Origin: Deltaproteobacteria bacterium
GTDB taxonomy: Bacteria; Desulfobacterota; Binatia; Binatales; Binataceae
Assembly: GCA_021794015.1 (NCBI GenBank)
Contig: JAJYRQ010000001.1
Coordinates: forward strand, 103,448 to 167,447
Direction of reading: 5' to 3'
Length of the DNA stretch: 64,000 nt
Shown here: piece after piece, positions 1 through 64,000 of the stretch
Layout of the letters: each line of letters begins with the position of its first letter
How positions within the stretch are numbered: the first letter of the stretch is position 1
The notes under the pieces: model-generated
What the model was told of the DNA's origin: nothing
The model's input: the letters and a program-made list of their open reading frames with translations, nothing else
Databases searched by the model: none
Program-made: the position numbers and the translations under genes

Positions 1-655
1 GGCTGACGATGCCGCCAAACGGCGCGCGCAGTTGCGTGTAGCTCAGTTGAAGTTCGGCTTGCGCCAACTGGGCTTGCGCCTGCTGGACGATGGGTCGGCG
101 GTAGCGGTCGCCGGCCTCGCCGTCCAAGGTTCCGCCCAGCGCAGCGCGCACTTCGGCCACCTGGTGCTGTGCCAGCGCCCGGGCCGAGAGCGCCACCTTT
201 AATGCCGTAACAGCCTGGTCGTAGTAAGCCCGCGAGACGACCTTGGCCTCCCAAAGCGCCCGCGCTCGCCCGTGGTCGAGCCGGGCCTGCTTGAGTTGCG
301 CCTCGGCCAGCTTAAGCGCGGCCCGTGCCGCCGCAAGCTGGGCGAAAAGCTGGTCGATGTCCTGGCGCGCCCGGTCGAGTTGGGCCTGGTTCTGCGCCAC
401 CTGCACGGCGTAGTCGCGCGGGTCAAGCTCGAGCAGCGGCTGCTGCGCCTTCACCCGCCAGTTGTCGTCCACGTAAAGCTTCACCACGGTGCCGGCCACC
501 CGTGACGTGACCAGCGCCATCGTACCGTCCACGTAAGCGTCGTCGGTCGCCACGTGGGTGGCGTAGTAACGGTACAGGCGGTGTCCGGGAAGGACCGCGG
601 CGAGCAGCGCCGTCCCCGCAAGGGCGAGCAGGGTCCGCTTTTGCCATCTTTTCAT
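1..655 (-). CDS. HlyD/EmrA-family efflux membrane-fusion (adaptor) protein, C-terminus cut by window edge
   Basis: The minus strand is open from an ATG at 655 to the window edge, about 218 codons. Residues 8-24 form a hydrophobic N-terminal anchor. A VATDDAYVDGT stretch near residue 33 is the typical start of the EmrA/HlyD barrel-lipoyl region. Two long Ala/Gln/Leu-rich coiled-coil arms follow (about residues 75-190), and the sequence returns toward the lipoyl half with LRAPFGGIV just before the edge. Such adaptors link an inner-membrane pump to an outer-membrane channel. A divergent TetR gene starts 113 bp away, the usual arrangement for a locally controlled efflux operon. The pump gene would lie outside the window. 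Confidence 0.9.
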   Translation of the reverse strand, partial: MKRWQKRTLLALAGTALLAAVLPGHRLYRYYATHVATDDAYVDGTMALVTSRVAGTVVKLYVDDNWRVKAQQPLLELDPRDYAVQVAQNQAQLDRARQDIDQLFAQLAAARAALKLAEAQLKQARLDHGRARALWEAKVVSRAYYDQAVTALKVALSARALAQHQVAEVRAALGGTLDGEAGDRYRRPIVQQAQAQLAQAELQLSYTQLRAPFGGIVS

Positions 656-719
656 CAGGTGCTGTTTTGCGCGTCGTGCGGGCCGCTCACCCCCCTTTGC
701 TCGACGGCCCCGGTCATGC

Positions 720-731
720 TACCGATCGGTA
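720..731. promoter_or_regulatory. Candidate TetR operator, 12-bp palindrome
   Basis: TACCGATCGGTA is a perfect 12-bp palindrome in the 113-bp gap between the divergent adaptor gene and the TetR gene. Its position suits autoregulation and control of the efflux genes. Assignment to the neighbouring TetR protein is inference. Confidence 0.5.
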
Positions 732-768
732 AGTCAGGCGATTCTATGCTACCACTGCGCGGGCGGTA

Positions 769-1458
769 ATGGAAGGCAACCAGGGGCAAGCGCGCAAGCG
801 GCTACTCGAGGCCGGGCTTGAGGAGTTCGCCGCGCGAGGATACGCGGGCGCTTCGGTCCAGCGGATCGTCGTGCGGGCGGGATTCACCAAGCCGGTTCTC
901 TATTACTACTTCGGCAGCAAAGCGGGCCTTTACCGCGCGCTTATCGACCTCTGTTTTGACCGGGCGCTGGAACGGATGGAGCGGGCCGCGCTCGGGGCTT
1001 GCGACGTGGTGCAAGCGCTGCGCAGCATTGCGGGCACATTGTTCGAGTTTGCCGGCCGGGAGCGCGAGCTGATACGCCTTTTGTTTGCGGCGACCTCGGC
1101 GCCCGTGGGTGAGCTCTCGCCCACGGTGCGGCGCGACCAGAAGTATCGGCGCAACTTTGATTTCGTCCGCGCGGTCATGGCACAGGGGCTCAGGCAGGGC
1201 GTCTTTACCGGGCTGAGCGATGAGGAGCTGGCGATGGGATTCTTGGGCCATCTCTACGCCGCCTTTATCCGCCAACTGCGCAGCCCCGAGTTTGCGCTCG
1301 ATCGCCGCCTGGGCGAGCGGATGGCGACCTTGTTCCTGAAAGGGGCGCTGGTCCGCGGGCCGTGGGCCAGGCGCAGCCCCGGCAAGGCCGGCAAGGCGGC
1401 CGGCGCGCCGCCTAGCGTTTGGCCGCAGGGAAAAGCTGCGCGCCGGTTTCAGCGTTGA
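769..1458 (+). CDS. TetR/AcrR-family transcriptional regulator
   Basis: A 229-residue protein. Residues about 8-58 form the TetR DNA-binding domain, with the recognition helix in a GFTKPVLYYYFGSKAGLY stretch that matches the family signature. The remainder is a helical ligand/dimer domain. The last 35 or so residues are Gly/Ala/Arg-rich and look like read-on past the fold. Its 3' end overlaps the convergent ferredoxin gene by 47 bp. The divergent adaptor gene and the palindrome at 720-731 suggest that it represses an efflux operon in response to a toxic ligand; that ligand cannot be read from the sequence. Confidence 0.9.
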   Translation: MEGNQGQARKRLLEAGLEEFAARGYAGASVQRIVVRAGFTKPVLYYYFGSKAGLYRALIDLCFDRALERMERAALGACDVVQALRSIAGTLFEFAGRERELIRLLFAATSAPVGELSPTVRRDQKYRRNFDFVRAVMAQGLRQGVFTGLSDEELAMGFLGHLYAAFIRQLRSPEFALDRRLGERMATLFLKGALVRGPWARRSPGKAGKAAGAPPSVWPQGKAARRFQR

Positions 1459-1645
1459 CCACCGTGATCGCCTTGACCGGACATCCGCGGGCGGCGGCCA
1501 TGATGGTCTCGTCGCCGGCGCCGTCGGGGTCGATCACCTCCGACTTGCCGTTCTCGTCGAGTTGAAAGACCGCCGGCGCGGTTTCAGTGCAGTCGCCGCT
1601 GCCGATGCAGCGGGCCTGATTGACCGACGGTTTGAATTTGCCCAT
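1412..1645 (-). CDS. Small ferredoxin, three-cysteine ([3Fe-4S]-type)
   Basis: A 77-residue protein starting MGKFKPSVNQARCIGSG. It has Cys13, Cys19 and Cys55-Pro. The usual middle cysteine of CxxCxxC is Ser16, which gives the CxxSxxC...CP pattern seen in [3Fe-4S] or atypical [4Fe-4S] ferredoxins that serve cytochrome P450s and other monooxygenases. It would be a soluble electron carrier. No partner oxygenase lies beside it here. The gene converges with the TetR gene and overlaps its 3' end by 47 bp. Confidence 0.88.
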   Translation of the reverse strand: MGKFKPSVNQARCIGSGDCTETAPAVFQLDENGKSEVIDPDGAGDETIMAAARGCPVKAITVVNAETGAQLFPAAKR

Positions 1646-1803
1646 GACGTTCCTCTTGGTTAGCGTTTGGTGAATCCGGCAGTCCAGGTTAAACGGGTCC
1701 GGTGTGTGGCGGCAAGCCGGGCTGCGCGCCGGCTTCGCCCTGGGCTTGCCTGCCGCGCCAAAGGAGCCGGCGGCGGGCGCTCGCGCAGCGCGGGGGGCCT
1801 TTG

Positions 1804-2196
1804 ATGGAACGCATTGTAGGAACCGGGATTGACATTGTCGAGGTCAAGCGGGTCGAGCGGGCGCTTTGCCGTCCGGGCACGGGAACGAGGTTTCGCAGCC
1901 GCGTCTTCACCGCCGAAGAGGCGGCGTACTGCGAATCGCGCGGGCGGCCGCGTTATCAGAGCTACGCCGCACGTTTCGCGGCCAAAGAGGCCGCGATGAA
2001 AGCGCTCGGCACCGGTTGGAGCCGCGACGTCGGCTGGCGCGAGATCGAGGTGGCGCGCAAGCCGCGCCAGGCGCCGACCATCGTGCTCCACGGCAAGGCC
2101 GCCGCCCTGGCGCGCCGCCTGAAGGTGACCGGCTTTCATCTAAGCCTAAGCCACACCGGGGAGATGGCCGTGGCGCAGGTCATCGCCCTCGGCTAA
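1804..2196 (+). CDS. acpS: Holo-[acyl-carrier-protein] synthase
   Basis: A 130-residue protein, normal for AcpS. It transfers 4'-phosphopantetheine from CoA to a serine of apo-ACP. GTGIDIVEVKRVERA at the N-terminus holds the Mg-binding Asp, ARFAAKEAAMKALG carries the catalytic Glu/Lys region, and LSLSHTGEMAVA is the C-terminal family motif. The ATG at 1804 was chosen because the fold begins directly there. Upstream in-frame codons encode only low-complexity sequence. Confidence 0.93.
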   Translation: MERIVGTGIDIVEVKRVERALCRPGTGTRFRSRVFTAEEAAYCESRGRPRYQSYAARFAAKEAAMKALGTGWSRDVGWREIEVARKPRQAPTIVLHGKAAALARRLKVTGFHLSLSHTGEMAVAQVIALG

Positions 2197-2281
2197 GCGC
2201 CTGGGCCCGGCAAGCGCCGGGCGGTCGCGCTGGCGTGCGGCCGGCGGGCTCAGCGTGCCGCCGGGCAGCGAGAGCGCGCGG

Positions 2282-3712
2282 TTACTTGGGCTTGGCCGAG
2301 GGGGCCGGCGCGGGCGTTTTTGCCGGCACGAAGGCTGACGCGGGTTTGTCGGCCTGCGAGAAGCTGTAGGCCGAAAGGCTGTAGACGGCCCGGCTTGTGC
2401 TTGACGCCGCGTAGTAGCGATCGGATACCTTTTGGGCAGCCGTTTTTTCTGCCGGTTTTGCCGCTTTAACCTCGCCGAGCTTGACCGTTGCCAGCGTCTT
2501 GCCCTTGCGGTCGATTAGCCCGATCTCTTCGCTGGGATGGTCCAGGCCGAAGTCCTTGGGGTCTTTCATCGGGTCTTCGACAATGGCTTGGCCGCGAAGA
2601 TCGGCCAGCGCAAAGACAAAAGCATTGGCCGCACCCTGGGCGGCAGGGTCTTGCCGCCCGTCTTGCCGGAGAAGCAGCCAGCGGTCCTGCTCGGCGCGCT
2701 TGAGCGAATAGGCGCCGTCCGGACGGGTCACACGCGCCTCGCCCACATCTTGGGCGTGAACGTCGAGGACCGTCTTGTCGCGGAGATCGAGCAGCGGCCG
2801 GTCGAGGCTGCTCAAGAGCCAGTTGCCGACGCTGTAAACCGAGCCGCCCTCGCCCCGGCGGGCGTAGAGCTCGCCTTGCGCCGGGTGGGCGGCCGGCGGC
2901 TCGGCGAGCATCAGCGACTGCCGCGCATTGCTCTTGCCGGCAAACAGGCTCACCGTGAACTCCGCCTGGTCCAGACCGTAGGCGGAAAGCTGCGGCGAGG
3001 CGCTGTCGTCGACGAAGCGCGCCACGCGCGCCTCGGCCAAGGCGTCGAGCAAGCTCTTGACCTCCTGGCTGTCGGCCTGGTAGCCGGCGGGCTTGACGAT
3101 CTTCCACCGTTTGCCGGTGCGGTCGAGCTCGATCGGCGGCTGGCCGCGGTGGTCGAGGACGATCCGGTTAACCTCGTCGGGCACAAACCGCATCAGCCGG
3201 CGCGAGCGCAGTTGGCTTAGCCGTTTGGTCATGTCGGAAGCGAAGACGCCGGCGACCAGGTAGACGGCCTGGCGGTCGGCCCGTTTAACGTAGGTGCTGT
3301 AACCGACCGGGGTTGAGCGGCCGACCTCGATGGCCGGCAGCGTCGTGTTGGTGGTTGTTAGCGTGACGACGGCGCGCGGCTTGTCCAGTCCGAAGCGGGG
3401 CAAGTCTTCGGCTTTTTCTTCGACCGTCCGTTCGATTTGGCAGCCGGCGACGGCGTCCAGCAGGGCCTTGACTGCGCCGTCGTCGGCCTCGGCTCTGATC
3501 GGCGCGGCGACGCGCCAGGCGCCTTTCGGGGCGCGCTGGAGCACGATGCGCGGCTTGTCAGGGTAGCTGAGCGTGACGGCCAGCACATCGTCGGCCGCAA
3601 CCTTGAGCAGGAGGTCCTTTTTCCCGGAGCCGGGCTGCCAGGCAAGCTTGAGCGCCCACGCCCCCAGCAGCAGGAACAAAACCAAGACAATTAGCGTTCG
3701 ACGGACCGACAC
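2282..3712 (-). CDS. DUF4340-domain membrane-anchored protein of a Gld-type ABC system
   Basis: One N-terminal transmembrane helix (TLIVLVLFLLLGAWALKL) is followed by about 440 residues of repeated DUF4340 units, in which the FGLDKP/YGLDQ/FGLDHP motif recurs three times. The C-terminus is Pro/Ala/Lys-rich. I prefer the GTG at 3712, which puts the helix at residue 5; an upstream in-frame start at 3778 would overlap the previous gene by 38 bp. DUF4340 proteins commonly follow GldG-like genes, as here, and probably act at the periplasmic face of the same exporter. The exact role is unknown. Confidence 0.82.
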   Translation of the reverse strand: MSVRRTLIVLVLFLLLGAWALKLAWQPGSGKKDLLLKVAADDVLAVTLSYPDKPRIVLQRAPKGAWRVAAPIRAEADDGAVKALLDAVAGCQIERTVEEKAEDLPRFGLDKPRAVVTLTTTNTTLPAIEVGRSTPVGYSTYVKRADRQAVYLVAGVFASDMTKRLSQLRSRRLMRFVPDEVNRIVLDHRGQPPIELDRTGKRWKIVKPAGYQADSQEVKSLLDALAEARVARFVDDSASPQLSAYGLDQAEFTVSLFAGKSNARQSLMLAEPPAAHPAQGELYARRGEGGSVYSVGNWLLSSLDRPLLDLRDKTVLDVHAQDVGEARVTRPDGAYSLKRAEQDRWLLLRQDGRQDPAAQGAANAFVFALADLRGQAIVEDPMKDPKDFGLDHPSEEIGLIDRKGKTLATVKLGEVKAAKPAEKTAAQKVSDRYYAASSTSRAVYSLSAYSFSQADKPASAFVPAKTPAPAPSAKPK

Positions 3713-3740
3713 GGACGGAACAAACCGGCAGCTCAAAGAG

Positions 3741-5297
3741 TCAGTTGCGCCGCTCCCACCAGACGATGACGCCCCCAATCAACAGCAGTTCCGGCAACAG
3801 CAGCACCGACAGGGCAAATATGGTGCTGAACTGATTGACGGTGAGATTGACGCGCGAGGCGCGCAGCGCCTTGGGACGAATCGAGATCGAGGAGCTTTCT
3901 CCCGCCAGCCAGTCCGTGCAGTTGAGGAAGAAGTCGCGGTTGAAAAAGTCGTAAAAGTAGTGATTGTCCGCGAAATCGGTGCTTCCCACCACGACCAGGC
4001 GCGCCTGCCCCTTGCCGCCCGCCTGCGCGAGGTCGGCGCTGACCGCCTCGGCCACCGCCAGCGGTCCTTTGCGGTCCTCCTTGCCAAGCTGCGCCACCTG
4101 CCGCTCGAACAGGTCCTTGAGGTCGGTTTCGGCCCACGAGTTCCGACTCGTCATGGCCAGCGCGGTTACCACCAGCCCCTTCTTGCCGGTGCTGTCTTCG
4201 CTGAGCGAACGCGCCATCGGGAAGACCGTCTGGTGGGTGAAGGAATCGGTGATCGGATGGCGGCCGTAGGAGGTCACCAGCGGATTGAGGCCGAGCGCTG
4301 GTCCGGAGAAAAGCCGCACCACTTGGTCGACTATGATGTCGTCGCCGGCCTTGACCCCCCAGTCGGCGGTAAGTTTGACCAGCGCCGTCTCATCGCGCGA
4401 GCCGTCGGGACGCGGCGGCCGCAAAAGCGCCAGCAGCCGGCCGCCCGCCTTAAGGTAAGCGTTGATTTCATCGGTTTCCTGCGCTAGCAGCGCTCGGGCC
4501 GGTCCGGCGACGACCAGCAGGTTGCACTCCTGGGGCACTGCCTTTTGGCTGGCCAGGACCACGCGCTTGACCCGGTAATTCTCGCCCTCCAGGGCCTTGC
4601 GCGCCTCGCCGAACCCGCGTTCTGACTGCGCGTCGTCCGGGTTGGCCTCGCCATGGCCGCCGGTAAAGCAGACGGTCTTGGTGCCCGATTTGATCAGCTT
4701 GAGGATGGCGTTGGTGAGCGCCTGCTCGGTCATCTCGGTCACGTTGGTGCCGGTCCCGTCGTCGCCTCCGTACTGGAGGTGCGTGGTGTTCATCACCGAG
4801 ACTTTGAACCGCTCGGCCAGCTCCGGATGGCGATCGGGGTCGACCAGCATAAAGCTGACCCGCGCTGATGCATAGGCGTAGCTTTCATAAAGCGTGCGTG
4901 CGCGTTCGCTCTGTCCGCCCGGGACGAAGCCATAGAGTTTGAGCGGCTTTTTTAGCTCCTGGACGACTTTGACCGATTGGGAGGAGAGGCTGAAGGCGTG
5001 CTCCGCGGTCAGGTCGAAGCGGCGGTGGTAACGCGCGGAAAGAAAGTTGACCACGATTACCAAGCCCACGAAGAGCAGCGTGTAGGCGGCTTCGTTAAGC
5101 CCGTAGCGGGCCTTGCGCCCGGTCAGCGTCGAGAGCGCCGCACGGTTCGAGGTCGCCCAGATAACAACGGCAAAAACCCCGAAGACCAGGTTTATCAGGA
5201 CAAAAAGCTGCAGACCCGAGGCGATCAGGTAGTCCACCAGCGCAAAGGCAAGGAAAACCAGGCCCAGCAGCCCTGACAGTCCTGAACTGCGACGCAT
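3741..5297 (-). CDS. GldG-like ABC-transporter auxiliary membrane protein
   Basis: A 518-residue protein with two or three N-terminal transmembrane helices (about residues 8-95). A large extracytoplasmic domain of the GldG/ABC_transp_aux family follows (ARYHRRFDLTAEHAFSLSSQS; VCFTGGHGEANP), and a C-terminal helix near residue 495. In Bacteroidota the equivalent GldA-GldF-GldG complex serves gliding and secretion. Outside that phylum the family forms exporters of unknown substrate. It lies 19 bp downstream of the permease gene in one minus-strand operon. Confidence 0.85.
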   Translation of the reverse strand: MRRSSGLSGLLGLVFLAFALVDYLIASGLQLFVLINLVFGVFAVVIWATSNRAALSTLTGRKARYGLNEAAYTLLFVGLVIVVNFLSARYHRRFDLTAEHAFSLSSQSVKVVQELKKPLKLYGFVPGGQSERARTLYESYAYASARVSFMLVDPDRHPELAERFKVSVMNTTHLQYGGDDGTGTNVTEMTEQALTNAILKLIKSGTKTVCFTGGHGEANPDDAQSERGFGEARKALEGENYRVKRVVLASQKAVPQECNLLVVAGPARALLAQETDEINAYLKAGGRLLALLRPPRPDGSRDETALVKLTADWGVKAGDDIIVDQVVRLFSGPALGLNPLVTSYGRHPITDSFTHQTVFPMARSLSEDSTGKKGLVVTALAMTSRNSWAETDLKDLFERQVAQLGKEDRKGPLAVAEAVSADLAQAGGKGQARLVVVGSTDFADNHYFYDFFNRDFFLNCTDWLAGESSSISIRPKALRASRVNLTVNQFSTIFALSVLLLPELLLIGGVIVWWERRN

Positions 5298-5316
5298 CCC
5301 TCAAAAACCCCTATGC

Positions 5317-6090
5317 CTAGCGCCAGCGCGCCGACTCCACCGAGCGCTGCGTGAGAAAAAGCGCAACCCCGACCAGGCTTAACAGGTAGACCAGGTCCCG
5401 GCTGTCGATAAGCCCCTGCGTCATCCGGTCGAAGTGCTCAGGCAGCGACAGGTAGCGCAGCACGGCGGTGGTCGCCGCGCCTGCGGCCTCCGCCGGCCAC
5501 GAAATGACGTACAGCAAAAGCAGCGCCCCGAAACAGCTTATCGCCGCGATTATCTGGTTGGTGGTCAGCGAGCTGGTAAAAAGCCCCACGCCGACAAAAC
5601 AGACGCCCAAAAGCCCCAGCCCCAGGTATCCCGACGCCATGACGCCCGCCTCGGGATTCCCGTAGAGCGCCAGAATCACGGCATAGACGCCGGACAGTAC
5701 GATCATGCCAAGCACAAAGCAGGCCGCGGCGATGAACTTGCCCGCAACCACCTCGCCCGTCCGGACCGGAGCGGTCAGCAGCAGCTCGTAGGTGCCGGTA
5801 CGTTTCTCTTCGGCAAAGGCGCGCATCGTGATCGCCGGCACCAGGATAACCAGCACAATCGCCAGGTCGTGCAGCATCGGCGCAACCACCATCGTGTTCA
5901 GGTTGACTCGCTCCAGCGCCTGGACGTTGTGCATCATGATGTAGATTTGCAGAATCTGGTCGAAACGGCTTAGCAAGGAGAAGAAAAACCAGCCGGCCAG
6001 CAGCAGGAAGACCGCCATCACCACGTACGCCACCGGTTGGACGAAGTAGCTCTGCAGTTCCTTGCCGGCGATTACTAGCGCGTTTTTCAT
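5317..6090 (-). CDS. ABC-2 type permease (GldF-like)
   Basis: About 257 residues from the ATG at 6090 (MKNALVIAGKEL), with six hydrophobic helices. The motif FAEEKRTGTYELLLTAPVRT, between the second and third helices, is diagnostic of ABC-2 permeases of the GldF/NosY type. An earlier in-frame start at 6135 would add 15 residues without membrane character. The gene sits between the ATPase (69 bp upstream) and the GldG-like gene, and would form the membrane channel of that exporter. Confidence 0.88.
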   Translation of the reverse strand: MKNALVIAGKELQSYFVQPVAYVVMAVFLLLAGWFFFSLLSRFDQILQIYIMMHNVQALERVNLNTMVVAPMLHDLAIVLVILVPAITMRAFAEEKRTGTYELLLTAPVRTGEVVAGKFIAAACFVLGMIVLSGVYAVILALYGNPEAGVMASGYLGLGLLGVCFVGVGLFTSSLTTNQIIAAISCFGALLLLYVISWPAEAAGAATTAVLRYLSLPEHFDRMTQGLIDSRDLVYLLSLVGVALFLTQRSVESARWR

Positions 6091-6159
6091 CGTTCGCTCA
6101 TCGTCGACCGCAAGCCCGGCTATGCGGGCCGCCACGGGAGGGCGCTGGCTAAAATCATT

Positions 6160-6921
6160 TCAACTGCGTCCGGCGTCGACCTGCTCGAGCGCCTCCTCGT
6201 TGGCGGAGCGATGGCCTTCGCCCGAGATCGCTTCGAGAAAAATCTCTTCCAGCGACTTGCCGGCGGGCAGCGCCGCCAGGCTCTCCTCGAGGACCACGCG
6301 GCCCTGGCTGATAATGACCACCCGGTCGCATATCTGGGAGACCTCGGGCAAAATGTGGGTCGAGAGAACGATCGTGCGGTCGGCGGCCAAGCCGCGAATA
6401 AGCTCCCGCACTTCGTGGATTTGGCGCGGGTCGAGCCCGATTGTCGGTTCGTCGAGCACCAGGACCGGCGGGTCGTGAATCAGCGCCTGCGCCAGGCCGA
6501 CGCGCTGGCGGTAGCCTTTGGAAAGTTGGCCGCAGATGCGCTGCGCGACCGCCTCGAGGCCGCACACCCGGACCACTCGGTTAAGCGCGTCATCCAACGA
6601 CGCACGCGGGACATCGCGCAGCCGCGCGACAAAGCTCAGGTAGCTGGCGACCCGCATCTCGGGGTAAAGCGGCGGGGTTTCCGGCAGGTAGCCGATCCGC
6701 CGGCGGGCGGCCAGCGAGTGCGTAAAAACGTCGAGACCCTCGACCAAAACGGTTCCCGAGGTGGCGGGCATGTAGCCGCATATGATGCGCATGGTGGTGG
6801 TCTTGCCGGCGCCGTTGGGTCCCAAAAAGCCCAGGATTTGACCCTTGTCCGCCTTGAACGAGACCTCGTGTATGGCGACGACCTCGCCGTAGTGCTTGGT
6901 AAGGTTTTTCACCTCGATCAT
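6160..6921 (-). CDS. ABC transporter ATP-binding protein (GldA-like)
   Basis: A 253-residue nucleotide-binding subunit. Walker A is GPNGAGKTTT (about residues 35-44), the signature region is LSKGYRQRVGLAQAL, Walker B is VLVLDEPTIGLDP, and the switch His lies in VLSTHIL. The LSKGYRQRVG form of the signature is typical of drug-export and GldA-type ATPases. It is the first gene of the four-gene exporter operon and is divergent from polA across a 215-bp gap. Confidence 0.92.
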   Translation of the reverse strand: MIEVKNLTKHYGEVVAIHEVSFKADKGQILGFLGPNGAGKTTTMRIICGYMPATSGTVLVEGLDVFTHSLAARRRIGYLPETPPLYPEMRVASYLSFVARLRDVPRASLDDALNRVVRVCGLEAVAQRICGQLSKGYRQRVGLAQALIHDPPVLVLDEPTIGLDPRQIHEVRELIRGLAADRTIVLSTHILPEVSQICDRVVIISQGRVVLEESLAALPAGKSLEEIFLEAISGEGHRSANEEALEQVDAGRS

Positions 6922-7136
6922 TACAAACCAACCCGTGACGCCTGTGCCCCCGGCGTGCTAATTGACGAAAGCGGCCGAGAGCAGCCTCTGAACGCCGGGC
7001 CTCCAAAGGGCACCCCGGCCTTTGAGGGCCTGCAGGCGTCTAGTTAAACGGCGGGCGCCGCAGGTGTCAAGATGAGAGGTCACCCCGGCTGCAAGGCGCC
7101 AGGAGACGGCGCGCCGGGTGAAGCGATGCCAGCGCT

Positions 7137-9770
7137 ATGATGACAACCGACGAAACCCTCTACCTGGTAGACGGTTCGAGCTATATCTTTCGGGCCTTTT
7201 TTGCCCTGCCTCACCTGAGCAACTCGCGCGGGATGCCGACCAACGCGGTCTACGGTTTTGCGCGGATGCTGCTTAAGCTGCTCAAGGAGGCAAAGCCGCG
7301 TCTTCTCGCGGTCGTTTTCGATTCTCCAAAGCGTACCTTTCGCCACGACATCGCCGAATCGTACAAGGCCAACCGCCCCGAGGCGTCCCCACAACTGGTG
7401 GTCCAGATACCTTACATCCAGCGGCTGGTCGAGGCACTCGGCATCAAGAAACTCGCGATCGACGGCTTCGAGGCGGACGACGTCATCGGTACGCTGGCCC
7501 GCCGCGCCGTTGCCGAGCATCTGGCCTGCGTCATCGTTGCCGGCGACAAGGACTTCATGCAGCTTGTCGGCCCGGGCGTCACGCTCTGGGATACGATGAA
7601 GGACCGGCGGATTGGACCGGCCGAAGTGCGCGAGCGCTTCGGCGTCGAGCCGGGCGCGGTCGTCGATGTTCTCGCTCTTAGCGGCGATCCGACCGACAAC
7701 GTCAAGGGCGTGCCGGGCGTGGGCGAAAAGACGGCCAGTCTGCTCATCGGGCGTTTTGGCAGCCTCGAGGGGCTGCTCAGCCAGCTCGACACGTTGCCCG
7801 GGCTGGAAATCCGCGGAGCGCGCCGGCTCGCCCAGGCGCTTGACGCCGGCCGCGCGCAGATCGAACTGGCCCGCAAGCTGGTGAAGATCGAGACGCAAGT
7901 GCCGCTGACCGCTACGATCGAGGAACTGCGCCGCCGCCAGCTTGCAAGAGACGCGCTTACCGACCTGTTGCGCGAGCTCGAGTTCGACTCGCTGCTCGAG
8001 GAGCTCGCCCCGCTTGAGCCGCCTGAGCCTACGGCGCCGCCGACCGCAGCGCGGTCCCACGCCGAGGCTGCGGCGATAGCGGCGCAGGTTTGCGACGACC
8101 TGGCCACCCTGGTCGGGCAACTGGCTAAAGCCCCGAGGCTTGCGCTTAACCTGAGAGCCGGCACCGCGTCGCTCGAGCTTCAGGCCGAGAGCGGCGAGCG
8201 GGCCTTTCTGGTCGAGCTTGGCGACGGAGAGCGGCTCTCGCCCCTTGACCGGCTGCTGGCCTCGGATGCGCCGGCCAAGGTCTGCCACGACCTTAAGCGC
8301 CATCTCAGAGAGCTGGCGCGCTACCGGCTCAGCCTGGGCGGGGTCGAGTTTGACACGATGCTGGCGGGCTTTCTCATCGATTCCACGCTTGCCGAGCCGA
8401 GCATCGAGAAGCTCGCGGCCAGGTTTCTGGACGCCGCGGCTCTGCGGTGCCGGGCGCCCGAGGTCCGGACGGTGCTCGCATTGCGCGGTGTGCTGGCCGA
8501 GCAGCTTAAAGAGGACGGGCTGGCAGCGCTTTTCGGCGAGATCGAGATGCCCGTGGCTCGGGTACTGGCCGGGATGGAGGCTTGCGGCGTGAGGGTCGAG
8601 GCCGAGACCTTGCGCTCCTTGTCGGCCGAGTTCGCTCATCAGATGTCGGTGCTGGAAGGCGAGTGCTTTGAGCTTGCCGGCGTGCGCTTCAACCTCAACT
8701 CCCCGGTTCAGGTGCAGGAAGTGCTGTTCGAGCGACTGAAGCTCCCGGTCGCAAAACTCAAGCGCCGAAAGAGCGGCTACTCGACCGATGTCGATACCCT
8801 GGAGAAACTGGCTGCCGCGCATCCGCTGCCCGGCAAGCTTCTCCAGTACCGGGCTCTGGCCAAGCTCAAATCGACCTATGCCGATTCGCTGGTGCGGCTG
8901 ATCGAGCCGGGGACGGGGCGCGTTCACACTTCGTTCCATCAGGCGGTGACCGCTACCGGGAGGCTGAGTTCAAGCGAGCCCAATCTGCAGAACATTCCGA
9001 TTCGCACCGAGGAAGGACGGCGCATCAGGCGCGCCTTCGTGGCGCGCGAGGGCCATCGCTTGCTTTCTGCCGACTATTCGCAGATCGAGCTGCGCGTGCT
9101 GGCCCATCTTTCGCAGGACGCCACGCTTATCGAGGCTTTCGTGCGCGGCGAGGACATCCATGTGCGTGCGGCCACGGAAATTCTCGGCATCCGAGCCGAG
9201 CAGGTGGACAGCGCCGCCCGGCGGCTGGCCAAGGTGGTGAATTTCGGCATCCTGTACGGTATGGGGCCGCAGCGCCTTGCGCGCGAGCTCGCAATCGGAC
9301 TGCCGCAGGCGCGCGCCTACATCGAGCGCTACTTCGAGCGAATGCCCGGTGTACGGGCCTACATCGAGCGTACGCTGGAACAGGGGCGCCGGCAGGGATT
9401 TGTCGCCACCATGTTTGGCCGGCGCCGCTACCTGCCCGAGCTGCGCGGTCCGGCAGGCGTCTTAAAGGCCCAGGCGGAAAGAATCGCGGTGAATACCCCC
9501 GTACAGGGCAGTGCTGCCGAGCTTATCAAGCTGGCGATGGTTCGACTGGCGGCCGGCTTGGAGCGCCGCCGCAGCCGAGCAAAACTCGTGCTCCAGGTGC
9601 ACGACGAGCTGTTGCTGGAGGTGGCCGAGGACGAGATCGAGAGCATCGCTGCGCTGGTCAGGCATGAGATGGAAAATGCCGCGCCTCTCCAGGTCCCGCT
9701 CCGGGTCGAGCTCAAATGGGGCCCCAATTGGGCCGACCTTCGGGCCGCAGGTGCAGTTCGCGCTGAATAG
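7137..9770 (+). CDS. polA: DNA polymerase I
   Basis: An 877-residue protein. The N-terminal 5'-3' exonuclease domain (about 1-285) has LVDGSSYIFRAFFA, GFEADDVIGTLA and VAGDKDFMQLV. The polymerase domain (about 580-870) has motif A DYSQIELRVLAHLS, motif B RRLAKVVNFGILYGMG and motif C LQVHDELLLEV. The central region keeps the exonuclease fold, but the DxE metal-binding motif expected near residue 340 reads LALNLRAGT, so proofreading is probably lost. It fills Okazaki gaps and repair patches. An ECF sigma gene follows after 23 bp, possibly co-transcribed. Confidence 0.96.
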   Translation: MMTTDETLYLVDGSSYIFRAFFALPHLSNSRGMPTNAVYGFARMLLKLLKEAKPRLLAVVFDSPKRTFRHDIAESYKANRPEASPQLVVQIPYIQRLVEALGIKKLAIDGFEADDVIGTLARRAVAEHLACVIVAGDKDFMQLVGPGVTLWDTMKDRRIGPAEVRERFGVEPGAVVDVLALSGDPTDNVKGVPGVGEKTASLLIGRFGSLEGLLSQLDTLPGLEIRGARRLAQALDAGRAQIELARKLVKIETQVPLTATIEELRRRQLARDALTDLLRELEFDSLLEELAPLEPPEPTAPPTAARSHAEAAAIAAQVCDDLATLVGQLAKAPRLALNLRAGTASLELQAESGERAFLVELGDGERLSPLDRLLASDAPAKVCHDLKRHLRELARYRLSLGGVEFDTMLAGFLIDSTLAEPSIEKLAARFLDAAALRCRAPEVRTVLALRGVLAEQLKEDGLAALFGEIEMPVARVLAGMEACGVRVEAETLRSLSAEFAHQMSVLEGECFELAGVRFNLNSPVQVQEVLFERLKLPVAKLKRRKSGYSTDVDTLEKLAAAHPLPGKLLQYRALAKLKSTYADSLVRLIEPGTGRVHTSFHQAVTATGRLSSSEPNLQNIPIRTEEGRRIRRAFVAREGHRLLSADYSQIELRVLAHLSQDATLIEAFVRGEDIHVRAATEILGIRAEQVDSAARRLAKVVNFGILYGMGPQRLARELAIGLPQARAYIERYFERMPGVRAYIERTLEQGRRQGFVATMFGRRRYLPELRGPAGVLKAQAERIAVNTPVQGSAAELIKLAMVRLAAGLERRRSRAKLVLQVHDELLLEVAEDEIESIAALVRHEMENAAPLQVPLRVELKWGPNWADLRAAGAVRAE

Positions 9771-9793
9771 AGGCGGCCTTCGGTGCGTCTATC

Positions 9794-10378
9794 TTGAAGA
9801 AGGCTCCAAATAGGCGGCAGGATGAGGGGGCCCTTGTTGCCCGGGCCAAGAAAGGCAGTCGTGAAGCATTCGGAATCCTGGTCGAGCGTTACCAACGCCG
9901 GGTTGTCAGCCTCGCGCTGGCCGTCGTGCACAACCAGGAGGACGCCTTGGAACTGGCCCAAGAAGCCTTGGTCAGGGCGTTCGATAAGCTCTCCGAGTTC
10001 GAGGCCCGTTCGAGTTTCGCCACCTGGCTCTACCGGATCACCTACAACGTTGCCATCGACTGGCTGCGGCGCCAGGGGCGCCACAGCGTTGTTTTCGGCG
10101 AAGAGGCCGAAGAAGAGATAGCTCGCCTGCCGGCCCGCGAAGACCCTTTCGCGGCGGCCTCCCGCAGGGAGCTCCAGGAGCGGGTAAAAGGGGCTTTGAT
10201 GGAGTTGACGCCCGAGCACAGGACCGTGATACTGCTGCGTGAGGTTGAAGGGCTTTCCTACGACGAGATTGGCGAGGTCTTACAGTGCCCGAAGGGCACG
10301 GTGATGAGCCGCCTGCATTATGCTCGCAACCGGCTGCGGGTCATTCTGGGCCGCCTGACCGGAGAGGTTCGGCAGTGA
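9794..10378 (+). CDS. ECF sigma factor (RpoE-like)
   Basis: A 194-residue sigma-70 family protein. Region 2 (about residues 20-95) contains DALELAQEALVRAFDKL and FATWLYRITYNVAIDWLR. Region 4 (about 130-185) contains LTPEHRTVILLREVEGLSY and CPKGTVMSRLHYARNRL. The likely start is a TTG at 9794, since the ATG codons nearby are out of frame. The stop overlaps the GTG of the anti-sigma gene (GTGA), indicating translational coupling. The partner below is a zinc-finger membrane anti-sigma, so the pair probably responds to an envelope or redox signal. Confidence 0.92.
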   Translation: MKKAPNRRQDEGALVARAKKGSREAFGILVERYQRRVVSLALAVVHNQEDALELAQEALVRAFDKLSEFEARSSFATWLYRITYNVAIDWLRRQGRHSVVFGEEAEEEIARLPAREDPFAAASRRELQERVKGALMELTPEHRTVILLREVEGLSYDEIGEVLQCPKGTVMSRLHYARNRLRVILGRLTGEVRQ

Positions 10379-10959
10379 GCGTCTGTGGCGGCATCCGCGC
10401 ATCTTTGAGCGCTTTTCGCGACGGCGAACTTGACGACGCGCAGGTCCACGCCGTGGCTCAGCATCTGGGGGTATGCTCGAGCTGCGGGGCGGCCTTGTCC
10501 GAGTACGAGGCGGTGGGCAGGCTGCTCGTCGAGGTTCATCAGCTCCCTTCGCTTGACGGTTTTGCCGCCGGCGTGCGTTCCCGAATCGAGCGGCTGGTCC
10601 CGCCACGCCAGGGCTGGCGGGCCGGCTTTGCGTCCAGACGGATTGGTATACGGCGCGGGCTGGCCCTGCCGCTGGCAGCCGGATTGGCGGCTGCGGCGGC
10701 ATTGGCGGTCTTGACGTGGGGCCTGCGGCCATGGAAAGCACCCGGTCTTGAGCTTGCGGCACGCCAGCCGCCGGCCATGACGGCAAACGCGGTTGCCCCG
10801 AGCCGGCCATGGGAGGCCGGTTACGGCGCCGCTTCTGCAGGAGCGCTGGAGACGGCCGAGGCCGTCATCTCGGTTCTCGAAACGGAAAAGCCGCTGGTTG
10901 CCGTGTGGAGCGAACCGTTGTCGAAAACCATGGTTATATGGATGCCCGAACAGCCTTGA
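10375..10959 (+). CDS. Zinc-finger transmembrane anti-sigma factor
   Basis: About 194 residues from the GTG at 10375. An N-terminal zf-HC2 motif HLGVCSSC (HxxxCxxC, residues about 25-32) lies within a short helical sigma-binding domain. A transmembrane segment (about residues 98-118, LALPLAAGLAAAAALAVLTW) is followed by a roughly 75-residue extracytoplasmic tail. It should hold the coupled ECF sigma factor at the membrane until signalled. The zinc site suggests a redox-sensitive variant, by family analogy. Confidence 0.87.
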   Translation: MSVCGGIRASLSAFRDGELDDAQVHAVAQHLGVCSSCGAALSEYEAVGRLLVEVHQLPSLDGFAAGVRSRIERLVPPRQGWRAGFASRRIGIRRGLALPLAAGLAAAAALAVLTWGLRPWKAPGLELAARQPPAMTANAVAPSRPWEAGYGAASAGALETAEAVISVLETEKPLVAVWSEPLSKTMVIWMPEQP

Positions 10960-11564
10960 GGTCCGCCGCCGGGCACGCCGGCTATCGCCTTGTTCTCCTG
11001 ATTGTGTTGCTCGGCCTGGGTGGCTTGGGAGCCGGCTTTGGCCCCTTGGCCGCCGCAGCCGCCCCCCCGGCAACCGAAGACGACCGCAGCGTCAGCGTCC
11101 AGGTCGATTGCGTGATTGCCACCGACACCAACGAGGGTGTCGACGCTGAGTTGGCGCCGATCGGCAGCAAGCTCAAGGCGCTTTTCTCCTACAGCACCTA
11201 TCGGCTTGTGCAGCATAGCCGGCAGGAAGCCCGGCTGGGCCGAACGCTTCCGTTTAGTCTGCCTGGCGGGCGCGTGCTCAACGTCCGTCCGAGCGCGACC
11301 GAGGGGAACATGGTCGCGATGGAGGTGGTGCTGTTCGAGGGCACGCGGCCGGTGATGGTGACGCATCTGAAACTGCGCGACCGAGGCACTTTGATTCTCG
11401 GCGGACCGCGCTACCACCAGGGGATGCTGCTGGTTTCGATCAGTGTAGCGGCTTCTGGGCATAGCCCGGCGGCTGCGGCTGTGGTCGAGCCCCGGCCCGT
11501 GGCGCCTGCGCCGGCGATGCCTGCCGGCGCCAAACCTGTGCCTGCCGTCACCTCGTCGCCGTAG
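10938..11564 (+). CDS. Secreted protein of unknown function in the sigma/anti-sigma operon
   Basis: A 208-residue protein from an ATG that overlaps the anti-sigma 3' end by 22 bp. A signal peptide spans about residues 15-45 (LVLLIVLLGLGGLGAGFGPL, cleavage near AAAAAP). The mature part (about 50-170) is beta-rich and soluble, and a Pro/Ala-rich tail closes it. I do not recognise the family with certainty. The tight overlap says it belongs to the sigma/anti-sigma unit, perhaps as an envelope sensor or output. Confidence 0.75.
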   Translation: MDARTALRSAAGHAGYRLVLLIVLLGLGGLGAGFGPLAAAAAPPATEDDRSVSVQVDCVIATDTNEGVDAELAPIGSKLKALFSYSTYRLVQHSRQEARLGRTLPFSLPGGRVLNVRPSATEGNMVAMEVVLFEGTRPVMVTHLKLRDRGTLILGGPRYHQGMLLVSISVAASGHSPAAAAVVEPRPVAPAPAMPAGAKPVPAVTSSP

Positions 11565-11728
11565 GCTTTTGGCTGGGCACAAGGGCTGGCCGCAGGGCCT
11601 TTCCCCGCCTCTTAGCGGTTTGTCTTCGCCCAGGCTGGATTGTCCCGGCGGGTGTTGCGATTAAGCGCGCGCCTGCGGCAGTCGTCCCACCTTGAGCAAG
11701 CCGCCGGCGCAGGGCCCGCCGGCACCGC

Positions 11729-12562
11729 TTACGACTGGGTGCCGTTGCCGCCCCGGACGACAAGACAACGCATCGAGAGGGTCCGGAACCGGTAGCCGAC
11801 ATAAAGGTCGTGTGCGGCTTCTTCGTCTGCGGCGCTGCCCAAGGGAAAGAACAGAGGGTCGAAGTGCTCGGAAGTGGGCGCTGCCAGCCGCGCGTGCGGC
11901 GCTCGCGTCCAGTTCGAGGCGAGCGCCGCCCAGTTGCGCTCTTTGATTTGCGCAGAGACCCACTGCTCAAAGGCAACCGCCCAACTTTCCGGCGGACCCA
12001 GAGGATCGGGCCGCAAAAGCCCGAGATTATGCACCAGGCCGCCGCTCCCGACCAGCATCACGCCCTCATCGCGCAGCGGCGCCAACAGTTGTCCCAAGCG
12101 CAATTGCTCGCCAGCCGCATCGGCGGTTCCCAACGATAGCTGGACCACTGGCACGTCGGCCTCCGGAAAGAGCAGCCGCAGCGGAATCCACACGCCGTGG
12201 TCCCACCCCCGCCCGGTCTCGACCGCGGCTGCGACGCCTTCGGCGCCGAGCATCGCCGCAATCCGTTTTGCCAGCGCGGGCGCGCCCGGCGCGGGGTAGG
12301 CAAGGTTGTAGAGCTCGGGCGGAAAGCCGTAGAAGTCGTAGATGAGCCCCGGGTGCGCGGCAGCGTTGACCCGAATCGGCCCGGCGCTCTGCCAATGAGC
12401 CGAGACGATAACCACCGCCTCGGGTCGAGCCATCGAACGCCCGAACCGGCCCAGCGCGCGGGCGTAGTCGTCATCCTCGAGCACCGCGGTTGGCGCCCCG
12501 TGCGATATGAAGGCCGCCGGCATCCGCGCAGCCGATTTGTGCGATGTCCCTTGATATTCCAT
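11729..12562 (-). CDS. DODA-type (LigB superfamily) extradiol ring-cleavage dioxygenase
   Basis: A 277-residue protein with the non-haem metal motifs of the DODA/YgiD family: FISHGAPT (about residue 18), VIVSAHW (about 52), GWDHGVWIPL (about 118) and GGLVHNL (about 174). These provide the His ligands. The family opens catechol-type rings such as DOPA or aromatic intermediates, and YgiD members act on DOPA in vitro. A second in-frame Met at residue 14 directly precedes the fold and could be the real start. No aromatic-degradation operon surrounds it. Confidence 0.9.
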   Translation of the reverse strand: MEYQGTSHKSAARMPAAFISHGAPTAVLEDDDYARALGRFGRSMARPEAVVIVSAHWQSAGPIRVNAAAHPGLIYDFYGFPPELYNLAYPAPGAPALAKRIAAMLGAEGVAAAVETGRGWDHGVWIPLRLLFPEADVPVVQLSLGTADAAGEQLRLGQLLAPLRDEGVMLVGSGGLVHNLGLLRPDPLGPPESWAVAFEQWVSAQIKERNWAALASNWTRAPHARLAAPTSEHFDPLFFPLGSAADEEAAHDLYVGYRFRTLSMRCLVVRGGNGTQS

Positions 12563-12821
12563 CGCCGCCTGGTCCGACGCCGCAAAGGCGCCGTCTCCTT
12601 CAGTACAATTGACCGCGCCTGGTTTTGCGTCAAGCGTGGTTGAGGCTAAGCTGCTATCGGGATAAAGCCCCGCTCGGCGAGCGGCGCAGGGTTCGGCGGC
12701 GCGTGCGCAAAGCTCTCAGATCGGAAACGATCCGGTCGAGTTGACGATTTCCAGCCTCGACCGCCCGGCGTTTGCCGGCCCGGCTTTGGCCGGCGAGCGA
12801 AAGGAGCGGCTGTTCATCGGG

Positions 12822-13385
12822 ATGCCCTCCCAGGCAGGCAGAGCAAGACGGCGTGCGCCGGCGCCGGCCGTAGCGCTCGACGGTTCATTCCCGCCTTTTT
12901 TCTACCGGCTGTCTCAAGCGGCGCAGCGGTGGTACCTGCGCAGCGCCGCGCTGGAGCGCCTTGAGCTGGAGCCGCGGCCGTCCCTGACGGCGATGGCTGC
13001 CGGCCTGAGCCGGGCATTGGAGCGAGGCTTTGCGCCGCCAACCGCCAGGGCGGCGCAGGCGCTCGCCGACGAGGTTTGTCGGCTGCTGGGAGTCAAACAG
13101 GTCCGCGTCGAGGTCAAAGAGGTGCGCCCGCGCAATGCCCGAGGAGAGCTCTACGGCCTTTTCTTCCCGGCGCGCCGGCTGATTGTCCTCTGGATGCGCA
13201 CGGCGCGCCGTCACGACGTGGTCAAGCCCCGGACCTTTGCCCGCACGCTGATGCACGAGCTGGTCCATCACCTGGACTACGCGCTCTTGGGGTTGGGCGA
13301 ATCGTTCCACACGCCGGGCTTTTTCAAGCGGGAATCTTTTTTGGTAAAGACCCTTTACGGGGAGCGTGGCGGCAAGGAATGGTGA
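12822..13385 (+). CDS. HEXXH zinc metallopeptidase-like protein
   Basis: About 187 residues from the ATG at 12822. The C-terminal half carries LMHELVHHLDYALLG, an HExxH zinc motif, followed by SFHTPGFFKRES, where His may be a further ligand. The N-terminal part is Arg/Ala-rich and helical. The arrangement resembles small SprT/M48-like predicted metallopeptidases, but I cannot name a family. An in-frame TTG at 12741 would extend it by 27 residues. No transmembrane helix is visible, so it is probably cytoplasmic. Confidence 0.75.
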   Translation: MPSQAGRARRRAPAPAVALDGSFPPFFYRLSQAAQRWYLRSAALERLELEPRPSLTAMAAGLSRALERGFAPPTARAAQALADEVCRLLGVKQVRVEVKEVRPRNARGELYGLFFPARRLIVLWMRTARRHDVVKPRTFARTLMHELVHHLDYALLGLGESFHTPGFFKRESFLVKTLYGERGGKEW

Positions 13386-13551
13386 GGTGGCCAGGCGTCC
13401 GCGAGCCAGCCCGGAGCTTTGACGGCAAAGGCCGCTCACTTATGATGACACCAGAGGAGTTTGGACCCGGTGGGCCGCGCGGCGGGTCGGCGCGATGCGC
13501 CGGGCCTGATGCGGCGTTTGGCTTCAAAGGCCGGCCGAAAGGAGGAGTTGA

Positions 13552-14232
13552 ATGGCGATTCGAGCCAAGGCGCTTGCTTTTGACTTTTACGGGACGCTGG
13601 CCGACCTGGGTTCCGTCAACGCAGCCTGTCGGCACGCAGTGGCGGACGCCGACGCTTTCGGGGCCGAGTGGCGGCGAAAGCAGCTCGAGTACACCTTTCT
13701 GCTGAGCCTGATGGGTCGCTACAGGGACTTTCTCCAGGTCAGCGAGCGGGCGTTGGATTTCACGCTGGCGCGCTTTGGGCTCTCCCTGGAGGCAAGCGAG
13801 CGGCGGCGGCTTATGCAGGCCTGGTCTGAACCGGCGGCCTATCCGGAGGTGTCCGGCGCGCTCGCCGCGCTCGGCGCGAAGTACACGCTGGCGGTGCTTT
13901 CCAACGGCTCGCCGCGGATGCTCGAGACAGGACTCAAGCACGCCGGCTTAAGGAGCCGTTTCAAATTCGTGCTGAGCGCGGACGCGGCAAAGATTTACAA
14001 ACCTTCGCCCCGTGTGTACCAGCTTGCCGTTGCTCGTATGCGGCTTGCCAAGTCGCAGATTCTTTTTGTTTCCTCCAACGGCTGGGACGTGGCGGGTGCG
14101 AAGTCGTTCGGCTTTAAGGTCTGCCATTTGAAGCGCTGGGACGCGCCCGCGGAGCAGCTCGGATTCAAGGCGGACCTCGAGGCGGGCGATCTTGCCGGCT
14201 TGGCCGAGGCGCTCGGCGCAACCAGCAACTGA
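13552..14232 (+). CDS. HAD-superfamily hydrolase, (S)-2-haloacid dehalogenase type II-like
   Basis: A 226-residue protein with a strong ribosome site (AAAGGAGGAG) before the ATG. HAD motif I FDFYGTLAD has the nucleophile Asp10, motif II is VLSNGSPRM, motif III Lys is in KIYKPSPRVY, and motif IV is SSNGWDVAGAKSFG. The FDFYGTL...SNG...SSNxWDxxGA set is that of type II haloacid dehalogenases, which displace halide from 2-haloalkanoates with inversion. Some family members act as phosphatases, so the substrate is an inference. Confidence 0.9.
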   Translation: MAIRAKALAFDFYGTLADLGSVNAACRHAVADADAFGAEWRRKQLEYTFLLSLMGRYRDFLQVSERALDFTLARFGLSLEASERRRLMQAWSEPAAYPEVSGALAALGAKYTLAVLSNGSPRMLETGLKHAGLRSRFKFVLSADAAKIYKPSPRVYQLAVARMRLAKSQILFVSSNGWDVAGAKSFGFKVCHLKRWDAPAEQLGFKADLEAGDLAGLAEALGATSN

Positions 14233-14356
14233 GCCGGCCGCTTTGAAGATTCGACGCGCCTGCCAACGCGAACCCAACCGCGGGCGGGCCGCGCACAGTG
14301 AGTGGCGGCGCAAAATCCCGGGCCTACACAGCGGCCCGGCGAAAACGGCGAGGTAG

Positions 14357-15202
14357 ATGGCCGTGGCAAGGACAGTTGTTTCAGCAGAAGCTTTGGAGAC
14401 GGTCTCCTCGGGTGGACAGAAGCTCCTCTGCTACGACCTCGAGCAGCCGCGCCGGTTCGGCGATCCGACCTTTCCGGCGCATCAGCCGGGCACCGTCTTC
14501 ACGCTGCATCGCCGCCATGAGCCGGGTCTGCCCGAGCGGCGCACCAGCGCCTCCGGCATGATCGTCACCGCCGAGCACTCCGGGACCCATATCGACGCGC
14601 TCTGCCATCAGGCCTACGACCTTAAGCTGTACGGAGGAGTTGCGGTCAACGCCACAGTTCAGACCTCGACCGGCTTTACCCGGCTCGGGGTGGAGACGAT
14701 AGCGCCGCTGGTGGCGCGCGGCGTGCTGCTCGACGTGCCCCGGCACGAAGGAGTGGAGCGCCTGCCGGTCGGCTTCCGCATCAGCCGTGCCAAGCTGGAG
14801 GAGGTAGCGGCCAAGGCCGGCGTTCGGCTGCAAAAGGGCGACGTCCTGCTGGTGCGCACCGGCTACGGGGCTTGCTGGCGGGACGCGGCCACCTACCTTG
14901 CCGCGCCCGGGGTGACGGCTGACGGTTCTCAGTGGGCTGCAGAGTGCGGCGTGGCCGCAGTGGGCGCCGACAACGTTGCCTGGGACATCCCCAGCGGCGT
15001 CGCTGCGGAGACTGAAACGACGCTGCCCGGCCACGTGATCTTGTTGGTCCGCGCCGGCATCCACATCATCGAAAACCTTCTCCTGGAGGAGCTTGCCGCC
15101 GACCGGCGCACCGAGTTCACTTTCGTTTGCCTGCCGCTAAAGGTGATCGGCGGGACCGGCTGCCCGGTAAGACCGATTGCGCTGGTCCGGGAAGCCGCCT
15201 GA
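14357..15202 (+). CDS. Cyclase-family metal-dependent hydrolase (kynurenine formamidase-like fold)
   Basis: A 281-residue protein with the diagnostic motif HSGTHIDALCH (about residues 73-83) of the cyclase/kynurenine-formamidase family; the His and Asp residues bind divalent metal. Further family blocks are LLVRTGYG and ADNVAWDIPSG. The family includes N-formylkynurenine, isatin and cyclic-ester hydrolases. With no kynurenine gene nearby, the substrate is unknown. It is the last gene before an accessory region of degraded mobile sequence. Confidence 0.9.
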   Translation: MAVARTVVSAEALETVSSGGQKLLCYDLEQPRRFGDPTFPAHQPGTVFTLHRRHEPGLPERRTSASGMIVTAEHSGTHIDALCHQAYDLKLYGGVAVNATVQTSTGFTRLGVETIAPLVARGVLLDVPRHEGVERLPVGFRISRAKLEEVAAKAGVRLQKGDVLLVRTGYGACWRDAATYLAAPGVTADGSQWAAECGVAAVGADNVAWDIPSGVAAETETTLPGHVILLVRAGIHIIENLLLEELAADRRTEFTFVCLPLKVIGGTGCPVRPIALVREAA

Positions 15203-15791
15203 GCCTCGTTCTCGCTGTCAGAAAAACGGGCGACAACGCGGCTGCCGGTGTTGGGTGCGCTGGTGACGACGCCTACCTGGGCGGCCGGCGAAGAGGCGGT
15301 CGTGGCGCTCGCAGTGACGACCTGCGCCCTGCGAATTTAGCTGCGGGACGGCCGCGCTAACGAAGAGGGCTTTCGCCGTCCCGAAAACGAGGCTTGAATT
15401 CTATGCGCGGATCCACCGGCTCCGGGATTGACGGGCCTCAGGTGTAGCCCCGGCCGCAGGCAGAGAGGACGCCCTGGAAGAATGCGCTCAAACCACGCAG
15501 GCCAGCGCCCAGCCGTCGCCGGAGCGTCTTGGCAGCCGGCGCCCTCAGCTTCGCAACACTGCTCATCGTATAAGGGAACCCGGGCTCCCGGTTCCTACTT
15601 TACGCTCTTCCCTGTGTCTGGCAAGCAACCGGAGGGCCGGGAGCCGCCCCTCTGGTCGGCCGGGCGAACAGGCTTCATCCCGCCCGGCGTGGTTCTGAGG
15701 CGGCGCAGCTTGTTGAGCTCCTCGACGAGGGCGGGCAAATCATTGGCTTCATCGCCGGGGTTCGAGCTGGTTTGGGCCTGCCTCATGGCGC
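15203..15791 (+). other. 589-bp stretch without a recognisable gene
   Basis: No frame on either strand gives a protein-like sequence from a credible start. Short stretches just before 15792 run into the integrase remnant but in another frame. A minus-strand segment around 15700-15770 reads like the tail of a helical protein but has no start and no family signature. This looks like decayed insertion-site DNA. Confidence 0.5.
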
Positions 15792-16259
15792 GTGAGCGAG
15801 ATGCGCACGCTGGAATGGCGCGATGTTGATCTCGCGGGACATGAAGTGCGACTACGCCCGGAGGAGAGCAATAACAAGGACGTCCGCGTCCTGCCCTTAC
15901 GCGGTAAGCTTCTCGAGGCGTTCGAGCGAGCTCGCGAAAAGGGCCGGGCAGATTGCCCACACGTGTTCCACGACGAGGGCGAGCCGATTGGCGATTTCCG
16001 AAAAGCGTGGAATACGGCCTGCAAGAAGGCTGGACTCAGCGGCATCATTGTGCACGACCTGCGGCGCACAGCGGTGCGACACATGGTCCGCGCCGGCATT
16101 CCCGAGCGGGTTGCGATGGAACTGAGCGGCCACAAGACCCGCAGGATCTTCGATCGCTACAACATCGTAAGCAACGAAGATCTTGCCTATGCGACAGAGC
16201 GGCTTCAAAGTCACCCCACGCAACAGGTGAGCTCTCCAAAGGTCAAGTCTTTAGCGTGA
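15792..16259 (+). pseudogene. Truncated phage-type tyrosine recombinase (integrase), catalytic domain only
   Basis: 155 codons cover just the catalytic half: Arg in SEMRTLEWRDVDL, Lys in the beta-hairpin region, HDLRRT, LSGHKTRRIF and the nucleophile Tyr in FDRYNIVS. The SAM-like and core-binding N-terminal domains are missing. The frame is broken just upstream, near 15786, where the residues preceding SEMR would be expected in another frame. With every catalytic residue present but no DNA-binding domain, it is probably inactive. It indicates past integration of a phage or genomic island. Confidence 0.8.
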
Positions 16260-16394
16260 GAGGCTTCCTGATGACGGTCAGCTTGAGCGGCTACTTTCCA
16301 TAAGGCGATACGAGCACCCCGCGCACGTATCATCGGGCGAAGCGCCCACCACCGGACAAGTATCCGGGTTGCAATTCTATGCGATGCCGGCAAT

Positions 16395-16421
16395 TATTGA
16401 TACCTACAAAAGTAATGTCCT
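16395..16421 (+). repeat. IS630 left terminal inverted repeat
   Basis: Begins TATTGATACCTAC and ends AAGTAATGTCCT. It matches the reverse complement of 17474-17500 at 21 of 27 positions. The outermost TA is the probable target duplication. Confidence 0.8.
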
Positions 16422-16983
16422 AGCAGAGGCGCAAAGAAAGCGGACTGTGCCGGATGAAGGAGCGCAGCAGGCCGGGTTTGTATTGGAGGGAGCGGGCGTG
16501 TCGGCGGCCGGCGGCGGCGAGCAGATCGACGTCGGGGCAAGCGAGATTGGCCAGCGGCTTAGTCTTGAGGTAGCTCCACACATATTCGACCGGATTCAGC
16601 TCCGGGGCGTAGGGCGGGAAATAGAACTGCTGCCAATCCAGCACATCGAGGAAGACTTGGGTCTGGAGGCTGCGATGGATCTTGGCGCGATCCCAGACCA
16701 AGAGCAGCGGATTACGAAAGTGGCGAGCGAGCTGCTGCAGGAACCCCCGCACCGCGGCGGAATCGAAGTTCGCATCGACCCGCAACTGAAAGTACAGGCG
16801 CAGCTCGCGCCGGTCGGGGCTGACGCAAAGCGCGGCGATAGCAGAGACCTTCTTGAGGTTGCTGGCACGATGCCGGAGGGCTGGAGTTTGCCCGCGCGGG
16901 CTCCAGGTGCGTCGCACCACCGGGAGCAGGAGCAGCCCGCTCTCGTCGACGAAAACCAGCCATCCGTTCAGCCGCCGGGCTTT
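16420..16983 (-). CDS. IS630 transposase, C-terminal DDE part (orfB, reached by frameshift)
   Basis: This frame has no good start of its own. After slippage it continues ARRLNGWLVFVDESGLLLLP, with the first catalytic Asp in FVDES. It then runs through LLVWDRAKIHRS (second Asp) to FPPYAPELNPVEYVWSYLK (Glu), the DDE_3/IS630 signature. The stop lies inside the left terminal repeat. The fused product would be about 342 residues, the usual IS630 length. Confidence 0.85.
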   Translation of the reverse strand, partial: KARRLNGWLVFVDESGLLLLPVVRRTWSPRGQTPALRHRASNLKKVSAIAALCVSPDRRELRLYFQLRVDANFDSAAVRGFLQQLARHFRNPLLLVWDRAKIHRSLQTQVFLDVLDWQQFYFPPYAPELNPVEYVWSYLKTKPLANLACPDVDLLAAAGRRHARSLQYKPGLLRSFIRHSPLSLRLC

Positions 16984-17447
16984 TTTTTAATCCGCGGCCA
17001 TTGCTCTCTAACCCAGCGCTGGATGCCTTCCTCGTCCCGCTCCAACGCCCGCCGGGTCGGACGCTGCGGGCTAAAGCCCAGCGAACGCAGCAGCCGGCCA
17101 ATGTGATCGACGTGATAACTGATCCCGAACCGGCGCCGAATCACTTGCGCTACCCGCGGGCAGGTCCACAGGTCGCTCTCGAAGCCGCTCGCCGCCGCTC
17201 CGCGCAGAACAATCGCCTCCAACTGCTCGCGCTGGCGCGCGGTCAACTTCGAGGGGCGACCCGGCACCGGTCGCGCCGCCAATCCCTCCGCCCCCTGCTT
17301 GCGATATGCCGCATGCCAGCGCCGCACGCTGCGCCGGTCGACCCCGACCAGCCGCGCCACCTCGACCGGCGCGCGCCCTTCTTTCAGCAGCGCGATTGCC
17401 CGTTGCCGACGCCGCTCCAACTGCTTCGCATTCCCCACCGGCCGCAT
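16968..17447 (-). CDS. IS630 transposase, N-terminal HTH part (orfA)
   Basis: From ATG 17447 (MRPVGNAKQLERRRQRA) about 159 residues encode a helix-turn-helix domain (EVARLVGVDRRSVRRWHAAY) and a second winged helix (GISYHVDHIGRLLRSLGF). It ends at RIKKKPGG-stop. The AAAAAAAA run encoding KKK lets ribosomes slip by -1 into the catalytic frame. An upstream in-frame start at 17480 would lie inside the terminal repeat and is less likely. Confidence 0.85.
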   Translation of the reverse strand: MRPVGNAKQLERRRQRAIALLKEGRAPVEVARLVGVDRRSVRRWHAAYRKQGAEGLAARPVPGRPSKLTARQREQLEAIVLRGAAASGFESDLWTCPRVAQVIRRRFGISYHVDHIGRLLRSLGFSPQRPTRRALERDEEGIQRWVREQWPRIKKKPGG

Positions 17448-17473
17448 CTTCCACCTCCACCGGCCGGTAGTAT

Positions 17474-17500
17474 AGGACATTGCTTACGCAGGCGTCAATA
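17474..17500 (+). repeat. IS630 right terminal inverted repeat
   Basis: Begins AGGACATTGCTTACG and ends with GTCAATA. It pairs with the left repeat at 16395-16421, and an outer TA is present. The inner AGGACATT core is identical in both copies. Confidence 0.8.
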
Positions 17501-17775
17501 GCTTGTCTTTGGGCGGCGCAGCTTGTGCAACGTCTAGCCCGGCGGCGATTTCGGTGTCAAGCTTCCGGCCGGCCGCTGAAGCCGTCGCAGAGATGGCGCG
17601 CGAGGCGCGGTCGAGCTGCTGGCACGGGGGCCTCCCGGCCGCCTCCGCGCCGCATTGTGGCCTCGCCGTCGCGTGCGGTCGCCGGAGATCTCTCCGCGCC
17701 GGTCGTTACACCTGCCGAGCTACGGCCCGGCGCTGCGCGCACTTTGCCGCTCCAGACCGCGCTTCCCGGCGCGGT

Positions 17776-18222
17776 TCAGGCTTCGTCGAACGGGAGCGAC
17801 TCGACGAATTTCGCCAGACGGCCCGCTTCGCCGCGTGTCAGGTCGCGCGGCAGTTCGAGAGTTATTTGCAGGTCCGGTCTCAGTTGGAAACCGTGTGCTA
17901 TGAGATCGGGTTCCTCCTCCATGTCGAGCGATGCCTGACCCTCAGGAAGCTGCTGTACGGTTTCCTCCTCGCCGGAGGCGGCCTTGCCGACCTCAACCAG
18001 ACTGGCGGTCCACTGAAAGCGCGACGGATGAGACCAACGTCCAGGCAGGTAACGCCCGAATCCGAGAGACTCGAGTTGCTTGAAGACGCGCACGATGTCG
18101 CTGCGGGTTACGTCTTCGCCTGCGCCTCTGAGCTTCCACAGAAGGTAGTCCACCTTGACGGCGGTGCGGTTTCGCTGGTAGCCGGCAAAACCGTCCAGCA
18201 TCAGGCGCGCCACGTGACGCAC
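17776..18222 (-). CDS. Hypothetical protein
   Basis: A 148-residue product from a GTG at 18222. The first 70 residues look like a compact helical or winged-helix domain (DYLLWKLRGAGEDVTRSDIV, VFKQLESLGFGRYLPGRW). The C-terminal half is acidic with ITLELPRDLTRGEAGRLAKF. Composition and codon use are protein-like, unlike the surrounding non-coding DNA. I do not recognise the family. It lies between the IS630 element and the lipoprotein gene and may be island cargo. No partner gene is visible. Confidence 0.6.
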   Translation of the reverse strand: MRHVARLMLDGFAGYQRNRTAVKVDYLLWKLRGAGEDVTRSDIVRVFKQLESLGFGRYLPGRWSHPSRFQWTASLVEVGKAASGEEETVQQLPEGQASLDMEEEPDLIAHGFQLRPDLQITLELPRDLTRGEAGRLAKFVESLPFDEA

Positions 18223-18337
18223 GCCACGCGGGCCGCCTGCGCGGCGCGAGGTGACGTTCGCTGCGCGGCTCCCTGGCGCACCTCGGGCGGTGTGGGGTAA
18301 AGTTGCGGCGGCAAGCGGCCGCGCCTATCATCGAGGC

Positions 18338-19162
18338 GTGGACTGGCGGCGGCCTGTTGCGCAAGGGCTGGCTTTCACGTTTCTTGCCGGATGCGTCGGA
18401 TGCACCCCGCCTCCGACCGCTTATCCGCAGATGAACGCCACGCAATCCAGCTTTAGCGCCGGAGGCTTGCAGGCAGGCGTGGGCAGCTTCGCCGGTTCCT
18501 CCCTAACTGGCGCAGGCGGCCAGAGCTTCCCGTACGCGAGCCCTGACCGAGGCGGCCATCAGCACGTTGCCCCCGGCCTTGGCCCCGAAGAACAGGCGCA
18601 GGAGCTAACCCGCTACTTGCATCAGCACAGGCTCCCGCTGGTCGGCGCGGAGGTGACCAAAGGCTCGGACGGCCGGCGCCGCGTGATGCTCTACGGCTTT
18701 GTGGCAACTGATTTCGGCAAGCGCGACGCGGCGCGCAAGGCACTCCGGTTCCTCGACGACCCTACGCTTCAGGTAATGAATCGGGTCGAGGTGCGGCCGG
18801 AGTTGCTCGCGATGGGCAACCGCGGCGCCATCTACCACTCCGGCGGCAGCCCGAGCATGGCGCAAGCCGGGAGCGGGAGTGCGAGTTCCGGGCTCGGCCT
18901 TGGCCCGTCCCCACCGGTGGCCGGAACCACTCCTTGGGGCAACGCGCAGAGCTACGCGAACCAGGGGCAGCCGCTGCAGCAGCAATACCAGCAGTCGAGT
19001 TCTGCGGGCAGTTGGGCGAGCACGCTGTTGCCGCTTGCGGGGATCATAGGGATCGGCGCGCTCAGCCTTTTCGGCGGCGGCTTCGGTTACGGGATGCCGT
19101 TCGGCTATGGGATGCCGTACGGGTACGGCATGCCCTTTGGCTACGGGATGCCCATCTTCTAG
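18338..19162 (+). CDS. Lipoprotein with Gly-Tyr-Gly-Met-Pro C-terminal repeats
   Basis: About 274 residues from the GTG at 18338. FTFLAGC gives a clean lipobox (L-A-G-C), so the mature protein should be lipid-anchored in the envelope. A central region (about residues 85-160) has DUF-like alpha/beta character (TRYLHQHRLPLVGAEVTKG; LYGFVATDFGKRDAARKALRF). A long Ser/Gly/Gln linker, a hydrophobic helix (LLPLAGIIGIGALSLFGGG) and a tail of four GYGMPF-type repeats follow. An in-frame start at 18251 lacks signal character. Function is unknown; the repeat tail suggests an envelope-surface role. Confidence 0.75.
   Translation: MDWRRPVAQGLAFTFLAGCVGCTPPPTAYPQMNATQSSFSAGGLQAGVGSFAGSSLTGAGGQSFPYASPDRGGHQHVAPGLGPEEQAQELTRYLHQHRLPLVGAEVTKGSDGRRRVMLYGFVATDFGKRDAARKALRFLDDPTLQVMNRVEVRPELLAMGNRGAIYHSGGSPSMAQAGSGSASSGLGLGPSPPVAGTTPWGNAQSYANQGQPLQQQYQQSSSAGSWASTLLPLAGIIGIGALSLFGGGFGYGMPFGYGMPYGYGMPFGYGMPIF
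19087..19158 (+). repeat. In-gene tandem repeat encoding YGMP(F/Y)G units
   Basis: Four consecutive 18-bp units encode Tyr-Gly-Met-Pro-Phe/Tyr-Gly or a close variant at the end of the lipoprotein. Wobble positions differ among the units, so this is not a very recent slippage expansion. Confidence 0.85.
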
Positions 19163-19257
19163 CGACGGCGGGCCATCGCATGGCCGCGAGGATGGAGGCG
19201 CCTTTTTCTTTGATTCTCGCGCATGGGCGCCGGCAGGTTCGCTCCGGTCTCCTCCCG

Positions 19258-19736
19258 CACGGCAAACGCGCGGGGGACCGCGCGAGGTCCTTCGACTCGG
19301 CCCGAAAACGGGCCTCGCTCAGGATGACGGAAGGGGGTGCCCGGGGACGGGCCTCGCTCGGGATGACGAAAGGGGGTGCCCGGGGACGGGCCTCGGAGGG
19401 CGCTCTCGCTTCGTTCAGGGTGCCGAAGCGGCAGCTCAGGAGGGTAGCAGGAGGAACAGGCGCGCTTCACTCGACGCGCCGCAGCGTGGCGCGCTGCCGA
19501 GGGAATTCCCGGGGGCGTGGTACCTGATGGCAAACGCGCGGGGGACCGCGCGAGGTCCTTCGACTCGGCCCGGAGACGGGCCTCGCTCAGGATGACGGAA
19601 GGGGGTGCCCGGGGATGGGCCTCGGAGGTTTCTCCCGCTTCGCTCAGGGTGCCGAAGCGGCAGCTCAGGAGGGTAGCAGGAGGAACAGGCGCGCTTCGCT
19701 CGACGCGCCGCAGCGTGGCGCGCTGCCGAGGGGAGC
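19258..19736 (+). repeat. Two tandem copies of an intergenic repeat
   Basis: Copy 1 starts at about 19260 and copy 2 at about 19529. Each opens with GGCAAACGCGCGGGGGACCG and closes near GCGTGGCGCGCTGCCGAGGG, with high identity. Copy 1 carries an extra internal CGGGCCTCGCTCGGGATGAC-type subunit, making it about 40 bp longer. The reverse complement contains TCATCCTGAGCGAGGC and GTCGAAGGACC, the core of a dispersed intergenic repeat family seen in many environmental genomes. No reading frame here looks protein-like. Confidence 0.85.
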
Positions 19737-20906
19737 TCAGCCAGCCCCGATCTCCGTGGCGAAGGCTCGCAGGTCGTCGGCGAGCATCTGCGGCTCTTCA
19801 AGCGCGGCGAAATGGCCTCCGCGCGGCATCACGGTCCAGCGCCTCAGGTTGAATATTCGCTCGACCCAGGCGCGCGGCGGCCGAACGATCTCCGCCGGAA
19901 AGACCGCGACACCGGTGGGCGTCTCGATTCGCGGGCCGGAATCGGGAAGCCAGGGGCGCTGCCTGAATTCGTAGTAGAGGCGGATCGAAGAATTGATCGT
20001 CTCGGTCACCCAGTAGATCATCACCGCGGTCAGCAGTTGGTCCTTGGTGAAGCGACGCTCGATATCGCCGCGGCAATCGCTCCAGGTTCGGTACTTCTCG
20101 ACGATCCAGGCGCAAAGCCCGGCCGGCGAGTCGTTGAGCGCGTAGCCAAGCGTCTGCGGCTTGGTTCCCTGTATCCACTGGTAGCCCGACTCAAGGCGCC
20201 TGAAGCGGTCCAGGTCACCTAGAAAAACCTTTTCCTCGGCGCTCAACTCGGTTCCCTGCGGGGTCTGCGAAGCGCCGACCGGGACCATGCTGAGATGCAG
20301 CCCCACGACCTCGGAGCGGTAAGCCTCGGCCATCCGCGAAGCGATCACCGCGCCCCAGTCGCCGCCGTGAACCACAAACCGGCGGTAGCCCAGGACTTCA
20401 GTCATCAGCTTGCAAAACAACTCCGCCATGAACTGCACGTTGACCCCGCGCCGGGCCACGCGGTCGGAAAAGCCGTAGCCGGGAAGCGAAGGGGCGACCA
20501 GGGGAAAGCCTGCCGCGGTCCCGTGGCCTTGCACCGCGCCGCCTCTTGCACCAAGCAGCGGGATTACGCGGGCGAACTCGAAAGGCGAGCTGGGCCATCC
20601 GTGAAGAAGCAGCACCGGCAGGGCGTCGGGATTGGCGCCCGACTCGTGGATGAAATGCAGTCGCATGCCGTCCACAGATGCCCGATACTGCGCCAGGTTG
20701 TTCAGCTCGCGCTCCTGGGCGCGCCAGTCGTAGCGCTCAAGCCAATATTCAAGCAACGCTTGAAGAAAGGCGCGCTCCGTGCCGTATTCCCAGCCCGCGC
20801 CGGGAACCTCGTCGGGCAGCCGCGTGCGCCCAAGCCGCGCCTGCAGGTCCTCCAGCACGGCCTCGGACACCGCGATGCGAAACGGCTCGGGCGTGGCGGC
20901 GGTCAT
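19737..20906 (-). CDS. Epoxide hydrolase (EHN-domain alpha/beta hydrolase)
   Basis: A 389-residue protein. An N-terminal EHN-type cap (about residues 1-110, PFRIAVSEAVLEDLQARL) precedes the alpha/beta-hydrolase core. The oxyanion motif is LLHGWPSSPFEF, the nucleophile elbow is VHGGDWGAVIAS (Asp in place of Ser, as in epoxide hydrolases), and the catalytic His is in PRGGHFAALEEP. It opens epoxides to diols. The first codon overlaps the YqeY stop (ATGA), so the two genes are probably co-transcribed. Confidence 0.92.
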   Translation of the reverse strand: MTAATPEPFRIAVSEAVLEDLQARLGRTRLPDEVPGAGWEYGTERAFLQALLEYWLERYDWRAQERELNNLAQYRASVDGMRLHFIHESGANPDALPVLLLHGWPSSPFEFARVIPLLGARGGAVQGHGTAAGFPLVAPSLPGYGFSDRVARRGVNVQFMAELFCKLMTEVLGYRRFVVHGGDWGAVIASRMAEAYRSEVVGLHLSMVPVGASQTPQGTELSAEEKVFLGDLDRFRRLESGYQWIQGTKPQTLGYALNDSPAGLCAWIVEKYRTWSDCRGDIERRFTKDQLLTAVMIYWVTETINSSIRLYYEFRQRPWLPDSGPRIETPTGVAVFPAEIVRPPRAWVERIFNLRRWTVMPRGGHFAALEEPQMLADDLRAFATEIGAG

Positions 20907-21358
20907 CGGCCCTGCCCGCCGGGCGCGGTCGCCTCGGCCAGCGCGTTGCGGGCAAGCTCGCTGGCCAGCTTGCCGTCCATCGCGGCGCCGAAGCGGCTCT
21001 TGAGCGCCTTCATGAGAGTCCCGATGTCGCGCGCGCCGGCGGCGATCTGTTCGGCGATCGCTTGCTTCAGTTCGTCGGCGCCGGCGGCGGCCGGCAGGTA
21101 CTCGTCCAACACGCGCGCCTCGACTTCGTTCTGCGTGACGAGCTCGGCGCGGCCGGCCTTGAGCGCGAAGCCGCGGGCCTCGTCGCGCCGGGCGCGTTCG
21201 CGCTTGATAACGCGGGCGATTTCGATATCGTCGGGCGGCCGGCGCAGTTCTTTTTCAAGGCGGGTGATTTCCGCGAGCACGCCGCGCAGGGTCATGACGC
21301 GCAGGCGCTCGCCGGCTTTCATGGAGCGCTTTAAGTCTGCCTCGATTTTTTGCTTCAT
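20903..21358 (-). CDS. yqeY: GatB/YqeY-domain protein
   Basis: A 151-residue protein of the YqeY family (MKQKIEADLKRSMKAGERLR; LDEYLPAAAGADELKQAIAE; IGTLMKALKSRFGAAMDGKLAS), the usual length and full domain. It resembles the tail domain of the amidotransferase subunit GatB that contacts tRNA, and its role as a free-standing protein is not well established. Here it heads a two-gene unit with the epoxide hydrolase gene through a 4-bp overlap. Confidence 0.93.
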   Translation of the reverse strand: MKQKIEADLKRSMKAGERLRVMTLRGVLAEITRLEKELRRPPDDIEIARVIKRERARRDEARGFALKAGRAELVTQNEVEARVLDEYLPAAAGADELKQAIAEQIAAGARDIGTLMKALKSRFGAAMDGKLASELARNALAEATAPGGQGR

Positions 21359-21736
21359 CTAATCTCCGTGTTTGCGCTGGCGGGGGTGCGCCGGCGGCCG
21401 ATGGCTCGCGTGCAGCCGGCAAGACGCGTTTCCCGGGTCGGCTCAACCGCCAATTATAGCCTGCAACGGCTGGTTTGGCGCCCGCGCTGGCAAGCAATCG
21501 CCAAGGCTGGGCCACGGGGGGGCTGGCCGGCGCGATTTTCCGGGAGCCGGCTGGCGCGCGGCCCAGGCGTATCGACCGGAAGCCGCGTCCGGCTTTGCTG
21601 GAAGCGGCAAGACGTACTATGGCAAAATAGGCCGGATGTGCGCGCGAGTTGGGGCGCGCAGGCGCCGAGGCGGTGTCCCCGGGCGCGCGGCATCCGCCTT
21701 AGGCCGGCACGTTTACGGCGCGGAGGCGAGGGAAAG
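21359..21736 (+). other. 378-bp divergent intergenic region
   Basis: It lies between the minus-strand yqeY and the plus-strand LLM gene and must carry promoters for both. No family-like protein, RNA fold or clear consensus promoter could be picked out. An A/T-rich spot near 21613-21630 (ACTATGGCAAAATAG) is the only obvious melting-prone site. Confidence 0.4.
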
Positions 21737-23002
21737 ATGAAATTCACCTATTTCCACCTGATGCCGTATCGCTTCCTGCCCGAGGGGTTCAAGCAGCGCT
21801 ACCACAGCGTCTGGGTGGATATTCCGAACCGGATCTACGATCCCAAAGTCGGCCATCGGCTTTATCACGAGTACCTCGATCAGCTCGAGTACGCGGCCGA
21901 CCTCGGTTTCGACGCAATCGGCGTCAACGAGCATCATCAGAACGGCTACGGCCTGATGCCGTCGCCCAATTTGATGGCGGCTTCGCTGGCGCGGCGGACG
22001 CGGCAAGCCACGCTGGTCGTTCTGGGCAACTCGATCGCGCTGTACAATCCGCCGGTGCGGGTGGCCGAGGAGTTCGCGATGCTGGATGTGCTGAGCGGCG
22101 GTCGGCTGGTGGCCGGGATGCCGCTGGGCACCTCGATGGATGCCAACTTCTGCTACGGCGCAGTGCCCTCCACGCTGCGCGAGAAGTACCGTGAGGCGCA
22201 CGACCTGATCGTGAGAGCGTGGACCTCGCCCGAGGTTTTTGCCTTCAACGGGAAGTACACCAAGCTGCGCTACGTCAACATCTGGCCGCGGCCGATCCAG
22301 CAGCCCCGTCCGCCGATCTGGATTCCCGGCGGCGGCTCGGTGGAGACCTGGGACTTCGCCGCCGAGCACGACTACCAGTACTCGTTTCTGTCGTACTTCG
22401 GCTACCGCGCCGCGCAAAAGGTCTGTGACGGCTACTGGGAGGTAATGGCGAAAAAAGGCAGGCAGCTTAACCCCTACAGCCTGGGCTTTGCCCTGGGCGT
22501 GGTCGTGACCGATACGGATGCCGACGCGGAGCGCTACTATGCCGAGCACGTCGAGTACTTCTACAACCGCTGCCTGCACATCGCACCGGGCTTTGCCGAC
22601 GCGCCCGGCTACCGCACGCTCAAGTCGATCCAGGCCTCGCTGCTCCCCCAGCCAGACCGCAAGAGCATGGCGATCTTTCCCGAGGGGCTTAAGTGGCGCG
22701 ACTTTATCGAGCGCGGCTTTTTGGTGGCCGGCTCGGCGGCCACGGTCCGCCAGCAGTTGCGCGAGGTGATAAAGGGCCTGCGCTGCGGCCACCTTATCGT
22801 GCTGCAACAGATAGGCTCGATGCCGCCGGAACTGGTCCGGCGCAGCACGGAGCTCTTTGCGCGCGACGTGATGCCGCAGTTGCGGGATCTGTGGAGCGAG
22901 TTCGAAGATCGCTGGTGGCCGAGAGCGCTGCCCGAGACCGAACGGGCCATGCCGGCGCCGGTAGCCATGGCGCGCGCCGGCGCCGACAAGGTGGCGCCAT
23001 GA
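21737..23002 (+). CDS. LLM-class (luciferase-like) flavin/F420-dependent oxidoreductase
   Basis: 421 residues from the ATG at 21737, preceded by a GAGGGAAAG ribosome site. The TIM-barrel luciferase fold is recognised by LEYAADLGFDAIGVNEHHQN, LDVLSGGRLVAGMPLGTS, WPRPIQQPRPPIWIPGGGS and GLRCGHLIVLQQIG. Members use FMNH2 or coenzyme F420. cofD and cofE lie in this window, so F420 is possible but unproven. The stop overlaps the ATG of the next hydrolase gene (ATGA), so the two enzymes are probably sequential in one catabolic pathway. Confidence 0.92.
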   Translation: MKFTYFHLMPYRFLPEGFKQRYHSVWVDIPNRIYDPKVGHRLYHEYLDQLEYAADLGFDAIGVNEHHQNGYGLMPSPNLMAASLARRTRQATLVVLGNSIALYNPPVRVAEEFAMLDVLSGGRLVAGMPLGTSMDANFCYGAVPSTLREKYREAHDLIVRAWTSPEVFAFNGKYTKLRYVNIWPRPIQQPRPPIWIPGGGSVETWDFAAEHDYQYSFLSYFGYRAAQKVCDGYWEVMAKKGRQLNPYSLGFALGVVVTDTDADAERYYAEHVEYFYNRCLHIAPGFADAPGYRTLKSIQASLLPQPDRKSMAIFPEGLKWRDFIERGFLVAGSAATVRQQLREVIKGLRCGHLIVLQQIGSMPPELVRRSTELFARDVMPQLRDLWSEFEDRWWPRALPETERAMPAPVAMARAGADKVAP

Positions 23003-23781
23003 AGACCGTCTACAAGGTCGCCGACGACCGCTTTTCGGTGGAGACCTACGTTACCGGGAGCGGCGAGCCGCTGCTCTTCCTGCACGGGGCGGGCGGGCTT
23101 ATCGGCTTCGAGCCGTTCCTTGACCTGCTTGGCGAGCGCTACACCGTATACGCACCGCATCTGCCGGGCTACGGCGAGTCAACCGGCGGGGAGTTCATCG
23201 AGGACGTGTTTGACGCCGCGCTCTTCTACCACCAGCTCATGGACGAGCTAGGCATCCCGAGCGCCCATATCGTGGGCCATTCGATGGGCGCGATGCTGGC
23301 TGCCGAGACTGCGGCACTCGACACCCGCAGGGCGAGGAAGCTTGTGCTGGCCTCGGCCGCCGGTTTTTGGCTCGACCGGCATCCGATCGCCGATCTCTTC
23401 GCCACCCCTTTCAACGAGCTGGCGGCGCTCATCTTCCACGATCCCAAATCGGCGCTGGCGCAGGCGCTGACTGCGGTGCCCGACGACCAGGGCGCGATAC
23501 TGGCGCTTTACCTCGAGCGCATGAAACGGCTCGGCATGGCGAGCCGGTTTCTGTGGCCGATTCCCGAGCGCGGGCTTGGCAAGCGCGCCTACCGGATCGC
23601 CGCGCCGACGCTGCTCATCTGGGGCGAGAGCGACCGGCTGATTCCCCCGGCCTATGCCGAGGAGTTCCTAAGCCGAATCCGCAACTGCCGCCTGGAAATC
23701 ATCCGCGAGGCCGGCCACATGGTCATGTACGAGCGGCCGCAAGCGTTCGTCAAGGCCGTGTGCGATTTCCTGGCTGCTTAA
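22999..23781 (+). CDS. Alpha/beta-fold hydrolase
   Basis: A 260-residue protein with oxyanion region LLFLHGAGGLIGF, nucleophile elbow VGHSMGAMLA (Ser), acid in LIWGESDRLIPP (Asp) and a catalytic His in REAGHMVMYERP: a complete Ser-Asp-His triad. The sequence resembles meta-cleavage-product hydrolases and related C-C or ester hydrolases. It is translationally coupled to the LLM oxidoreductase by a 4-bp overlap, which suggests it processes that enzyme's product. The substrate is not deducible. Confidence 0.92.
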   Translation: MKTVYKVADDRFSVETYVTGSGEPLLFLHGAGGLIGFEPFLDLLGERYTVYAPHLPGYGESTGGEFIEDVFDAALFYHQLMDELGIPSAHIVGHSMGAMLAAETAALDTRRARKLVLASAAGFWLDRHPIADLFATPFNELAALIFHDPKSALAQALTAVPDDQGAILALYLERMKRLGMASRFLWPIPERGLGKRAYRIAAPTLLIWGESDRLIPPAYAEEFLSRIRNCRLEIIREAGHMVMYERPQAFVKAVCDFLAA

Positions 23782-23880
23782 GCGCGCGGCGGCCCCGGCG
23801 CAAGCCGCGCCGCAACGCCGGCTTCAGCGCGCGGGCTGCGCGGCTGAGGCCGGCGCGATAGCCTGCAACGGCGCAGGCGG

Positions 23881-24300
23881 CTAGAGCCGGTAGACGAGCA
23901 GGTAGACCACGACCCCGGTAAGCGATACGTAAACCCACACCGGCCAGGTCCAGCGCGCCAACCGGCGATGGGCCCGAAAACGGCCGCGCAGCGCGCGCAC
24001 AAGCGTCAGCGCCACCAGCGGCGCAAGCGCCGCTGCCAGCGTCGTATGCGAGATGAGAATCGCGAAGTAAACCGGACGGATCCATCCCTGCCCGGCAAAG
24101 CGCACGTCGCCCACGTGATAGTGATAAACCAGGTACGAGACCAGAAACGCCAGCGACACGCCCAGCGCCGAAAGCATGCAGAGCCGATGCAGCCGCACCC
24201 GGCCGCGGCGAATCGCCGCAAAACCGGCTACCAGCAAAAGCCCCGCCAAGCCGTTTAGCGCCGCGTCAAGCGGCGCCAGCGCATGGTACGACAGCGTCAC
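23881..24300 (-). CDS. DUF420 membrane protein (cytochrome oxidase assembly-like)
   Basis: A 139-residue protein with four transmembrane helices. The family residues LHRLCMLSALGVSLAFLVSY, SYLVYHYHVGD, YFAILISHTTLAA and HRRLARWTWPVWVYVSLTGV match DUF420. The conserved His residues at helix ends resemble haem or copper ligands. Members, including CtaM of Gram-positive bacteria, are linked to haem-copper oxidase maturation. No oxidase genes are in the window. Confidence 0.88.
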   Translation of the reverse strand: MTLSYHALAPLDAALNGLAGLLLVAGFAAIRRGRVRLHRLCMLSALGVSLAFLVSYLVYHYHVGDVRFAGQGWIRPVYFAILISHTTLAAALAPLVALTLVRALRGRFRAHRRLARWTWPVWVYVSLTGVVVYLLVYRL

Positions 24301-24516
24301 AACTCATCCCCGGCAAGAGGGATTCTCTCTAAGCCGCGCTCGCAGAACAAGGCCGCAGCCCGCGCTGGCGTTGGCCCCGGCGGCGCTCTCGCGTATCGTT
24401 TTTAGTTGCGGGCGGCAGCGGCAACGGCGGCCAACGCGCCAGCCTGGCTCGCAACGCGCTTTCCAGGAGCGTGGCCGCGTCGGGCGCGGATGGCGGCGTC
24501 GTATACGGAGGAGAAG

Positions 24517-25440
24517 TTGCGAATTTTCGTCATGGGTTCCGGCGCAATCGGCGCCTACTTCGGCGCCCGGCTTCAACAGGCCGGCGAAGAGGTGGTATTC
24601 GGCGCCCGCGGTGAAAACCTCCGCGCGCTCAACGAGCGCGGCCTGCTCGTGGAAAGCCCCAAAGGCGACCTCTCGCTCAAGGTGAAAGCCACCGATAAGC
24701 CGCGCGAGATCGCTCCCTACGAACTCGTGCTGTTCACGGTGAAAAGCTTCGATACGGAAGACGCCGCAGCCTTGCTCGACGGATGCCTGGCGCCCGGCGG
24801 CGTCATTCTGACGCTCCAAAACGGCGTCGAGAACGAAGCCCGGCTGGCGACGATTTTCGGCCGCGAGCGCGTCATGGGCGGCAACGCCCGCGCCGGCGTC
24901 GAGCTGGTAGCGCCGGGCCATGCCGTTCACGTAAGCAACGGCTTTATCGAGTTCGGCGAACTTGACGGCAGCCGCACCGCGCGCGCCGAGCGGCTGGCCG
25001 AAGTTTTCCGCCGCGCCGGCATCTTCGGCAGCATCATCGACGACGTGACCACCGCCCGCTGGTACAAGCTGCTGTGGAACGCCACCTTCAACACCATCAC
25101 GACGCTTTGCCGCCGCCGGGTCGGCGTCGTGATCGGCGACCCGCAGGGTCTGGCGCTGGCGCGCGGCGTGCTCGACGAGATCGCTGCCGTGGCCCGCGCC
25201 GAAGGTGCGCGCATCGGCGCCGCCGAAGTTGAGACCCTGCTCACCCGCACGCGCGAGCGGCTGCAAAACGTCCGTCCTTCCACCCTTCAGGACCTCGAGC
25301 GCGGCCGACGCCTGGAGTACGACGCACTCACCGGAGCGGTGGTGCGCGCGGCCGACCGCCACGGCCTTGAAATCCCGCTGACCCGCGGCCTTCACACGCT
25401 GATAAAACTGCTGGCCGAGCGCCCGCGCCAAGGACGTTAG
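24517..25440 (+). CDS. panE: 2-Dehydropantoate 2-reductase (ketopantoate reductase family)
   Basis: About 307 residues. I chose the TTG at 24517 because GGAGGA sits five bases upstream and the Rossmann strand RIFVMGSGAIGAYFGARL begins at once; an in-frame ATG at 24490 adds nine residues. GSGAIGAYFG binds NADPH. VLFTVKSFDTE, LTLQNGVENE, and KLLWNATFNTITTL with its catalytic Lys are family blocks. The enzyme reduces ketopantoate for coenzyme A synthesis. It stands alone, and related family members reduce other 2-oxo acids. Confidence 0.88.
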   Translation: MRIFVMGSGAIGAYFGARLQQAGEEVVFGARGENLRALNERGLLVESPKGDLSLKVKATDKPREIAPYELVLFTVKSFDTEDAAALLDGCLAPGGVILTLQNGVENEARLATIFGRERVMGGNARAGVELVAPGHAVHVSNGFIEFGELDGSRTARAERLAEVFRRAGIFGSIIDDVTTARWYKLLWNATFNTITTLCRRRVGVVIGDPQGLALARGVLDEIAAVARAEGARIGAAEVETLLTRTRERLQNVRPSTLQDLERGRRLEYDALTGAVVRAADRHGLEIPLTRGLHTLIKLLAERPRQGR

Positions 25441-25587
25441 TTCGGGCGCCGCCCGCGCCGGCGTGCGCGCGGCTGGCCCATTGTGAAAACGGCTTGGGCA
25501 CCTGGCCGGGGGCGCGACCGGCCAGGTTCGGCGCGCGACCGGGCTCTCGACAGTCCGTGATAGGCGCGCCGTCGTCTGCTTGCGATG

Positions 25588-25620
25588 TCCAGTATTCTTG
25601 ACGTTTATCCAGTATTCTGG
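25588..25620 (+). promoter_or_regulatory. Direct-repeat candidate operator overlapping a TTGACG -35-like box
   Basis: TCCAGTATTCTTG (25588-25600) and TCCAGTATTCTGG (25608-25620) are near-identical, with starts 20 bp apart, close to two helical turns. TTGACG at 25598-25603 lies between them, followed 17 bp later by a weak CATTTT. They sit 70-100 bp upstream of the exported-protein gene. A regulatory function is inferred from arrangement only. Confidence 0.45.
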
Positions 25621-25690
25621 CATTTTGTGTGTCCGGCGGGCAGAGGCGGCGGCTGTGCTCAAGGCGTCTGCCCGTGGGAGGAGGGCACGG

Positions 25691-26650
25691 ATGGACCGGG
25701 GGCAAGGTGCGGGCACGGGGGTTTGCCGGCGGCGTTTGGCGTGGCAACGGGCGGGCGTACGGGTGGCCGTGTTGGGCCTGCTCTTGTGCGGGCAGGTTCA
25801 GCCGGCTCAGGCGTTCGATCTTTTGGGCGCCGTAGAAGACTACTACACGCAGTGGATCGACATGGTCCACCGCACGCACGAGTACGAGCAGCCCGACTGG
25901 ATGACGCCGCTGGTCACGGTTATTCCGACGCTCCAGCAAGAAATCCGGACCGACTATTTTTTCACCGAAGCGCCGCACGGGCTTCAGACCTACAGCTACC
26001 TGACCAAGGGGACGGAGATTATCCCGACCGAGAACACTGAGGTAATTCTGGGAAATCCAACGTACATCGAGCGCAACAAGCCGGCGCCCGAGGGGGTTTC
26101 CGGCTTCGGCGACTGGGGCTGGGTCTTCAAGTACCGGATTCTGGCCTCGCCCAGCAATGCGGACAACTACGTGCTGATGTTTCTGCTGACCGGCAGCGCG
26201 GACACTGGCCAGGACAAGTATATTTCCGCCAACCACAACATCTACAATCCGCTTCTGGGATTCGGCAAGGGTTGGGACTGGGGATGGGGCGAATTCGATT
26301 ACCAGGGAACGGTCGGTCCGGTGGTGCCGGACGGGGCGATAGCGACGCTGGGCACGCCGGTGGCCTGGAACAGCGTCTTTCAGTATCGGCTGAGGATTGC
26401 GACGCCGTTTTTGCCGAACAATCCCGTGAGCACACTGTGGCCGGAGTTTGAGACAACCTGGTTTTCGTACCCCAACGGCGCGCATCCGGGGCAGCAGCAG
26501 CTCTACCTGACGGTGGGCGCGATTGCGGGTAGATTTGCGCTCTCCGAGCACGGCTACTTCGTGCTGGGGCTTGGCTACCAGTTCGCGGTTACGCAGGCGC
26601 GGCTCTACAACCATCAGTGGCTGGTCACGATGCGCATCCCGTTCTTCTAG
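25691..26650 (+). CDS. Exported protein, probable outer-membrane beta-barrel
   Basis: 319 residues from the ATG at 25691, preceded by GGAGGAG. A signal peptide (AGVRVAVLGLLLCGQVQPAQA) ends before FDLLGAV. The mature chain is rich in aromatic and alternating polar/hydrophobic strands (WVFKYRILASP, SVFQYRLRIATPF, FVLGLGYQFAVTQARLYNHQ). It ends in MRIPFF with a terminal Phe, the Bam recognition feature of outer-membrane proteins. I do not recognise a named family. Confidence 0.75.
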   Translation: MDRGQGAGTGVCRRRLAWQRAGVRVAVLGLLLCGQVQPAQAFDLLGAVEDYYTQWIDMVHRTHEYEQPDWMTPLVTVIPTLQQEIRTDYFFTEAPHGLQTYSYLTKGTEIIPTENTEVILGNPTYIERNKPAPEGVSGFGDWGWVFKYRILASPSNADNYVLMFLLTGSADTGQDKYISANHNIYNPLLGFGKGWDWGWGEFDYQGTVGPVVPDGAIATLGTPVAWNSVFQYRLRIATPFLPNNPVSTLWPEFETTWFSYPNGAHPGQQQLYLTVGAIAGRFALSEHGYFVLGLGYQFAVTQARLYNHQWLVTMRIPFF

Positions 26651-26682
26651 CGCGATGCCAGTGAGCGGCGGCGGCTTCGGGC

Positions 26683-26898
26683 GTGCCGCGTCGCCCCCGG
26701 AAGGCGGGCCGCTTTCCTGGAGGGGAGCTCGGCCCGCGCAACATCAGCCGCTTCCTCAACGACTTGGCGCGCCCGCACGTGGTGCGGGAGCGGCGCGAAG
26801 AGGGATACCGGGCGATGGCGGCCGACCAGGCGCGCGAGGCCGAGGCCGCGCAGTGGAGCGAGGCATTGGTCGGGGACGTGGCGGATGAGCCCCGATGA
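26683..26898 (+). CDS. Putative antitoxin of a MazF-type pair
   Basis: 71 residues from a GTG. The C-terminal part [20 protein letters not shown] followed by [11 protein letters not shown] resembles the toxin-wrapping tail of antitoxins that precede MazF/PemK toxins. The usual ribbon-helix-helix or AbrB DNA-binding N-terminus is not recognisable, so the start is uncertain and the gene may be truncated. Its stop overlaps the toxin gene by 14 bp, the typical layout. Confidence 0.6.
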
Positions 26899-27232
26899 GC
26901 GCGCCGAACCGCAGCGCGGCGAGGTGTGGTGGGTAGCGTTCGACCCTACGCTGGGCGGTGAAATAGGAAAAACCCGACCGGCCATCGTGGTCAGTAACGA
27001 CGCTTCCAACCGCGCGCTCAACCGAGTCCAGGTGGTTGCGCTGGCGAGCAACGTGAGGCGACTCTATCCCGCCGAGGCCTATGTGACCGCGGGCGGCCGG
27101 CGGCATAAGGCGATGGCCGATCAGATCACGACCGCGAGCAAACAGCGGCTTCGCCAAAGGATGGGCAGGCTCGATTCCAGAGAGATGGCCGGGGTCGAGC
27201 GGGCGATCAGGATTCAGCTCGGCCTCGGGTAG
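26885..27232 (+). CDS. mazF: MazF/PemK-family endoribonuclease toxin
   Basis: A 115-residue protein. [20 protein letters not shown], then [12 protein letters not shown], is the PemK/MazF beta-barrel signature, and [13 protein letters not shown] is the second conserved block. Arg and Thr residues of these blocks form the RNA-cleaving site in characterised relatives. It overlaps the antitoxin 3' end, consistent with translational coupling, and sits between a barrel gene and the mutasome cassette. Confidence 0.9.
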
Positions 27233-27348
27233 TGAGGGTTGCGCCTTGATGAGAGTTCGGTTCTGGCCTCGCAGCCGCGGTTGATTGGCTCAGGTGTTGG
27301 CCATCCGTTACGGCGCGGGCAGGCTCGGATAAGGCGGAAAGGGGGCGG

Positions 27349-30300
27349 TCAGGAAGGCGTCCGCAGCTCGGCAAAGCTCAAGCCGCGCACGGTTGGCGCT
27401 CCCTGGCTGCGCCGCTGCAGCATGCCCTCGACCAGCAGCAGCGGCGCAGAGCTAAGTAGCGTGCGCCAGCGCTGGAAGCAGTCGGGCGTCACGACCACGT
27501 TGGAGATGCCGGTTTCGTCCTCGAGCGTGGCGAAAAAGAAGCCCCTGGCCGTGCCCGGCCGCTGACGCACGATTACCGCACCAGCGGTCTTGACGGTAGC
27601 GTCGTCGGCTGCGCGGGCAAGCTCGGCGGCGCTCAGCACCGCGTGTCGCTTAAGCCATGGCCGCAAATGCGCCAGCAGGTGCGGCCCCGCGGTCAGTCCC
27701 GTAGCGTCATAGTCGACAAGCGTTTCTTCAAGCGGAGTCAGCTCGTCAAGCGGGCAGTCGTCGTCGGCAGCGGCGAGCGTATCGTTGCCGTTTGATGCGA
27801 CGTCGGCAGCGGGCGCCGCAGCTTGGCCGCAGGCCGCTTGCGGATGGGCGAGGAGGCTTTGCGGATCGCGTTCGGCGACCGCCGCCTGCCAAAGGGCGCG
27901 CCGGCGTCCGGGCGTTAGCGCCGCCAACGCGCCGCTTAAGGCAAGCGCGTCCAGTTCGCGCCGACCGGGCTCTGTGCGCGCCGCGAAGTCGGCCAGCGAG
28001 GCAAAGAGCCGCCGCGCGCGTTCCCGCTCGATGCGGCAGCCCAACGCGGCACTCAGCCCTCGCACATACTTAAGCCCCAGGCGCAGGGCAAGCCGGCGCC
28101 GCGGCAAAGCGCCGCCCTTGGTGCCGGCGCCGGGATGTTTCGATGGGGCTTCGGCTGAGCCGGGCGGCAGATGCTCCACCGTGCAGTCCCAGGCCGAACA
28201 CGTAACGTCGATTGGCAGCACCGTAACGGCGTGGCGGCGAGCGTCCTGGACCAGCGTTGAGGGGTGATAAAAGCCAAGCGGGTAGCAGTTGAGCATCGCG
28301 GTGAAGAACTCCACCGGATGATGATGCTTCAAGTAGGCCGACGCGTAAGCGATAAGCGCAAAGCTGGCTGCGTGCGACTCGGGAAAACCGTAGAGCGCAA
28401 AGGAAGTTATCGAACGAATTATCCGCTCCGCCACGGCGCCGCTGATCCCCTTGCATGCCATCCCGTCGCGCAGCCGGCGCTCAACCATCTCCATCCGGGC
28501 GCTCGAATGGCGAAATCCCATCGCGCGCCGCAACTCCTCGGCCTCGCCCGGGCTGAAGCCAGCCACAGCCGTTGCCATGCGCAGCAGTTGTTCCTGGAAA
28601 AGCGGCACGCCGAGGGTGCGGCGCAGGATCGGCTCGAGCGCCGGATGGTCGTAGCGGACGGACTCGATGCCGTTTCGGCGGGCAAGGTAGGGATGGACCA
28701 TGCCGCCGACGATCGGCCCCGGCCGTATGATCGCCACTTCCACCACCAAATCGTAGAAATGGCGCGGCTTCATCCGCACCAACGTGGCCATCTGGGCCCG
28801 GCTTTCGACCTGGAAGACGCCGATCGTGTCCGCCCGCCGCAGCATCGCGTAGACCCCCGGATCGTCGTGGGGCAGTTGTGCCAGGTCGAGTTCCACACCC
28901 TCGTGCTCGCCTACCAGCGGGATCGCCTGCTCCAGCACGGCGAGCATCCCCAGCCCCAGAAGGTCGATCTTGATGATCCCGAGGTCGGCGCAATCTTCCT
29001 TGTCCCACTGGATCACCACCCGGCCGGGCATCGTGGCCGGCTCCAGCGGCACGATCTCGTCGAGCGCGCCGGCGGCGATCACCATGCCGCCGCTGTGCTG
29101 TCCCAGGTGGCGCGGCAGGTGCTGAGTCTGTCGCACCAGCTCAAGCAGCATCGCAACGCGCGGCTCAGCCGGGTTGACGCCGCCGTTCTGCAGCAGCCGG
29201 GCAAGCTCGTCGTGCCGGTCGCGGAACTCGTAGGCGTGGTTGAGCCGCGCCATCCGTTCCACCTCGGCGGGCGCAAAGCCGAGCACCTTGGCGACCTCGC
29301 GCAGGGCGCTGCGGCGGCGAAAAGTGATCACGTTGGCGGTCATCGCGGCGCCGCGCGCGCCGTAGCGCCGGTAGACGTACTGGATGACCCGCTCGCGCTC
29401 GGCGCCGGCGGGCAAATCAAGGTCGATGTCGGGCCATTGACCGCGCTCCTCGGAAAGGAAGCGCTCGAACAACAAGTCCATCCGTATGGCGTCGACCGCG
29501 GTAATACCCAGCGCGTAGCATACCGCGCTGTTGGCGGCCGAACCGCGCCCTTGGACCATAATTCCCTGTTCGCGGCAGAACCGAACGATGTCCCATACGA
29601 TGAGGAAGTAGCCGGCTAAGCCGAGCCGCTCGATGACTCCCAGCTCGTGCTCAAGCCTAAGACGCGTCGGCCCATCGAGCCGCCCGCCCCATCGCCGGCG
29701 CGCTCCCGCCCAGCTCAACTCCCGCAGGTAAGCCTCGGCCGTTCGGCCCGGCGCAAGCGGATAGGCCGGGAAGCGGTAGCCCAGGTTTTCCAGGGTGAAA
29801 GCGCAGCGCTCGGCGATCTCCCGCGTATGCGCCAGCGCCTGCGGGAGGTCGCGGAACAAGGCTGCCATCTCGGCGGGCGGCTTTAAGTGGCGCTCGTTGT
29901 TGGCCCACAGCGCGCGGCCAGCCGCCTCCAGGGTGGTCTTAAGCCGGATGCAGGACAAAACGTCGAGCAGGGCGCGCTCGGGGCCGCTCTGACAGACGTC
30001 GTTGCTCGCCGCCAGCGGCACGCGGCAGGCCTCGGCCAGCTCCATAAGCCGGCGGTTCAGCCGTTCCTCGCCGGGGTCGAGGTGGCGCTGAAGGTCGATG
30101 AAAAAATTGCCCGCGCCGAAGATCGACTTGAGCCGCCGGCACAGCGGACGCGGGTCGGCGCCGCGGCGCATCAGCCGTGCAAGCGGGCTGGCCGCGCCGC
30201 CGCCAAGGCAGAGAAGCCCGCGGCCGAAACGGTCCAGGTCCTCAAGGGTTATCCGGTCTGCGCCTTTGGCGGCGCGAAGCTTGGCCGCGGTGATCATCCG

Positions 30301-30615
30301 GCAGAGCTTGCGGTAGCCGGGCCGGTCGGGGGCAAGCAGGTAAAGCCGCGCCGGAGAAGCCGCGGCGCCGGCGCCCGAAGCGCCGCACTCTTGCGCGGCA
30401 AGCGACAGCTCGGCGCCTACCAGCGGCTTGAGTCCGGCCCGCTTGGCCGCCCGGTAAAAGCGCACGGCGCCGTAAAGGCCGTCGCGGTCGCCCAGTGCTA
30501 CGGCCGGATAGCCGAGCGCCGCGGCCCTTTCGACCAGCTCTTCCGGCGCTGCCGCGCCCTCGAGAAAGCTAAAGGCGCTGCGCATCCGGAGCTCGACGTA
30601 GTCCGGGTATTTCAT
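27349..30615 (-). CDS. dnaE2: Error-prone DNA polymerase III alpha subunit DnaE2/ImuC
   Basis: 1088 residues from the ATG at 30615 (MKYPDYVELRMRSAFSFLEG). The catalytic palm holds PDIDLDLPAGAERERVIQYV, and the finger and beta-binding regions and an OB-like C-terminus are present. The N-terminal PHP domain has lost key metal ligands: ELRMRSAFSF and LGDRDGLYG replace the usual HxH and DHD patterns. It lacks the long C-terminal tail of replicative DnaE. With ImuA and ImuB just upstream it forms the mutasome responsible for damage-induced mutagenesis in other bacteria. Confidence 0.94.
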   Translation of the reverse strand: MKYPDYVELRMRSAFSFLEGAAAPEELVERAAALGYPAVALGDRDGLYGAVRFYRAAKRAGLKPLVGAELSLAAQECGASGAGAAASPARLYLLAPDRPGYRKLCRMITAAKLRAAKGADRITLEDLDRFGRGLLCLGGGAASPLARLMRRGADPRPLCRRLKSIFGAGNFFIDLQRHLDPGEERLNRRLMELAEACRVPLAASNDVCQSGPERALLDVLSCIRLKTTLEAAGRALWANNERHLKPPAEMAALFRDLPQALAHTREIAERCAFTLENLGYRFPAYPLAPGRTAEAYLRELSWAGARRRWGGRLDGPTRLRLEHELGVIERLGLAGYFLIVWDIVRFCREQGIMVQGRGSAANSAVCYALGITAVDAIRMDLLFERFLSEERGQWPDIDLDLPAGAERERVIQYVYRRYGARGAAMTANVITFRRRSALREVAKVLGFAPAEVERMARLNHAYEFRDRHDELARLLQNGGVNPAEPRVAMLLELVRQTQHLPRHLGQHSGGMVIAAGALDEIVPLEPATMPGRVVIQWDKEDCADLGIIKIDLLGLGMLAVLEQAIPLVGEHEGVELDLAQLPHDDPGVYAMLRRADTIGVFQVESRAQMATLVRMKPRHFYDLVVEVAIIRPGPIVGGMVHPYLARRNGIESVRYDHPALEPILRRTLGVPLFQEQLLRMATAVAGFSPGEAEELRRAMGFRHSSARMEMVERRLRDGMACKGISGAVAERIIRSITSFALYGFPESHAASFALIAYASAYLKHHHPVEFFTAMLNCYPLGFYHPSTLVQDARRHAVTVLPIDVTCSAWDCTVEHLPPGSAEAPSKHPGAGTKGGALPRRRLALRLGLKYVRGLSAALGCRIERERARRLFASLADFAARTEPGRRELDALALSGALAALTPGRRRALWQAAVAERDPQSLLAHPQAACGQAAAPAADVASNGNDTLAAADDDCPLDELTPLEETLVDYDATGLTAGPHLLAHLRPWLKRHAVLSAAELARAADDATVKTAGAVIVRQRPGTARGFFFATLEDETGISNVVVTPDCFQRWRTLLSSAPLLLVEGMLQRRSQGAPTVRGLSFAELRTPS

Positions 30616-30637
30616 GGCGCTGGCGTAGGCCGGCGGG

Positions 30638-32338
30638 TTAGTCGTAGACTCCGTCCAGGTACCAGCGGCCGTTGGCCAGTTCACGAAAGGCCCGGTAGAC
30701 TGGGCCGCCGGCCAAGGCGAGGTCGTAATAGTCGCGCGCAAGCGGCGCCGCGCCGGCGTACGCGCCGGCGACGAGAGACCCTGCCTGACGCTGCAGCGCC
30801 ACGTCGCCGGCTGCTCCGCCGGCTATCGGCGCGGGCGGCGGGCCGGCGCGCCACCATTCTCCCTGAAGCCGCCACGGGCCGGCATAGATGATGACGCGCG
30901 CGCACAGACGGCGCCCGCGGATAAACTCCGGCCTGCCCCGGCAACAGGCAACCTCCACCTCCAGCGCGGGGCGGATCGCCCGCAGCGTCAAACGAATCCC
31001 CGCGCCAGGTTGTGCCGCCAACGCCGGCGGCTTCGGCCCGGGCGGCGTAAAGGGCCTTAGTTCCACCGCTTCGGGCCGATAGGAGTCGCCGACAACGGGC
31101 ATGCCCACGCGGCCCGCGCCGTCGAGCAGCGCCAGGCGCGCCAAGGCTGCTGCAAGTTGCGTCGGCGCGGCCGACGGCGGCGCAAAAAGCTGCGCCTGAA
31201 CCGGTCGCGCACGGCACGGTTCAGCCGTCAGCCGGACCGCTTCCACCGCCGAGGCGGGCGGCGCGGCCTCAAGGCGCATCCGCAAAAGACTCAGTAGCAG
31301 GCGCACTTCAACGGTCGGCGCAGGCAGCGCCACGCGCCGCTCCTCGATCCGCCGGCCGCTAAGCGCAAGCGAAAGGGTCATGGCGCTTAAGGCAAGCCCC
31401 TTCGGGGCAAGCCGCGCGGCAAGCCGCTCCAGCATGGCGCGCATCGCAAATACCAGCGGTTCAAGACTTTCCAGAGCGGGCTCAAACTCGGCCTGCTCGC
31501 CGAATTCCTCTGCCCGCAGACGGGCGATGAAGGGCGAGCGGCTTTCTCCCCGCGCCGTGCGAATCAGTTCGACGCCACGCCTGCCAAGCCGGCTCCCCAC
31601 GGCGCCCAGATTGAGCCGCGCCAGCTCGCCAAGCCGTCTTATTCCCCATCGCTTGAATACGACTTCCAGGTCTTCTCCTTCCGGGCCTCGGCCAGGGTCA
31701 AGATGCTCGAGCGGCAGCCGCTTGAGAAATGCCTCCTCTCTGCCCGGCGCAATAACATTTATTGCGCCGCAACGCGCGGCCAGCGCGGCGACCTCCTTGC
31801 TTGCGGCCACGCCTAGCGAGGCTTCCAGCCCCGCCTTGCGCAGCCGAGCGAGAATCTCTTGCGCCGCGCGCAACTCGGCCGCATAAGCCTTCTCATCGTC
31901 GTCTCGCTCGCTCACCGTGCTCGGCGCGGGCGCGCGCGGCCCAAGCGGACGTTCGCGGCTTTCTGTTCCTGGGCCGAGGCCGCCCAGATCAAGCCAGACC
32001 TGTCCCGGCCTTCCAGGTTCGACCAGCGGTGAAAACGACTCGGCAACCTCAAGCAAAGCGCGCGCGGCCGACGCCTCGATAGCCGGCTCGCGCTCTACAA
32101 GGACGACCCTCGGCGCAACCGCCCGAGCCTCTGCCGCGGTCATCCCGGGACGAACCCCGGCTGCCTCGGCGCGGGGCGATACGGCGACAACGCGCCGGCA
32201 GTCGGTAAAGCGTGCGGGCCGACCCGCCGGCCCGACGCTATCCATCAGCGCCACCGGCCGGTCGAGCAGCTCCGGGTCGCAACGCACCAGTGCCGCCAGG
32301 GAAAAGTCGGGCACCAGAATGCAGCCGATCCGCCTCAT
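30638..32338 (-). CDS. imuB: ImuB, inactive Y-family polymerase homologue
   Basis: 566 residues from the ATG at 32338. The N-terminus RRIGCILVPDFSLAALVRCD corresponds to the Y-family HIDMDAFFASVE motif, but the metal-binding acids are replaced, as in characterised ImuB. It keeps the finger/thumb helix-hairpin region (LGELARLNLGAVGSRLGRRG) and a long C-terminal tail. ImuB acts as the clamp-binding hub that brings ImuA and DnaE2 to lesions. Its start overlaps the imuA stop by 4 bp. Confidence 0.9.
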   Translation of the reverse strand: MRRIGCILVPDFSLAALVRCDPELLDRPVALMDSVGPAGRPARFTDCRRVVAVSPRAEAAGVRPGMTAAEARAVAPRVVLVEREPAIEASAARALLEVAESFSPLVEPGRPGQVWLDLGGLGPGTESRERPLGPRAPAPSTVSERDDDEKAYAAELRAAQEILARLRKAGLEASLGVAASKEVAALAARCGAINVIAPGREEAFLKRLPLEHLDPGRGPEGEDLEVVFKRWGIRRLGELARLNLGAVGSRLGRRGVELIRTARGESRSPFIARLRAEEFGEQAEFEPALESLEPLVFAMRAMLERLAARLAPKGLALSAMTLSLALSGRRIEERRVALPAPTVEVRLLLSLLRMRLEAAPPASAVEAVRLTAEPCRARPVQAQLFAPPSAAPTQLAAALARLALLDGAGRVGMPVVGDSYRPEAVELRPFTPPGPKPPALAAQPGAGIRLTLRAIRPALEVEVACCRGRPEFIRGRRLCARVIIYAGPWRLQGEWWRAGPPPAPIAGGAAGDVALQRQAGSLVAGAYAGAAPLARDYYDLALAGGPVYRAFRELANGRWYLDGVYD

Positions 32339-33234
32339 CCGACTGCCGCTCTGCCTGCTGCCGCAATAGCTGCGGCCCAGGACAACCGGTCCGGCGCTGC
32401 CACCCCCGATGAGGCCGGTTCTGTTCCAGGTGCAGGCGACCAAGCGTTCCAGGCCGGGTCGAGGGTCGCCTGCCAGATGGCCATCCGGCCCGAAGCGCCG
32501 AGCTTGTTGCGCACCATGCATGCCTTTACCTTGATGCCTTCAAACAGGACCGGCGCCGCGGCGGCCGAGCGGCTGAAACACCGGCGCACGGGAGCCAGCG
32601 CCAGCGTCCATGCCGCAAAGCTCCCGCATAAGCTGTGTCGGGCCAGGAGCAACACCGCAGCGCCGCCACGCTCCGCCCATCGCGCAAGCCGCAGCGCGCC
32701 CGACCGCGCCACCGAACGCGGCCGGTCGCCGAGGTCCACGACTACCAGCCCAAAAGCGGATGTCTCCAGCGCCAACTCGGCCGCCCGCAAGGCTCGTAGG
32801 GCAGAATCGTCGCCATTCGCCGGCGACGTTCGAACGGCCGTTACGGCCGGGCGAGAACTCGTGGCGATAACCCATAGGAGCCGCGACAGATCGACGCCTG
32901 CCGCGGCTGCACTTGCAGGATCGAACGACCCGGTAAGATCAATCCACGCTGTCAGCTCGCCGTTTGCGGTAGCGCCGGCGGCAAAAGCCGCCGCAAGTGA
33001 GGTCTTTCCGCAACCCGACGGACCAATCGCTTCGCCAACCCGCCCTCGAACCAAACCGCCGTCGAGCAGATCGTCCACCAGGCCCAGGCGTGTGCCTATG
33101 CGCTGCTTCCTCGAAGTTGGCCCTCGCGTCTGCAGCGCGCTCGCGCGCGCCCAACGTCCTCGCTTTTCGACCACGATTTGCCGCGCCTCGGGGCAAGCCG
33201 CCGGGACGTCGCCAAGCTGTAGAGGGGAGGCCAT
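32335..33234 (-). CDS. imuA: ImuA, RecA/SulA-like mutasome protein
   Basis: A 299-residue RecA-related protein. GPSGCGKTSLAAAFAAGA is Walker A (about residues 72-89), and FGLVVVDLGDRP is a Walker-B-like strand. A DGGLVRGRVGEAIGPSG entry resembles ImuA/RecA cores. Family members modulate the DnaE2-ImuB complex. No ribosome site precedes the ATG, and a candidate promoter ends just upstream, so translation may be leaderless. A candidate SOS operator lies at 33247-33266. Confidence 0.87.
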   Translation of the reverse strand: MASPLQLGDVPAACPEARQIVVEKRGRWARASALQTRGPTSRKQRIGTRLGLVDDLLDGGLVRGRVGEAIGPSGCGKTSLAAAFAAGATANGELTAWIDLTGSFDPASAAAAGVDLSRLLWVIATSSRPAVTAVRTSPANGDDSALRALRAAELALETSAFGLVVVDLGDRPRSVARSGALRLARWAERGGAAVLLLARHSLCGSFAAWTLALAPVRRCFSRSAAAAPVLFEGIKVKACMVRNKLGASGRMAIWQATLDPAWNAWSPAPGTEPASSGVAAPDRLSWAAAIAAAGRAAVG

Positions 33235-33242
33235 CGCAATAA

Positions 33243-33271
33243 TGTTTTCGCTTTTTATTCGCTTTTGTCAA
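33243..33271 (-). promoter_or_regulatory. Candidate imuA promoter with TCGC-N7-TCGC direct repeat (possible LexA-type box)
   Basis: On the minus strand, TTGACA (33271-33266) is followed 17 bp later by AAAACA (33248-33243). Within the spacer, AAAGCGAA-type units repeat with an 11-bp period, giving GCGA-N7-GCGA (33248-33262). The geometry matches the GTTC-N7-GTTC direct-repeat LexA sites of alphaproteobacteria, but the sequence differs. The predicted transcript start is only 2-3 bases from the ATG. Confidence 0.5.
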
Positions 33272-33318
33272 GAAGAATTTGCTCTGCTGTGAGCGCGCTA
33301 GGCGGCGCGCTTTCTAGC

Positions 33319-34347
33319 TCAGGCCTTGCGGTTAGTCTGGATATCGATCAGGCGTGCGAGTCCGTCGCGATAGACGGACGGCGCCAAGCCAGCCGTTACC
33401 TGCCGCGCGCGTGTTGCCTCGCGCTCGGCCATGGCCCTGACCTGAGCAATTAGGTCGGGCTGGCGCACCGCGGCAAGAAGCTTTTCCAGGTCGGCTTCGC
33501 CGGGGTTGCCGCCGTTGGTAAAGAGGTGGCGAAAGTGGGCGTCTTTTTCGGCCGCCAGCACGACCGGCAGAGAAGGGATGCCGAGGCGGATGTCCGAGCC
33601 GACCGGTTTGCCGATTTTTTCCTCAGGCCCGAGGATGTCGAGCAAGTCGTCGATCATCTGGAATGCGATTCCGACGGTGTCTCCCAGCTTTTCGGCGGCT
33701 GCGATGGCGCTCTGGTCGGCGCCGGCCAAGTGAGCGGCCACCCTGGCGCCGGCCGCGAAGAGCGAAGCGGTTTTGCGTCTGATAATTGCCAGGTACTCGC
33801 TCACCGTAGCGGCCGAGTTATGGCGCAAACGTCCCTCCATCACCTCGCCTTCGGTGAGCTGGATGCAGGCCTGAGCGGCGGTTCTGACCAGCGATTCCTC
33901 GAAGCGGCCGCACAGTTCGAAGGCGCGGCAGAAGAGGTAGTCGCCGGCGATCAGGGTAAGCGAGGCGCCGTAGCGGGAGAGCGCGGAGGGGCGGCCGCGG
34001 CGCAGCGTGCCGCCGTCGATGATGTCGTCGTGGAGCAGCGTGGCCGAGTGAATCAGCTCGATGGCGACCGCGGTGTCGATCGCGTCCTCCAAGGTTCGGT
34101 CGGTCCCGCCGCAAGCCCTGTAGACGAGCAGTACGAAGAGCGGGCGCAGCCGTTTGCCCGCCCCGTCGATAAGGTAGTGGCAGACCTCCGCGATGAGTGC
34201 CTCGCGCGAATCGAGCAGGCTAAGCAGCTTGGCCTCGCAGGCGGCAAGCTCGGCGCGCACGGCCTCTGCCGGATGCCGGGCCGGCTTCGGCGTGGCTGGG
34301 TTGCGCCGGCGCGCGGGCGCGCCGGTGGTGCCGAGGTTCGAACTCAC
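33319..34347 (-). CDS. Trans-polyprenyl diphosphate synthase
   Basis: About 342 residues from the GTG at 34347, whose GTGA overlaps the cofE stop. The two Asp-rich motifs are LLHDDIIDGGTLRRGRPS (DDxxD) and FQMIDDLLDILGPEE (DDxxD). GAGKRLRPLFVLL and GDYLFCRAFEL are further family blocks. It elongates farnesyl or geranylgeranyl diphosphate to a long prenyl chain, probably for quinones or F420-era redox carriers. It is the last gene of the trp-headed string. Product chain length cannot be set from sequence. Confidence 0.92.
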   Translation of the reverse strand: MSSNLGTTGAPARRRNPATPKPARHPAEAVRAELAACEAKLLSLLDSREALIAEVCHYLIDGAGKRLRPLFVLLVYRACGGTDRTLEDAIDTAVAIELIHSATLLHDDIIDGGTLRRGRPSALSRYGASLTLIAGDYLFCRAFELCGRFEESLVRTAAQACIQLTEGEVMEGRLRHNSAATVSEYLAIIRRKTASLFAAGARVAAHLAGADQSAIAAAEKLGDTVGIAFQMIDDLLDILGPEEKIGKPVGSDIRLGIPSLPVVLAAEKDAHFRHLFTNGGNPGEADLEKLLAAVRQPDLIAQVRAMAEREATRARQVTAGLAPSVYRDGLARLIDIQTNRKA

Positions 34348-35099
34348 CGGAACAGGTCCGACTCGGCGCCCCGCACCAGGGCGCGGGCGCTGGCCTCGGC
34401 CGGTTGATAGCGGTAGCCGCGTATCAGCACGGCGGGTACCGCGCTGGCCTTGCGCATGAGCAGCCCGGCAGCGGCGGCCAGTTCGTCGGCCACGGCGATG
34501 ACGGTATGATGAAGCTCGCGCCCGCCCAGGTCTTTTTCGCCCCTTAGGTCGAGCAGCGGACTCAAGCCGCTTAACCCCAGGCATACCTCGGTCAGGCCCT
34601 GGCGCCAGGGGCGGCCGAAGGTGTCGGTGACCAGGACCGCGACGTCGACTCCGTAGCGGTGGCGCACCGCGGCTCGGATGCGAGCGGCGGAGGCGTCAGG
34701 GTCGTGCGGCAGCAAAACCGCCCAGCCCTCGCCCGGGCCGTTCGATTCGTCCACGCCGGCGTTGGCGCAGACCCAGCCTGGCCCGGTCTCGGCGATCAGC
34801 AGGCCGCGGTCCATCCGCACGATTCGGCGCGCCTGGCTTAGGACCAGTTCGAGCAGCCGCGCATCCTTGTCCCATTGCAGCGCAAGCTGGCGGGCGAACG
34901 GCGAGGGGGTGACTTCGGAGAGCAGTCGCAGCCGGCCTTCCGCCTTGGAGACAACCTTCTGGCAGACGGCAATGACGTCGCCCGGCTCGGCGCCGAGCCG
35001 GGTGACGTCGAGCGCGGCGACGATGAGCCCACCCAGGTCGTCGCCCGGCCCGATCATAGGCATCCCCTCGATCGGCGTTATGGTGATTGAGGCCGGCAT
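34344..35099 (-). CDS. cofE: Coenzyme F420-0:L-glutamate ligase
   Basis: A 251-residue protein. Motifs include GDVIAVCQKVVSKAEGR, GLLIAETGPGWVCANAGVDE, VTDTFGRPWRQGLTEVC and DLRGEKDLGGRELHHT, matching the CofE/FbiB N-terminal family. It adds glutamates to F420-0 with GTP. It is a stand-alone CofE rather than the fused FbiB of actinobacteria. It lies 12 bp after cofD and is coupled to the polyprenyl synthase gene. Confidence 0.94.
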   Translation of the reverse strand: MPASITITPIEGMPMIGPGDDLGGLIVAALDVTRLGAEPGDVIAVCQKVVSKAEGRLRLLSEVTPSPFARQLALQWDKDARLLELVLSQARRIVRMDRGLLIAETGPGWVCANAGVDESNGPGEGWAVLLPHDPDASAARIRAAVRHRYGVDVAVLVTDTFGRPWRQGLTEVCLGLSGLSPLLDLRGEKDLGGRELHHTVIAVADELAAAAGLLMRKASAVPAVLIRGYRYQPAEASARALVRGAESDLFR

Positions 35100-35111
35100 G
35101 CGGCTTAAAGT

Positions 35112-36083
35112 TTACAGTCCTACGGCGTCGAGCACCACCTTGGCCAGCCGGGCCGCCGCTTGCTCGCTGTTCATGAGGATATCGGTGACGATTGGGCGCA
35201 TTCCCAGCCGCTCAATCGCTTCGGCGTAGCGCCGGTCGCTGCGGTCGAGGACGAAGATGCCTGCCACGTCGCGGTAGAGCCGGGCCACGCCGAGCGCCGA
35301 GGGCTGATGGCCCAGCGTGCGCATCATCCGATGCGCGGGGCCCTTGACCGCCCGGCCGCGAATGAGCGGGCTTATGGCCGCGACGCGCGGCCTGACCTTT
35401 CGCAAGGCGGCAGCGACGCCGCTTAGCCGCAAGATTGGCCCGAGCGAGACGAACGGATTGGAGGGAGCGAGGATAACGGCCGCGCAGCGGGCGATCGCTT
35501 CGAGCAGCGCGGGCAAGGGACGGGCCCGAAAGAGGCCGCGCAGCTCGATGGCTTGCACTCGGGCGCGAAAGCGCCGGCGCACAAAATAGTCCTGGAAGGG
35601 AACCAACCCGCCGCGCTTGAGCCGGACGAAGGTGCGCACCCGATCGTCGCTCATCGGCAACACCCGCGCTCGCACGCCGAAGCGCCGCGCGATCTCGGCG
35701 GTCACCGCGCTAAGCGGCGCGCCCTGCTTAAGCCGCGCGGTACGGAAGATGTGCGTGGCGAGGTCCCGGTCGCCCAGCCTGAACCAGGGCGCGCCGTAAA
35801 AGCGCGCCAGCGCGCCCAGCGCGGCGAAGCTGTCGCCCGCCAGGCCCCAGCCCTGGCGCGGGTCCACGACCCCGGCCAGCGTGTAGGTAATGGTGTCCAG
35901 GTCGGGCGAGACGTGAAGCCCGTAGAACTCCTCGTCGTCGCCGGTGTTGACCGCTACCGTCAGCCGTGACTGCGGGACGTGGCGGACCAGTCCGCGCAGA
36001 AACCTGGCAGCGCCGACACCGCCGGCCAGGAGTGCGACGGCGGGGCGTGGCGGGTGCGATCCGTGCGGCCGGCGCGTCAGCAA
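35112..36083 (-). CDS. cofD: 2-Phospho-L-lactate (or phosphoenolpyruvate) transferase
   Basis: About 323 residues from a TTG at 36083 overlapping the lptD stop. VALLAGGVGAARFLRGL is the nucleotide-binding loop. TVAVNTGDDEEFYGLHVSPD and DTITYTLAG are the CofD signature, and APSNPFVSLGPIL is the late block. It joins the Fo deazaflavin to phospholactate or PEP. The start has no ATG alternative close by. Together with cofE it shows F420 is made, although Fo synthase is not in the window. Confidence 0.92.
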   Translation of the reverse strand: MLTRRPHGSHPPRPAVALLAGGVGAARFLRGLVRHVPQSRLTVAVNTGDDEEFYGLHVSPDLDTITYTLAGVVDPRQGWGLAGDSFAALGALARFYGAPWFRLGDRDLATHIFRTARLKQGAPLSAVTAEIARRFGVRARVLPMSDDRVRTFVRLKRGGLVPFQDYFVRRRFRARVQAIELRGLFRARPLPALLEAIARCAAVILAPSNPFVSLGPILRLSGVAAALRKVRPRVAAISPLIRGRAVKGPAHRMMRTLGHQPSALGVARLYRDVAGIFVLDRSDRRYAEAIERLGMRPIVTDILMNSEQAAARLAKVVLDAVGL

Positions 36084-38536
36084 ATCTGCGTTCCCCCCCG
36101 GCCGCAGGTCTGGAAAGGGTTGCGCGCAAACGGCTGGCTGCCGGTCGAGCCGAGACCGCCCAGCGTTACCTGGGTCTGGAACAGCACGTCGCGCGGGTTT
36201 ATCGAATAAATTACCGCCAGGTCGACCGCCCAGCAGTTGCAGGGCGACTTGAACCGAATCCCGTAGGATGACTCGAGCAGCTCCTTGGCGGCGAAATCGT
36301 AGGAGGGGGCGTAATAGACGCCCAGCCAATCGAGAATATCGTAATAGGTTTCAAAGTAGACGAAATTGGCCGCGCTGCTGGCGTTGGAGGGCAGCGGCGT
36401 GGCGGCCGCGTTGGCGTAGTAGTAGCCCATGGTCAGGAACGAGCCGACCGTGGCTTTTCCCATGTACAGAGGCGAGAGGTTGTTGGTCCACCACGGCTGG
36501 AAGGCAAGGTAGAACGAGGCGAAGTCAAGCCGCTGGTGAAGCCGGGGGTCGTAGTCGATCGAACCGCCGAACCATCCCAGCCGCGTCGGCAGGAAGGAAA
36601 GGTTGGCCTCGACGTCGGAAAGGCGAATGCCGCCGGGTGCAAACGCGTAGCTGGTATCGTAGGCCTCGAGCACGGAAAGCTCGAGCAGCTCTTCGATGTT
36701 CCCGGCGCCGGGGGCGGCGTTGGCGCTGGTCGGCACCAGCAGCGACGGCATCTGTTCCTGGCTGGGGCCCTCCAGCATCTCCAGCCCGGTGGTCTGGGGC
36801 ACCGCGCTCGGCGGCAGCTTGGCAAACAGCCGGGTGGTAAAGCCGTAGGTTATCAGGCTGCGCGCCGGGATTCGGTCCAACGAGTCGAACAGGGGCAGGT
36901 TGCTCTGGTTGATCGGCGGCACGTAGGCGTACAACACAAACGGCTCGATCGTGTTTTTAAGCTTTTCGACCCAGCTCAGGTTTAGATCGTAGGTGCGTTC
37001 CAGGATGGTTGCCGCTTTGGCAAACGTGTAAGGCACCGGATCGCTGTACATCAGCCCCTGGTAGTCGCGGGTCCCGAGCAGCAGAAGATTGTTGTAAAGC
37101 CGGCCGTGGGTTCCCGCCGGGAAAACCAGAATTTGGTGCCCGGTCACGTCGTAGCCGGTAAGATAGACGCTCTGGCCGGCGTAGGCATAAAGGTAATCGC
37201 CCCAGCGCCAGGGCACGGTCAGTGAAGGTTCGGCGCTTAGCCGGAGCCCGCGCACGCCCTGCTCGCGCCAGAAGTAGTCTGCCTGGGCGTTGTAGTCCAT
37301 GTAGGCGAAGTCGGCGAGTTGGTAGCGGCCGTCCGCCCAGAGCGAGGGCAGCGTCTGCAGGGCGAATTGCTGGGGTTGTATGAGGTCCTGGTTCCAGGTC
37401 CCCTGCAGTTGGACGAAGCCGTCATCGTAGCTGTCAAGCAGGCCGAGGTGCGACGGCAGAAAACGCATCGTCGGGTAGTTGTTCCCGTAGCCGCGCGAGA
37501 GCGTCCAGACGTCCAGCTCGCGAAACAGCAGGCTGTCGCTGGTCTGCAGCGCGTCGCCGTACAGCACGAGGTCGGGCGTCAGGTGCTGGCGCATCGTGCC
37601 GATCAGGTCCCAGCGGTTAATCGGGATGGTCGGATTGGCTAGCTGCGTGTCGATGATATCGGAGCGGCGGTTGGCCTCGGAGCGGAAGCTTTCGTTGAAA
37701 GCTCCGGCGTCCAGCCACAGGTAGTCGTCGATTCCGTTTTGCAGCCGATACTCGCCGTAGAGGCCTGCGCGCTGCGCGCTTTCGTAGTCGAATGCGACGG
37801 TGGCGTCGGAGTCCTTGCTAATGTTGAGAAAATAGGGCTGGAAGAGCTGCGCGCCGCGCAGCGGCGAAGTCCCAAAACGCGGCCCCAGAAACCCGCTCTG
37901 GCGCGTGCTGGTCGTGGGAAACGTGAGCGCGGGTATCGGGTAAGGCAGCAGCGGATGGCCCAGGATGTCAAACTGGACGTTGTGAGCCGTCCCGACGGCG
38001 TCCATCGGCGCGTCGATCTCCTCGGCCTCCAGCGCCCAGTCGGGCGTGCGCGCGCATCCGCAGGTCGTGAAAAAGCCCTGGCGCACGGCGTAATGCTGTC
38101 CCGCAAGTTTCGAGAGCTCGGCGCCCTCGAGGCGGTAGGTGCCGTTGCGGGCGAACACCTTGGCATTGTTAAGCTTGAGGGTTTCGTTCTCCAGGTCGAC
38201 TTGCGCCTTCTCGGCGAAAATTTCGATCAGCGGGTCGAGCAGATGCACCTGCCCGGTTGCTTCGGCCCGTTGGTCGCGGTGCTGGAACTGGATGTTGTCG
38301 GCGGTCAGCAGCGTTGCGCCCTGCGTCAGGTAGGCATTGCCCGTGGCCACGAAGGTGTCGGTCTTCGAGTCGTAGAGAAATTGCTGCCCGCTTAGGTTGA
38401 CCGCGCCCGCGTGCAGCGCTTCGAAGGCGCCGGGACCCTGCTGGGCGCCGGCGCCCGCGGCCAGCGCCAGCATCCAGGCCGCGGCCAGCCCGAGCCCAAG
38501 CCGCTTAGCCTTCAGCTTCGGGGAAAAGCGCCGCAC
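36077..38536 (-). CDS. lptD: LPS-assembly outer-membrane protein LptD
   Basis: About 819 residues from the GTG at 38536. A signal peptide (LGLGLAAAWMLALAAGAGAQ) is followed by an OstA/LptA-like N-domain (TGNAYLTQGATLLTADNIQF; TGQVHLLDPLIEIFAEKAQV) and a long C-terminal barrel. TTCGCART and SPCNCW supply Cys pairs consistent with LptD disulphides. It inserts LPS into the outer leaflet with LptE. The 32-bp overlap with folC marks a continuous operon. It is firm evidence for an LPS-bearing cell. Confidence 0.9.
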   Translation of the reverse strand: MRRFSPKLKAKRLGLGLAAAWMLALAAGAGAQQGPGAFEALHAGAVNLSGQQFLYDSKTDTFVATGNAYLTQGATLLTADNIQFQHRDQRAEATGQVHLLDPLIEIFAEKAQVDLENETLKLNNAKVFARNGTYRLEGAELSKLAGQHYAVRQGFFTTCGCARTPDWALEAEEIDAPMDAVGTAHNVQFDILGHPLLPYPIPALTFPTTSTRQSGFLGPRFGTSPLRGAQLFQPYFLNISKDSDATVAFDYESAQRAGLYGEYRLQNGIDDYLWLDAGAFNESFRSEANRRSDIIDTQLANPTIPINRWDLIGTMRQHLTPDLVLYGDALQTSDSLLFRELDVWTLSRGYGNNYPTMRFLPSHLGLLDSYDDGFVQLQGTWNQDLIQPQQFALQTLPSLWADGRYQLADFAYMDYNAQADYFWREQGVRGLRLSAEPSLTVPWRWGDYLYAYAGQSVYLTGYDVTGHQILVFPAGTHGRLYNNLLLLGTRDYQGLMYSDPVPYTFAKAATILERTYDLNLSWVEKLKNTIEPFVLYAYVPPINQSNLPLFDSLDRIPARSLITYGFTTRLFAKLPPSAVPQTTGLEMLEGPSQEQMPSLLVPTSANAAPGAGNIEELLELSVLEAYDTSYAFAPGGIRLSDVEANLSFLPTRLGWFGGSIDYDPRLHQRLDFASFYLAFQPWWTNNLSPLYMGKATVGSFLTMGYYYANAAATPLPSNASSAANFVYFETYYDILDWLGVYYAPSYDFAAKELLESSYGIRFKSPCNCWAVDLAVIYSINPRDVLFQTQVTLGGLGSTGSQPFARNPFQTCGRGGTQIC

Positions 38537-39812
38537 GTCCCTGCCGCTCAAGAAAGTAAGGATAGACCGCGCCGACGAGGTAAACCGACCCGGTAACGAG
38601 AATCGATTGGTCGGCCGGCGTCTCGGCAACGAGCCGCGCGATCGCAGCGCGCGGGTCGCGTTCGATCCTGGTCGGTACCTGGCCGGCGAAGGCGCTGGCG
38701 AGCGCCTCGGGTTCCAGCGGCCGTTTCTGGGGAACCCGGGTCAGGGTCGCGTCCTGCACCCGAGCGGCAAGCATCGCGGCCATCCGCTCCCACGGCTTAT
38801 CGGCCAGGCAGGCGAACAGGAGCCTGGGCTGCAGCGCGGCTCCGTAGTCGGCATCAATGGCCTCCAGCAGCGCCTTAAGCCCCAGTTCGTTGTGCGCGCA
38901 ATCGAGGATAACCAGCGGCCGGCGGCTCACCGTGTCGAAACGGCCCGGCCACTGGACGTTGGCCAGTCCGGCGCGCAGGTGAGCCTCCTTAAGCGGGACG
39001 CCCAGCTCTTGAAGCATCTCCAGCGCGGCCAGCGCGATGGCGGCGTTCTCTCGCTGAAAGCCGCCGGCCAGCCCCAGCGTGAGCCCAGTAAGCCTAAGTT
39101 CCCAGCCGTGGTAGTCGAGCAGGCGGCCCGGGCCGGCAAGCCAGGCGAAATCGCGGCCGATGATTCTGCTTGGGCTCCGGCGCTGGGCCGCAATTGCGGT
39201 TAACACCTCGACCGCCTCGCTCGCGCGGGTCCCGATTACCACCGGCGTGGCGGGCTTGATGATTCCGCCCTTTTCCCGGGCGATCGCGCTGAGCGTGTGG
39301 CCCAGCCGATCGGTATGGTCAAAGCCGATCGGCGTGATGACGCTTAAAAGCGGCGCCAGCACATTGGTCGAGTCGAGTCGGCCGCCCAAGCCGGTTTCCA
39401 CCACCGCCAGGTCGACCTCGACTTCGGCGAAATAGAGAAACATGAGCGCCACCGTGAACTCGAAAAAAGTGAGTCCCAGGCCGGCGCGCTCGTAGACCGT
39501 GCGCAGCCGTCTGATGTAGCCAAGCATCGTCTCCAGCGCCATCTCGCGGCCCGCCACCCGCGTGCGCTCGGTCAGCCGCACCAGGTGCGGCTTGGTGTAG
39601 AGCCCGCAGCGCAGCCCGGCAGCGCGCAGGCAGCTTTCGATCATCGCCGCGACCGAGCCTTTGCCCTTGGTGCCGGCGATGTGGACGGCGCGCAGGCGGC
39701 GGTGCGGATTGCCGATGAGGGCGAGCGCCCGTTCCATCCGCTCAAGCTTGTAGATTTCGCCCCGCGCTTCGAGCGAGTAAAGCCAGTTCAGCGCTTCGCT
39801 TTGCGGCTCCAT
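38505..39812 (-). CDS. folC: Folylpolyglutamate/dihydrofolate synthase
   Basis: A 435-residue Mur-ligase-like protein. P-loop GTKGKGSVAAMIESCLRA, then LYTKPHLVRLTERTRV, FFEFTVALMFLYFAEVEVD, VVETGLGGRLDSTNV and GFDHTDRLGHTLSAIAREKG. It adds glutamate to dihydropteroate and folates. It follows accD after 75 bp, the common trpFBA-accD-folC order of proteobacteria. Confidence 0.94.
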   Translation of the reverse strand: MEPQSEALNWLYSLEARGEIYKLERMERALALIGNPHRRLRAVHIAGTKGKGSVAAMIESCLRAAGLRCGLYTKPHLVRLTERTRVAGREMALETMLGYIRRLRTVYERAGLGLTFFEFTVALMFLYFAEVEVDLAVVETGLGGRLDSTNVLAPLLSVITPIGFDHTDRLGHTLSAIAREKGGIIKPATPVVIGTRASEAVEVLTAIAAQRRSPSRIIGRDFAWLAGPGRLLDYHGWELRLTGLTLGLAGGFQRENAAIALAALEMLQELGVPLKEAHLRAGLANVQWPGRFDTVSRRPLVILDCAHNELGLKALLEAIDADYGAALQPRLLFACLADKPWERMAAMLAARVQDATLTRVPQKRPLEPEALASAFAGQVPTRIERDPRAAIARLVAETPADQSILVTGSVYLVGAVYPYFLERQGRAALFPEAEG

Positions 39813-39887
39813 CGGCGAAAACCAAGGAAACGACCAGACGGCAGCCCGGACGCCGCAGGCTGCGGGCCGACCGCGCGCAAAAGCCGC

Positions 39888-40754
39888 TCAGCCCCCGGCC
39901 AAGACAGTCGGCGCCAGGGCGCGCCGTCGCCCAGGCGCCAGCAGGACGAGCAGGCGCGCCAGGGTGGAACGCATCAGGTGGCGCGGCACAATGGCATCCA
40001 GCATACCATGGGCCAGCATAAACTCGGCCCGCTGAAAATTCTCCGGCAGCCGCTCGTGCGTGGTCTGTTCGATCACGCGCCGTCCGGCAAAGCCGATTAG
40101 TGCTCCCGGTTCGGCCAGGTTCAAGTCTCCCTGCATGGCGAAGGAAGCGGCCACGCCGCCGGTCGTTGGGTCGCACAGCACCGAAAGGTACGGCAGCCGG
40201 CGCTCCCGCAGCCGCGCTATCGCGCATGATACCTTGGCCATCTGCATGAGGCTAAGCGTACCCTCCTGCATGCGGGCGCCGCCCGAGGTGCTGAAGATGA
40301 CCACCGGCAGGCGGGCTTGAGCCGCCCGCTCGAAAAGCCGGCTAAGCTTCTCGCCCACCACGGTCCCCATGCTGCCGCCCATGAAGCCGAAGTCCATCAC
40401 GGCGAGCGCAAGCGCTCGCCCCTCGATTCGGCCCAGTCCGACGCTTACCGCGTCGAGCCGGCCGGTTTTGCGGCGCGCCTCTTCCAGCCGCTTGGGATAC
40501 GGTTTGGCGTCGGCGAAGCCCAAGGGATCGCCGGGCGCCAGGTCGGCAAACAGCTCGCGCCATGAGCCGGGGTCAAGGGTTACCGCCAGCCGCTGCTCCA
40601 GGGTGAGCCGCAAGTGATGGCCGCACTTGGGGCAGACGTTGAGGTTGCGCTCGACCTCCTTGCGGAAGGCAATCTGCCCGCAGCCCGGGCATTTCACCCA
40701 CAGCTCTTCGGGTCGAGCCCGCGCCGCGACGGCTTCTGTCGTGCTAGAGGTCAT
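39888..40754 (-). CDS. accD: Acetyl-CoA carboxylase carboxyltransferase subunit beta
   Basis: A 288-residue protein. The N-terminal four-Cys zinc ribbon is WVKCPGCGQI with LNVCPKCGHH. The carboxyltransferase core has AVMDFGFMGGSMGTVVGEKL, STSGGARMQEGTLSLMQMAK, LCDPTTGGVAASFA and LIGFAGRRVIEQT. It transfers carboxyl from biotin to acetyl-CoA as the first step of fatty acid synthesis, paired with AccA. It overlaps trpA by 11 bp. Confidence 0.95.
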   Translation of the reverse strand: MTSSTTEAVAARARPEELWVKCPGCGQIAFRKEVERNLNVCPKCGHHLRLTLEQRLAVTLDPGSWRELFADLAPGDPLGFADAKPYPKRLEEARRKTGRLDAVSVGLGRIEGRALALAVMDFGFMGGSMGTVVGEKLSRLFERAAQARLPVVIFSTSGGARMQEGTLSLMQMAKVSCAIARLRERRLPYLSVLCDPTTGGVAASFAMQGDLNLAEPGALIGFAGRRVIEQTTHERLPENFQRAEFMLAHGMLDAIVPRHLMRSTLARLLVLLAPGRRRALAPTVLAGG

Positions 40755-41586
40755 CCGGTGGCTGCGCCTGGCGCGGGCCGCCCGCGCGTGCCTGGCGCAT
40801 GGCCGCTTTCATCTGCCCGGCCAGGGCGCCGACCGCCTCGAGGGCCTCCGCCGAGGCGCCGTGGCGCTCGATGAGCAGCGAAAAGGCGCTGCCGACGACC
40901 GCGGCGTCGGCAAAGGAGGCCACCGCGGCCGCCTGCGCGGGCGTTGAAATGCCGAAGCCGACGCCAATCGGGAGATCGGTCAGTCGGCGCAACGCCGCTA
41001 CCCGCGGCTCCAGCTCGCTTGGCAGCTTGTCGCGCACCCCGGTCACCCCGGCCACTGAAACGTAGTAGAGAAAGCCGCGGGCCATCCGGACGATGCGCGC
41101 GGCGCGCGCGGCCGGCGTGGTCGGCGCTAGCAGGTGGATTAGGTCCAGGCCGCAAGCGCGCGCGGGTCTGCGCAACTCGCCCGCTTCCTCGGGCGGCAAA
41201 TCGACGATCAGGAGGCCGTCAACGCCCGCTCGCCCCGCGTCGGCGCAAAACCGCGCGCACCCATAGCGCAGCACCGGGTTGAAGTAGCCGAACAGCACCA
41301 GCGCAATCTGGCTGCGCGAGCGCAGCCGGGCGACCAGCGCCAGGATTTTGTCGACCGAGGCGCCGGCCCTTAGCCCGCGCTCCAGGGCGCGCTGGTTGGC
41401 CGGACCGTCGGCTGCCGGGTCGGAAAAAGGGACGCCCAGCTCGACGAGGTCGGCGCCGCGCGCCTCGAGCTCGAGGACCAGCGACTCGGTCTGCTCAAGC
41501 GTCGGGTCGCCGGCAACGATAAAAGGCACGAGCGCCGGCTCGCGCCGCCGGCGCAGTTGCGCGAATGTTTTCTCGATCCGATTCAT
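40744..41586 (-). CDS. trpA: Tryptophan synthase alpha chain
   Basis: A 280-residue TIM barrel. [31 protein letters not shown] (catalytic Glu and Asp), [33 protein letters not shown] and [15 protein letters not shown] are all present. It cleaves indole-3-glycerol phosphate and channels indole to TrpB. Its ATG overlaps the trpB stop by 4 bp. Confidence 0.96.
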
Positions 41587-42839
41587 CCCGCCGTAGCGCG
41601 CTCGGCCGCAGGCTCGGCGCCGTCAAGTGTCAGACCGGCGTGGGCTGCGATGGTCTGCATGTCCTTGTCGCCGCGGCCTGAGAGATTGACTATTATGACA
41701 CGCTCGCTGCCCAACGAAGGAGCCAGGGCTGCCGCGTAGGCAACGGCGTGCGCGCTCTCAAGCGCGCTGATGATGCCCTCGGTCTCGGCCAGCAGGGCGA
41801 CGGCCTTAAGCGCCTGTTCGTCGGTAACGGCCGTATACTGAACCCGGCCGATGTCTTTAAGGTAGCTGTGCTCGGGGCCGACTCCCGGGTAATCCAGGCC
41901 GGCCGCGATCGAGTGGGTTTCTCGAATCTGGCCGAATTCGTCTTGCAGCAGGTAGGTGCGGTTGCCGTGCAGCACGCCGACGCTGCCGGCGACCAGGGTG
42001 GCCGCGTGTGCCGGTCCATCCAGGCCCTTGCCGGCCGCTTCCACCCCGACCATCTTCACCGCGGCGTCTTTGAGAAAGGGATAAAACAGTCCGATCGCGT
42101 TTGAGCCGCCGTTGACACACGCCACCAGAAAGTCGGGAAGCCGCCGCTCGCGGCGTAGCACCTGGCGGCGCGCCTCGCGCCCGATGACCGACTGGAAGTC
42201 GCGGACGATGAGCGGGTAGGGATGGGGCCCTGCCACCGTGCCGATCAGGTAGTAGGTGTCGCGCACGGTTGCGATCCAGTCGCGCAGCGCTTCGTTGAGC
42301 GCGTCTTTGAGCGTCTTGCTGCCCGACTCGACCGGGTTGACTCGGGCGCCGAGCAGTTTCATCCGCAAGACGTTGAGCGCCTGCCGCTCGACGTCGAGCC
42401 GCCCCATGAAAATCTCGCACTTGAGGCCGAACAGCGCCGCCATCGTGGCGGCTGCGACGCCGTGCTGGCCGGCGCCGGTCTCGGCCGTCAGGCGCGATTT
42501 CTTCATGCGCACGGCCAGCAGCGCCTGGCCCAGCGTATTGTTGACCTTGTGGGCGCCGGTGTGGCAGAGGTCCTCGCGCTTGAGGTAAATTTTCGCTCCG
42601 CCCAGGCGCTGGGTCAGGTTGCGCGCGAAATAAAGCGGCGTGGGACGGCCGACATAGTCGGCGGCATAGCGCGCCAGTTGGGCGCTGAAAGCCGGGTCGC
42701 GCCGGGCCTGCTTGTATGACTGCTCGAGCTCGTACAGAGCCGGCATCAGCGTTTCCGCCACGTAGCGGCCCCCGTAGGCACCGAACCAGCCGCGGCTGTC
42801 AGGCACTCTTCGGCTTCGCTCAGGGCAGGCCCTTGGCAT
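41583..42839 (-). CDS. trpB: Tryptophan synthase beta chain
   Basis: About 418 residues from the ATG at 42839, which has AGGAGG ten bases upstream. This start overlaps trpF by 20 bp. [30 protein letters not shown] (PLP Lys), [12 protein letters not shown] and [14 protein letters not shown] are canonical. The first 12 residues ([12 protein letters not shown]) come from an inserted intergenic repeat and are not part of normal TrpB. An alternative GTG at 42806 would exclude them but has a weaker ribosome site. Confidence 0.95.
42807..42832. repeat. Repeat element inserted at the trpF/trpB junction
   Basis: The segment reads, on the minus strand, GGCCTGCCCTGAGCGAAGCC followed by GAAGAG. This is the CCTGAGCGAAGxCGAAG core of the dispersed repeat family seen at 19.3-19.7 kb. 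It supplies the stop codon of trpF and the PERSRR peptide near the TrpB N-terminus. Confidence 0.75.
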
Positions 42840-43431
42840 GGGCAATAAACCTCCTGAGCTTCTGATGGTCCTTGATCCCGGGCCGCGACTCAACTCCGCC
42901 GGCAACGTCCACCCCGTAGGGCTGGAGCGCGCGCACCTGGGCTACGTTGTCGGGGTCAAGGCCGCCGGCGATGAATACCCGGCCAAGATCGAGCCGAGCC
43001 AACGCCGCCAGGTCGAGCCTGCGGCCCGTGCCGCCGAAAAGACCCGGTTCGAATGCGTCCAGCAGCAGGTAATCGGCAAAGCCAAGCGCGCGCTGCGCAT
43101 CGAGCAGGAAAGAGGCCGTGCGCAGGCGGATCGCCCGGATGACCGGCACCGGCCATCCGCCGAGTTCCTCTTCGCTTTCGTCTCCGTGAAACTGGAGCAG
43201 CGCCAAGCCCAGCTCGGCGCGGTGCTTTTCGACGCAGGCGCGCGCGGCGTTGACGAAAACGCCCACCAGCGGGATGCGCGCGCCGAGTGCGGCGCGAACC
43301 TCACGGGCTCGTTCAAGGCTGACGTAGCGCGGGCTCGGCTGGTAGAAATTGAGTCCGATCAGGTCGGCGCCCAGCTCGAGCGCGGCCCGGGCGTCCTCGC
43401 AGCGGGTAATGCCGCAGATTTTGACCTTCAT
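42820..43431 (-). CDS. trpF: Phosphoribosylanthranilate isomerase
   Basis: A 203-residue protein. [20 protein letters not shown] holds the catalytic Cys and [18 protein letters not shown] follows. [32 protein letters not shown] (catalytic Asp) and [12 protein letters not shown] complete the set. Its last residues KGLP lie in an inserted repeat that also provides the stop. The ATG overlaps the trpC stop by 4 bp. Confidence 0.95.
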
Positions 43432-44243
43432 TGGGCTTGGTTGGCCTTGCCTTCCTCGAGCCGGGCAAATTCCGCGATAAGCTCCGCCAGCCGGGCCGCC
43501 GGCGCATCGCCGCGCAAAAGGCTCTCGCCGACCAGGAAAGCGCCGGCGCCGGCACGCGCCAGCCGTCTTAGGTCAGCCGCCGATTCGATTCCGCTTTCTG
43601 CAATGATCAGCGCGGACCCGCGGTAGCCGCCAAGCAGGCGCTCGGTCAGCGTCATATCGACCGCAAAGGTGTGAAGGTCGCGGCTGTTAATCCCCACCAC
43701 CTCGGGTCCTACCTTAAGCGCTTGCTCGAACTCCGTTTGGCTGTGGACCTCCACCACTGCCGAGAGTCCCAGGTCGCCGGCCTGCCGGTAAAGGTCGGCC
43801 AGATGCGCCGGCTTAAGCATCGCCGCGATAAGCAGCACTGCGTCGGCGCCGTGCGCCCGCGCTTGGTAAAGCTGGTAGGGATCGAAGATGAAGTCTTTGC
43901 GCAAAAGCGGCAGATTCACGACCGCGCGGGCCGCCTCGAGGTCGGCCAGGGAGCCCTCGAAATGCCGGTCGGTCAGCACCGAAACGGCCGCGGCGCCGGC
44001 CTGCGCATACTGGCGCGCGAGGGCAGCGCAGTCGAGCTCTGGCCGAATCGGCCCCCGGCTGGGTGAGGCCCGCTTGATCTCGGCGATTATTGCGGGCCGG
44101 CGCTGCCTTAGCGCCTGGGCCAGCGAGCGCGGAGGGGGAGTCGATGCGGCTCTTTCCATCAATGGTTCGGACGCAACCGCTTTTTTCTGCTGCTCGACCT
44201 CGGCGCGTTTGGCGGCAAGGATCCGCTCGAGCACCGAGCTCAC
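43428..44243 (-). CDS. trpC: Indole-3-glycerol phosphate synthase
   Basis: A 271-residue TIM barrel. IIAEIKRASPSRGPIRPE (catalytic Glu and Lys), SVLTDRHFEGSLADL, LLRKDFIFDPYQLYQARAHG (Lys), AVVEVHSQTEFEQAL and GINSRDLHTFAVD are the standard blocks. It is not fused to TrpF, unlike E. coli. Four-base overlaps lie at both ends with trpF and trpD. Confidence 0.96.
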   Translation of the reverse strand: MSSVLERILAAKRAEVEQQKKAVASEPLMERAASTPPPRSLAQALRQRRPAIIAEIKRASPSRGPIRPELDCAALARQYAQAGAAAVSVLTDRHFEGSLADLEAARAVVNLPLLRKDFIFDPYQLYQARAHGADAVLLIAAMLKPAHLADLYRQAGDLGLSAVVEVHSQTEFEQALKVGPEVVGINSRDLHTFAVDMTLTERLLGGYRGSALIIAESGIESAADLRRLARAGAGAFLVGESLLRGDAPAARLAELIAEFARLEEGKANQAQ

Positions 44244-45268
44244 GGCTCTTCCTCCAGGCTCGCTGCGCGCACCTTTTGCAGCGTTTCCCAGGGGCGCCCG
44301 CTATCGAGTAGCCGCGCGGCCAGCGCCACGCCTTGCGCCAGCGAGTTCGCCCGCCCGCCAACATAGATCGCCGCACCGCCATTGAGCGCCAGCACGTCCC
44401 GGGCCGGCCCGCGACGCCCGCTAAGCGCCGCTTCCATAAGCGCCGCGGCCTGGTCGGCGCTGGCTGCCCGCAGGCGGTCTGACTCAGCCGCGGCCAGACC
44501 GAACTCTTCGCATCGGACCTGGTACTGGCGTATCGGGGCGTCGCCACGCACCTCGGCCGCAGTGGTCGGCCCTCCCAGTGAAAGCTCATCGAGACCGTCC
44601 GCGCTGTGAACCACCAAGGCATGCCGAGTTTCCAAGGCGCGCAAAGCCTGTGCCATCGGCAGCACTAACCGGGCTTCGGCCACACCCAGAAGCTGCCGGG
44701 CAGGGAGGGCCGGATTGGCCAGGGGGGCGGCCAAATTGAAGGCGGTCCGAATCCCGAGCGTGCGCCGCAAACCAGCCAGGCTTTTCAGCACCGGATGGTA
44801 AGCCGGCGCAAAGATGAAACAAAAGCCGCACAGTTCAAGGCTTTGTTTAAGTTGCGCGGGCGCAAGCTCGATGCGCACGCCGAAGCGCTCGAGCAGGTCC
44901 GCAGCACCGACGGCTCCGCTGATTGCCCGGTTACCGTGCTTGGCGACGCGCACGCCAGCAGCGGCAGCCACCAGGGCCGCACCGGTCGAGATGTTGAAGG
45001 TGCCCGCGCCGTCGCCGCCGGTGCCCGCGGTATCCAGCAGCTCGCCGTCTCCCAGCTCGGGCGTCCGGGCGCGCGCCCGCAGCGCGCGGGCGGCGCCGGT
45101 CAGCTCCTGCTCCTGCTCGCCCTTCATGCGCAAGGCGACCAGGAAGGCTGCCACCAAGGCTTGCGGCAGGGCGCCGTCGAGAATTTCATGGAAGACCGCC
45201 TCGGTTTGGGCCGCATCGAGCGTGCGGCCCGAGAGCAGTTCAAGCAGAGCATTACGCAGCACGCTCAC
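44240..45268 (-). CDS. trpD: Anthranilate phosphoribosyltransferase
   Basis: A 342-residue protein. DTAGTGGDGAGTFNISTGAA is the PRPP-binding loop, VAKHGNRAISGAVGAADLLE the second conserved block, and APAYHPVLKSLAGLRRTLGI carries the anthranilate-side residues. It joins anthranilate to PRPP. It is a separate protein, not fused to TrpG. Overlaps of 4 bp are present with trpG and trpC. Confidence 0.95.
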   Translation of the reverse strand: MSVLRNALLELLSGRTLDAAQTEAVFHEILDGALPQALVAAFLVALRMKGEQEQELTGAARALRARARTPELGDGELLDTAGTGGDGAGTFNISTGAALVAAAAGVRVAKHGNRAISGAVGAADLLERFGVRIELAPAQLKQSLELCGFCFIFAPAYHPVLKSLAGLRRTLGIRTAFNLAAPLANPALPARQLLGVAEARLVLPMAQALRALETRHALVVHSADGLDELSLGGPTTAAEVRGDAPIRQYQVRCEEFGLAAAESDRLRAASADQAAALMEAALSGRRGPARDVLALNGGAAIYVGGRANSLAQGVALAARLLDSGRPWETLQKVRAASLEEEP

Positions 45269-45843
45269 CGAGCCACCAGGTCGAGGAAGTTCTTGAGTAG
45301 CGATTTGCCGTCGGGCGTCAGGATTGACTCAGGATGGAACTGGACGCCCTCGAGCGGCAGGCTTTTGTGCCTGAGTCCCATGATTTCGCCCTCGGCGGTG
45401 CGCGCGCTTACTTCCAGGCAATCGGGCACGCTGCCGGGATCGACCACCAGGGAATGATAGCGCATTGCCTCGAAGGGATTGGCGAGGCCGGCAAAGATGG
45501 TCCGATTGTCATGGATGATGGGCGAGGTCTTGCCGTGCATCAGGCGCCCGGCCCGTACGATCCGAGCGCCGAAGGCGGCGCCGATGCATTGGTGGCCCAG
45601 GCAGACACCGAGAATAGGTGCGAGCGGCTCGGGTTCGCTGAGCAACTGGAGCGAGAGCCCGGATTGCTCCGGTCTGCCGGGACCGGGGGAAATCACGATC
45701 GCGTCCGGCTTGAGCGAGCGCACGCCGGCGGGGTTAATCGCGTCGTTGCGGCGCACCGTGAGCCCGGCGCCCAGTTCGGCCAGGTACTGCGCCAGGTTGT
45801 AGGTGAAGGAGTCGTAGTTATCGATCAGCAACAGGCGAGTCAT
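45265..45843 (-). CDS. trpG: Anthranilate synthase glutamine amidotransferase component
   Basis: A 192-residue class I glutamine amidotransferase. LLIDNYDSFTYNLAQYLAEL begins it. ILGVCLGHQCIGAAFG holds the nucleophile Cys, and GVQFHPESILTPDG supplies His and Glu. It delivers ammonia to TrpE. It could also serve PabB in folate synthesis, since folC is in the same operon. It overlaps trpE by 26 bp. Confidence 0.94.
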   Translation of the reverse strand: MTRLLLIDNYDSFTYNLAQYLAELGAGLTVRRNDAINPAGVRSLKPDAIVISPGPGRPEQSGLSLQLLSEPEPLAPILGVCLGHQCIGAAFGARIVRAGRLMHGKTSPIIHDNRTIFAGLANPFEAMRYHSLVVDPGSVPDCLEVSARTAEGEIMGLRHKSLPLEGVQFHPESILTPDGKSLLKNFLDLVAR

Positions 45844-47356
45844 CGGGGCCTCGCAAGTCGGCCTCTGCCTCCAGGGCGCGCGCGGCGCTGAGCGCGCGCA
45901 CCGTGGCGCGGGCCTTGTTCACGGTTTCCTGGTACTCGGATGCGGGGTCGGAATCCGCCACGATTCCGCCGCCGGCCTGGATATAGACCCGGCCGCCCTT
46001 GACCAAGAGCGTGCGCAGCGCGATCGCCGTGTCGGTGTTGCCGGCGTAGCTGAAGTAGCCGACCGCGCCGGCGTAAACGCCGCGCCGTACCGGCTCCAAC
46101 TCGTCGATTATTTCCATGGCGCGGATTTTGGGCGCTCCCGAGACCGTGCCCTGAGGAAACGTGGCGCGAAAAGCGTCGAACGCGTCGTACTCGGGCTTAA
46201 GCCTGCCGCGCACGTTGGAAACGATGTGCATCACGTGCGAGTAGCGCTCTACCGTCATCAGCTCGGTCACCTCGACCGAGCCGGTCTCGGCCACGCGCCC
46301 GACGTCGTTGCGTCCCAAGTCCACCAGCATGACATGTTCCGCGCGCTCCTTGGGGTCGGCAAGCAGCTCCCGCTCCAGCCGCCGGTCTTCGTCCTCGCTG
46401 CGCCCGCGCGGTCGGGTGCCGGCAATCGGCCGCAGCGTTATTTCCCGGCCTTCCACCCGGACCATGGTTTCCGGGGAAGCGCCCACCAGGACGTGGTCGT
46501 CCAGCTCCAGGTAGAACATGTAGGGCGACGGATTGATGGCGCGAAGGCTGCGGTAGAGGTTGAACGGATGGGCGGGGAGCGCCGCCTCGAAACGCTGCGA
46601 GGGCACCACCTGGATCACGTCGCCGGCCGCGATGTACTCCTTGGCCCGGCGCACCACCTCCATATAGCTCTCGGCCGTCTGGTTCGAGCTGATGGCGATC
46701 TCCCTGTCAGGGTCGAGAGGTGGGGAGGCAAGCCTCGGCAGCGTTGCGGGTTTTCCCAGGCGTTCGATTGCGCGGTCAAGGCTTTCGCGCGCGCTTAGGT
46801 AGGCGGCGTGTGCGGTGGCGAATTCATCCACGGACGCCGCGGCGACAATTTTCAGGGCTTGCCGCAGGTTGTCAAAGATCAGCACCGTATCGGTCACCAT
46901 CAGGCAAAGGTCCGGCGTTCCCAACTCGTCGCGGGCCAGCGCCGGCAGGCGCTCGAAGTGGCGCACGATATCGTAGGCGAGAAAGCCGACTGCGCCGCCG
47001 AAAAAGCGGGGAAGCTGCTCCAGCGGCGGCGTCCGGTAGCGCTGCATCTCGGCCCGCAGTGCGGTGAACGGGTTGTCCACAGACTTGACCTCGACGCCGC
47101 GGCCGGGCCGGATGATCTCGAAACGTCCCTGACGCGCCCTGAAGACCTTCGCCGGGCGAGAGCCAAGAAAGGTATAGCGCGCCCACTTCTCGCCGCCCCG
47201 CACGCTTTCCAGCAGGAACGAGTAGGGTGGCTCGGCAATCTTGAGGTAAGCCGAGACCGGAGTTTCTAGGTCGGCAGGCACCTCGGTCCAAACCGGCACC
47301 AGGTTGAAGCCCTGGGCGGCAAGCTGGTCGAGCTCGCGCTCGCTTGTGACGGTCAT
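45818..47356 (-). CDS. trpE: Anthranilate synthase component I
   Basis: A 512-residue chorismate-utilising enzyme. The N-terminal SFLLESVRGGEKWARYTFLG includes the LLES motif linked to Trp feedback inhibition. The catalytic core has NPSPYMFYLELDDHVLVGAS, PETMVRVEGREITLRPIAG, LVDLGRNDVGRVAETGSVEV, TFPQGTVSGAPKIRAMEIID and VYIQAGGGIVADSDP. It is the first structural gene after the attenuator. Translation probably depends on terminator read-through. Confidence 0.96.
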   Translation of the reverse strand: MTVTSERELDQLAAQGFNLVPVWTEVPADLETPVSAYLKIAEPPYSFLLESVRGGEKWARYTFLGSRPAKVFRARQGRFEIIRPGRGVEVKSVDNPFTALRAEMQRYRTPPLEQLPRFFGGAVGFLAYDIVRHFERLPALARDELGTPDLCLMVTDTVLIFDNLRQALKIVAAASVDEFATAHAAYLSARESLDRAIERLGKPATLPRLASPPLDPDREIAISSNQTAESYMEVVRRAKEYIAAGDVIQVVPSQRFEAALPAHPFNLYRSLRAINPSPYMFYLELDDHVLVGASPETMVRVEGREITLRPIAGTRPRGRSEDEDRRLERELLADPKERAEHVMLVDLGRNDVGRVAETGSVEVTELMTVERYSHVMHIVSNVRGRLKPEYDAFDAFRATFPQGTVSGAPKIRAMEIIDELEPVRRGVYAGAVGYFSYAGNTDTAIALRTLLVKGGRVYIQAGGGIVADSDPASEYQETVNKARATVRALSAARALEAEADLRGPDDSPVADR

Positions 47357-47410
47357 TGCGTCAGTTCCGCGCCTGCTTCCCAGCGGGCGCCCTTCCCGCT
47401 ACTCTCCACA

Positions 47411-47446
47411 AAAACAAAAAGGCCGCCGGCATTACGCCCGCGGCCC
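47411..47446 (-). terminator. trp attenuator: rho-independent terminator (3:4 hairpin)
   Basis: On the minus strand GGCCGC (47445-47440) pairs with GCGGCC (47426-47421). A mismatched base and a three-pair inner stem then close an ATTAC-complement loop, and the 3' side runs into TTTTTGTTTTT. It lies 55 bases before the trpE ATG. Its 5' arm can alternatively pair upstream as the antiterminator. Confidence 0.88.
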
Positions 47447-47477
47447 CTGTTGCCTTGTGCGCTGCGTTCGGAGAGCT

Positions 47478-47564
47478 CTACCGACCTCCAGCGCGGGCCG
47501 CGGTTTGGCCGCGCCACCACCAAGCGCCCCACGCTATCCAGAGTTGGTTCCGCGCCGCACTCAT
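47478..47564 (-). CDS. trpL: trp operon leader peptide (28 residues, five Trp)
   Basis: ATG at 47564 to TAG at 47478. Trp codons fall at positions 9, 12, 15, 16 and 17; three are consecutive. Random GC-rich DNA would rarely give this. Segment 1 (47514-47507) lies directly after the WWW codons and pairs with segment 2 (47499-47491). Segment 2 also contains CCGCGGCCC (47503-47495), which is perfectly complementary over 9 bp to segment 3 (47446-47438), the terminator 5' arm. Ribosome stalling at Trp codons would mask segment 1, free segment 2 and block the terminator. No Shine-Dalgarno is seen and translation may be leaderless. Confidence 0.9.
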   Translation of the reverse strand: MSAARNQLWIAWGAWWWRGQTAARAGGR

Positions 47565-47573
47565 CAGTCTAAT

Positions 47574-47602
47574 CGTTACCCGATACGAGGCATAATTGTC
47601 AA
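47574..47602 (-). promoter_or_regulatory. Candidate trp operon promoter
   Basis: Minus strand TTGACA (47602-47597), a 17-bp spacer, then GTAACG (47579-47574). The -35 is perfect. The -10 is weak but placed like TTAACT of the E. coli trp promoter. The predicted start is only a few bases before the trpL ATG. Confidence 0.55.
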
Positions 47603-47719
47603 GGCGCCACAGTTCCGGGCCGGTGGCGGCGTACTGACCCGTGTCAGCCGCCTAAAGCAGCCCCGGCCAAAATTTCGCGCCGGCGCGCTCGGGAACCTTT
47701 TTGCCGCGAGGCTAGTCTA

Positions 47720-48433
47720 ATGGTTGTGACAAGCTTCAACGGGACCGCGGCGTCGGATGCCGCTGCCAACTCGCGTCGGGAAGCGCCGCCTTCGGATGAG
47801 GAAGTCGTCAGGCGGCTGTGTGCCGGAGAGGCAAGGCTGTTCGAGGTAATCCTGCGCCGCTATAACCAGCGGCTTTACCGGGTGGCACGGGCGATTGTGG
47901 CCGACGACGACGAGGCGCAGGACGCTTTACAGAGCGCATACCTGCGGGCGTATACGCATCTGGCCCAGTTCGACGGCCGGTCATCCTTTGCCACCTGGCT
48001 GACTCGGATCGCCATCAACGAGGCCCGCGCGCGGGCGCGGCTAAGAGGCGGTCAGCGGCCGCTCGACGCTTCCCAGGCCGGCATGGGAACGGCGCCAGAG
48101 ATAGCCGAAACCGCGCCTGCGGCCGAAGACCAGGCGCTGTTGGGAGAGATCAGGCAGTTGCTTGAACGGGCGATCTCGCAGCTTCCGGAGCCTTTTCGGC
48201 TCGTATTCATCCTGCGCGACGTGGAGCAGCTAAGCGGCGCTGAAGCCGCCGCGCTGCTCGATATCCGCGAGCCGACCGTGAAGACGCGGCTGCATCGCGC
48301 GCGCGGACTGCTTCGCAAACAGTTGTCGGAACGTCTGGGCGCGTTCGTGCCGCACGCCTTTGAGTTCGCCGGCGCGCGCTGCGACGGGCTGGTGGCGGCA
48401 GTGATGGGCGAGATCGCCCGGCGCAAGGCGTGA
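47720..48433 (+). CDS. ECF-type RNA polymerase sigma factor
   Basis: A 237-residue sigma-70 family protein with a disordered N-terminus. Region 2 (about residues 30-105) includes DEAQDALQSAYLRAYTHLAQ and FATWLTRIAINEARARAR. Region 4 (about 145-200) has LPEPFRLVFILRDVEQLSGA and REPTVKTRLHRARGLLRKQL. No anti-sigma gene is beside it. It is followed by a secreted protein and a cupredoxin that may be its regulon. It is divergent from the trp operon. Confidence 0.92.
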   Translation: MVVTSFNGTAASDAAANSRREAPPSDEEVVRRLCAGEARLFEVILRRYNQRLYRVARAIVADDDEAQDALQSAYLRAYTHLAQFDGRSSFATWLTRIAINEARARARLRGGQRPLDASQAGMGTAPEIAETAPAAEDQALLGEIRQLLERAISQLPEPFRLVFILRDVEQLSGAEAAALLDIREPTVKTRLHRARGLLRKQLSERLGAFVPHAFEFAGARCDGLVAAVMGEIARRKA

Positions 48434-48554
48434 CGGCCCGCTCCATCCGCGTTGCCTGACGCGCGAGCGATGCTCTTGGGCGCGCTGTTCGGCGCGGCGC
48501 GTTGGGACGCTTGTCGAAGTGAACGGAACCTGACTCGACCGTAAGGAGGTCAAG

Positions 48555-49166
48555 ATGCGATTTCGCGCGATTCAATCCATTCTGGCTTGTGCTGCATTTG
48601 CCGGGCTTGGCTTTGCCGCAACGGCCTGGGCCGCGGCCACGGTCAACCGCTACGGCGGCCCGGTCTACGGCGAGGCACCCGCGCTGACGGTCACGGCTTC
48701 GCTGGTTGCGGCAGGAGGCGGAGCGGCGCATTTCTCGCTAGCCAAGGCGCTGACTTCGATGATCGGACCCGAGCTGACTGGCAAGGAAGTCGCCAAGCTT
48801 CAGGCGCAGTACGGCAAAAAGGCTGTCACCGAGTGGCTCAACTCGTTCGACTTTGCCGTAAAGGACGGCTTGCGAGTGGCCATCAGCAAGGGTATCGCGC
48901 TGCCGCCACCCACGCTCTCCGGCAAGAAGCTCGCCGAAACCCTGGTGCAGGCGGGAATCGCCGGCGACCACACCTTCTGGATCGGGCTGGTGTTCGACAA
49001 GGCGCTAAGCCACGACATCCACATCCAGGTTATGGACGACGTCGACCGCAACTCGGCTTACGGCAACGCGGTCGATTATCGGCTGCACCAGATAAGCAAC
49101 CAGGCCTTCTACGATCTCGCTCACGCGCTGGGCCATGACGACGTCCGGCTGGCGTCGGTTCATTAG
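48555..49166 (+). CDS. Conserved secreted protein of unknown function
   Basis: A 203-residue protein with a strong ribosome site (TAAGGAGG) and a signal peptide ending ATAWA-AATV. The mature part contains YGGPVYGEAPALTVTASLVA, ALTSMIGPELTGKEVAKLQA, FDFAVKDGLRVAISKGIALP and SNQAFYDLAHALGHDDVRLA. These suggest a helical periplasmic protein of a family I have seen without function. It lies between an ECF sigma factor and a cupredoxin, so a role in metal or redox stress is a guess. Confidence 0.8.
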   Translation: MRFRAIQSILACAAFAGLGFAATAWAAATVNRYGGPVYGEAPALTVTASLVAAGGGAAHFSLAKALTSMIGPELTGKEVAKLQAQYGKKAVTEWLNSFDFAVKDGLRVAISKGIALPPPTLSGKKLAETLVQAGIAGDHTFWIGLVFDKALSHDIHIQVMDDVDRNSAYGNAVDYRLHQISNQAFYDLAHALGHDDVRLASVH

Positions 49167-49208
49167 CCTAACAGCGTTCCGGCTTGGTCGTGCGAGCGGA
49201 GTACGTCG

Positions 49209-49607
49209 GTGAGAGCCAAGAAACTGTGGGCTTTGTGCGCGCTGCTCGGCCTCGCCTGGTTTGCCGCGGGGCCGGACAGCGCAAGCGCCGCCGCGCCGGT
49301 TGTTGTCATTACGGTCAGCGACGAGCCGGCCAAGTTCGTCCCCGCACGCGTGGTAATCAAGGCGGGCGATACCGTCGAGTGGAAAAACACCGGCGCCATA
49401 CTTCATTCGGCCACGGACGATCCGGCCAAGGCCGGCAATTCGCAGGCGGTTTCCGCCCCGTCCGGGGCCGCGCTGTTTGACTCGGGTTTCCTTAACCCGG
49501 GCGCGGTCTATCAGCATACCTTCGCAGTGCCCGGCACTTACCGCTATGTTTGCCTTCCACACCAGGCGCAGGGCATGGCCGGGGAGATCCTCGTGAAGCC
49601 AAGGTGA
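49209..49607 (+). CDS. Periplasmic cupredoxin (plastocyanin/azurin-like)
   Basis: A 132-residue protein from a GTG. The signal peptide (LWALCALLGLAWFAAGPDSA) ends near SASA-AAP. Copper ligands are visible: His in AILHSATDD, then Cys, His and Met in YVCLPHQAQGMAGEI, the type I blue-copper arrangement. ITVSDEPAKFVPARVVIKAG and DTVEWKNTG are the fold's first strands. It is a likely periplasmic electron carrier, 42 bp after the secreted protein. Confidence 0.92.
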   Translation: MRAKKLWALCALLGLAWFAAGPDSASAAAPVVVITVSDEPAKFVPARVVIKAGDTVEWKNTGAILHSATDDPAKAGNSQAVSAPSGAALFDSGFLNPGAVYQHTFAVPGTYRYVCLPHQAQGMAGEILVKPR

Positions 49608-50398
49608 GCTGCCCCGGCGGCCTGTGAGGCGTCTTTGCTGGCCGGGCGCTAAACGACACAAGCAGGCGCCCGGGGCTGCGGGGGCGCGGCTCGGCACCAA
49701 GCCCGAGGGCTCGCGATCTCTTCGCGCACCAAAGCGGGCCGAGGCTCAGGATGCGGCTTAGTCGGAGGCGGCGGGGGCGGCGAAGCGGCGGTCGTACTCT
49801 TCGTGCAGCCGCCGCTCGGCCGTCCAGAAAAGTGTAGCGCGCCCATTTCTTGCCGCCGCGTACGCTCGCGAGCAGAGAAGAGCAAGACGGCTGTATGGTC
49901 CCGAGGTAAGCCGACGCCGGGCCTCGGGGTCGGCAGTCGCCTCGGTTCAAGCCGGCTATTGACGGCTGCTCTTGACGGCCAGCTTGGCCTGTCGCTCGGC
50001 GTGGGCCTGCTCGTCGGCGGCATCGTATCTGTTGCGGCTTCAGCCTTGATTGCCAAGACGCACCGGCCGAGGTCTGTCCTGGCGGCCGGTTACTTGCGGC
50101 TATGTGTCTTTCAGCACAAGCGGCGTGCACAGGGAACATGGCCGAGGGGGACTGCAAGGGAGCTCGCTCTAGGCCCGCGAGAAGAACCTTCGTTCCCGAT
50201 CGTCTGCCCGAGGATCGCGCACCTATGCTCAAAGCGGAGGCAGCCTAAGCGTAGTCAAGCCTGGTTGGTTGCTTGTGCTGACCGGAAGAGGGCAGGTCGG
50301 GCGAGGGTCCGGAGGCGGCGCCTAGGGCGCGCAAAAACTGAGGGGAGTGCCGGCCGGCTACCGTTGTCCATGGGTCAGGAGCGGGACTGAGCCGAGTG
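49608..50398 (+). other. 791-bp region of gene fragments, no intact gene
   Basis: No complete gene is present. It contains the composite fragment at 49749-49955. A further minus-strand piece around 49960-50045 reads DAADEQAHAERQAKLAVKSS before a stop and looks like the tail of a lost gene. The rest, up to the sigma-54 promoter, has no recognisable content. Confidence 0.6.
49749..49955 (-). pseudogene. Composite of SPOR-gene 3' end and a trpE-like 5' piece
   Basis: 49749-49822 is identical to 59281-59354 (the 3' end of the SPOR gene plus flank) at 73 of 74 positions. 49824-49955 resembles codons near the start of trpE (47163-47296) at roughly 70 percent; one minus frame still reads SVRGGKKWARYTFL. 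The two pieces abut in the same orientation but out of frame. Neither can be functional. Confidence 0.8.
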
Positions 50399-50414
50399 TG
50401 GCACGTTCGTTGCT
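50399..50414 (+). promoter_or_regulatory. Sigma-54 (-24/-12) promoter upstream of amiC
   Basis: TGGCACGTTCGTTGCT matches the sigma-54 consensus TGGCAC-N5-TTGC(A/T) at every defined base, with the required GG-N10-GC spacing. It lies 78 bp before the amiC ATG. Sigma-54 control suits an amide nitrogen-source locus under NtrC-type regulation. I did not find a clear NtrC site upstream. Confidence 0.8.
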
Positions 50415-50430
50415 CGGGTGACTGTTGCTG

Positions 50431-50459
50431 TTGACATGGAGCCCGCGCTATGGTAACGA
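50431..50459 (+). promoter_or_regulatory. Second candidate promoter (sigma-70-like) for amiC
   Basis: TTGACA, a 17-bp spacer and TAACGA lie just downstream of the sigma-54 box. The -10 is weak but similar to the candidate trp promoter. It could give a basal level of AmiC and AmiR. Confidence 0.4.
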
Positions 50460-50491
50460 CGCTAGGATGGCATAAGGCAGGAGGTCAGCTT

Positions 50492-51628
50492 ATGCGGGCC
50501 ATCCCTCGCCGAACGTCGGAACCTTGGCGGGTCGGCGTGCTGTTTTCGCGCAGCGGATGCACTTCCGTGATCGAGGAGACGCAGCTTCGCGGCACGCTGC
50601 TCGCGGTGGAAGAAATCAACGCCTCGGGTGGAATCCACGGTCGCGAGGTCGTTCCGATCGTGTACGACCCCGCCTCAGACCCGGGCCTTTTCGCGTCTTG
50701 TGCCAAGCGCCTGATGGTTGAGAACGGGGTGACGACAATCTTTGGCTGTTATACCTCGAGCAGCCGCAAGGCGGTGATACCCGTCGTCGAGCGCCTCAAC
50801 GGCCTGCTCTGGTACCCGACACCGTACGAAGGTTTCGAGTTTTCACCCAACGTAATTTACACTGGTCCGGCGCCAAACCAGAACAGCGTCGCGCTCTGCC
50901 GTTTCTTGATGCAACATTACGGAAGCCGCTTCTACCTTATCGGGTCCGATTATGTCTATCCGCGCGAGTCCAACCGGGTAATGCGGGAGCTGGTCCGTGA
51001 CAACAGCGGTAGTGTGGTTGGCGAAACCTATCTGAGCCTTCGCGCCCAACATCGTGACTTTTTGCCGGTTCTGTGCGAAGTGCGCCGGCTACAGCCGGAC
51101 GTTATTTTTTCAACAGTCGTTGGCGAGTCCACGGCCTGCCTGTACCAACGCTACAGCGATACGGGTCTTGACCCGAGGCGGATGCCCATCGCAAGCTTAA
51201 CCACGTCGGAGGCTGAGGTCATGGCAATGGGTGCTGACGTCGGGCAAGGGCACATCACGGCGGCCCCTTATTTCGAGTCGGTTCGCACCCCGGCGAACTC
51301 CTCGTTCGTGGCTTGCTACCGCAAGCGGTTCGGAAACGACCAACCGACCAACATGTGCGCTGAGGCGGCTTATTTCCAGGTACACCTGTTTGCCAAGGCG
51401 CTGGCCGAGGCCAATTCGCTCGAAACCGACATCTTGCGCTCCGCGGTTCTCGGGCTGGAATTTGATGCGCCCCAGGGGAGGGTGTCGGTCAACGAGACCT
51501 ACGGGCACGCCGACCTTTGGACCCGGATCGGGCGGGTCGACAGCCGGGGCGGATTCGAAGTTATCGAGCAGTCGCGGGCCCAGGTGCGCGCCGACCCTTA
51601 CCTGATCGAATCCGGAAGGGCGCTTTGA
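50492..51628 (+). CDS. amiC: AmiC-like cytoplasmic amide sensor / negative regulator
   Basis: 378 residues from the ATG at 50492, set by AGGAGG six bases upstream. It has the type I periplasmic-binding-protein fold but no signal peptide, as expected of AmiC, which works in the cytoplasm. Blocks include WRVGVLFSRSGCTSVIEETQ, TTIFGCYTSSSRKAVIPVVE, GLLWYPTPYEGFEF, IGSDYVYPRESNRVM and MGADVGQGHITAAPYFESV. In Pseudomonas AmiC binds and silences AmiR until an amide displaces it. It shares motifs with the transporter's binding protein at 54.2 kb. Confidence 0.9.
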   Translation: MRAIPRRTSEPWRVGVLFSRSGCTSVIEETQLRGTLLAVEEINASGGIHGREVVPIVYDPASDPGLFASCAKRLMVENGVTTIFGCYTSSSRKAVIPVVERLNGLLWYPTPYEGFEFSPNVIYTGPAPNQNSVALCRFLMQHYGSRFYLIGSDYVYPRESNRVMRELVRDNSGSVVGETYLSLRAQHRDFLPVLCEVRRLQPDVIFSTVVGESTACLYQRYSDTGLDPRRMPIASLTTSEAEVMAMGADVGQGHITAAPYFESVRTPANSSFVACYRKRFGNDQPTNMCAEAAYFQVHLFAKALAEANSLETDILRSAVLGLEFDAPQGRVSVNETYGHADLWTRIGRVDSRGGFEVIEQSRAQVRADPYLIESGRAL

Positions 51629-51652
51629 CGCTGCTGAATCGAAAGCGAGGGC

Positions 51653-52276
51653 GTGCCGTTGTCCAATACCATCGGGAACTATCCGACCCCGGAAGCAAGC
51701 TGCCAGATGCGTGCGGAGTTCACTAATCTCGACGTCGTCGTGGCCACCAGGCGCGACGACGAGGGCGAGTTTCTCGTTCGCACCCTTCAGCGTGCGCGCG
51801 CCCGCGTGCGGTATGTTTGGCCGTTGCCCGACCGCTTGCCCGAGGACCCTGACGTGGTCTTTTGCGATCTAACGCCGGAACTGCCCATGCGGATACCGTG
51901 GGTGCCGGGTGAGCCCAAAGCGGCGCTAGCCGTGATCGTGGGGCCTGGCCCGATTGCGGAGTTGGACCTTCTCATAAATAGCGCCCCCGACGCGGTTCTC
52001 CATCGCCCTTTCACGAGCAGCGCTGTGGTGGTGAGCCTGATGCTCGCCCGCAGCCATTTTGCCTACGAGCGGCGGTTACGCTGGCGCATAAACAAATTGG
52101 ATGAAAGCCTTCGCCTGATGCGCGGCGTTGAGCGGGCTAAGGAGATTCTGATGCGCACCCGTCAGATGTGCGAGGGGGAAGCGTACCGGTTTATGCGGCA
52201 GCAGGCGATGAGTCGGAGGGTGTCGATAACGACAGTGGCAAGAGCTATTGTTGACTCGCACGAGCTCTTGAGCTAG
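51653..52276 (+). CDS. amiR: AmiR-like ANTAR-domain transcription antiterminator
   Basis: A 207-residue protein from a GTG, with an alternative Met at residue 19. A receiver-like N-domain lacks a phosphoacceptor pattern (LDVVVATRRDDEGEFLVRTL; LRTASGAL-like loops absent). A coiled-coil linker (LRWRINKLDESLRLMRGVER) leads to a C-terminal ANTAR domain (about 140-200: RAKEILMRTRQMCEGEAYRF, MRQQAMSRRVSITTVARAIV). ANTAR proteins bind paired hexaloop RNA hairpins. Such hairpins begin 30 bases after the stop. Confidence 0.92.
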   Translation: MPLSNTIGNYPTPEASCQMRAEFTNLDVVVATRRDDEGEFLVRTLQRARARVRYVWPLPDRLPEDPDVVFCDLTPELPMRIPWVPGEPKAALAVIVGPGPIAELDLLINSAPDAVLHRPFTSSAVVVSLMLARSHFAYERRLRWRINKLDESLRLMRGVERAKEILMRTRQMCEGEAYRFMRQQAMSRRVSITTVARAIVDSHELLS

Positions 52277-52305
52277 GGTTAAGCCTCAAGCAAGAGTCGG
52301 GGCAC

Positions 52306-52347
52306 GGGCGGCAATGGCGCCGCCCTTACAAGCGGGCAAGGGAGCCC
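52306..52347 (+). promoter_or_regulatory. ANTAR-type dual-hexaloop RNA antiterminator (P1 and P2)
   Basis: P1: GGGCGGC (52306-52312), loop AATGGC, GCCGCCC (52319-52325), a perfect 7-bp stem. P2: GGGC (52334-52337), loop AAGGGA, GCCC (52344-52347). Both loops have six bases with A at position 1 and G at position 4, the defining ANTAR features. The linker is 8 bases. The 3' strand of P2 is the first part of the terminator's 5' arm, so P2 and the terminator exclude each other. Confidence 0.85.
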
Positions 52348-52385
52348 TTCTGGGAGCCACCTCGGTGGCTTCAGAAGGGCTTTTT
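52343..52385 (+). terminator. Rho-independent terminator in the amiE leader
   Basis: GCCCTTCTG (52344-52352) pairs with CAGAAGGGC (52372-52380). An inner GCCAC/GTGGC stem sits above it, and TTTTT follows at 52381-52385. It lies between amiR and amiE and is the predicted target of AmiR antitermination. Confidence 0.92.
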
Positions 52386-52963
52386 GCGTTTAGAGCGCAG
52401 AATTCCTATGGAACGCACGAAGCATCCGGCAGTCGGCGCACGCGCCGTGCCGGAAAGGCCAACGCCTCTACCGGGACGGTGCCGGAGCAGTCGTTCTCCC
52501 GCGTGCAGTGACGCTGTAGTGAATGGGGGGCTTCGGTCTCGGCTGCTGGCCAGGGAGGCCCGCCATGGTCGAGCAGGGGCGGGAGGTTCCCGGCCTCCTC
52601 GAGGTGGCGGCCACGACCGCGCGCACATCCGCCGCAGGCAGGTGGACGCGCCTCGGGCTTGGCATGGCGTAGCGGCGCATCGTGGCACATCCAGGGGGCG
52701 ATGGCAGGGTGGGCCCCACCGGGGCGGCGGCGCGCACGTAAGCGAGGCGGCAAAGACGGGTCTCGCGGCTGCTGGGCGGACGCCACGCGTCGCCCTTCGC
52801 CGTGCGGTCACGCCGCCCAGCTTCGGCGGGACGGGGTCGGGCGCGCACAGGACGCCCGGTTGCGCCGCGCCTGCGCGGCCCCCTCCGTAAAGCGCCGGTC
52901 GTGCAACCTTACCGGTGACTCTCTTGGGACAACGGCAACAATCGACACGGGGAGTACACACTT
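52386..52963 (+). other. 578-bp untranslated-looking leader between terminator and amiE
   Basis: Very GC-rich. Open frames exist on both strands but all give Arg/Pro/Ala-rich, family-less sequence. No tRNA or known riboswitch fold was recognised. It could be a decayed insertion, or hold another RNA element or amiE-proximal promoter. The ribosome site for amiE (GGGGAG) lies at its end. Confidence 0.5.
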
Positions 52964-53992
52964 ATGAGGCACGGAGATATTTCATCCAGCAAGGATTGTG
53001 TAGGCGTCGCGGTTGTAAATTACAAGATGCCTCGCTTGCATACCAAGGCCGAGGTAATCGAAAACGCCCGTCGGATCGGCGAAATGATCGTGGGGATCAA
53101 GACCGGACTGCCGGGCATGGACCTGATCATTTTCCCTGAATACAGCACCCACGGAATCATGTACGACCAGAAGGAGATGATGGAGACTGCATCCGTCGTC
53201 CCCGGCGAGGAGACCAAGATTTTCGCCGCCGCCTGCCGGGCGGCAAGCACCTGGGGCGTTTTCTCGCTCACCGGCGAGCGCCACGAGGACCATCCGAAAA
53301 AAGCACCGTACAACACCCTCATTCTGATGAACAACCGGGGCGAGATCGTCCAGAAGTACCACAAGATCAATCCCTGGTGCCCGATTGAGGGCTGGTACCC
53401 GGGCAACTGCACCTTCGTCTCCGAGGGTCCCAAAGGTCTGAGAGTCAGCCTTATCGTCTGCGACGATGGGAACTACCCGGAAATCTGGCGTGATTGCGCG
53501 ATGCGCGGGGCGGAGCTCATCGTGCGCTGCCAGGGCTATATGTACCCGGCCAAGGAGCAGCAAATCCTGGTGGCCAAGGCGATGGCCTGGATGAACAACT
53601 CGTACGTGGCGGTGGCGAACGCTGCCGGTTTCGATGGCGTATATTCCTACTTCGGTCATTCCGCGATCATCGGGTTCGACGGCCGAACGCTCGCCGAGTG
53701 CGCGGAGGAAGAGAACGGCGTGCAATACGCCGAGCTGTCAGTGTCGATGATTCGCGACGCCCGGCGAAACTGGCAGTCACAGAACCACCTCTTCAAGCTT
53801 CTTCACCGGGGTTACACGGGCAAGATTCTCTCCAAGGAGAGCCCCCTAGGCGTTGCTGACTGCCCCTTCGAGTTCTACCGGACGTGGGTGACCGAGCCTG
53901 ACAAGGCCCGAAAGCAGGTCGAGAGCTTCACGCGGCAGAGCGTAGGGACCCCGGAGTGCCAGATTCCGGGAATCCCGGCCAAAGCCGCCTAG
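52964..53992 (+). CDS. amiE: Aliphatic amidase
   Basis: A 342-residue nitrilase-superfamily protein that is closely similar to Pseudomonas AmiE throughout. The catalytic triad is in place at the family numbering: Glu59 (FPEYS), Lys134 ([14 protein letters not shown]) and Cys166 ([13 protein letters not shown]). [13 protein letters not shown] and [14 protein letters not shown] are also conserved. It hydrolyses short aliphatic amides such as acetamide or propionamide to acid and ammonia. It is cytoplasmic and hexameric in relatives. It precedes its probable importer genes. Confidence 0.97.
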
Positions 53993-54155
53993 ACCAACGG
54001 CTAGTGCGCGGCCGCAGGTGGCCGCCGCCGTGAACGGAAGCGCAGTCTGGGTCGGATTCGCCAACGAGCCAGGAGCGTAGGCATGGAAAGTCAGAAGCGC
54101 ATTGCGGCATAAACCGAATCTTACAATTCGAGACTGTGGTCTCGAGGAGCAGACT

Positions 54156-55472
54156 ATGAGAAAGATTAAGCGCCGAACCTTCCTGCAAAGCTGCGCAGCC
54201 GGCATGGGCGGCATCCTGGCCGGCGGCACGGCACCCTATTTCTTCACCCGTAGCATCGCCCGAGCAGCCGAGGGAGCTACCATCAAAGTCGGCATCCTGC
54301 ATTCGCTAAGCGGCACTATCGCGATTATCGAGTCGTCGCTGCACAACGCCGAGTTGCTCGCCATCGAAGAGATAAACGCCAAGGGCGGAGTGTTAGGGAA
54401 AAAGCTTCAGCCGGTCGTCGAGGATCCGCAGTCCATGGTGCAGGTGTTTGCGGAGAAAGCCAAGAAGCTCCTGCTCGAGGACAAAGTGGTAGCCGTGCTC
54501 GGCTGCTACACCTCAGCGAGCCGCCAGTCGGTGCTGCCGGTGTTCGAGCAACATAACGGCGTCCTGCTTTATCCGACCCTGTACGAGGCGCAGGAGTGCA
54601 GCAAGAACTGCTTCTACACCGGCGCGGTACCCAGCCAGCAGCTCGACGACTTCGTCCCATGGATAATTAACACCCTGGGGCGCAAGAAGTTCTATCTGAT
54701 TGGCGCCAACTATATTTATCCCAAGGAGACCAACCGTGAGGTAAAGGCGCTGCTGCACAAACACGGCGGCCAAACGGTCGCCGAGGAGTACTCGCCGCTC
54801 GGCGCCACGGAGTTCTCCACTAACATCAATAAGATAGCCTCCAGCGGTTGCGATGTCGTGTTCTCGGACCTGGTCGGCGACCAAATCGTCGCTTTTTACA
54901 AGCAGTACCGCGAGTTTGGCATCACCGCGAAGGACATCCCGATCTGCTCGCCCATCACAACCGAGCAGGAAATCGCGGCGATGGGGCCGGAAAACGCGGC
55001 CGGCCATTACACCTCGTTCGACTACTTCCAGAGCGTCGGTACACCGCAGAACAAGGTGTTCGTCGATCGGTACAAAGCCAGGTATGGCAAGAATGCGGTC
55101 ACCAACGCGGTGATGCAGGCAGCCTACTTTTCGGCGTTTTTCCTCGCCCAGGCGATCGAAAAAGTAAGGTCGACCGATGCTGACGCGCTGATTTACGAAG
55201 GGCTGCCGGGCCAAGAGTTCCTGGCGCCGGAGGGCTTGGTGAAAATCGACGAGAAGAACCATCACACCTGGCTCTGGCCGCGAATCGGCCGGGCCAACGA
55301 GCAAGGCCAGTTCGACGTCGTCTGGACGCGCAAGAACTGGGTGCGTCCGCAGCCGTGGGTGCCGTATCTGTATCCGAACAAGACGTGTGACTTCAGCGAT
55401 AAACGGGTGGTTGAACGGCTGAAGAAGCCGTGGAGCCAGGAGAAGGACCGGTCGGGAACGATAAACATGTAG
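54156..55472 (+). CDS. urtA: Amide/urea ABC transporter substrate-binding protein
   Basis: 438 residues from the ATG at 54156 (GAGGAG upstream). It starts with a Tat signal (KIKRRTFLQSCAAGMGGIL), so it is exported folded. The binding-protein fold is of the UrtA/FmdD type: VGILHSLSGTIAIIESSLHN, VVAVLGCYTSASRQSVLPVF, LLYPTLYEAQECSKN, YFTGAVPSQQ-like region and IGANYIYPKETNREVKALL. UrtA binds urea and FmdD of Methylophilus binds short amides. Next to amiE, amides are the likelier ligand. Confidence 0.92.
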   Translation: MRKIKRRTFLQSCAAGMGGILAGGTAPYFFTRSIARAAEGATIKVGILHSLSGTIAIIESSLHNAELLAIEEINAKGGVLGKKLQPVVEDPQSMVQVFAEKAKKLLLEDKVVAVLGCYTSASRQSVLPVFEQHNGVLLYPTLYEAQECSKNCFYTGAVPSQQLDDFVPWIINTLGRKKFYLIGANYIYPKETNREVKALLHKHGGQTVAEEYSPLGATEFSTNINKIASSGCDVVFSDLVGDQIVAFYKQYREFGITAKDIPICSPITTEQEIAAMGPENAAGHYTSFDYFQSVGTPQNKVFVDRYKARYGKNAVTNAVMQAAYFSAFFLAQAIEKVRSTDADALIYEGLPGQEFLAPEGLVKIDEKNHHTWLWPRIGRANEQGQFDVVWTRKNWVRPQPWVPYLYPNKTCDFSDKRVVERLKKPWSQEKDRSGTINM

Positions 55473-55617
55473 TGCGCGGCGGCGGGCAAACGCAGGCATG
55501 GGGCCATCAAAGCGGGCGGCGCAGCGTGGCGCCGGCGAAGCAGCCGGTGCACGGGCGCTGCCCGGGGGGAGGGCGGTTGCGTAGCGCCGACGAGTTAGGT
55601 AGCGGAGTGTGCAGGCG

Positions 55618-56490
55618 ATGACGCAATCGATCATCACGCAGTTTCTGAGCGGCTTCAGTGTCGTGGCGATTCTGATCATCGCTGCCCTCGGCTTGGCCAT
55701 CATTTTCGGCGTCGCCGGAGTGATCAATATGGCGCACGGCGAGTTCATTATGGTCGGCGCGTATACCGCAGCCGTCGTCGGCAAGCTAGGCGGCAACACG
55801 CTTGTCGCCATCCCGGTCGCTTTCGTCACGGTGGGGTTGCTCGGGCTGCTGATCGAGCGAGGCATCGTGCAATGGATCTACGACCGGCCTTTGGAGACGC
55901 TGCTCGCCACCTGGGGTGTGGGAATCATTCTCCAAACGGTGACGAAGCTCATTTTCGGCCCCGAGCTTTATTATGTGGGCAGCCCGAAATTCCTCGCGGG
56001 GGGCTTCCGGGTCATCGGCCGCCTGCCCTTTCCCTGGTATCGTCTCTTCCTTGTTATCGTGGCGATCCTGCTGCTCGCGCTGGTGTTTCACGTGATTTTC
56101 AAGACCAACCTGGGGCTCGAGGTGCGGGCGGTGCGGCGCAACCGGGCGATCGCCGGCTGCCTTGGCATCGACACGGCTCGCGTCGACATGGCGGTGTTCG
56201 TGTTCGGCTCGGGGCTCGCCGGGATAGCCGGCGCGGTGCTGGCGCCGATCAAGTCGGTGTCCACAGCCATGGGGTTCCCCTACGCGGTTGATTCCTTCAT
56301 GGTGCTGGTGCTGGGCGGGGTGGGCAACCTGTGGGGCGTGGCGGCGGGCGCGGGGCTGATTGGCGAAGCCGAGACGGTGCTGTCGTTTATTTTTAACAAC
56401 GTGATCGGACGGCTGTTGGTGTTTCTGTTCATCGTGGTCACCATCCGGTTGGTGCCGAAAGGGATTTTCGGCTACTACGAGCGGCGCTGA
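55618..56490 (+). CDS. urtB: Amide/urea ABC transporter permease, UrtB type
   Basis: About 290 residues with eight or so transmembrane helices. IIAALGLAIIFGVAGVINMA, then HGEFIMVGAY, is the branched-chain/urea permease signature, and ALETLLATWGVGI-like, GLEVRAVRRNRAIAGCLGID and FMVLVLGGVGNLWGVAAGAG are present. ATG 55618 or a GTG at 55609 could start it. It is half of the membrane channel, paired with UrtC. Confidence 0.92.
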   Translation: MTQSIITQFLSGFSVVAILIIAALGLAIIFGVAGVINMAHGEFIMVGAYTAAVVGKLGGNTLVAIPVAFVTVGLLGLLIERGIVQWIYDRPLETLLATWGVGIILQTVTKLIFGPELYYVGSPKFLAGGFRVIGRLPFPWYRLFLVIVAILLLALVFHVIFKTNLGLEVRAVRRNRAIAGCLGIDTARVDMAVFVFGSGLAGIAGAVLAPIKSVSTAMGFPYAVDSFMVLVLGGVGNLWGVAAGAGLIGEAETVLSFIFNNVIGRLLVFLFIVVTIRLVPKGIFGYYERR

Positions 56491-56545
56491 AGGCAGCGCC
56501 GGAGCATGGGCCGCGCCATCGGTTGTCGAACAGAGAGTAGGGTGC

Positions 56546-57733
56546 ATGAGCGGGATCGCACTGGCGGACGCTATTACCAAGAAGCCCGTACGGCGAGTCA
56601 GGCGGACGCCGATGCTACCGCGCTGGGCGCTGATAGGTGGCGCGGGCGTGGTAGCGTTGATTGGTAGCTATCCTTATTACGGCTCGAACGGCTATATGCT
56701 GTCGCTGCTGGGCAAGTTTCTGTGCTACGCGGTCTTCGCGCTCAGTATCGACCTAATCTGGGGCTTCACCGGCATCTTAAGCCTCGGCCAGGCGGTTTAT
56801 TTTGGCGTGGGGGCGTATTTCGTCGCGGTGTCGCTCAAGTTGAACTACACGCTGACGCACCCGACGCGCTACGGGGGCAAAATTCCCGACTTCATGGAGT
56901 GGAACGGACTGACTGCGGTGCCGAGTTTTATGGCGCCGCTGATGAGCTTGCCGTTCGCCATTGTCTGTGCGCTTGTTGTGCCGACGCTGCTGGCTCTGCT
57001 GTTCGGCGTCATCACCTTCAAGCGTCACATCTACGGGGTCTATTGCGCTGTGATTACCCTTGCAGAGTCGCTGATCCTGCAGGATTTCATCATCGAGTAC
57101 CAGGCTTACACGGGGGGCTTTAACGGAATCACGGACTATTCCAACTATGTGGGCGCGGCTTTCCTCTGGTTCATCCTGGGGGTGACCGCAGTGTTCTTTC
57201 TGACGGGGCGCGTTCTGACGCACTCGCGGCTGGGTACCGTGTTGAAGTCAATCGGCGACAACGACGTGCGGGCCGAGTTCATGGGCTACAACGTTGCCAA
57301 CTACCGCATTTTCGTCTTCTGTGTGTCGGCCTTCATGGCGGGGGCGGCGGGCGCGATGTATGCGGCGTGGGTTGGGCTGGTGTCGTTCCTCGACACAGGT
57401 CCGGTCTACTCGGTCGAGGCGGTAATCTGGACGGCGGTAGGGGGCCGAGGGACGATTATAGGTCCTTTCGTCGGCGCCTTCTTGGTCAAGGGCGCCGAGT
57501 TCTTTTTAAGCGGTACCCTGGCGGAATGGTGGCAGATACTGGTGGGCGGGCTGTTCATCTTCGTCGTGCTTGTGCTGCGCGACGGTATCGTCGGCACGAT
57601 CGCCAACTGGGTGCGCCGGCGCAGTGCGGGGAGTTTCCGCCAGATTGCGCAGGAGGCCGACCGCAAGGCGCACGACCGCCAGCGCGATTGGCAGGCTGAG
57701 GGGGCGACGCGGCACGGCGAGGAGGCGCGTTGA
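56546..57733 (+). CDS. urtC: Amide/urea ABC transporter permease, UrtC type
   Basis: A 395-residue protein with about ten transmembrane helices. ALSIDLIWGFTGILSLGQAV, then YFGVGAYFVA, is the second-permease signature. RLGTVLKSIGDNDVRAEFMG is the coupling loop facing the ATPases. EAVIWTAVGGRGTIIGPFVG follows. The long charged C-terminal tail (about 40 residues) is typical of UrtC. The gene follows urtB by 55 bp. Confidence 0.92.
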   Translation: MSGIALADAITKKPVRRVRRTPMLPRWALIGGAGVVALIGSYPYYGSNGYMLSLLGKFLCYAVFALSIDLIWGFTGILSLGQAVYFGVGAYFVAVSLKLNYTLTHPTRYGGKIPDFMEWNGLTAVPSFMAPLMSLPFAIVCALVVPTLLALLFGVITFKRHIYGVYCAVITLAESLILQDFIIEYQAYTGGFNGITDYSNYVGAAFLWFILGVTAVFFLTGRVLTHSRLGTVLKSIGDNDVRAEFMGYNVANYRIFVFCVSAFMAGAAGAMYAAWVGLVSFLDTGPVYSVEAVIWTAVGGRGTIIGPFVGAFLVKGAEFFLSGTLAEWWQILVGGLFIFVVLVLRDGIVGTIANWVRRRSAGSFRQIAQEADRKAHDRQRDWQAEGATRHGEEAR

Positions 57734-57796
57734 GCGCGCCCTGGCGCGGGCAGAGAAAACCGAAGGTTCTCACGGGGGCGAGCGAGAGGAGGAGAA

Positions 57797-58543
57797 GTGG
57801 CGCTTCTGCTTGAGGTCGAAGGGCTGACCGCGAAGGTCTCCGGGTACACTATCCTCGACAGTTTGGATTTCAGTCTCGAGGAGGGGGAGCTGCGCGTGCT
57901 CGTGGGTCCCAACGGCGCCGGCAAGACGACGCTCATGTCTATGATAAGCGGGCAGTTCAAGCCCTACGCCGGAGCCATCCGTTTCGCCGGCCAGAACATC
58001 ACCGGATGGCCGCCGGACGCAGTCTTCCAGAGCGGCATCAGCCGCAAGTTCCAAGTACCAAACGTGTACGAGACGCTGTCGGTGTTTAACAACGTCATGG
58101 TCTCGCTGAAGGGCCGGCGCAAGGTATTCGCCACGCTGTTCCAGAAGCTTGGCGGCGAGGAGGCGGACCGCATCTGGGAAATCCTCGAATTCGTGGAGTT
58201 GGCCGACAAAGCTAACGAGTCGGCCGACACCCTGTCTCACGGAGAGCGGCAATGGCTCGAGCTTGGCATGCTTATCGCTTCCGACCCTAGGCTCTTGTTG
58301 CTCGACGAGCCGACCACCGGCATGACCGAGGACGACAAGCGCAAGACTGCCGAACTTATCCGCAGGATTGCCCAGAGCCACACGGTCCTGTTGGTCGAAC
58401 ACGACATGCACGTGGTCCGGCAAATCGCCAGGAAGGTGACCGTCCTCCATATGGGACGGCGGTTGGCCGAGGGCCCGCTCAGCGAGGTGATGAGCGATCC
58501 CATGGTACGTGAGGTCTATCTCGGAAAGGGCAAGTTCCAGTGA
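57797..58543 (+). CDS. urtD: Amide/urea ABC transporter ATP-binding protein, UrtD type
   Basis: A 248-residue ATPase. Walker A is VGPNGAGKTTLMSMI, the signature is TLSHGERQWLELGM (the LSHGE form is characteristic of UrtD/LivG urea-type ATPases), Walker B is LLLLDEPTTGMTEDD, and the switch is LLVEHDMHVV. ISRKFQVPNVYETLSVFNNV is the LivG-like Q-loop region. GTG of the next gene overlaps the stop. Confidence 0.94.
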   Translation: MALLLEVEGLTAKVSGYTILDSLDFSLEEGELRVLVGPNGAGKTTLMSMISGQFKPYAGAIRFAGQNITGWPPDAVFQSGISRKFQVPNVYETLSVFNNVMVSLKGRRKVFATLFQKLGGEEADRIWEILEFVELADKANESADTLSHGERQWLELGMLIASDPRLLLLDEPTTGMTEDDKRKTAELIRRIAQSHTVLLVEHDMHVVRQIARKVTVLHMGRRLAEGPLSEVMSDPMVREVYLGKGKFQ

Positions 58544-59238
58544 GCCTGCAGGTCAGCGCGATCGACACCTTCTACGGGACGAGCCATATCCTGCACGGCG
58601 TTTCGCTGGAGATTGGAGAGGGCGAGCTCCTTGCGGTGCTGGGGCGCAACGGCGCCGGCAAGACCACGTTGCTGCGCAGCATCACCGGCATTAACCCGCC
58701 GCGCCGGGGCCTGGTCCGCCTCGATGGGGTAGACCTTAAGCGCCTCAAGTCGCACGAGCGGACGCGGCTCGGAGTCAGCTACGTACCCCAGGGGCGCGAG
58801 ATCATCCCCGACCTCACCGTGGCTGAGAACATCTATGTCGCGCTGCTAGGAAAAGGCCGCAAGCGCGGCAGGGTGCCCGACCTTGTTTTTGACTATTTCC
58901 CGGCACTGCGACCGCTCGTCGACCAAAAGGGAGGTACGCTCTCGGGCGGGCAGCAGCAGCAACTCGCCATCGCCCGGGCGCTCGTGCAGGAGCCCAAGTT
59001 CCTGCTCATGGACGAGCCGACGGAAGGGCTGCAGCCTTCGGTCGTTGAGGAAGTCGAGCTGATCATCAAGCGCATCCCAAGCGAGCGCAAGTGCGCCGTG
59101 CTGCTGGTCGAACAGAACCTCGATTTCGTGCGCGACATCGCCCAGCGTTTCGCCATCCTCGACACCGGCCGGATCGTCCGCGAGGGCGACGTCGCCGGGT
59201 TGACCAACGAAGTAGTCCAGCGTCACCTCTCGGTCTGA
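58540..59238 (+). CDS. urtE: Amide/urea ABC transporter ATP-binding protein, UrtE type
   Basis: A 232-residue ATPase from a GTG coupled to urtD (GTGA overlap). Walker A is LGRNGAGKTTLLRSI, the Q-loop is VSYVPQGREIIPDLTV, the signature is TLSGGQQQQLAIARAL, Walker B is FLLMDEPTEGLQPS, and the switch is LLVEQNLDFV. It is the LivF-like partner of UrtD and last gene of the amide locus. Confidence 0.94.
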   Translation: MSLQVSAIDTFYGTSHILHGVSLEIGEGELLAVLGRNGAGKTTLLRSITGINPPRRGLVRLDGVDLKRLKSHERTRLGVSYVPQGREIIPDLTVAENIYVALLGKGRKRGRVPDLVFDYFPALRPLVDQKGGTLSGGQQQQLAIARALVQEPKFLLMDEPTEGLQPSVVEEVELIIKRIPSERKCAVLLVEQNLDFVRDIAQRFAILDTGRIVREGDVAGLTNEVVQRHLSV

Positions 59239-59240
59239 GT

Positions 59241-59254
59241 TCCAAGCGCTTGGA
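59241..59254 (+). other. 14-bp palindrome just after urtE
   Basis: TCCAAGCGCTTGGA is a perfect palindrome three bases past the urtE stop. No T-run follows, so it is not a standard terminator; it could stabilise the 3' end or bind protein. Confidence 0.4.
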
Positions 59255-59289
59255 GTTAGACGCGGGCTGGCGAAGCCCCCGGATGCGGC

Positions 59290-60129
59290 CTAGTCGGAGG
59301 CGGCGGGGGCGGCGAAGCGGCGGTCGTACTCTTCGTGCAGCCGCCGCTCGGCCGCTTCAGCCTCGGCCTTGGTCCGGTACGGTCCCACGGAGAGGCGATA
59401 CCAGGTTTCGCTGCCGACCGTCGCGGGCGTCAGGTGCGCTTCGAAGCCGAGGCCGACCAGGCGCTGATAGAGTTGCTTGGCGGCAGCGCGGTCCATCCGC
59501 TTGCCGATCCAGACGGTGTAGGGCTTGCGCCGCGCCTCGGCGTGCGTCGGGTGCGGCGCCGCGCCGCGCGACGCCACCGAGGAAGGCGCGCCGGCGCGGG
59601 CCCGCAGCGTCGCGGGAGCATGACGCTCGGGCTGAGGCGCTCGCGCCGCGACCGGCGCGGCCGAGGCCGCCCGGCTGGGTCGCGGGCCAGAGGCGGACGC
59701 CGAGCTCATCTCACCGGCTGCGGGTGGCGGGCCGAGAGCCGCGCGCGCGCTTTGAGGCCGCTGGCTGTTTGCTGGCGAGGAAATGGTTCCCCGGGGGCGT
59801 GACGCAGATTCGGTTGCCCGTTCCGGGCTGCGGCTGGGAGCGCCGGTCTCGCCCAAGGCGGGACCGGAGGGGCTGCTCGGCCGTAGCGCAACCGCCGGCG
59901 CCGCGGTCGGCACCGGCGGTAAACCTTCGCCACCGGGTGCGAGGCTGGTGCCGGCGCTCGCGCTGGGCGGCGGCTCAACGGTATAGGTGCTCGCCAGCCC
60001 GCCGGGTGGTTCTTCAACGCGGCCAAGCTGGTAGCCGGAGACCAGCCCGAGCATGAACACGGCGCCGGACAGCCCCGCGATGGCGAGCAGGATAAGCAGC
60101 CCGCCCCCTGGCCCAATTTCGAATCGCAT
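59290..60129 (-). CDS. SPOR-domain membrane protein
   Basis: A 279-residue protein. One transmembrane helix (LLILLAIAGLSGAVFMLGLV) near the N-terminus is followed by a long Pro/Ala/Ser-rich linker (about 40-200) and a C-terminal SPOR domain (PYTVWIGKRMDRAAAKQLYQ; YRLSVGPYRTKAEAEAAERR). SPOR domains bind denuded septal peptidoglycan, so the protein is probably periplasm-facing and linked to division. It is 9 bp from argS. A near-perfect copy of its 3' end lies at 49749. Confidence 0.87.
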   Translation of the reverse strand: MRFEIGPGGGLLILLAIAGLSGAVFMLGLVSGYQLGRVEEPPGGLASTYTVEPPPSASAGTSLAPGGEGLPPVPTAAPAVALRPSSPSGPALGETGAPSRSPERATESASRPRGTISSPANSQRPQSARAALGPPPAAGEMSSASASGPRPSRAASAAPVAARAPQPERHAPATLRARAGAPSSVASRGAAPHPTHAEARRKPYTVWIGKRMDRAAAKQLYQRLVGLGFEAHLTPATVGSETWYRLSVGPYRTKAEAEAAERRLHEEYDRRFAAPAASD

Positions 60130-60138
60130 CGCCTGCGC

Positions 60139-61812
60139 TTACATCCGCTCGGGCGCAGTTACGCCCAGAAGCTCAAGCCCGACGCGGATCGCTTCCTTCA
60201 GCAATTTTGCCACAACCAGCCGCATCCCCGACAGCGCCGGGTCCGGGCCGACGATGCGGTTGGTGGGCTTGTTGTAGTAACGGTGAAACTGGCCCGCCAG
60301 GTCGACCAGGTAAAACGGTATGCGGTGGGGCTCGAGAGTTTCCACCGCCTGCGCCACGACCTCCGGCAGCGCCAGGGCGACCTTCAGGATCTGAAGCTCT
60401 TCTTCCGACAAAAGACCGAAATCGGCCGAGCCCGGCTCTCGCAGCGGGGCGAGCTGCGCTTTTTCGGCCTCGCGGAAAATGCTTGCCAGCCGCGCGTGGG
60501 CGTACTGGACGTAAAAGACCGGGTTTTCCGGCGCCTGCCGCTTGGCCAGGTCGAGGTCGAAGTCCAGGTGGGTGTCGCTCTTGCGCGAAAGGAAGAAAAA
60601 GCGGGCAACGTCGGTCCCCACCTCGTCCAGCAGTTCGTCGAGCGTAACGTAGGTCGCCCGGCGCGTTGACATCTTCAGCTTTTGCCCCTTGCTGGTAAGG
60701 GTGACGAATTGGTAGATGACCGCCTTGATGGGCGCCGGGTTCCATCCCAGGCCGCGCAACGCGGCGAGCACCTCCTGATGCTGTGCGATATGGTCGGCGC
60801 CGAGGACGTCCACGATAAGATCGTAGCCGGCGCGCAGTTTCTGAATATGGTAGGCGATGTCGGGCGTGCGATAAGTCGGCTCGAACGCCGGGCCCGAGCG
60901 AACCAGCACCACGTCGCGCCCCAAGCCGACAGTGTCGCCCTTAAGCCACAGCGCGCCGTCGCGTTCGACTACGAGCTGGCGCTCGCGCAGCCCCTCCAGC
61001 ACTTCGGCCACCTGTCCGCCCGCGAGAAGGTCGCTTTCGTTTACGTAGCGGTCGAAGCGGACACCGAGGCGCTGGCAGGTGCGTTTGATCTCGGCGAAAA
61101 TCGCGCTCTCGGCTGCCTCGCGAAAGACTGAAGCGTCCGCCGAGCCGCTCGCCAGAGCGTCGCCGTGGCTGCCAACCAGCGCTCTGGCGATCTCGCGTAT
61201 ATACTCGCCCTGGTACCCGTCTTCCGGCAGCTCCGCCTGGTGGCCAAGCTCCTGCAGGTAACGGGCACGCACCGAGGCGCCCAGGAGCTTCATCTGCCGG
61301 CCGCCGTTGTTGAAGTAATACTCGCGCATCACGTTGTGGCCGGTTGCTTCGAACAGGCGCGCCAGCGTATCGCCGACAACCGCGTTGCGGCCGTGGCCAA
61401 CGGTAAGCGGACCGGTCGGGTTGGCTGAGAGGAACTCGACCTGGACCTTTCTGCCGCCGCCAACCGACGGCTGGAAGTAAGCCTGGCCCGCCGCCAGCGC
61501 GCGGCGCATCTCCTCGTGCCAGAAGCCGGGCGCCATCCGGAAGTTGATGAAGCCGGGACCGGCGACCCAGACCCGCTCTACTTGCTCAGTTGGGACGATG
61601 TGCTGAACAATGACGGAGGCCAGCGCCGCCGGACTTTTGCCTTCGGCGCGCGCCAGCATCAGGGCGATGTTGGTGGCGGCGTCTCCATGCGCCGGGTCGG
61701 CGGGCCTCTCGACCACGGGCGCAAAAGCGGCCGCCTGGGCAAGCTTGCCGGCTACATGCGCCCGTTCAAGAGCGTCGGCGACCAGCGAAGCGATCAGCGT
61801 TTTCACGGCCAA
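60139..61812 (-). CDS. argS: Arginyl-tRNA synthetase
   Basis: A 557-residue class I synthetase. VEFLSANPTGPLTVGHGRNA contains the HIGH equivalent (VGHG), LKMSTRRATYVTLDELLDEV contains the KMSK-like loop, and FLSRKSDTHLDFDLDLAKRQ with NPVFYVQYAHARLASIFREA is the ArgRS anticodon-binding region. It charges tRNA-Arg. Normal length, complete. Confidence 0.96.
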   Translation of the reverse strand: MAVKTLIASLVADALERAHVAGKLAQAAAFAPVVERPADPAHGDAATNIALMLARAEGKSPAALASVIVQHIVPTEQVERVWVAGPGFINFRMAPGFWHEEMRRALAAGQAYFQPSVGGGRKVQVEFLSANPTGPLTVGHGRNAVVGDTLARLFEATGHNVMREYYFNNGGRQMKLLGASVRARYLQELGHQAELPEDGYQGEYIREIARALVGSHGDALASGSADASVFREAAESAIFAEIKRTCQRLGVRFDRYVNESDLLAGGQVAEVLEGLRERQLVVERDGALWLKGDTVGLGRDVVLVRSGPAFEPTYRTPDIAYHIQKLRAGYDLIVDVLGADHIAQHQEVLAALRGLGWNPAPIKAVIYQFVTLTSKGQKLKMSTRRATYVTLDELLDEVGTDVARFFFLSRKSDTHLDFDLDLAKRQAPENPVFYVQYAHARLASIFREAEKAQLAPLREPGSADFGLLSEEELQILKVALALPEVVAQAVETLEPHRIPFYLVDLAGQFHRYYNKPTNRIVGPDPALSGMRLVVAKLLKEAIRVGLELLGVTAPERM

Positions 61813-61974
61813 ACCATGCTGCCAGATGGCGCGCCGGTTGAGTAGTGGGGCGACGGCGGCCGACGCCGCGACAACCGGCGTACGCTTGCGCCGGATGCCG
61901 TCGGCGCAGCGCCGTCTCGGTCGCCGGCGTGCCGGCCGGTCAGCGCCAACTCGGCTATGGCGCCGAGATTCGGG

Positions 61975-63633
61975 CTAGCGCGTCGCAGCGAAGGCGTGGG
62001 CGGCCTCGCGCAGCTTGAACTTCTGTATCTTGCCGCTCGGCGTGCGCGGGAGCTGTTCCAGCACTTCGAGCCGTTCCGGGAAGTAGTGGCGCGCCATGTG
62101 CCGCTCTTCCAGAAAACGCGTCAGCTCTTCGAAGGTAAGCTCTTTGCCAGGGCGCAACGTCACAAAGGCGCAGGCGCGCTCACCCAGCCGCGCATCGGGC
62201 ATCGCCACGACCGCCGCGTCCTGAATCGCCGGATGCTGGTAAAGGAGGTTCTCGACTTCGACCACAGGGATGTTCTCGCCGCCGCGAATGATGATGTCCT
62301 TGCTGCGGCCGGTGATGCGGATGTAGCCGTCGGCGTCGATGCGGGCGAGATCCCCGGTGTCGAACCATCCCTGCGCGTCGCGGTTGTCCAGGTCGGGCCG
62401 CTTGAGGTAGCCGAGAAAGTCGCAGGCACCCCGCTCCTGCAGCCGGCCTTCGACTCCGGCCGGCAGGACGTTGCCGCTTTCGTCGACTACGCGCACCTCC
62501 GAGCCGGCAAGCGGCTTGCCGTCGGTGTTGATGGTCTTCTCGGGCGGGTCAAGCGGTCGGGTGGTAGTCACGGCGCCGTTTTCGGTCATTCCCCAGGCGC
62601 TGATAACTTTGACGCCGAGCCGGGAGCTGGCGCGCTCGACCAGGGCGCGCGGGATCGGCGCCCCGGCGGTAAGGAAGATAGCAAGCGGCTTGACGTCGTA
62701 GCGCTCGACCGCCGGCGAGTCCGCCAGGTCCATCAGAAAGGGCGTGGCAGCCATGGTGAAAGTTACCCCTTCATCCTGGATGAGCTGGGCGGCCTGTTCC
62801 GCCGACCAGACGTCCTGGAGCACCGCCCGAGCGCCCAGAAAGACGGGCATCGCCAGCCCGTACAGGAAGCCGGTCTGATGGGCCATGGGCGAGGCCATCA
62901 GGATAACGTCTCTTTGCGACAGGCCGAGGCGGCGGGCAAACGGCCGCAGGGCGGCCAGCAGGGTGTTCGGCGAGTGGAGCACGCCCTTGGGCTCGCCGGT
63001 GGTCCCCGACGTATAGAGCAATTCGGTCGGCGCGTTGGGATCGGGCCGGCGCTCGCGCAGGATTGCCTCGGCGCCGGGCTCGTCCTCAAAGCGGCGAGCA
63101 AGCATCGCGGCGGCAAACGAATCTTCTCCCTCGCCGCCCACGACCAGGACCCGCTTAAGCTTGGGCAAGCCGGCCCGCACCTCGGCAGCCATCGCCGGGT
63201 AGTCGAACCCCCGGAAAAGGCGCGGCACGACCATCATCACGCTTTCGGCGAAGCTGAGCATGTAGGAGAGCTCGCGCTGGCGGAAGATCGGCATGATGGG
63301 GTTCAGCACCACACCGATCCGGGCGCATCCGAGGTAGAGCGCCACCATCTCCCACCAGTTGGGAAGCTGGCACGAGACGATATCGCCCGGCGCAACGCCT
63401 TGCGCGACCAGGCTCAGGGCGACCCGCTCCGAGAGCCGCTTCAACTGCCGGTAGGAGAGCGTGGTCTGCTGGCCGAGCGTGCTGTTGAGCGCCGTGAGAG
63501 CTGCCTGATCCGGCTTTAGGCGCGCCGCTTCGTCCAGGTAATCGACCACCAGGCGCCGGCCCCAAAGGCCCGCCCGCGTCATTTCTTCAACGCGCTTGTC
63601 GAACGCCGATGAGCTTGCCGCCATGGGATGCAT
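61975..63633 (-). CDS. AMP-dependent acyl-CoA synthetase/ligase
   Basis: About 552 residues from the ATG at 63633; an ATG at 63624 is equally possible. Core motifs are ELLYTSGTTGEPKGVLHS (P-loop), ISAWGMTENGAV, WFDTGDLARIDADGYIRITG, GRSKDIIIRGGENI and the catalytic Lys in PRTPSGKIQKFKLRE. It activates a carboxylic acid to its CoA thioester by way of the adenylate. It most resembles fatty-acid or cyclohexanecarboxylate-CoA ligases; the acid used is unknown. It stands alone. Confidence 0.92.
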   Translation of the reverse strand: MHPMAASSSAFDKRVEEMTRAGLWGRRLVVDYLDEAARLKPDQAALTALNSTLGQQTTLSYRQLKRLSERVALSLVAQGVAPGDIVSCQLPNWWEMVALYLGCARIGVVLNPIMPIFRQRELSYMLSFAESVMMVVPRLFRGFDYPAMAAEVRAGLPKLKRVLVVGGEGEDSFAAAMLARRFEDEPGAEAILRERRPDPNAPTELLYTSGTTGEPKGVLHSPNTLLAALRPFARRLGLSQRDVILMASPMAHQTGFLYGLAMPVFLGARAVLQDVWSAEQAAQLIQDEGVTFTMAATPFLMDLADSPAVERYDVKPLAIFLTAGAPIPRALVERASSRLGVKVISAWGMTENGAVTTTRPLDPPEKTINTDGKPLAGSEVRVVDESGNVLPAGVEGRLQERGACDFLGYLKRPDLDNRDAQGWFDTGDLARIDADGYIRITGRSKDIIIRGGENIPVVEVENLLYQHPAIQDAAVVAMPDARLGERACAFVTLRPGKELTFEELTRFLEERHMARHYFPERLEVLEQLPRTPSGKIQKFKLREAAHAFAATR

Positions 63634-63883
63634 CCCTGCCTGCTGTTGAGCTAACGCCGCGGCCGGCGGCGCGCGCGAATTGTAGCATCGGCGCGGCGTG
63701 CGCGGCAAACCGCGGCGACGGCGGCCGCGATCCCAGGGCTCGGCCGATATGGGCGCGCTGCGGTCGCCAAAGCCGGCCGGCAGATTGGTCGAGGTTCTGC
63801 CGGCAAGCGCGGGCCGGCTCGCCGTGCGCTCGTTTTGCCGGGGGCGCCCGGGACAGATCGTCCGGGTGGCGCGGCCTCTGGCG

Positions 63884-64000
63884 CTAAGCGGCCTTGGGGA
63901 GCGGCTTCTTGCTCTTGAGCGCGCGAACCTCTTCGCGGAAGCGCTCCACGTTGGCCAGCTTGACCGCTTCGTAGCCGCGGATTATATCCGGCAGCGCGGC
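63884..64000 (-). CDS. C-terminal 38 residues of an unfinished gene
   Basis: An open minus-strand frame enters from the window edge and stops at 63884. It reads LPDIIRGYEAVKLANVERFR followed by a charged Lys-rich tail. The IRGYxxVK pattern recalls the C-terminus of indolepyruvate/2-oxoacid ferredoxin oxidoreductases, but the piece is too short to name. Its composition is clearly coding. Confidence 0.55.
   Translation of the reverse strand, partial: AALPDIIRGYEAVKLANVERFREEVRALKSKKPLPKAA

Follow-up and report, generated by a model that had tools for sequence, protein, structure and literature searches.

A repeat block in a 64,000-nucleotide stretch of a Binataceae genome (the window) is read here as two tandem, gene-less copies of a REP-like hairpin repeat that carries a CGTC or TGTC tag and is partnered by a small GIY-YIG nuclease. 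We assign this reading a probability of roughly 0.6. In the source genome, the complete form consists of a repeat, a small GIY-YIG nuclease gene, and an inverted repeat. In at least 11 phyla, genes of particular GIY-YIG clades lie between inverted hairpins that bear the tag. The combined evidence suggests that a GIY-YIG nuclease is the enzyme spreading a large class of bacterial repeats, and we infer that the nuclease drives repeat dispersal.

The block lies between two convergent genes (Table 1). The original prediction described two long copies, one with an extra subunit, placed between a lipoprotein gene and an epoxide hydrolase gene. Both copies are real, and the extra subunit corresponds to a 39-bp unit in copy 1 that was recovered by TRF. 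The epoxide hydrolase is confirmed by its Pfam family, whereas the lipoprotein label follows from a lipobox-like LAGC spotted by eye in a frame with no Pfam match. Identity between direct copies reaches 97% for 19261-19356 against 19529-19624 and 94% for 19339-19503 against 19568-19732, with starts offset by 229-268 bp. The self-match of the block within the window has an E value of approximately 1e-67 (BLAST), which indicates duplication and not chance. On the minus strand, each copy reads CGTC-ATCCTGAGC...GAAGGACC with another GC-rich hairpin after it, and the window cores take the form CGTCATCCTGAGC. A third tag in the block originates from the 39-bp duplication of copy 1. The window copy displays an outer stem TCCT/AGGA with an A:C mismatch outside it and an inner 6-bp stem. 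Folded as single-stranded DNA, the copy 1 core reaches -21 kcal/mol (z -4.06) and the copy 2 core gives a z of -3.68; each beats 200 of 200 shuffles. Rfam returned no match to a known RNA family at E <= 0.1 over positions 19000-20000.

Table 1. Coordinates of the repeat block, its neighbours, and the trpF/trpB core in the window.
Feature	Position	Strand	Description	Basis
Copy 1 of repeat block	19261-19503		243 bp, with extra 39-bp subunit	Repeat finding and BLAST
Copy 2 of repeat block	19529-19732		94-98% identity to copy 1	Repeat finding and BLAST
Internal tandem duplication in copy 1	19308-19395		Period 39, 2.3 units, 95% matches	TRF
CGTC-tagged hairpin core, copy 1	19264-19332	-	GTCATCCTGAGCG at 19316 (-)	DNA fold
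Second tag and core in copy 1	19355-19367	-	GTCATCCCGAGCG, from the 39-bp duplication	
CGTC-tagged hairpin core, copy 2	19532-19600	-	GTCATCCTGAGCG at 19584 (-)	DNA fold
Upstream neighbour (context only)	18251-19162	+	Predicted lipoprotein, no Pfam family	By eye
Downstream neighbour (context only)	19737-20906	-	Epoxide hydrolase	PF06441 EHN, E 1.9e-35
Short tagless core at trpF/trpB	42805-42828	-	CCTGAGCGAAGCCGAAGAG, possible relic of a related repeat	19-nt BLAST match

The source genome is a 3.33-Mb draft of 61 contigs in which several repeat copies sit at contig ends, a condition compatible with an assembly artefact or with plain local duplication lacking any mobile family. The block itself is far from the ends of its 189-kb contig and its copies differ, so no artefact is obvious. 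A genome-wide repeat census established that other copies exist. The 259-bp block matches 24 places at E <= 0.01 (BLAST; 40 of 66 first-look candidates scored). A search for the core GTCATYCYGAGCG found 58 exact matches, and the reversed pattern gave a single one. All three matches to the core pattern within the window fall inside the block. Judging from coordinates, a contig end is no more than about 350 bp away at 8 of the 24 BLAST places, and the count obtained is therefore probably an underestimate of copy number. The repeat core is present in at least three copies in 24 of 25 other genomes. The differences between copies, the excess of exact cores over the control, and the same arrangement in unrelated, complete replicons leave an artefact or plain duplication with hardly any credibility. 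The anticipated dispersed, non-autonomous family with tandem growth is therefore upheld by the BLAST places, the core counts, and the 39-bp duplication.

Recurrence of the core at the trpF/trpB junction, also part of the original prediction, holds in a reduced form. A 19-nt match exists at 42807-42825 (BLAST E 0.13) and covers the trpF stop codon at 42820-42822, but it is not a full copy. It lacks the GTCAT tag and is thus a relic at best. The sequence may derive from a related repeat; it is too short and too degenerate for a full family member and is no proof of dispersal. As a separate observation, the repeat core over the trpF stop encodes the 10 residues that open the trpB frame (42790-42830), giving this gene junction a repeat-encoded peptide.

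Elsewhere in the window, two neighbouring frames on the minus strand at 16420-17480 contain DDE_3 (PF13358) and winged-helix HTH_33/HTH_32 domains and look like a frameshifted IS630-type transposase, the type being assigned by eye. A truncated phage-integrase domain (PF00589, E 3.7e-16) is located near this transposase remnant at 15792-16259. BLAST also detected a near-perfect 36-bp palindrome at 34974-35009 (94% self-complementary) and a 74-bp direct repeat at 49749-49822 and 59281-59354 (98.6% identical, 9.5 kb apart).

A search of the source genome with PF01541 gave seven matches, comprising six small frames, two of which are cut by contig ends, and one match in a 733-aa UvrC-like frame. 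Inspection of the flanks shows many repeat copies directly beside one kind of small frame, the GIY-YIG nuclease, and places the small frames between copies of the repeat or its relatives, inverted and with tags pointing outward. The reading frame of the commonest type runs into the repeat and stops there. The downstream arm of this type matches the block at 88-93% identity, and a GIY-YIG gene remnant (L003) has a downstream arm that is 90% identical to copy 1 over 177 bp. A profile search recovered one more small GIY-YIG frame, the seventh, which is degenerate and lies on the same contig outside the window (C35:55860), with an inverted pair of arms (IR 15).

The original prediction left the spreading enzyme unnamed and put forward a RAYT or similar helper. 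REP-like hairpins, dimers, and intergenic dispersal would all fit REPs driven by a RAYT. The corresponding domain (Y1_Tnp, PF01797) has no match in the source genome, although the control search was positive in 5 of 14 named genomes, and the tag is CGTC or TGTC instead of GTAG. A RAYT-driven origin is therefore very improbable. The candidate that stands in its place is the small GIY-YIG nuclease encoded inside the same repeat family.

Three of these proteins (P0001-P0003) match PF01541 over the cut-off, with E values from 2e-15 to 5e-12. The nuclease has a length of about 90 residues with intact catalytic residues. Across 36 nucleases, R24, H28, E61, and N80 are invariant, and Y4, Y14, and G16 are nearly so; we take these positions to be the GIY-YIG catalytic set. 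The AlphaFold2 model has a pLDDT of 92.6, and its nearest neighbours among solved folds are the uncharacterised UPF0213 proteins (1zg2, 1ywl), SLX1, which is a branched-DNA nuclease, and the N-domain of UvrC. Since the protein consists of the catalytic domain only, it plausibly recognises DNA shape rather than a long sequence. PADLOC and PHROGs gave no match pointing to a defence or phage origin for the three source-genome proteins, NCBIfam gave none either, and P0003 had none in 50,697 phage records.

The arrangement extends well beyond the source genome. A protein-only pattern was searched in 84,980 species genomes, and the best 80 of 531 confirmed candidates were taken. The hairpin test sought a YGTC tag and a 5-nt stem with its complement within 80 nt, leaving the repeat sequence free. 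Among these best 80 of 531 loci, 41 had a tagged hairpin on each side and 70 had one on at least one side; the corresponding counts for 258 other open frames at the same loci were 1 and 35. The reversed-letter control gave 0 and 7 of the 80, respectively. About half of the 80 lack a perfect hairpin on one or both sides. The motif GTCATNCYGA, which was fixed together with the clade cut-off after a first look at the data, pointed outward on both sides at 42 of the 80 loci against 0 of 275 neighbour genes, and was found on at least one side at 64 of 80 against 16 of 275. When the upstream flank was aligned locally with the reverse-complemented downstream flank, the score averaged 16.4, compared with 8.4 for random placements at the same loci. 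The score exceeded the 99th percentile of the control at 43 of 78 loci from this set; two with short flanks were dropped here, whereas the hairpin test kept all 80. Flank pairs scoring at least 13 span at least 11 phyla among the named loci.

The stems behave as selected structures. Of 189 instances, 115 had the complement of the stem within their own repeat, compared with 8.7% of swapped pairs, which supports a selected, covarying hairpin. Covarying stems include ATCCT, ATTCT, ATCCC, ATTCC, and ATGCT. The 115 GIY-flanking instances with a complementary stem carry the tags TGTC (89), CGTC (22), CCTC (2), and TCTC (2), within a search pattern that itself demanded [TC][GC]TC. Tails mostly begin with CT or CC (CTG 24, CTC 17, CCA 13). 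Counting against the nuclease model, the source-genome nuclease type nearest to the block fails the strict test, its outer stem being 4 bp long with an A:C mismatch outside it.

Named cases were collected by a tblastn search in which a relative's nuclease served as query against plasmid records; it yielded 34 records. Twelve were examined, and in 8 of these the strict test found a hairpin on both sides. In Azospirillum lipoferum, the gene is flanked by CGTCATCCCCGCGAAGGCGGGGATCCAG, whose stem starts with complementary A-T as in CGTC REPs. GIY-YIG genes of Sinorhizobium meliloti and Novosphingobium are flanked by CGTCATCCTCGGGCTTGACCCGAGGATCCA and CGTCGCCCCGTGCTTGACACGGGGC, respectively, and that of Neisseria gonorrhoeae by the dRS3-type CGTCATTCCCGCGCAGGCGGGAATCC. 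Neisseria is rich in dRS3, so this case alone proves little.

Within the class to which the window belongs, 62 of 148 genomes have a match to the profile of flanked nucleases. The class census examined 70 matches (L162-L231) and dropped three with a short or masked flank; it leaves out G117, partial matches, and matches already in other sets. Two-sided tagged hairpins were found at 27 of 40 loci in the close clade and at 0 of 27 in other GIY-YIG clades, with a close-clade cut-off (E <= 1e-25) chosen after viewing the data. The remaining 13 close-clade loci lack a perfect hairpin on one or both sides. A UvrC control offered 2 usable loci, which is too few. Among relatives, the clade formed by L112, L121, and L125, which we take to be YhbQ-like, has no repeat flanks.

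Repeat type follows protein clade in the tree. Canonical CGTC repeats go with one clade and CTGAGC-type repeats with others, and a third clade (L115, L118) is accompanied by repeats of the CGTCCTGAGCG...GTCGAAGG type. Counted with L204, L207, L216, and L220, these two loci belong to a second GIY-YIG clade (FWVYILRCGDGSYYTGHTDDLE-like) flanked by the hairpin CGTTCGTCCTGAGC...GTCGAAGG or a variant, which suggests an independent nuclease-repeat pairing. A second-clade gene at L113 (G048) lies between CTACTCGGGGAATCGG repeats, the reverse complement of which ends in GTAG. Phylum mixing in the nuclease tree (25 changes) was rejected as proof of transfer, given 92 columns and 59 of 108 inner branches left open.

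Copy numbers point in the same direction as the tree. The sequence CGGGCTTGACCCG, which borders the nuclease gene in G006 and G030, was counted 64 times in the former and 51 times in the latter, whereas each of 55 other relatives has between 0 and 5 copies. In genus g7, it is present in 18-88 copies in 5 of 5 genomes with the matching nuclease and absent from 2 of 2 without it; G006 and G030, from which it was picked, are positive by construction, so the informative genomes are the other 55 together with G098 (35 copies), G099 (88), and G100 (18), where the nuclease is present, and G020 and G033 (0 each), where it is absent. At least 10 copies occur in 8 of the 148 class genomes, and 8 of 8 have a nuclease match (Fisher 7e-4, kinship ignored). 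For GTCATTCCSGCGNANGCSGGAATCC, 11 of the 19 rich genomes have an NGTLY-type nuclease, compared with 10 of the 129 others (1.2e-6, kinship ignored), with G117 counted as a carrier although its copies are truncated. G159 is a twelfth GTCATTCCSGCGNANGCSGGAATCC-rich genome with an NGTLY-type nuclease, flanked on both sides. Counting against the nuclease model, 7 of 19 GTCATTCCSGCG-rich genomes lack the matching nuclease type. A comparison of repeat count with the presence of any small GIY-YIG within the family of the source genome (p 0.009) was set aside on account of related genomes and the exception G033; for these same two reasons, weight is placed on the type-specific comparison of copy numbers.

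The nuclease could instead be a passenger. Under such a scenario, another agent, for instance host recombination or a transposase acting in trans, would spread the repeats, and the GIY-YIG cassette would prefer sites between hairpins or survive there. Repeat-rich genomes without a small GIY-YIG gene argue for this explanation and against the nuclease model (G033 with 133 copies and, within the family of the source genome, G034 with 48, G011 with 39, and G015 with 30), although gene loss or assembly gaps could account for them. G117 also fits, as a case in which another element carries the nuclease gene passively. The nuclease profile finds at least 35 matches in this genome (L232-L251), and six aligned copies define an element of about 460 bp whose inverted ends are 29 bp long (GGGTGCGCGACAAATTTGTGGGTAACGTG) and whose cargo is one CGTC REP with a GIY-YIG gene truncated at the C-terminus. 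The element was apparently amplified by some other transposase. The inverted ends and the truncated gene in the six-copy alignment argue against self-amplification by the GIY-YIG gene there, and G117 was dropped from the flank census since its gene is truncated inside another element. On the other hand, a passenger role leaves unexplained the match between nuclease clade and repeat sequence, the invariant catalytic residues, and the complete lack of two-sided flanking in the other GIY-YIG clades. On this balance, we consider it unlikely.

Orthologous sites indicate that gene and repeats move as a unit. A. lipoferum has a repeat-nuclease-repeat unit between sufB and sufC, where four other Azospirillum genomes have a short spacer and no unit. 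At the junction between fnrL and a response regulator gene on Sphingobium plasmids, the full repeat-nuclease-repeat unit is found in three of the plasmids aligned; TomTYG64 and TomTYG74 have a single palindrome in the same place, and TomTYG72 has neither. The solitary palindrome of TomTYG64 is an exact recombinant of the filled allele, with 12 nt from the start of its left repeat and 17 nt from the end of its right repeat, and no other palindrome among the REP matches of six plasmids bears two tags. Excision, by a cut or a recombination event between the hairpin pair, would leave joined outer arms of this kind. The reverse course, with a unit inserting into a palindrome, is possible as well. 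No target-site duplication, which a MITE of a DDE insertion sequence would be expected to show, was found at the two compared sites (Azospirillum sufB-sufC and Sphingobium fnrL). Empty-site searches returned separate flanks only in Rhizobium and no match beyond the query itself in Novosphingobium.

These filled and empty sites also bear on a housekeeping explanation, in which the GIY-YIG protein would cut REP cruciforms for fork progress, its gene would lie beside repeats for self-regulation, and replication errors would spread the repeats. The presence of SLX1 among the nearest folds and the strength of the hairpins agree with such a role. Gene and repeats nonetheless come or go together at orthologous sites, and the gene is missing from 86 of the 148 class genomes, unlike a housekeeping function. 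This alternative is accordingly improbable.

With the nuclease as the spreading enzyme, a working mechanism can be outlined. The protein would recognise the repeat hairpin, either on lagging-strand single-stranded DNA or as a cruciform, and would cut it at or near the YGTC tag. Excision would leave a repeat scar, and host replication or repair would place cut copies at new sites. The nuclease may also act in trans on gene-less copies, and slippage between repeats or unequal exchange may enlarge local arrays, the window block among them. For CGTC-type REPs, the nuclease would then take the role that the RAYT tyrosine transposase has for GTAG-type REPs. GIY-YIG nucleases are not known to transfer strands, so insertion into naive sites is not accounted for by the nuclease model. 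In its broadest form, the proposal defines a class of mobile element with a minimal GIY-YIG gene of about 90 residues and without its own transposase, integrase, or reverse transcriptase, which mobilises itself and many gene-less hairpin repeats. Its nuclease would be the missing enzyme of CGTC REPs in at least 11 phyla, dRS3 included, with separate clades tuned to separate hairpins. We judge the odds of this broader claim to be even.

With a nuclease nested in CGTC REPs and varying in parallel with their sequence and copy number, the question of the missing enzyme becomes directly testable. The material involved is small, namely a 90-residue protein and a 30-nt oligonucleotide. If the proposal is correct, a large protein group annotated only as 'GIY-YIG nuclease family protein' would gain a function, and DNA mobility would gain a new kind of enzyme.

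Few repeats are as common in bacterial genomes as REPs, and those tagged with GTAG have a known partner enzyme. The GTAG REP/RAYT systems (REPtrons, REPINs) resemble the present arrangement in having a small enzyme gene between inverted hairpins and many gene-less copies elsewhere. They differ in that the tag here is CGTC, the enzyme is a GIY-YIG nuclease instead of an HUH tyrosine transposase, and the RAYT is absent from the genome. According to a 2013 survey, CGTC REPs "apparently lack a dedicated transposase", form a super-family that includes the Neisseria dRS3, and are defined by an unpaired CGTC tag (or TGTC/CCTC), a stem of 8-9 bp starting from A-T, and a CCA-like tail (Di Nocera et al. 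2013, PMC3733652). The GIY-flanking repeats share the CGTC or TGTC tag, inverted dimers, and intergenic dispersal; most have a C-rich tail, and some, such as that of A. lipoferum but not the window copy, have the A-T stem start. The repeats of A. lipoferum, S. meliloti, N. aromaticivorans, and Neisseria come from species or genera listed in that survey (PMC3733652). In contrast to CGTC REPs as described there, with no enzyme, a GIY-YIG gene is nested in the repeats here (PMC3733652). The window subtype departs from CGTC REPs in its shorter, mismatched outer stem and its longer loop. A search of an open-access library turned up no report that links GIY-YIG nucleases to REPs. Among GIY-YIG proteins, the UPF0213/YhbQ-like members (1zg2, 1ywl) have the same fold as the flanked nuclease, with a profile E value of 3e-8 to 1zg2. 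In free-standing homing endonucleases and in Penelope-like elements with GIY-YIG domains, a nuclease serves the spread of DNA. The present arrangement differs from both in having no intron and no reverse transcriptase; it consists of a minimal catalytic domain encoded between hairpins.

Follow-up and report, generated by a model that had tools for sequence, protein, structure and literature searches.

Dual-hexaloop ANTAR antiterminators, that of amiE among them, were described in 2012 from Actinobacteria, Bacteroidetes, Firmicutes and Proteobacteria (PMC3369931, PMC3369936). In Pseudomonas aeruginosa, AmiC binds AmiR and lets it go once it holds an amide; the freed AmiR works on the amiE leader, whose dual hexaloops have A as their first and G as their fourth base (A1/G4) and whose second hairpin, P2, overlaps the terminator (PMC3369931, PMC3369936). 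The window analyzed here, a 64-kb stretch of DNA from an uncultivated lineage, has the same sensor, regulator and enzyme families, and its leader resembles that of P. aeruginosa as published. The layouts differ: in the Pseudomonas amiECBRS operon the leader stands before amiE, with the regulators behind it (PMC3369936), whereas here amiC-amiR, with a sigma-54 consensus before amiC, comes ahead of the switch, and a urt-like transporter lies downstream. The features of the locus are as follows.

50399-50414, + strand: sigma-54 (-24/-12) promoter consensus TGGCACGTTCGTTGCT, zero mismatches, preceding the likely amiC ATG at 50492
50492-51628, + strand: amiC-like amide sensor, periplasmic-binding fold; ATG 50492 preceded by AGGAGG; longer ORF from 50450
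51653-52276, + strand: amiR-like antiterminator, AmiR_N pseudo-receiver and C-terminal ANTAR domain
52306-52325, + strand: hairpin P1, 7-bp stem GGGCGGC/GCCGCCC, hexaloop AATGGC (A1, G4)
52334-52347, + strand: hairpin P2 (antiterminator), 4-bp stem GGGC/GCCC, hexaloop AAGGGA (A1, G4)
52343-52385, + strand: intrinsic terminator ending in a U tract, -28.8 kcal/mol; cannot form together with P2
52964-53992, + strand: amiE, aliphatic amidase (presumed regulated gene); closest solved relative an aliphatic amidase; NCBIfam aliphatic amidase
54156-55472, + strand: UrtA-like amide/urea ABC transporter binding protein, twin-arginine-type leader
55609-59238, + strand: urtBCDE-like ABC transporter permeases and ATPases, on the same strand

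Because the same parts of the same family are present and P2 and the terminator are mutually exclusive, the locus most likely (probability roughly 0.9) carries an AmiC/AmiR-type transcription antitermination switch before amiE. A sequence-only reading had come to the same AmiR/ANTAR switch, and regulator, sensor, amidase, dual hexaloop and overlapping terminator are indeed all present and recur jointly in relatives. Its stress on a complete switch outside Pseudomonas overstates the novelty, as dual-hexaloop ANTAR leaders from outside that genus were among those reported in 2012 (PMC3369931, PMC3369936). A layout with the regulators upstream is also known, for nasTS (PMC5424462). The switch is a well-supported further example of a known mechanism and not a new kind. 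The evidence for it consists of the sequences themselves, of pairings that exclude each other, of conservation that includes compensatory changes, and of co-occurrence across genomes; RNA binding by AmiR, the ligand, promoter use and read-through are what we infer.

In the proposed mechanism, transcription would start, most likely at the sigma-54 promoter before amiC, and run through amiC and amiR. Without amide, AmiC would hold AmiR as it does in P. aeruginosa, the terminator at 52343-52385 would form, and RNA polymerase would halt past amiR. With a short-chain amide on AmiC, AmiR would be freed, and its ANTAR dimer would bind the A1/G4 hexaloops of P1 and P2; P2 would then sequester the GCCC that the terminator needs beside the U tract, and polymerase would continue into amiE and probably on to the urt-like transporter genes. 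Gene order is a trait of layout and is inessential to this mechanism.

Other ANTAR systems share parts of the arrangement. In Paracoccus, the sensor and ANTAR genes (NasS/NasT) likewise stand upstream of a hairpin leader, that of nasA, with general nitrogen control as proposed here (PMC5424462), but the signal is nitrate instead of amide, and the sensor and operon are others. Klebsiella nasF/NasR combines ANTAR antitermination with Ntr-controlled initiation, a likeness to the layout proposed here (PMC5424462, PMC3369936), but NasR is a single protein that senses nitrate itself, without a separate sensor. The Enterococcus faecalis eut leaders have the dual hexaloop and a P2 overlapping the terminator, and the ANTAR contact residues of EutV are largely common to the window AmiR (PMC8934654); they differ in their two-component phosphorylation signal and in the presence of several leaders per cluster. 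What the window adds are regulators that lie upstream of the switch, and hence not behind the terminator they control, a perfect sigma-54 consensus before amiC, and a cluster apparently acquired horizontally. It also brings the AmiC/AmiR amidase switch into an uncultivated lineage, with an anatomy that is clear at base level.

Regulators, amidase and ligand

The best solved relative of the AmiC-like sensor is P. aeruginosa AmiC (E 6e-101). Inspection of its sequence reveals no evident signal peptide; the difference from the UrtA-like protein is as expected and would fit a cytoplasmic sensor and a periplasmic binder. AmiR has PF21332 and PF03861, both above cut-off, and P. aeruginosa AmiR as its best solved relative; it is the sole ANTAR protein found in the genome, encoded directly before the leader. 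Strand 3 of the window AmiR ends in an Asp that relatives do not retain. The hexaloop contacts reported for EutV, Tyr164, Lys149, Glu160, Arg168 and Arg175 (PMC8934654), align with Tyr178, Lys163, Glu174, Arg182 and Arg189 of the window AmiR, and Tyr178, Glu174, Arg182 and Arg189 are invariant in a seven-sequence alignment. EutV Arg142 is not conserved.

The urtBCDE-like genes are probably in the same operon as amiE, and the fact that the transporter scores as urtBCDE would be in line with a switch that senses urea or another amide-like nitrogen compound and not short aliphatic amides, as would the combination of similar regulators with other hydrolases in related plasmid loci. We consider this unlikely, however, as the sensor shares YPTPYEGF with wild-type P. 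aeruginosa AmiC, and the enzyme encoded downstream is an aliphatic amidase.

The sigma-54 consensus and the spacer before amiE

The sigma-54 pattern TGGCACG-N4-TTGCW has two perfect matches in the 3.33-Mb genome, one of them before amiC, and near-perfect copies stand at the same place before amiC in two related loci (L006 and L007). The genome also encodes RpoN. Sites with up to one mismatch occur at background (45, compared to 41 in the control), so only the perfect, positionally conserved match was used. Its presence is suggestive of a likely start of the amiC-amiR transcript. More tentatively, and at slightly less than even odds, the locus may act as a regulator-first AND gate: a sigma-54-dependent amiC-amiR message would be made only under nitrogen limitation, AmiR would act on the 3' end of its own message, and synthesis of amidase and transporter would require both nitrogen shortage and amide. 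If the sigma-54 reading is true, nitrogen limitation would govern initiation and amide would govern elongation, as in Klebsiella nas (PMC5424462).

The switch had earlier been placed between the regulator and amidase genes, and its position there stands; it does not adjoin amiE, which begins 578 bases past the U tract. This spacer (52386-52963; 578 nt) is 71% GC, is not coding-like, and exceeds the whole amiR-amiE gap of relatives (about 230-360 nt). Such a length and composition would be compatible with a working switch in which a second promoter within the spacer mainly feeds amiE, and antitermination only adds read-through from amiCR. This would seem improbable, and a little more so than urea as the ligand, given that a limited scan found no sigma-70-like promoter before amiE and that the best sigma-54-like match within the spacer has three mismatches. 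A second copy of the spacer (52395-52955) was sought in the genome, and tandem repeats in 50000-54200; neither was found.

Leader anatomy, folding and conservation

The antitermination reading depends on two alternative structures that can be followed base by base. Read directly, P1 consists of GGGCGGC (52306-52312), the loop AATGGC (52313-52318) and GCCGCCC (52319-52325), and P2 of GGGC (52334-52337), the loop AAGGGA (52338-52343) and GCCC (52344-52347). The 5' arm of the terminator, AGCCCTTCTG (52343-52352), pairs with CAGAAGGGCT (52372-52381); the inner stem is GCCACC/GGTGGC, and the T run occupies 52381-52385. The GCCC at 52344-52347 is common to the 3' strand of P2 and the base of the terminator 5' arm. 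The leader thus has the parts that define the dual-hexaloop class: two hairpins with six-base loops, a short linker, and a P2 whose 3' strand overlaps the stem of an intrinsic terminator. These positions bear out the sequence-only reading in its two six-base loops, AATGGC and AAGGGA, each with A1 and G4, and in its placing of the 3' strand of the second hairpin within the 5' arm of a U-tailed terminator. Its distance of 30 bases from the ANTAR gene to the hairpins should be 29, the amiR stop codon ending at 52276. A search against the Rfam 15 covariance models, up to E 5, returned no relevant family match for the leader, and a promoter/terminator scan overlooked the terminator at 52343-52385, probably on account of the mismatch in its stem.

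The leader folds 3.5 standard deviations below dinucleotide shuffles (z -3.5), with the terminator formed. In the full leader the terminator fold is favored by about 10.6 kcal/mol (-52.4 versus -41.8). Folding of partial transcripts indicates that P1+P2 forms in the nascent RNA prior to the terminator 3' arm: it is the minimum-energy fold of the RNA ending at 52352 (-24.1 kcal/mol) and the centroid fold of the transcript ending at 52355. Because the full leader favors the terminator while the RNA to 52352 folds as P1+P2, the switch should be off by default, with a brief transcriptional interval in which P2 can be caught. The stability of P1+P2 alone is ordinary compared to shuffles (z 0.27), and the case therefore rests on arrangement and conservation and not on folding energy.

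We scanned for chance occurrences of the arrangement, specifying A1/G4 in both loops, a P1 of at least 5 bp, a P2 of at least 4 bp and a linker of 3-25. In a Markov background, A1/G4 dual hexaloops alone turn up roughly once in each 64-kb strand. Combined with an overlapping T-tailed terminator they occur zero times in 3.2 Mb of simulated Markov sequence, and exactly once in the 64-kb window, at 52306-52385.

AmiR, AmiE and a strong leader match co-occur in the same 4 of the 41 genomes of the order; one further genome (G015) has a weak leader match (E 0.04) without AmiR or AmiE. AmiR identity in the other three genomes is 60-73%, and A1/G4 is found in both loops in all four. The leaders in L003/L006, L004/L007 and L005 retain both A1/G4 loops and the overlapping terminator. 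A wider sample of the phylum yielded two genomes only, both previously found. Covariation over homologous loci, which had been proposed as a check on the switch, is borne out by compensatory changes in the stems of both hairpins: among 21 copies, 5 of 9 pairs vary on both sides and 96% of pair cells hold a standard pair, and the covariation of 0.282 (shuffled 0.167) was reached by 0 of 500 shuffles, in an alignment that was fitted to the model structure, which favors covariation, and in which two thirds of the rows are model seeds. When only the seed alignment is counted, 4 of 9 pairs vary on both sides. It could still be supposed, in keeping with the ordinary stability of P1+P2 and the 578-nt gap, that the terminator merely ends an amiC-amiR operon, the hexaloop hairpins being accidental and amiE having its own promoter, but the absence of the arrangement from simulated sequence, the conserved loops and stems with their compensatory changes, and the joint presence with AmiR in 4 of 41 genomes make this very improbable.

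Beyond the order, plasmid loci of alpha- and betaproteobacteria (Rhizobiales and a Roseateles-labelled record; L036, L037, L038, L040) have the same genes as the window, in the order amiC-amiR-leader-urtABCDE-amiE, with motif and overlapping terminator 3' of amiR. They differ in having amiE at the operon end, additional motifs ahead of amiC or of other genes, and leader units in tandem, each pair with two terminators, past amiR (L036 8571-8765, L037 8572-8716, L038 8569-8714, L040 8569-8711); some loops of these units have G1 and others A4. An ANTAR motif and terminator also precede amiC in three loci (L040 6537-6579, L036 6477-6517, L039 14559-14600), so the regulators are probably autoregulated in the plasmids that have this motif, but not in the window. 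A covariance model seeded with 14 leader copies recovered extra, non-seed copies before amiC or other cluster genes, each leading into a T-tailed terminator-like hairpin. Among more distant relatives (L043-L045, L047-L051, L053) no model match was seen past the ANTAR gene, though several have a terminator there. A search of the window's genome with model R1 gave no second site above noise (next best E 1.5), and hence no wider regulon was found; nor was a second ANTAR unit or a model match seen in the window's 578-nt spacer.

Hand counts over the 21-copy alignment give G4 in 17 of 21 P1 loops and 16 of 21 P2 loops, and A1 in 19 of 21 and 11 of 21, respectively; position 1 of P2 is a purine in 19. 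As some alphaproteobacterial copies have G at position 1 or A at position 4 of P2, the wider set contains exceptions to A1/G4. The extent to which the loop rule loosens can be seen in the plasmid relatives, in agreement with a report that EutV touches G4 and lacks a specific contact to A1 (PMC8934654).

Boundaries of the cluster

In 18 related loci trpE adjoins a SPOR-domain gene; here ~12 kb, including the ami cluster, lies between them. Because the two genes adjoin in those loci, the ami/urt cluster appears to have been inserted between them. The separation of trpE from the SPOR-domain gene, the flanking copy of SPOR-gene sequence, and presence in only 4 of 41 genomes suggest that the ami cluster was gained horizontally.

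A near-identical direct repeat (49734-49822 and 59266-59354) flanks the whole ami/urt cluster, with 74 nt at 98.6% within an 89-nt match. On the right the repeat coincides with the 3' end of the SPOR-domain gene, and the left 74-nt copy is at 49749-49822. Just inside the left repeat, at 49826-49956, lies a decayed trpE-like gene fragment of about 73% DNA identity, with the peptide SVRGGKKWARYTFL.
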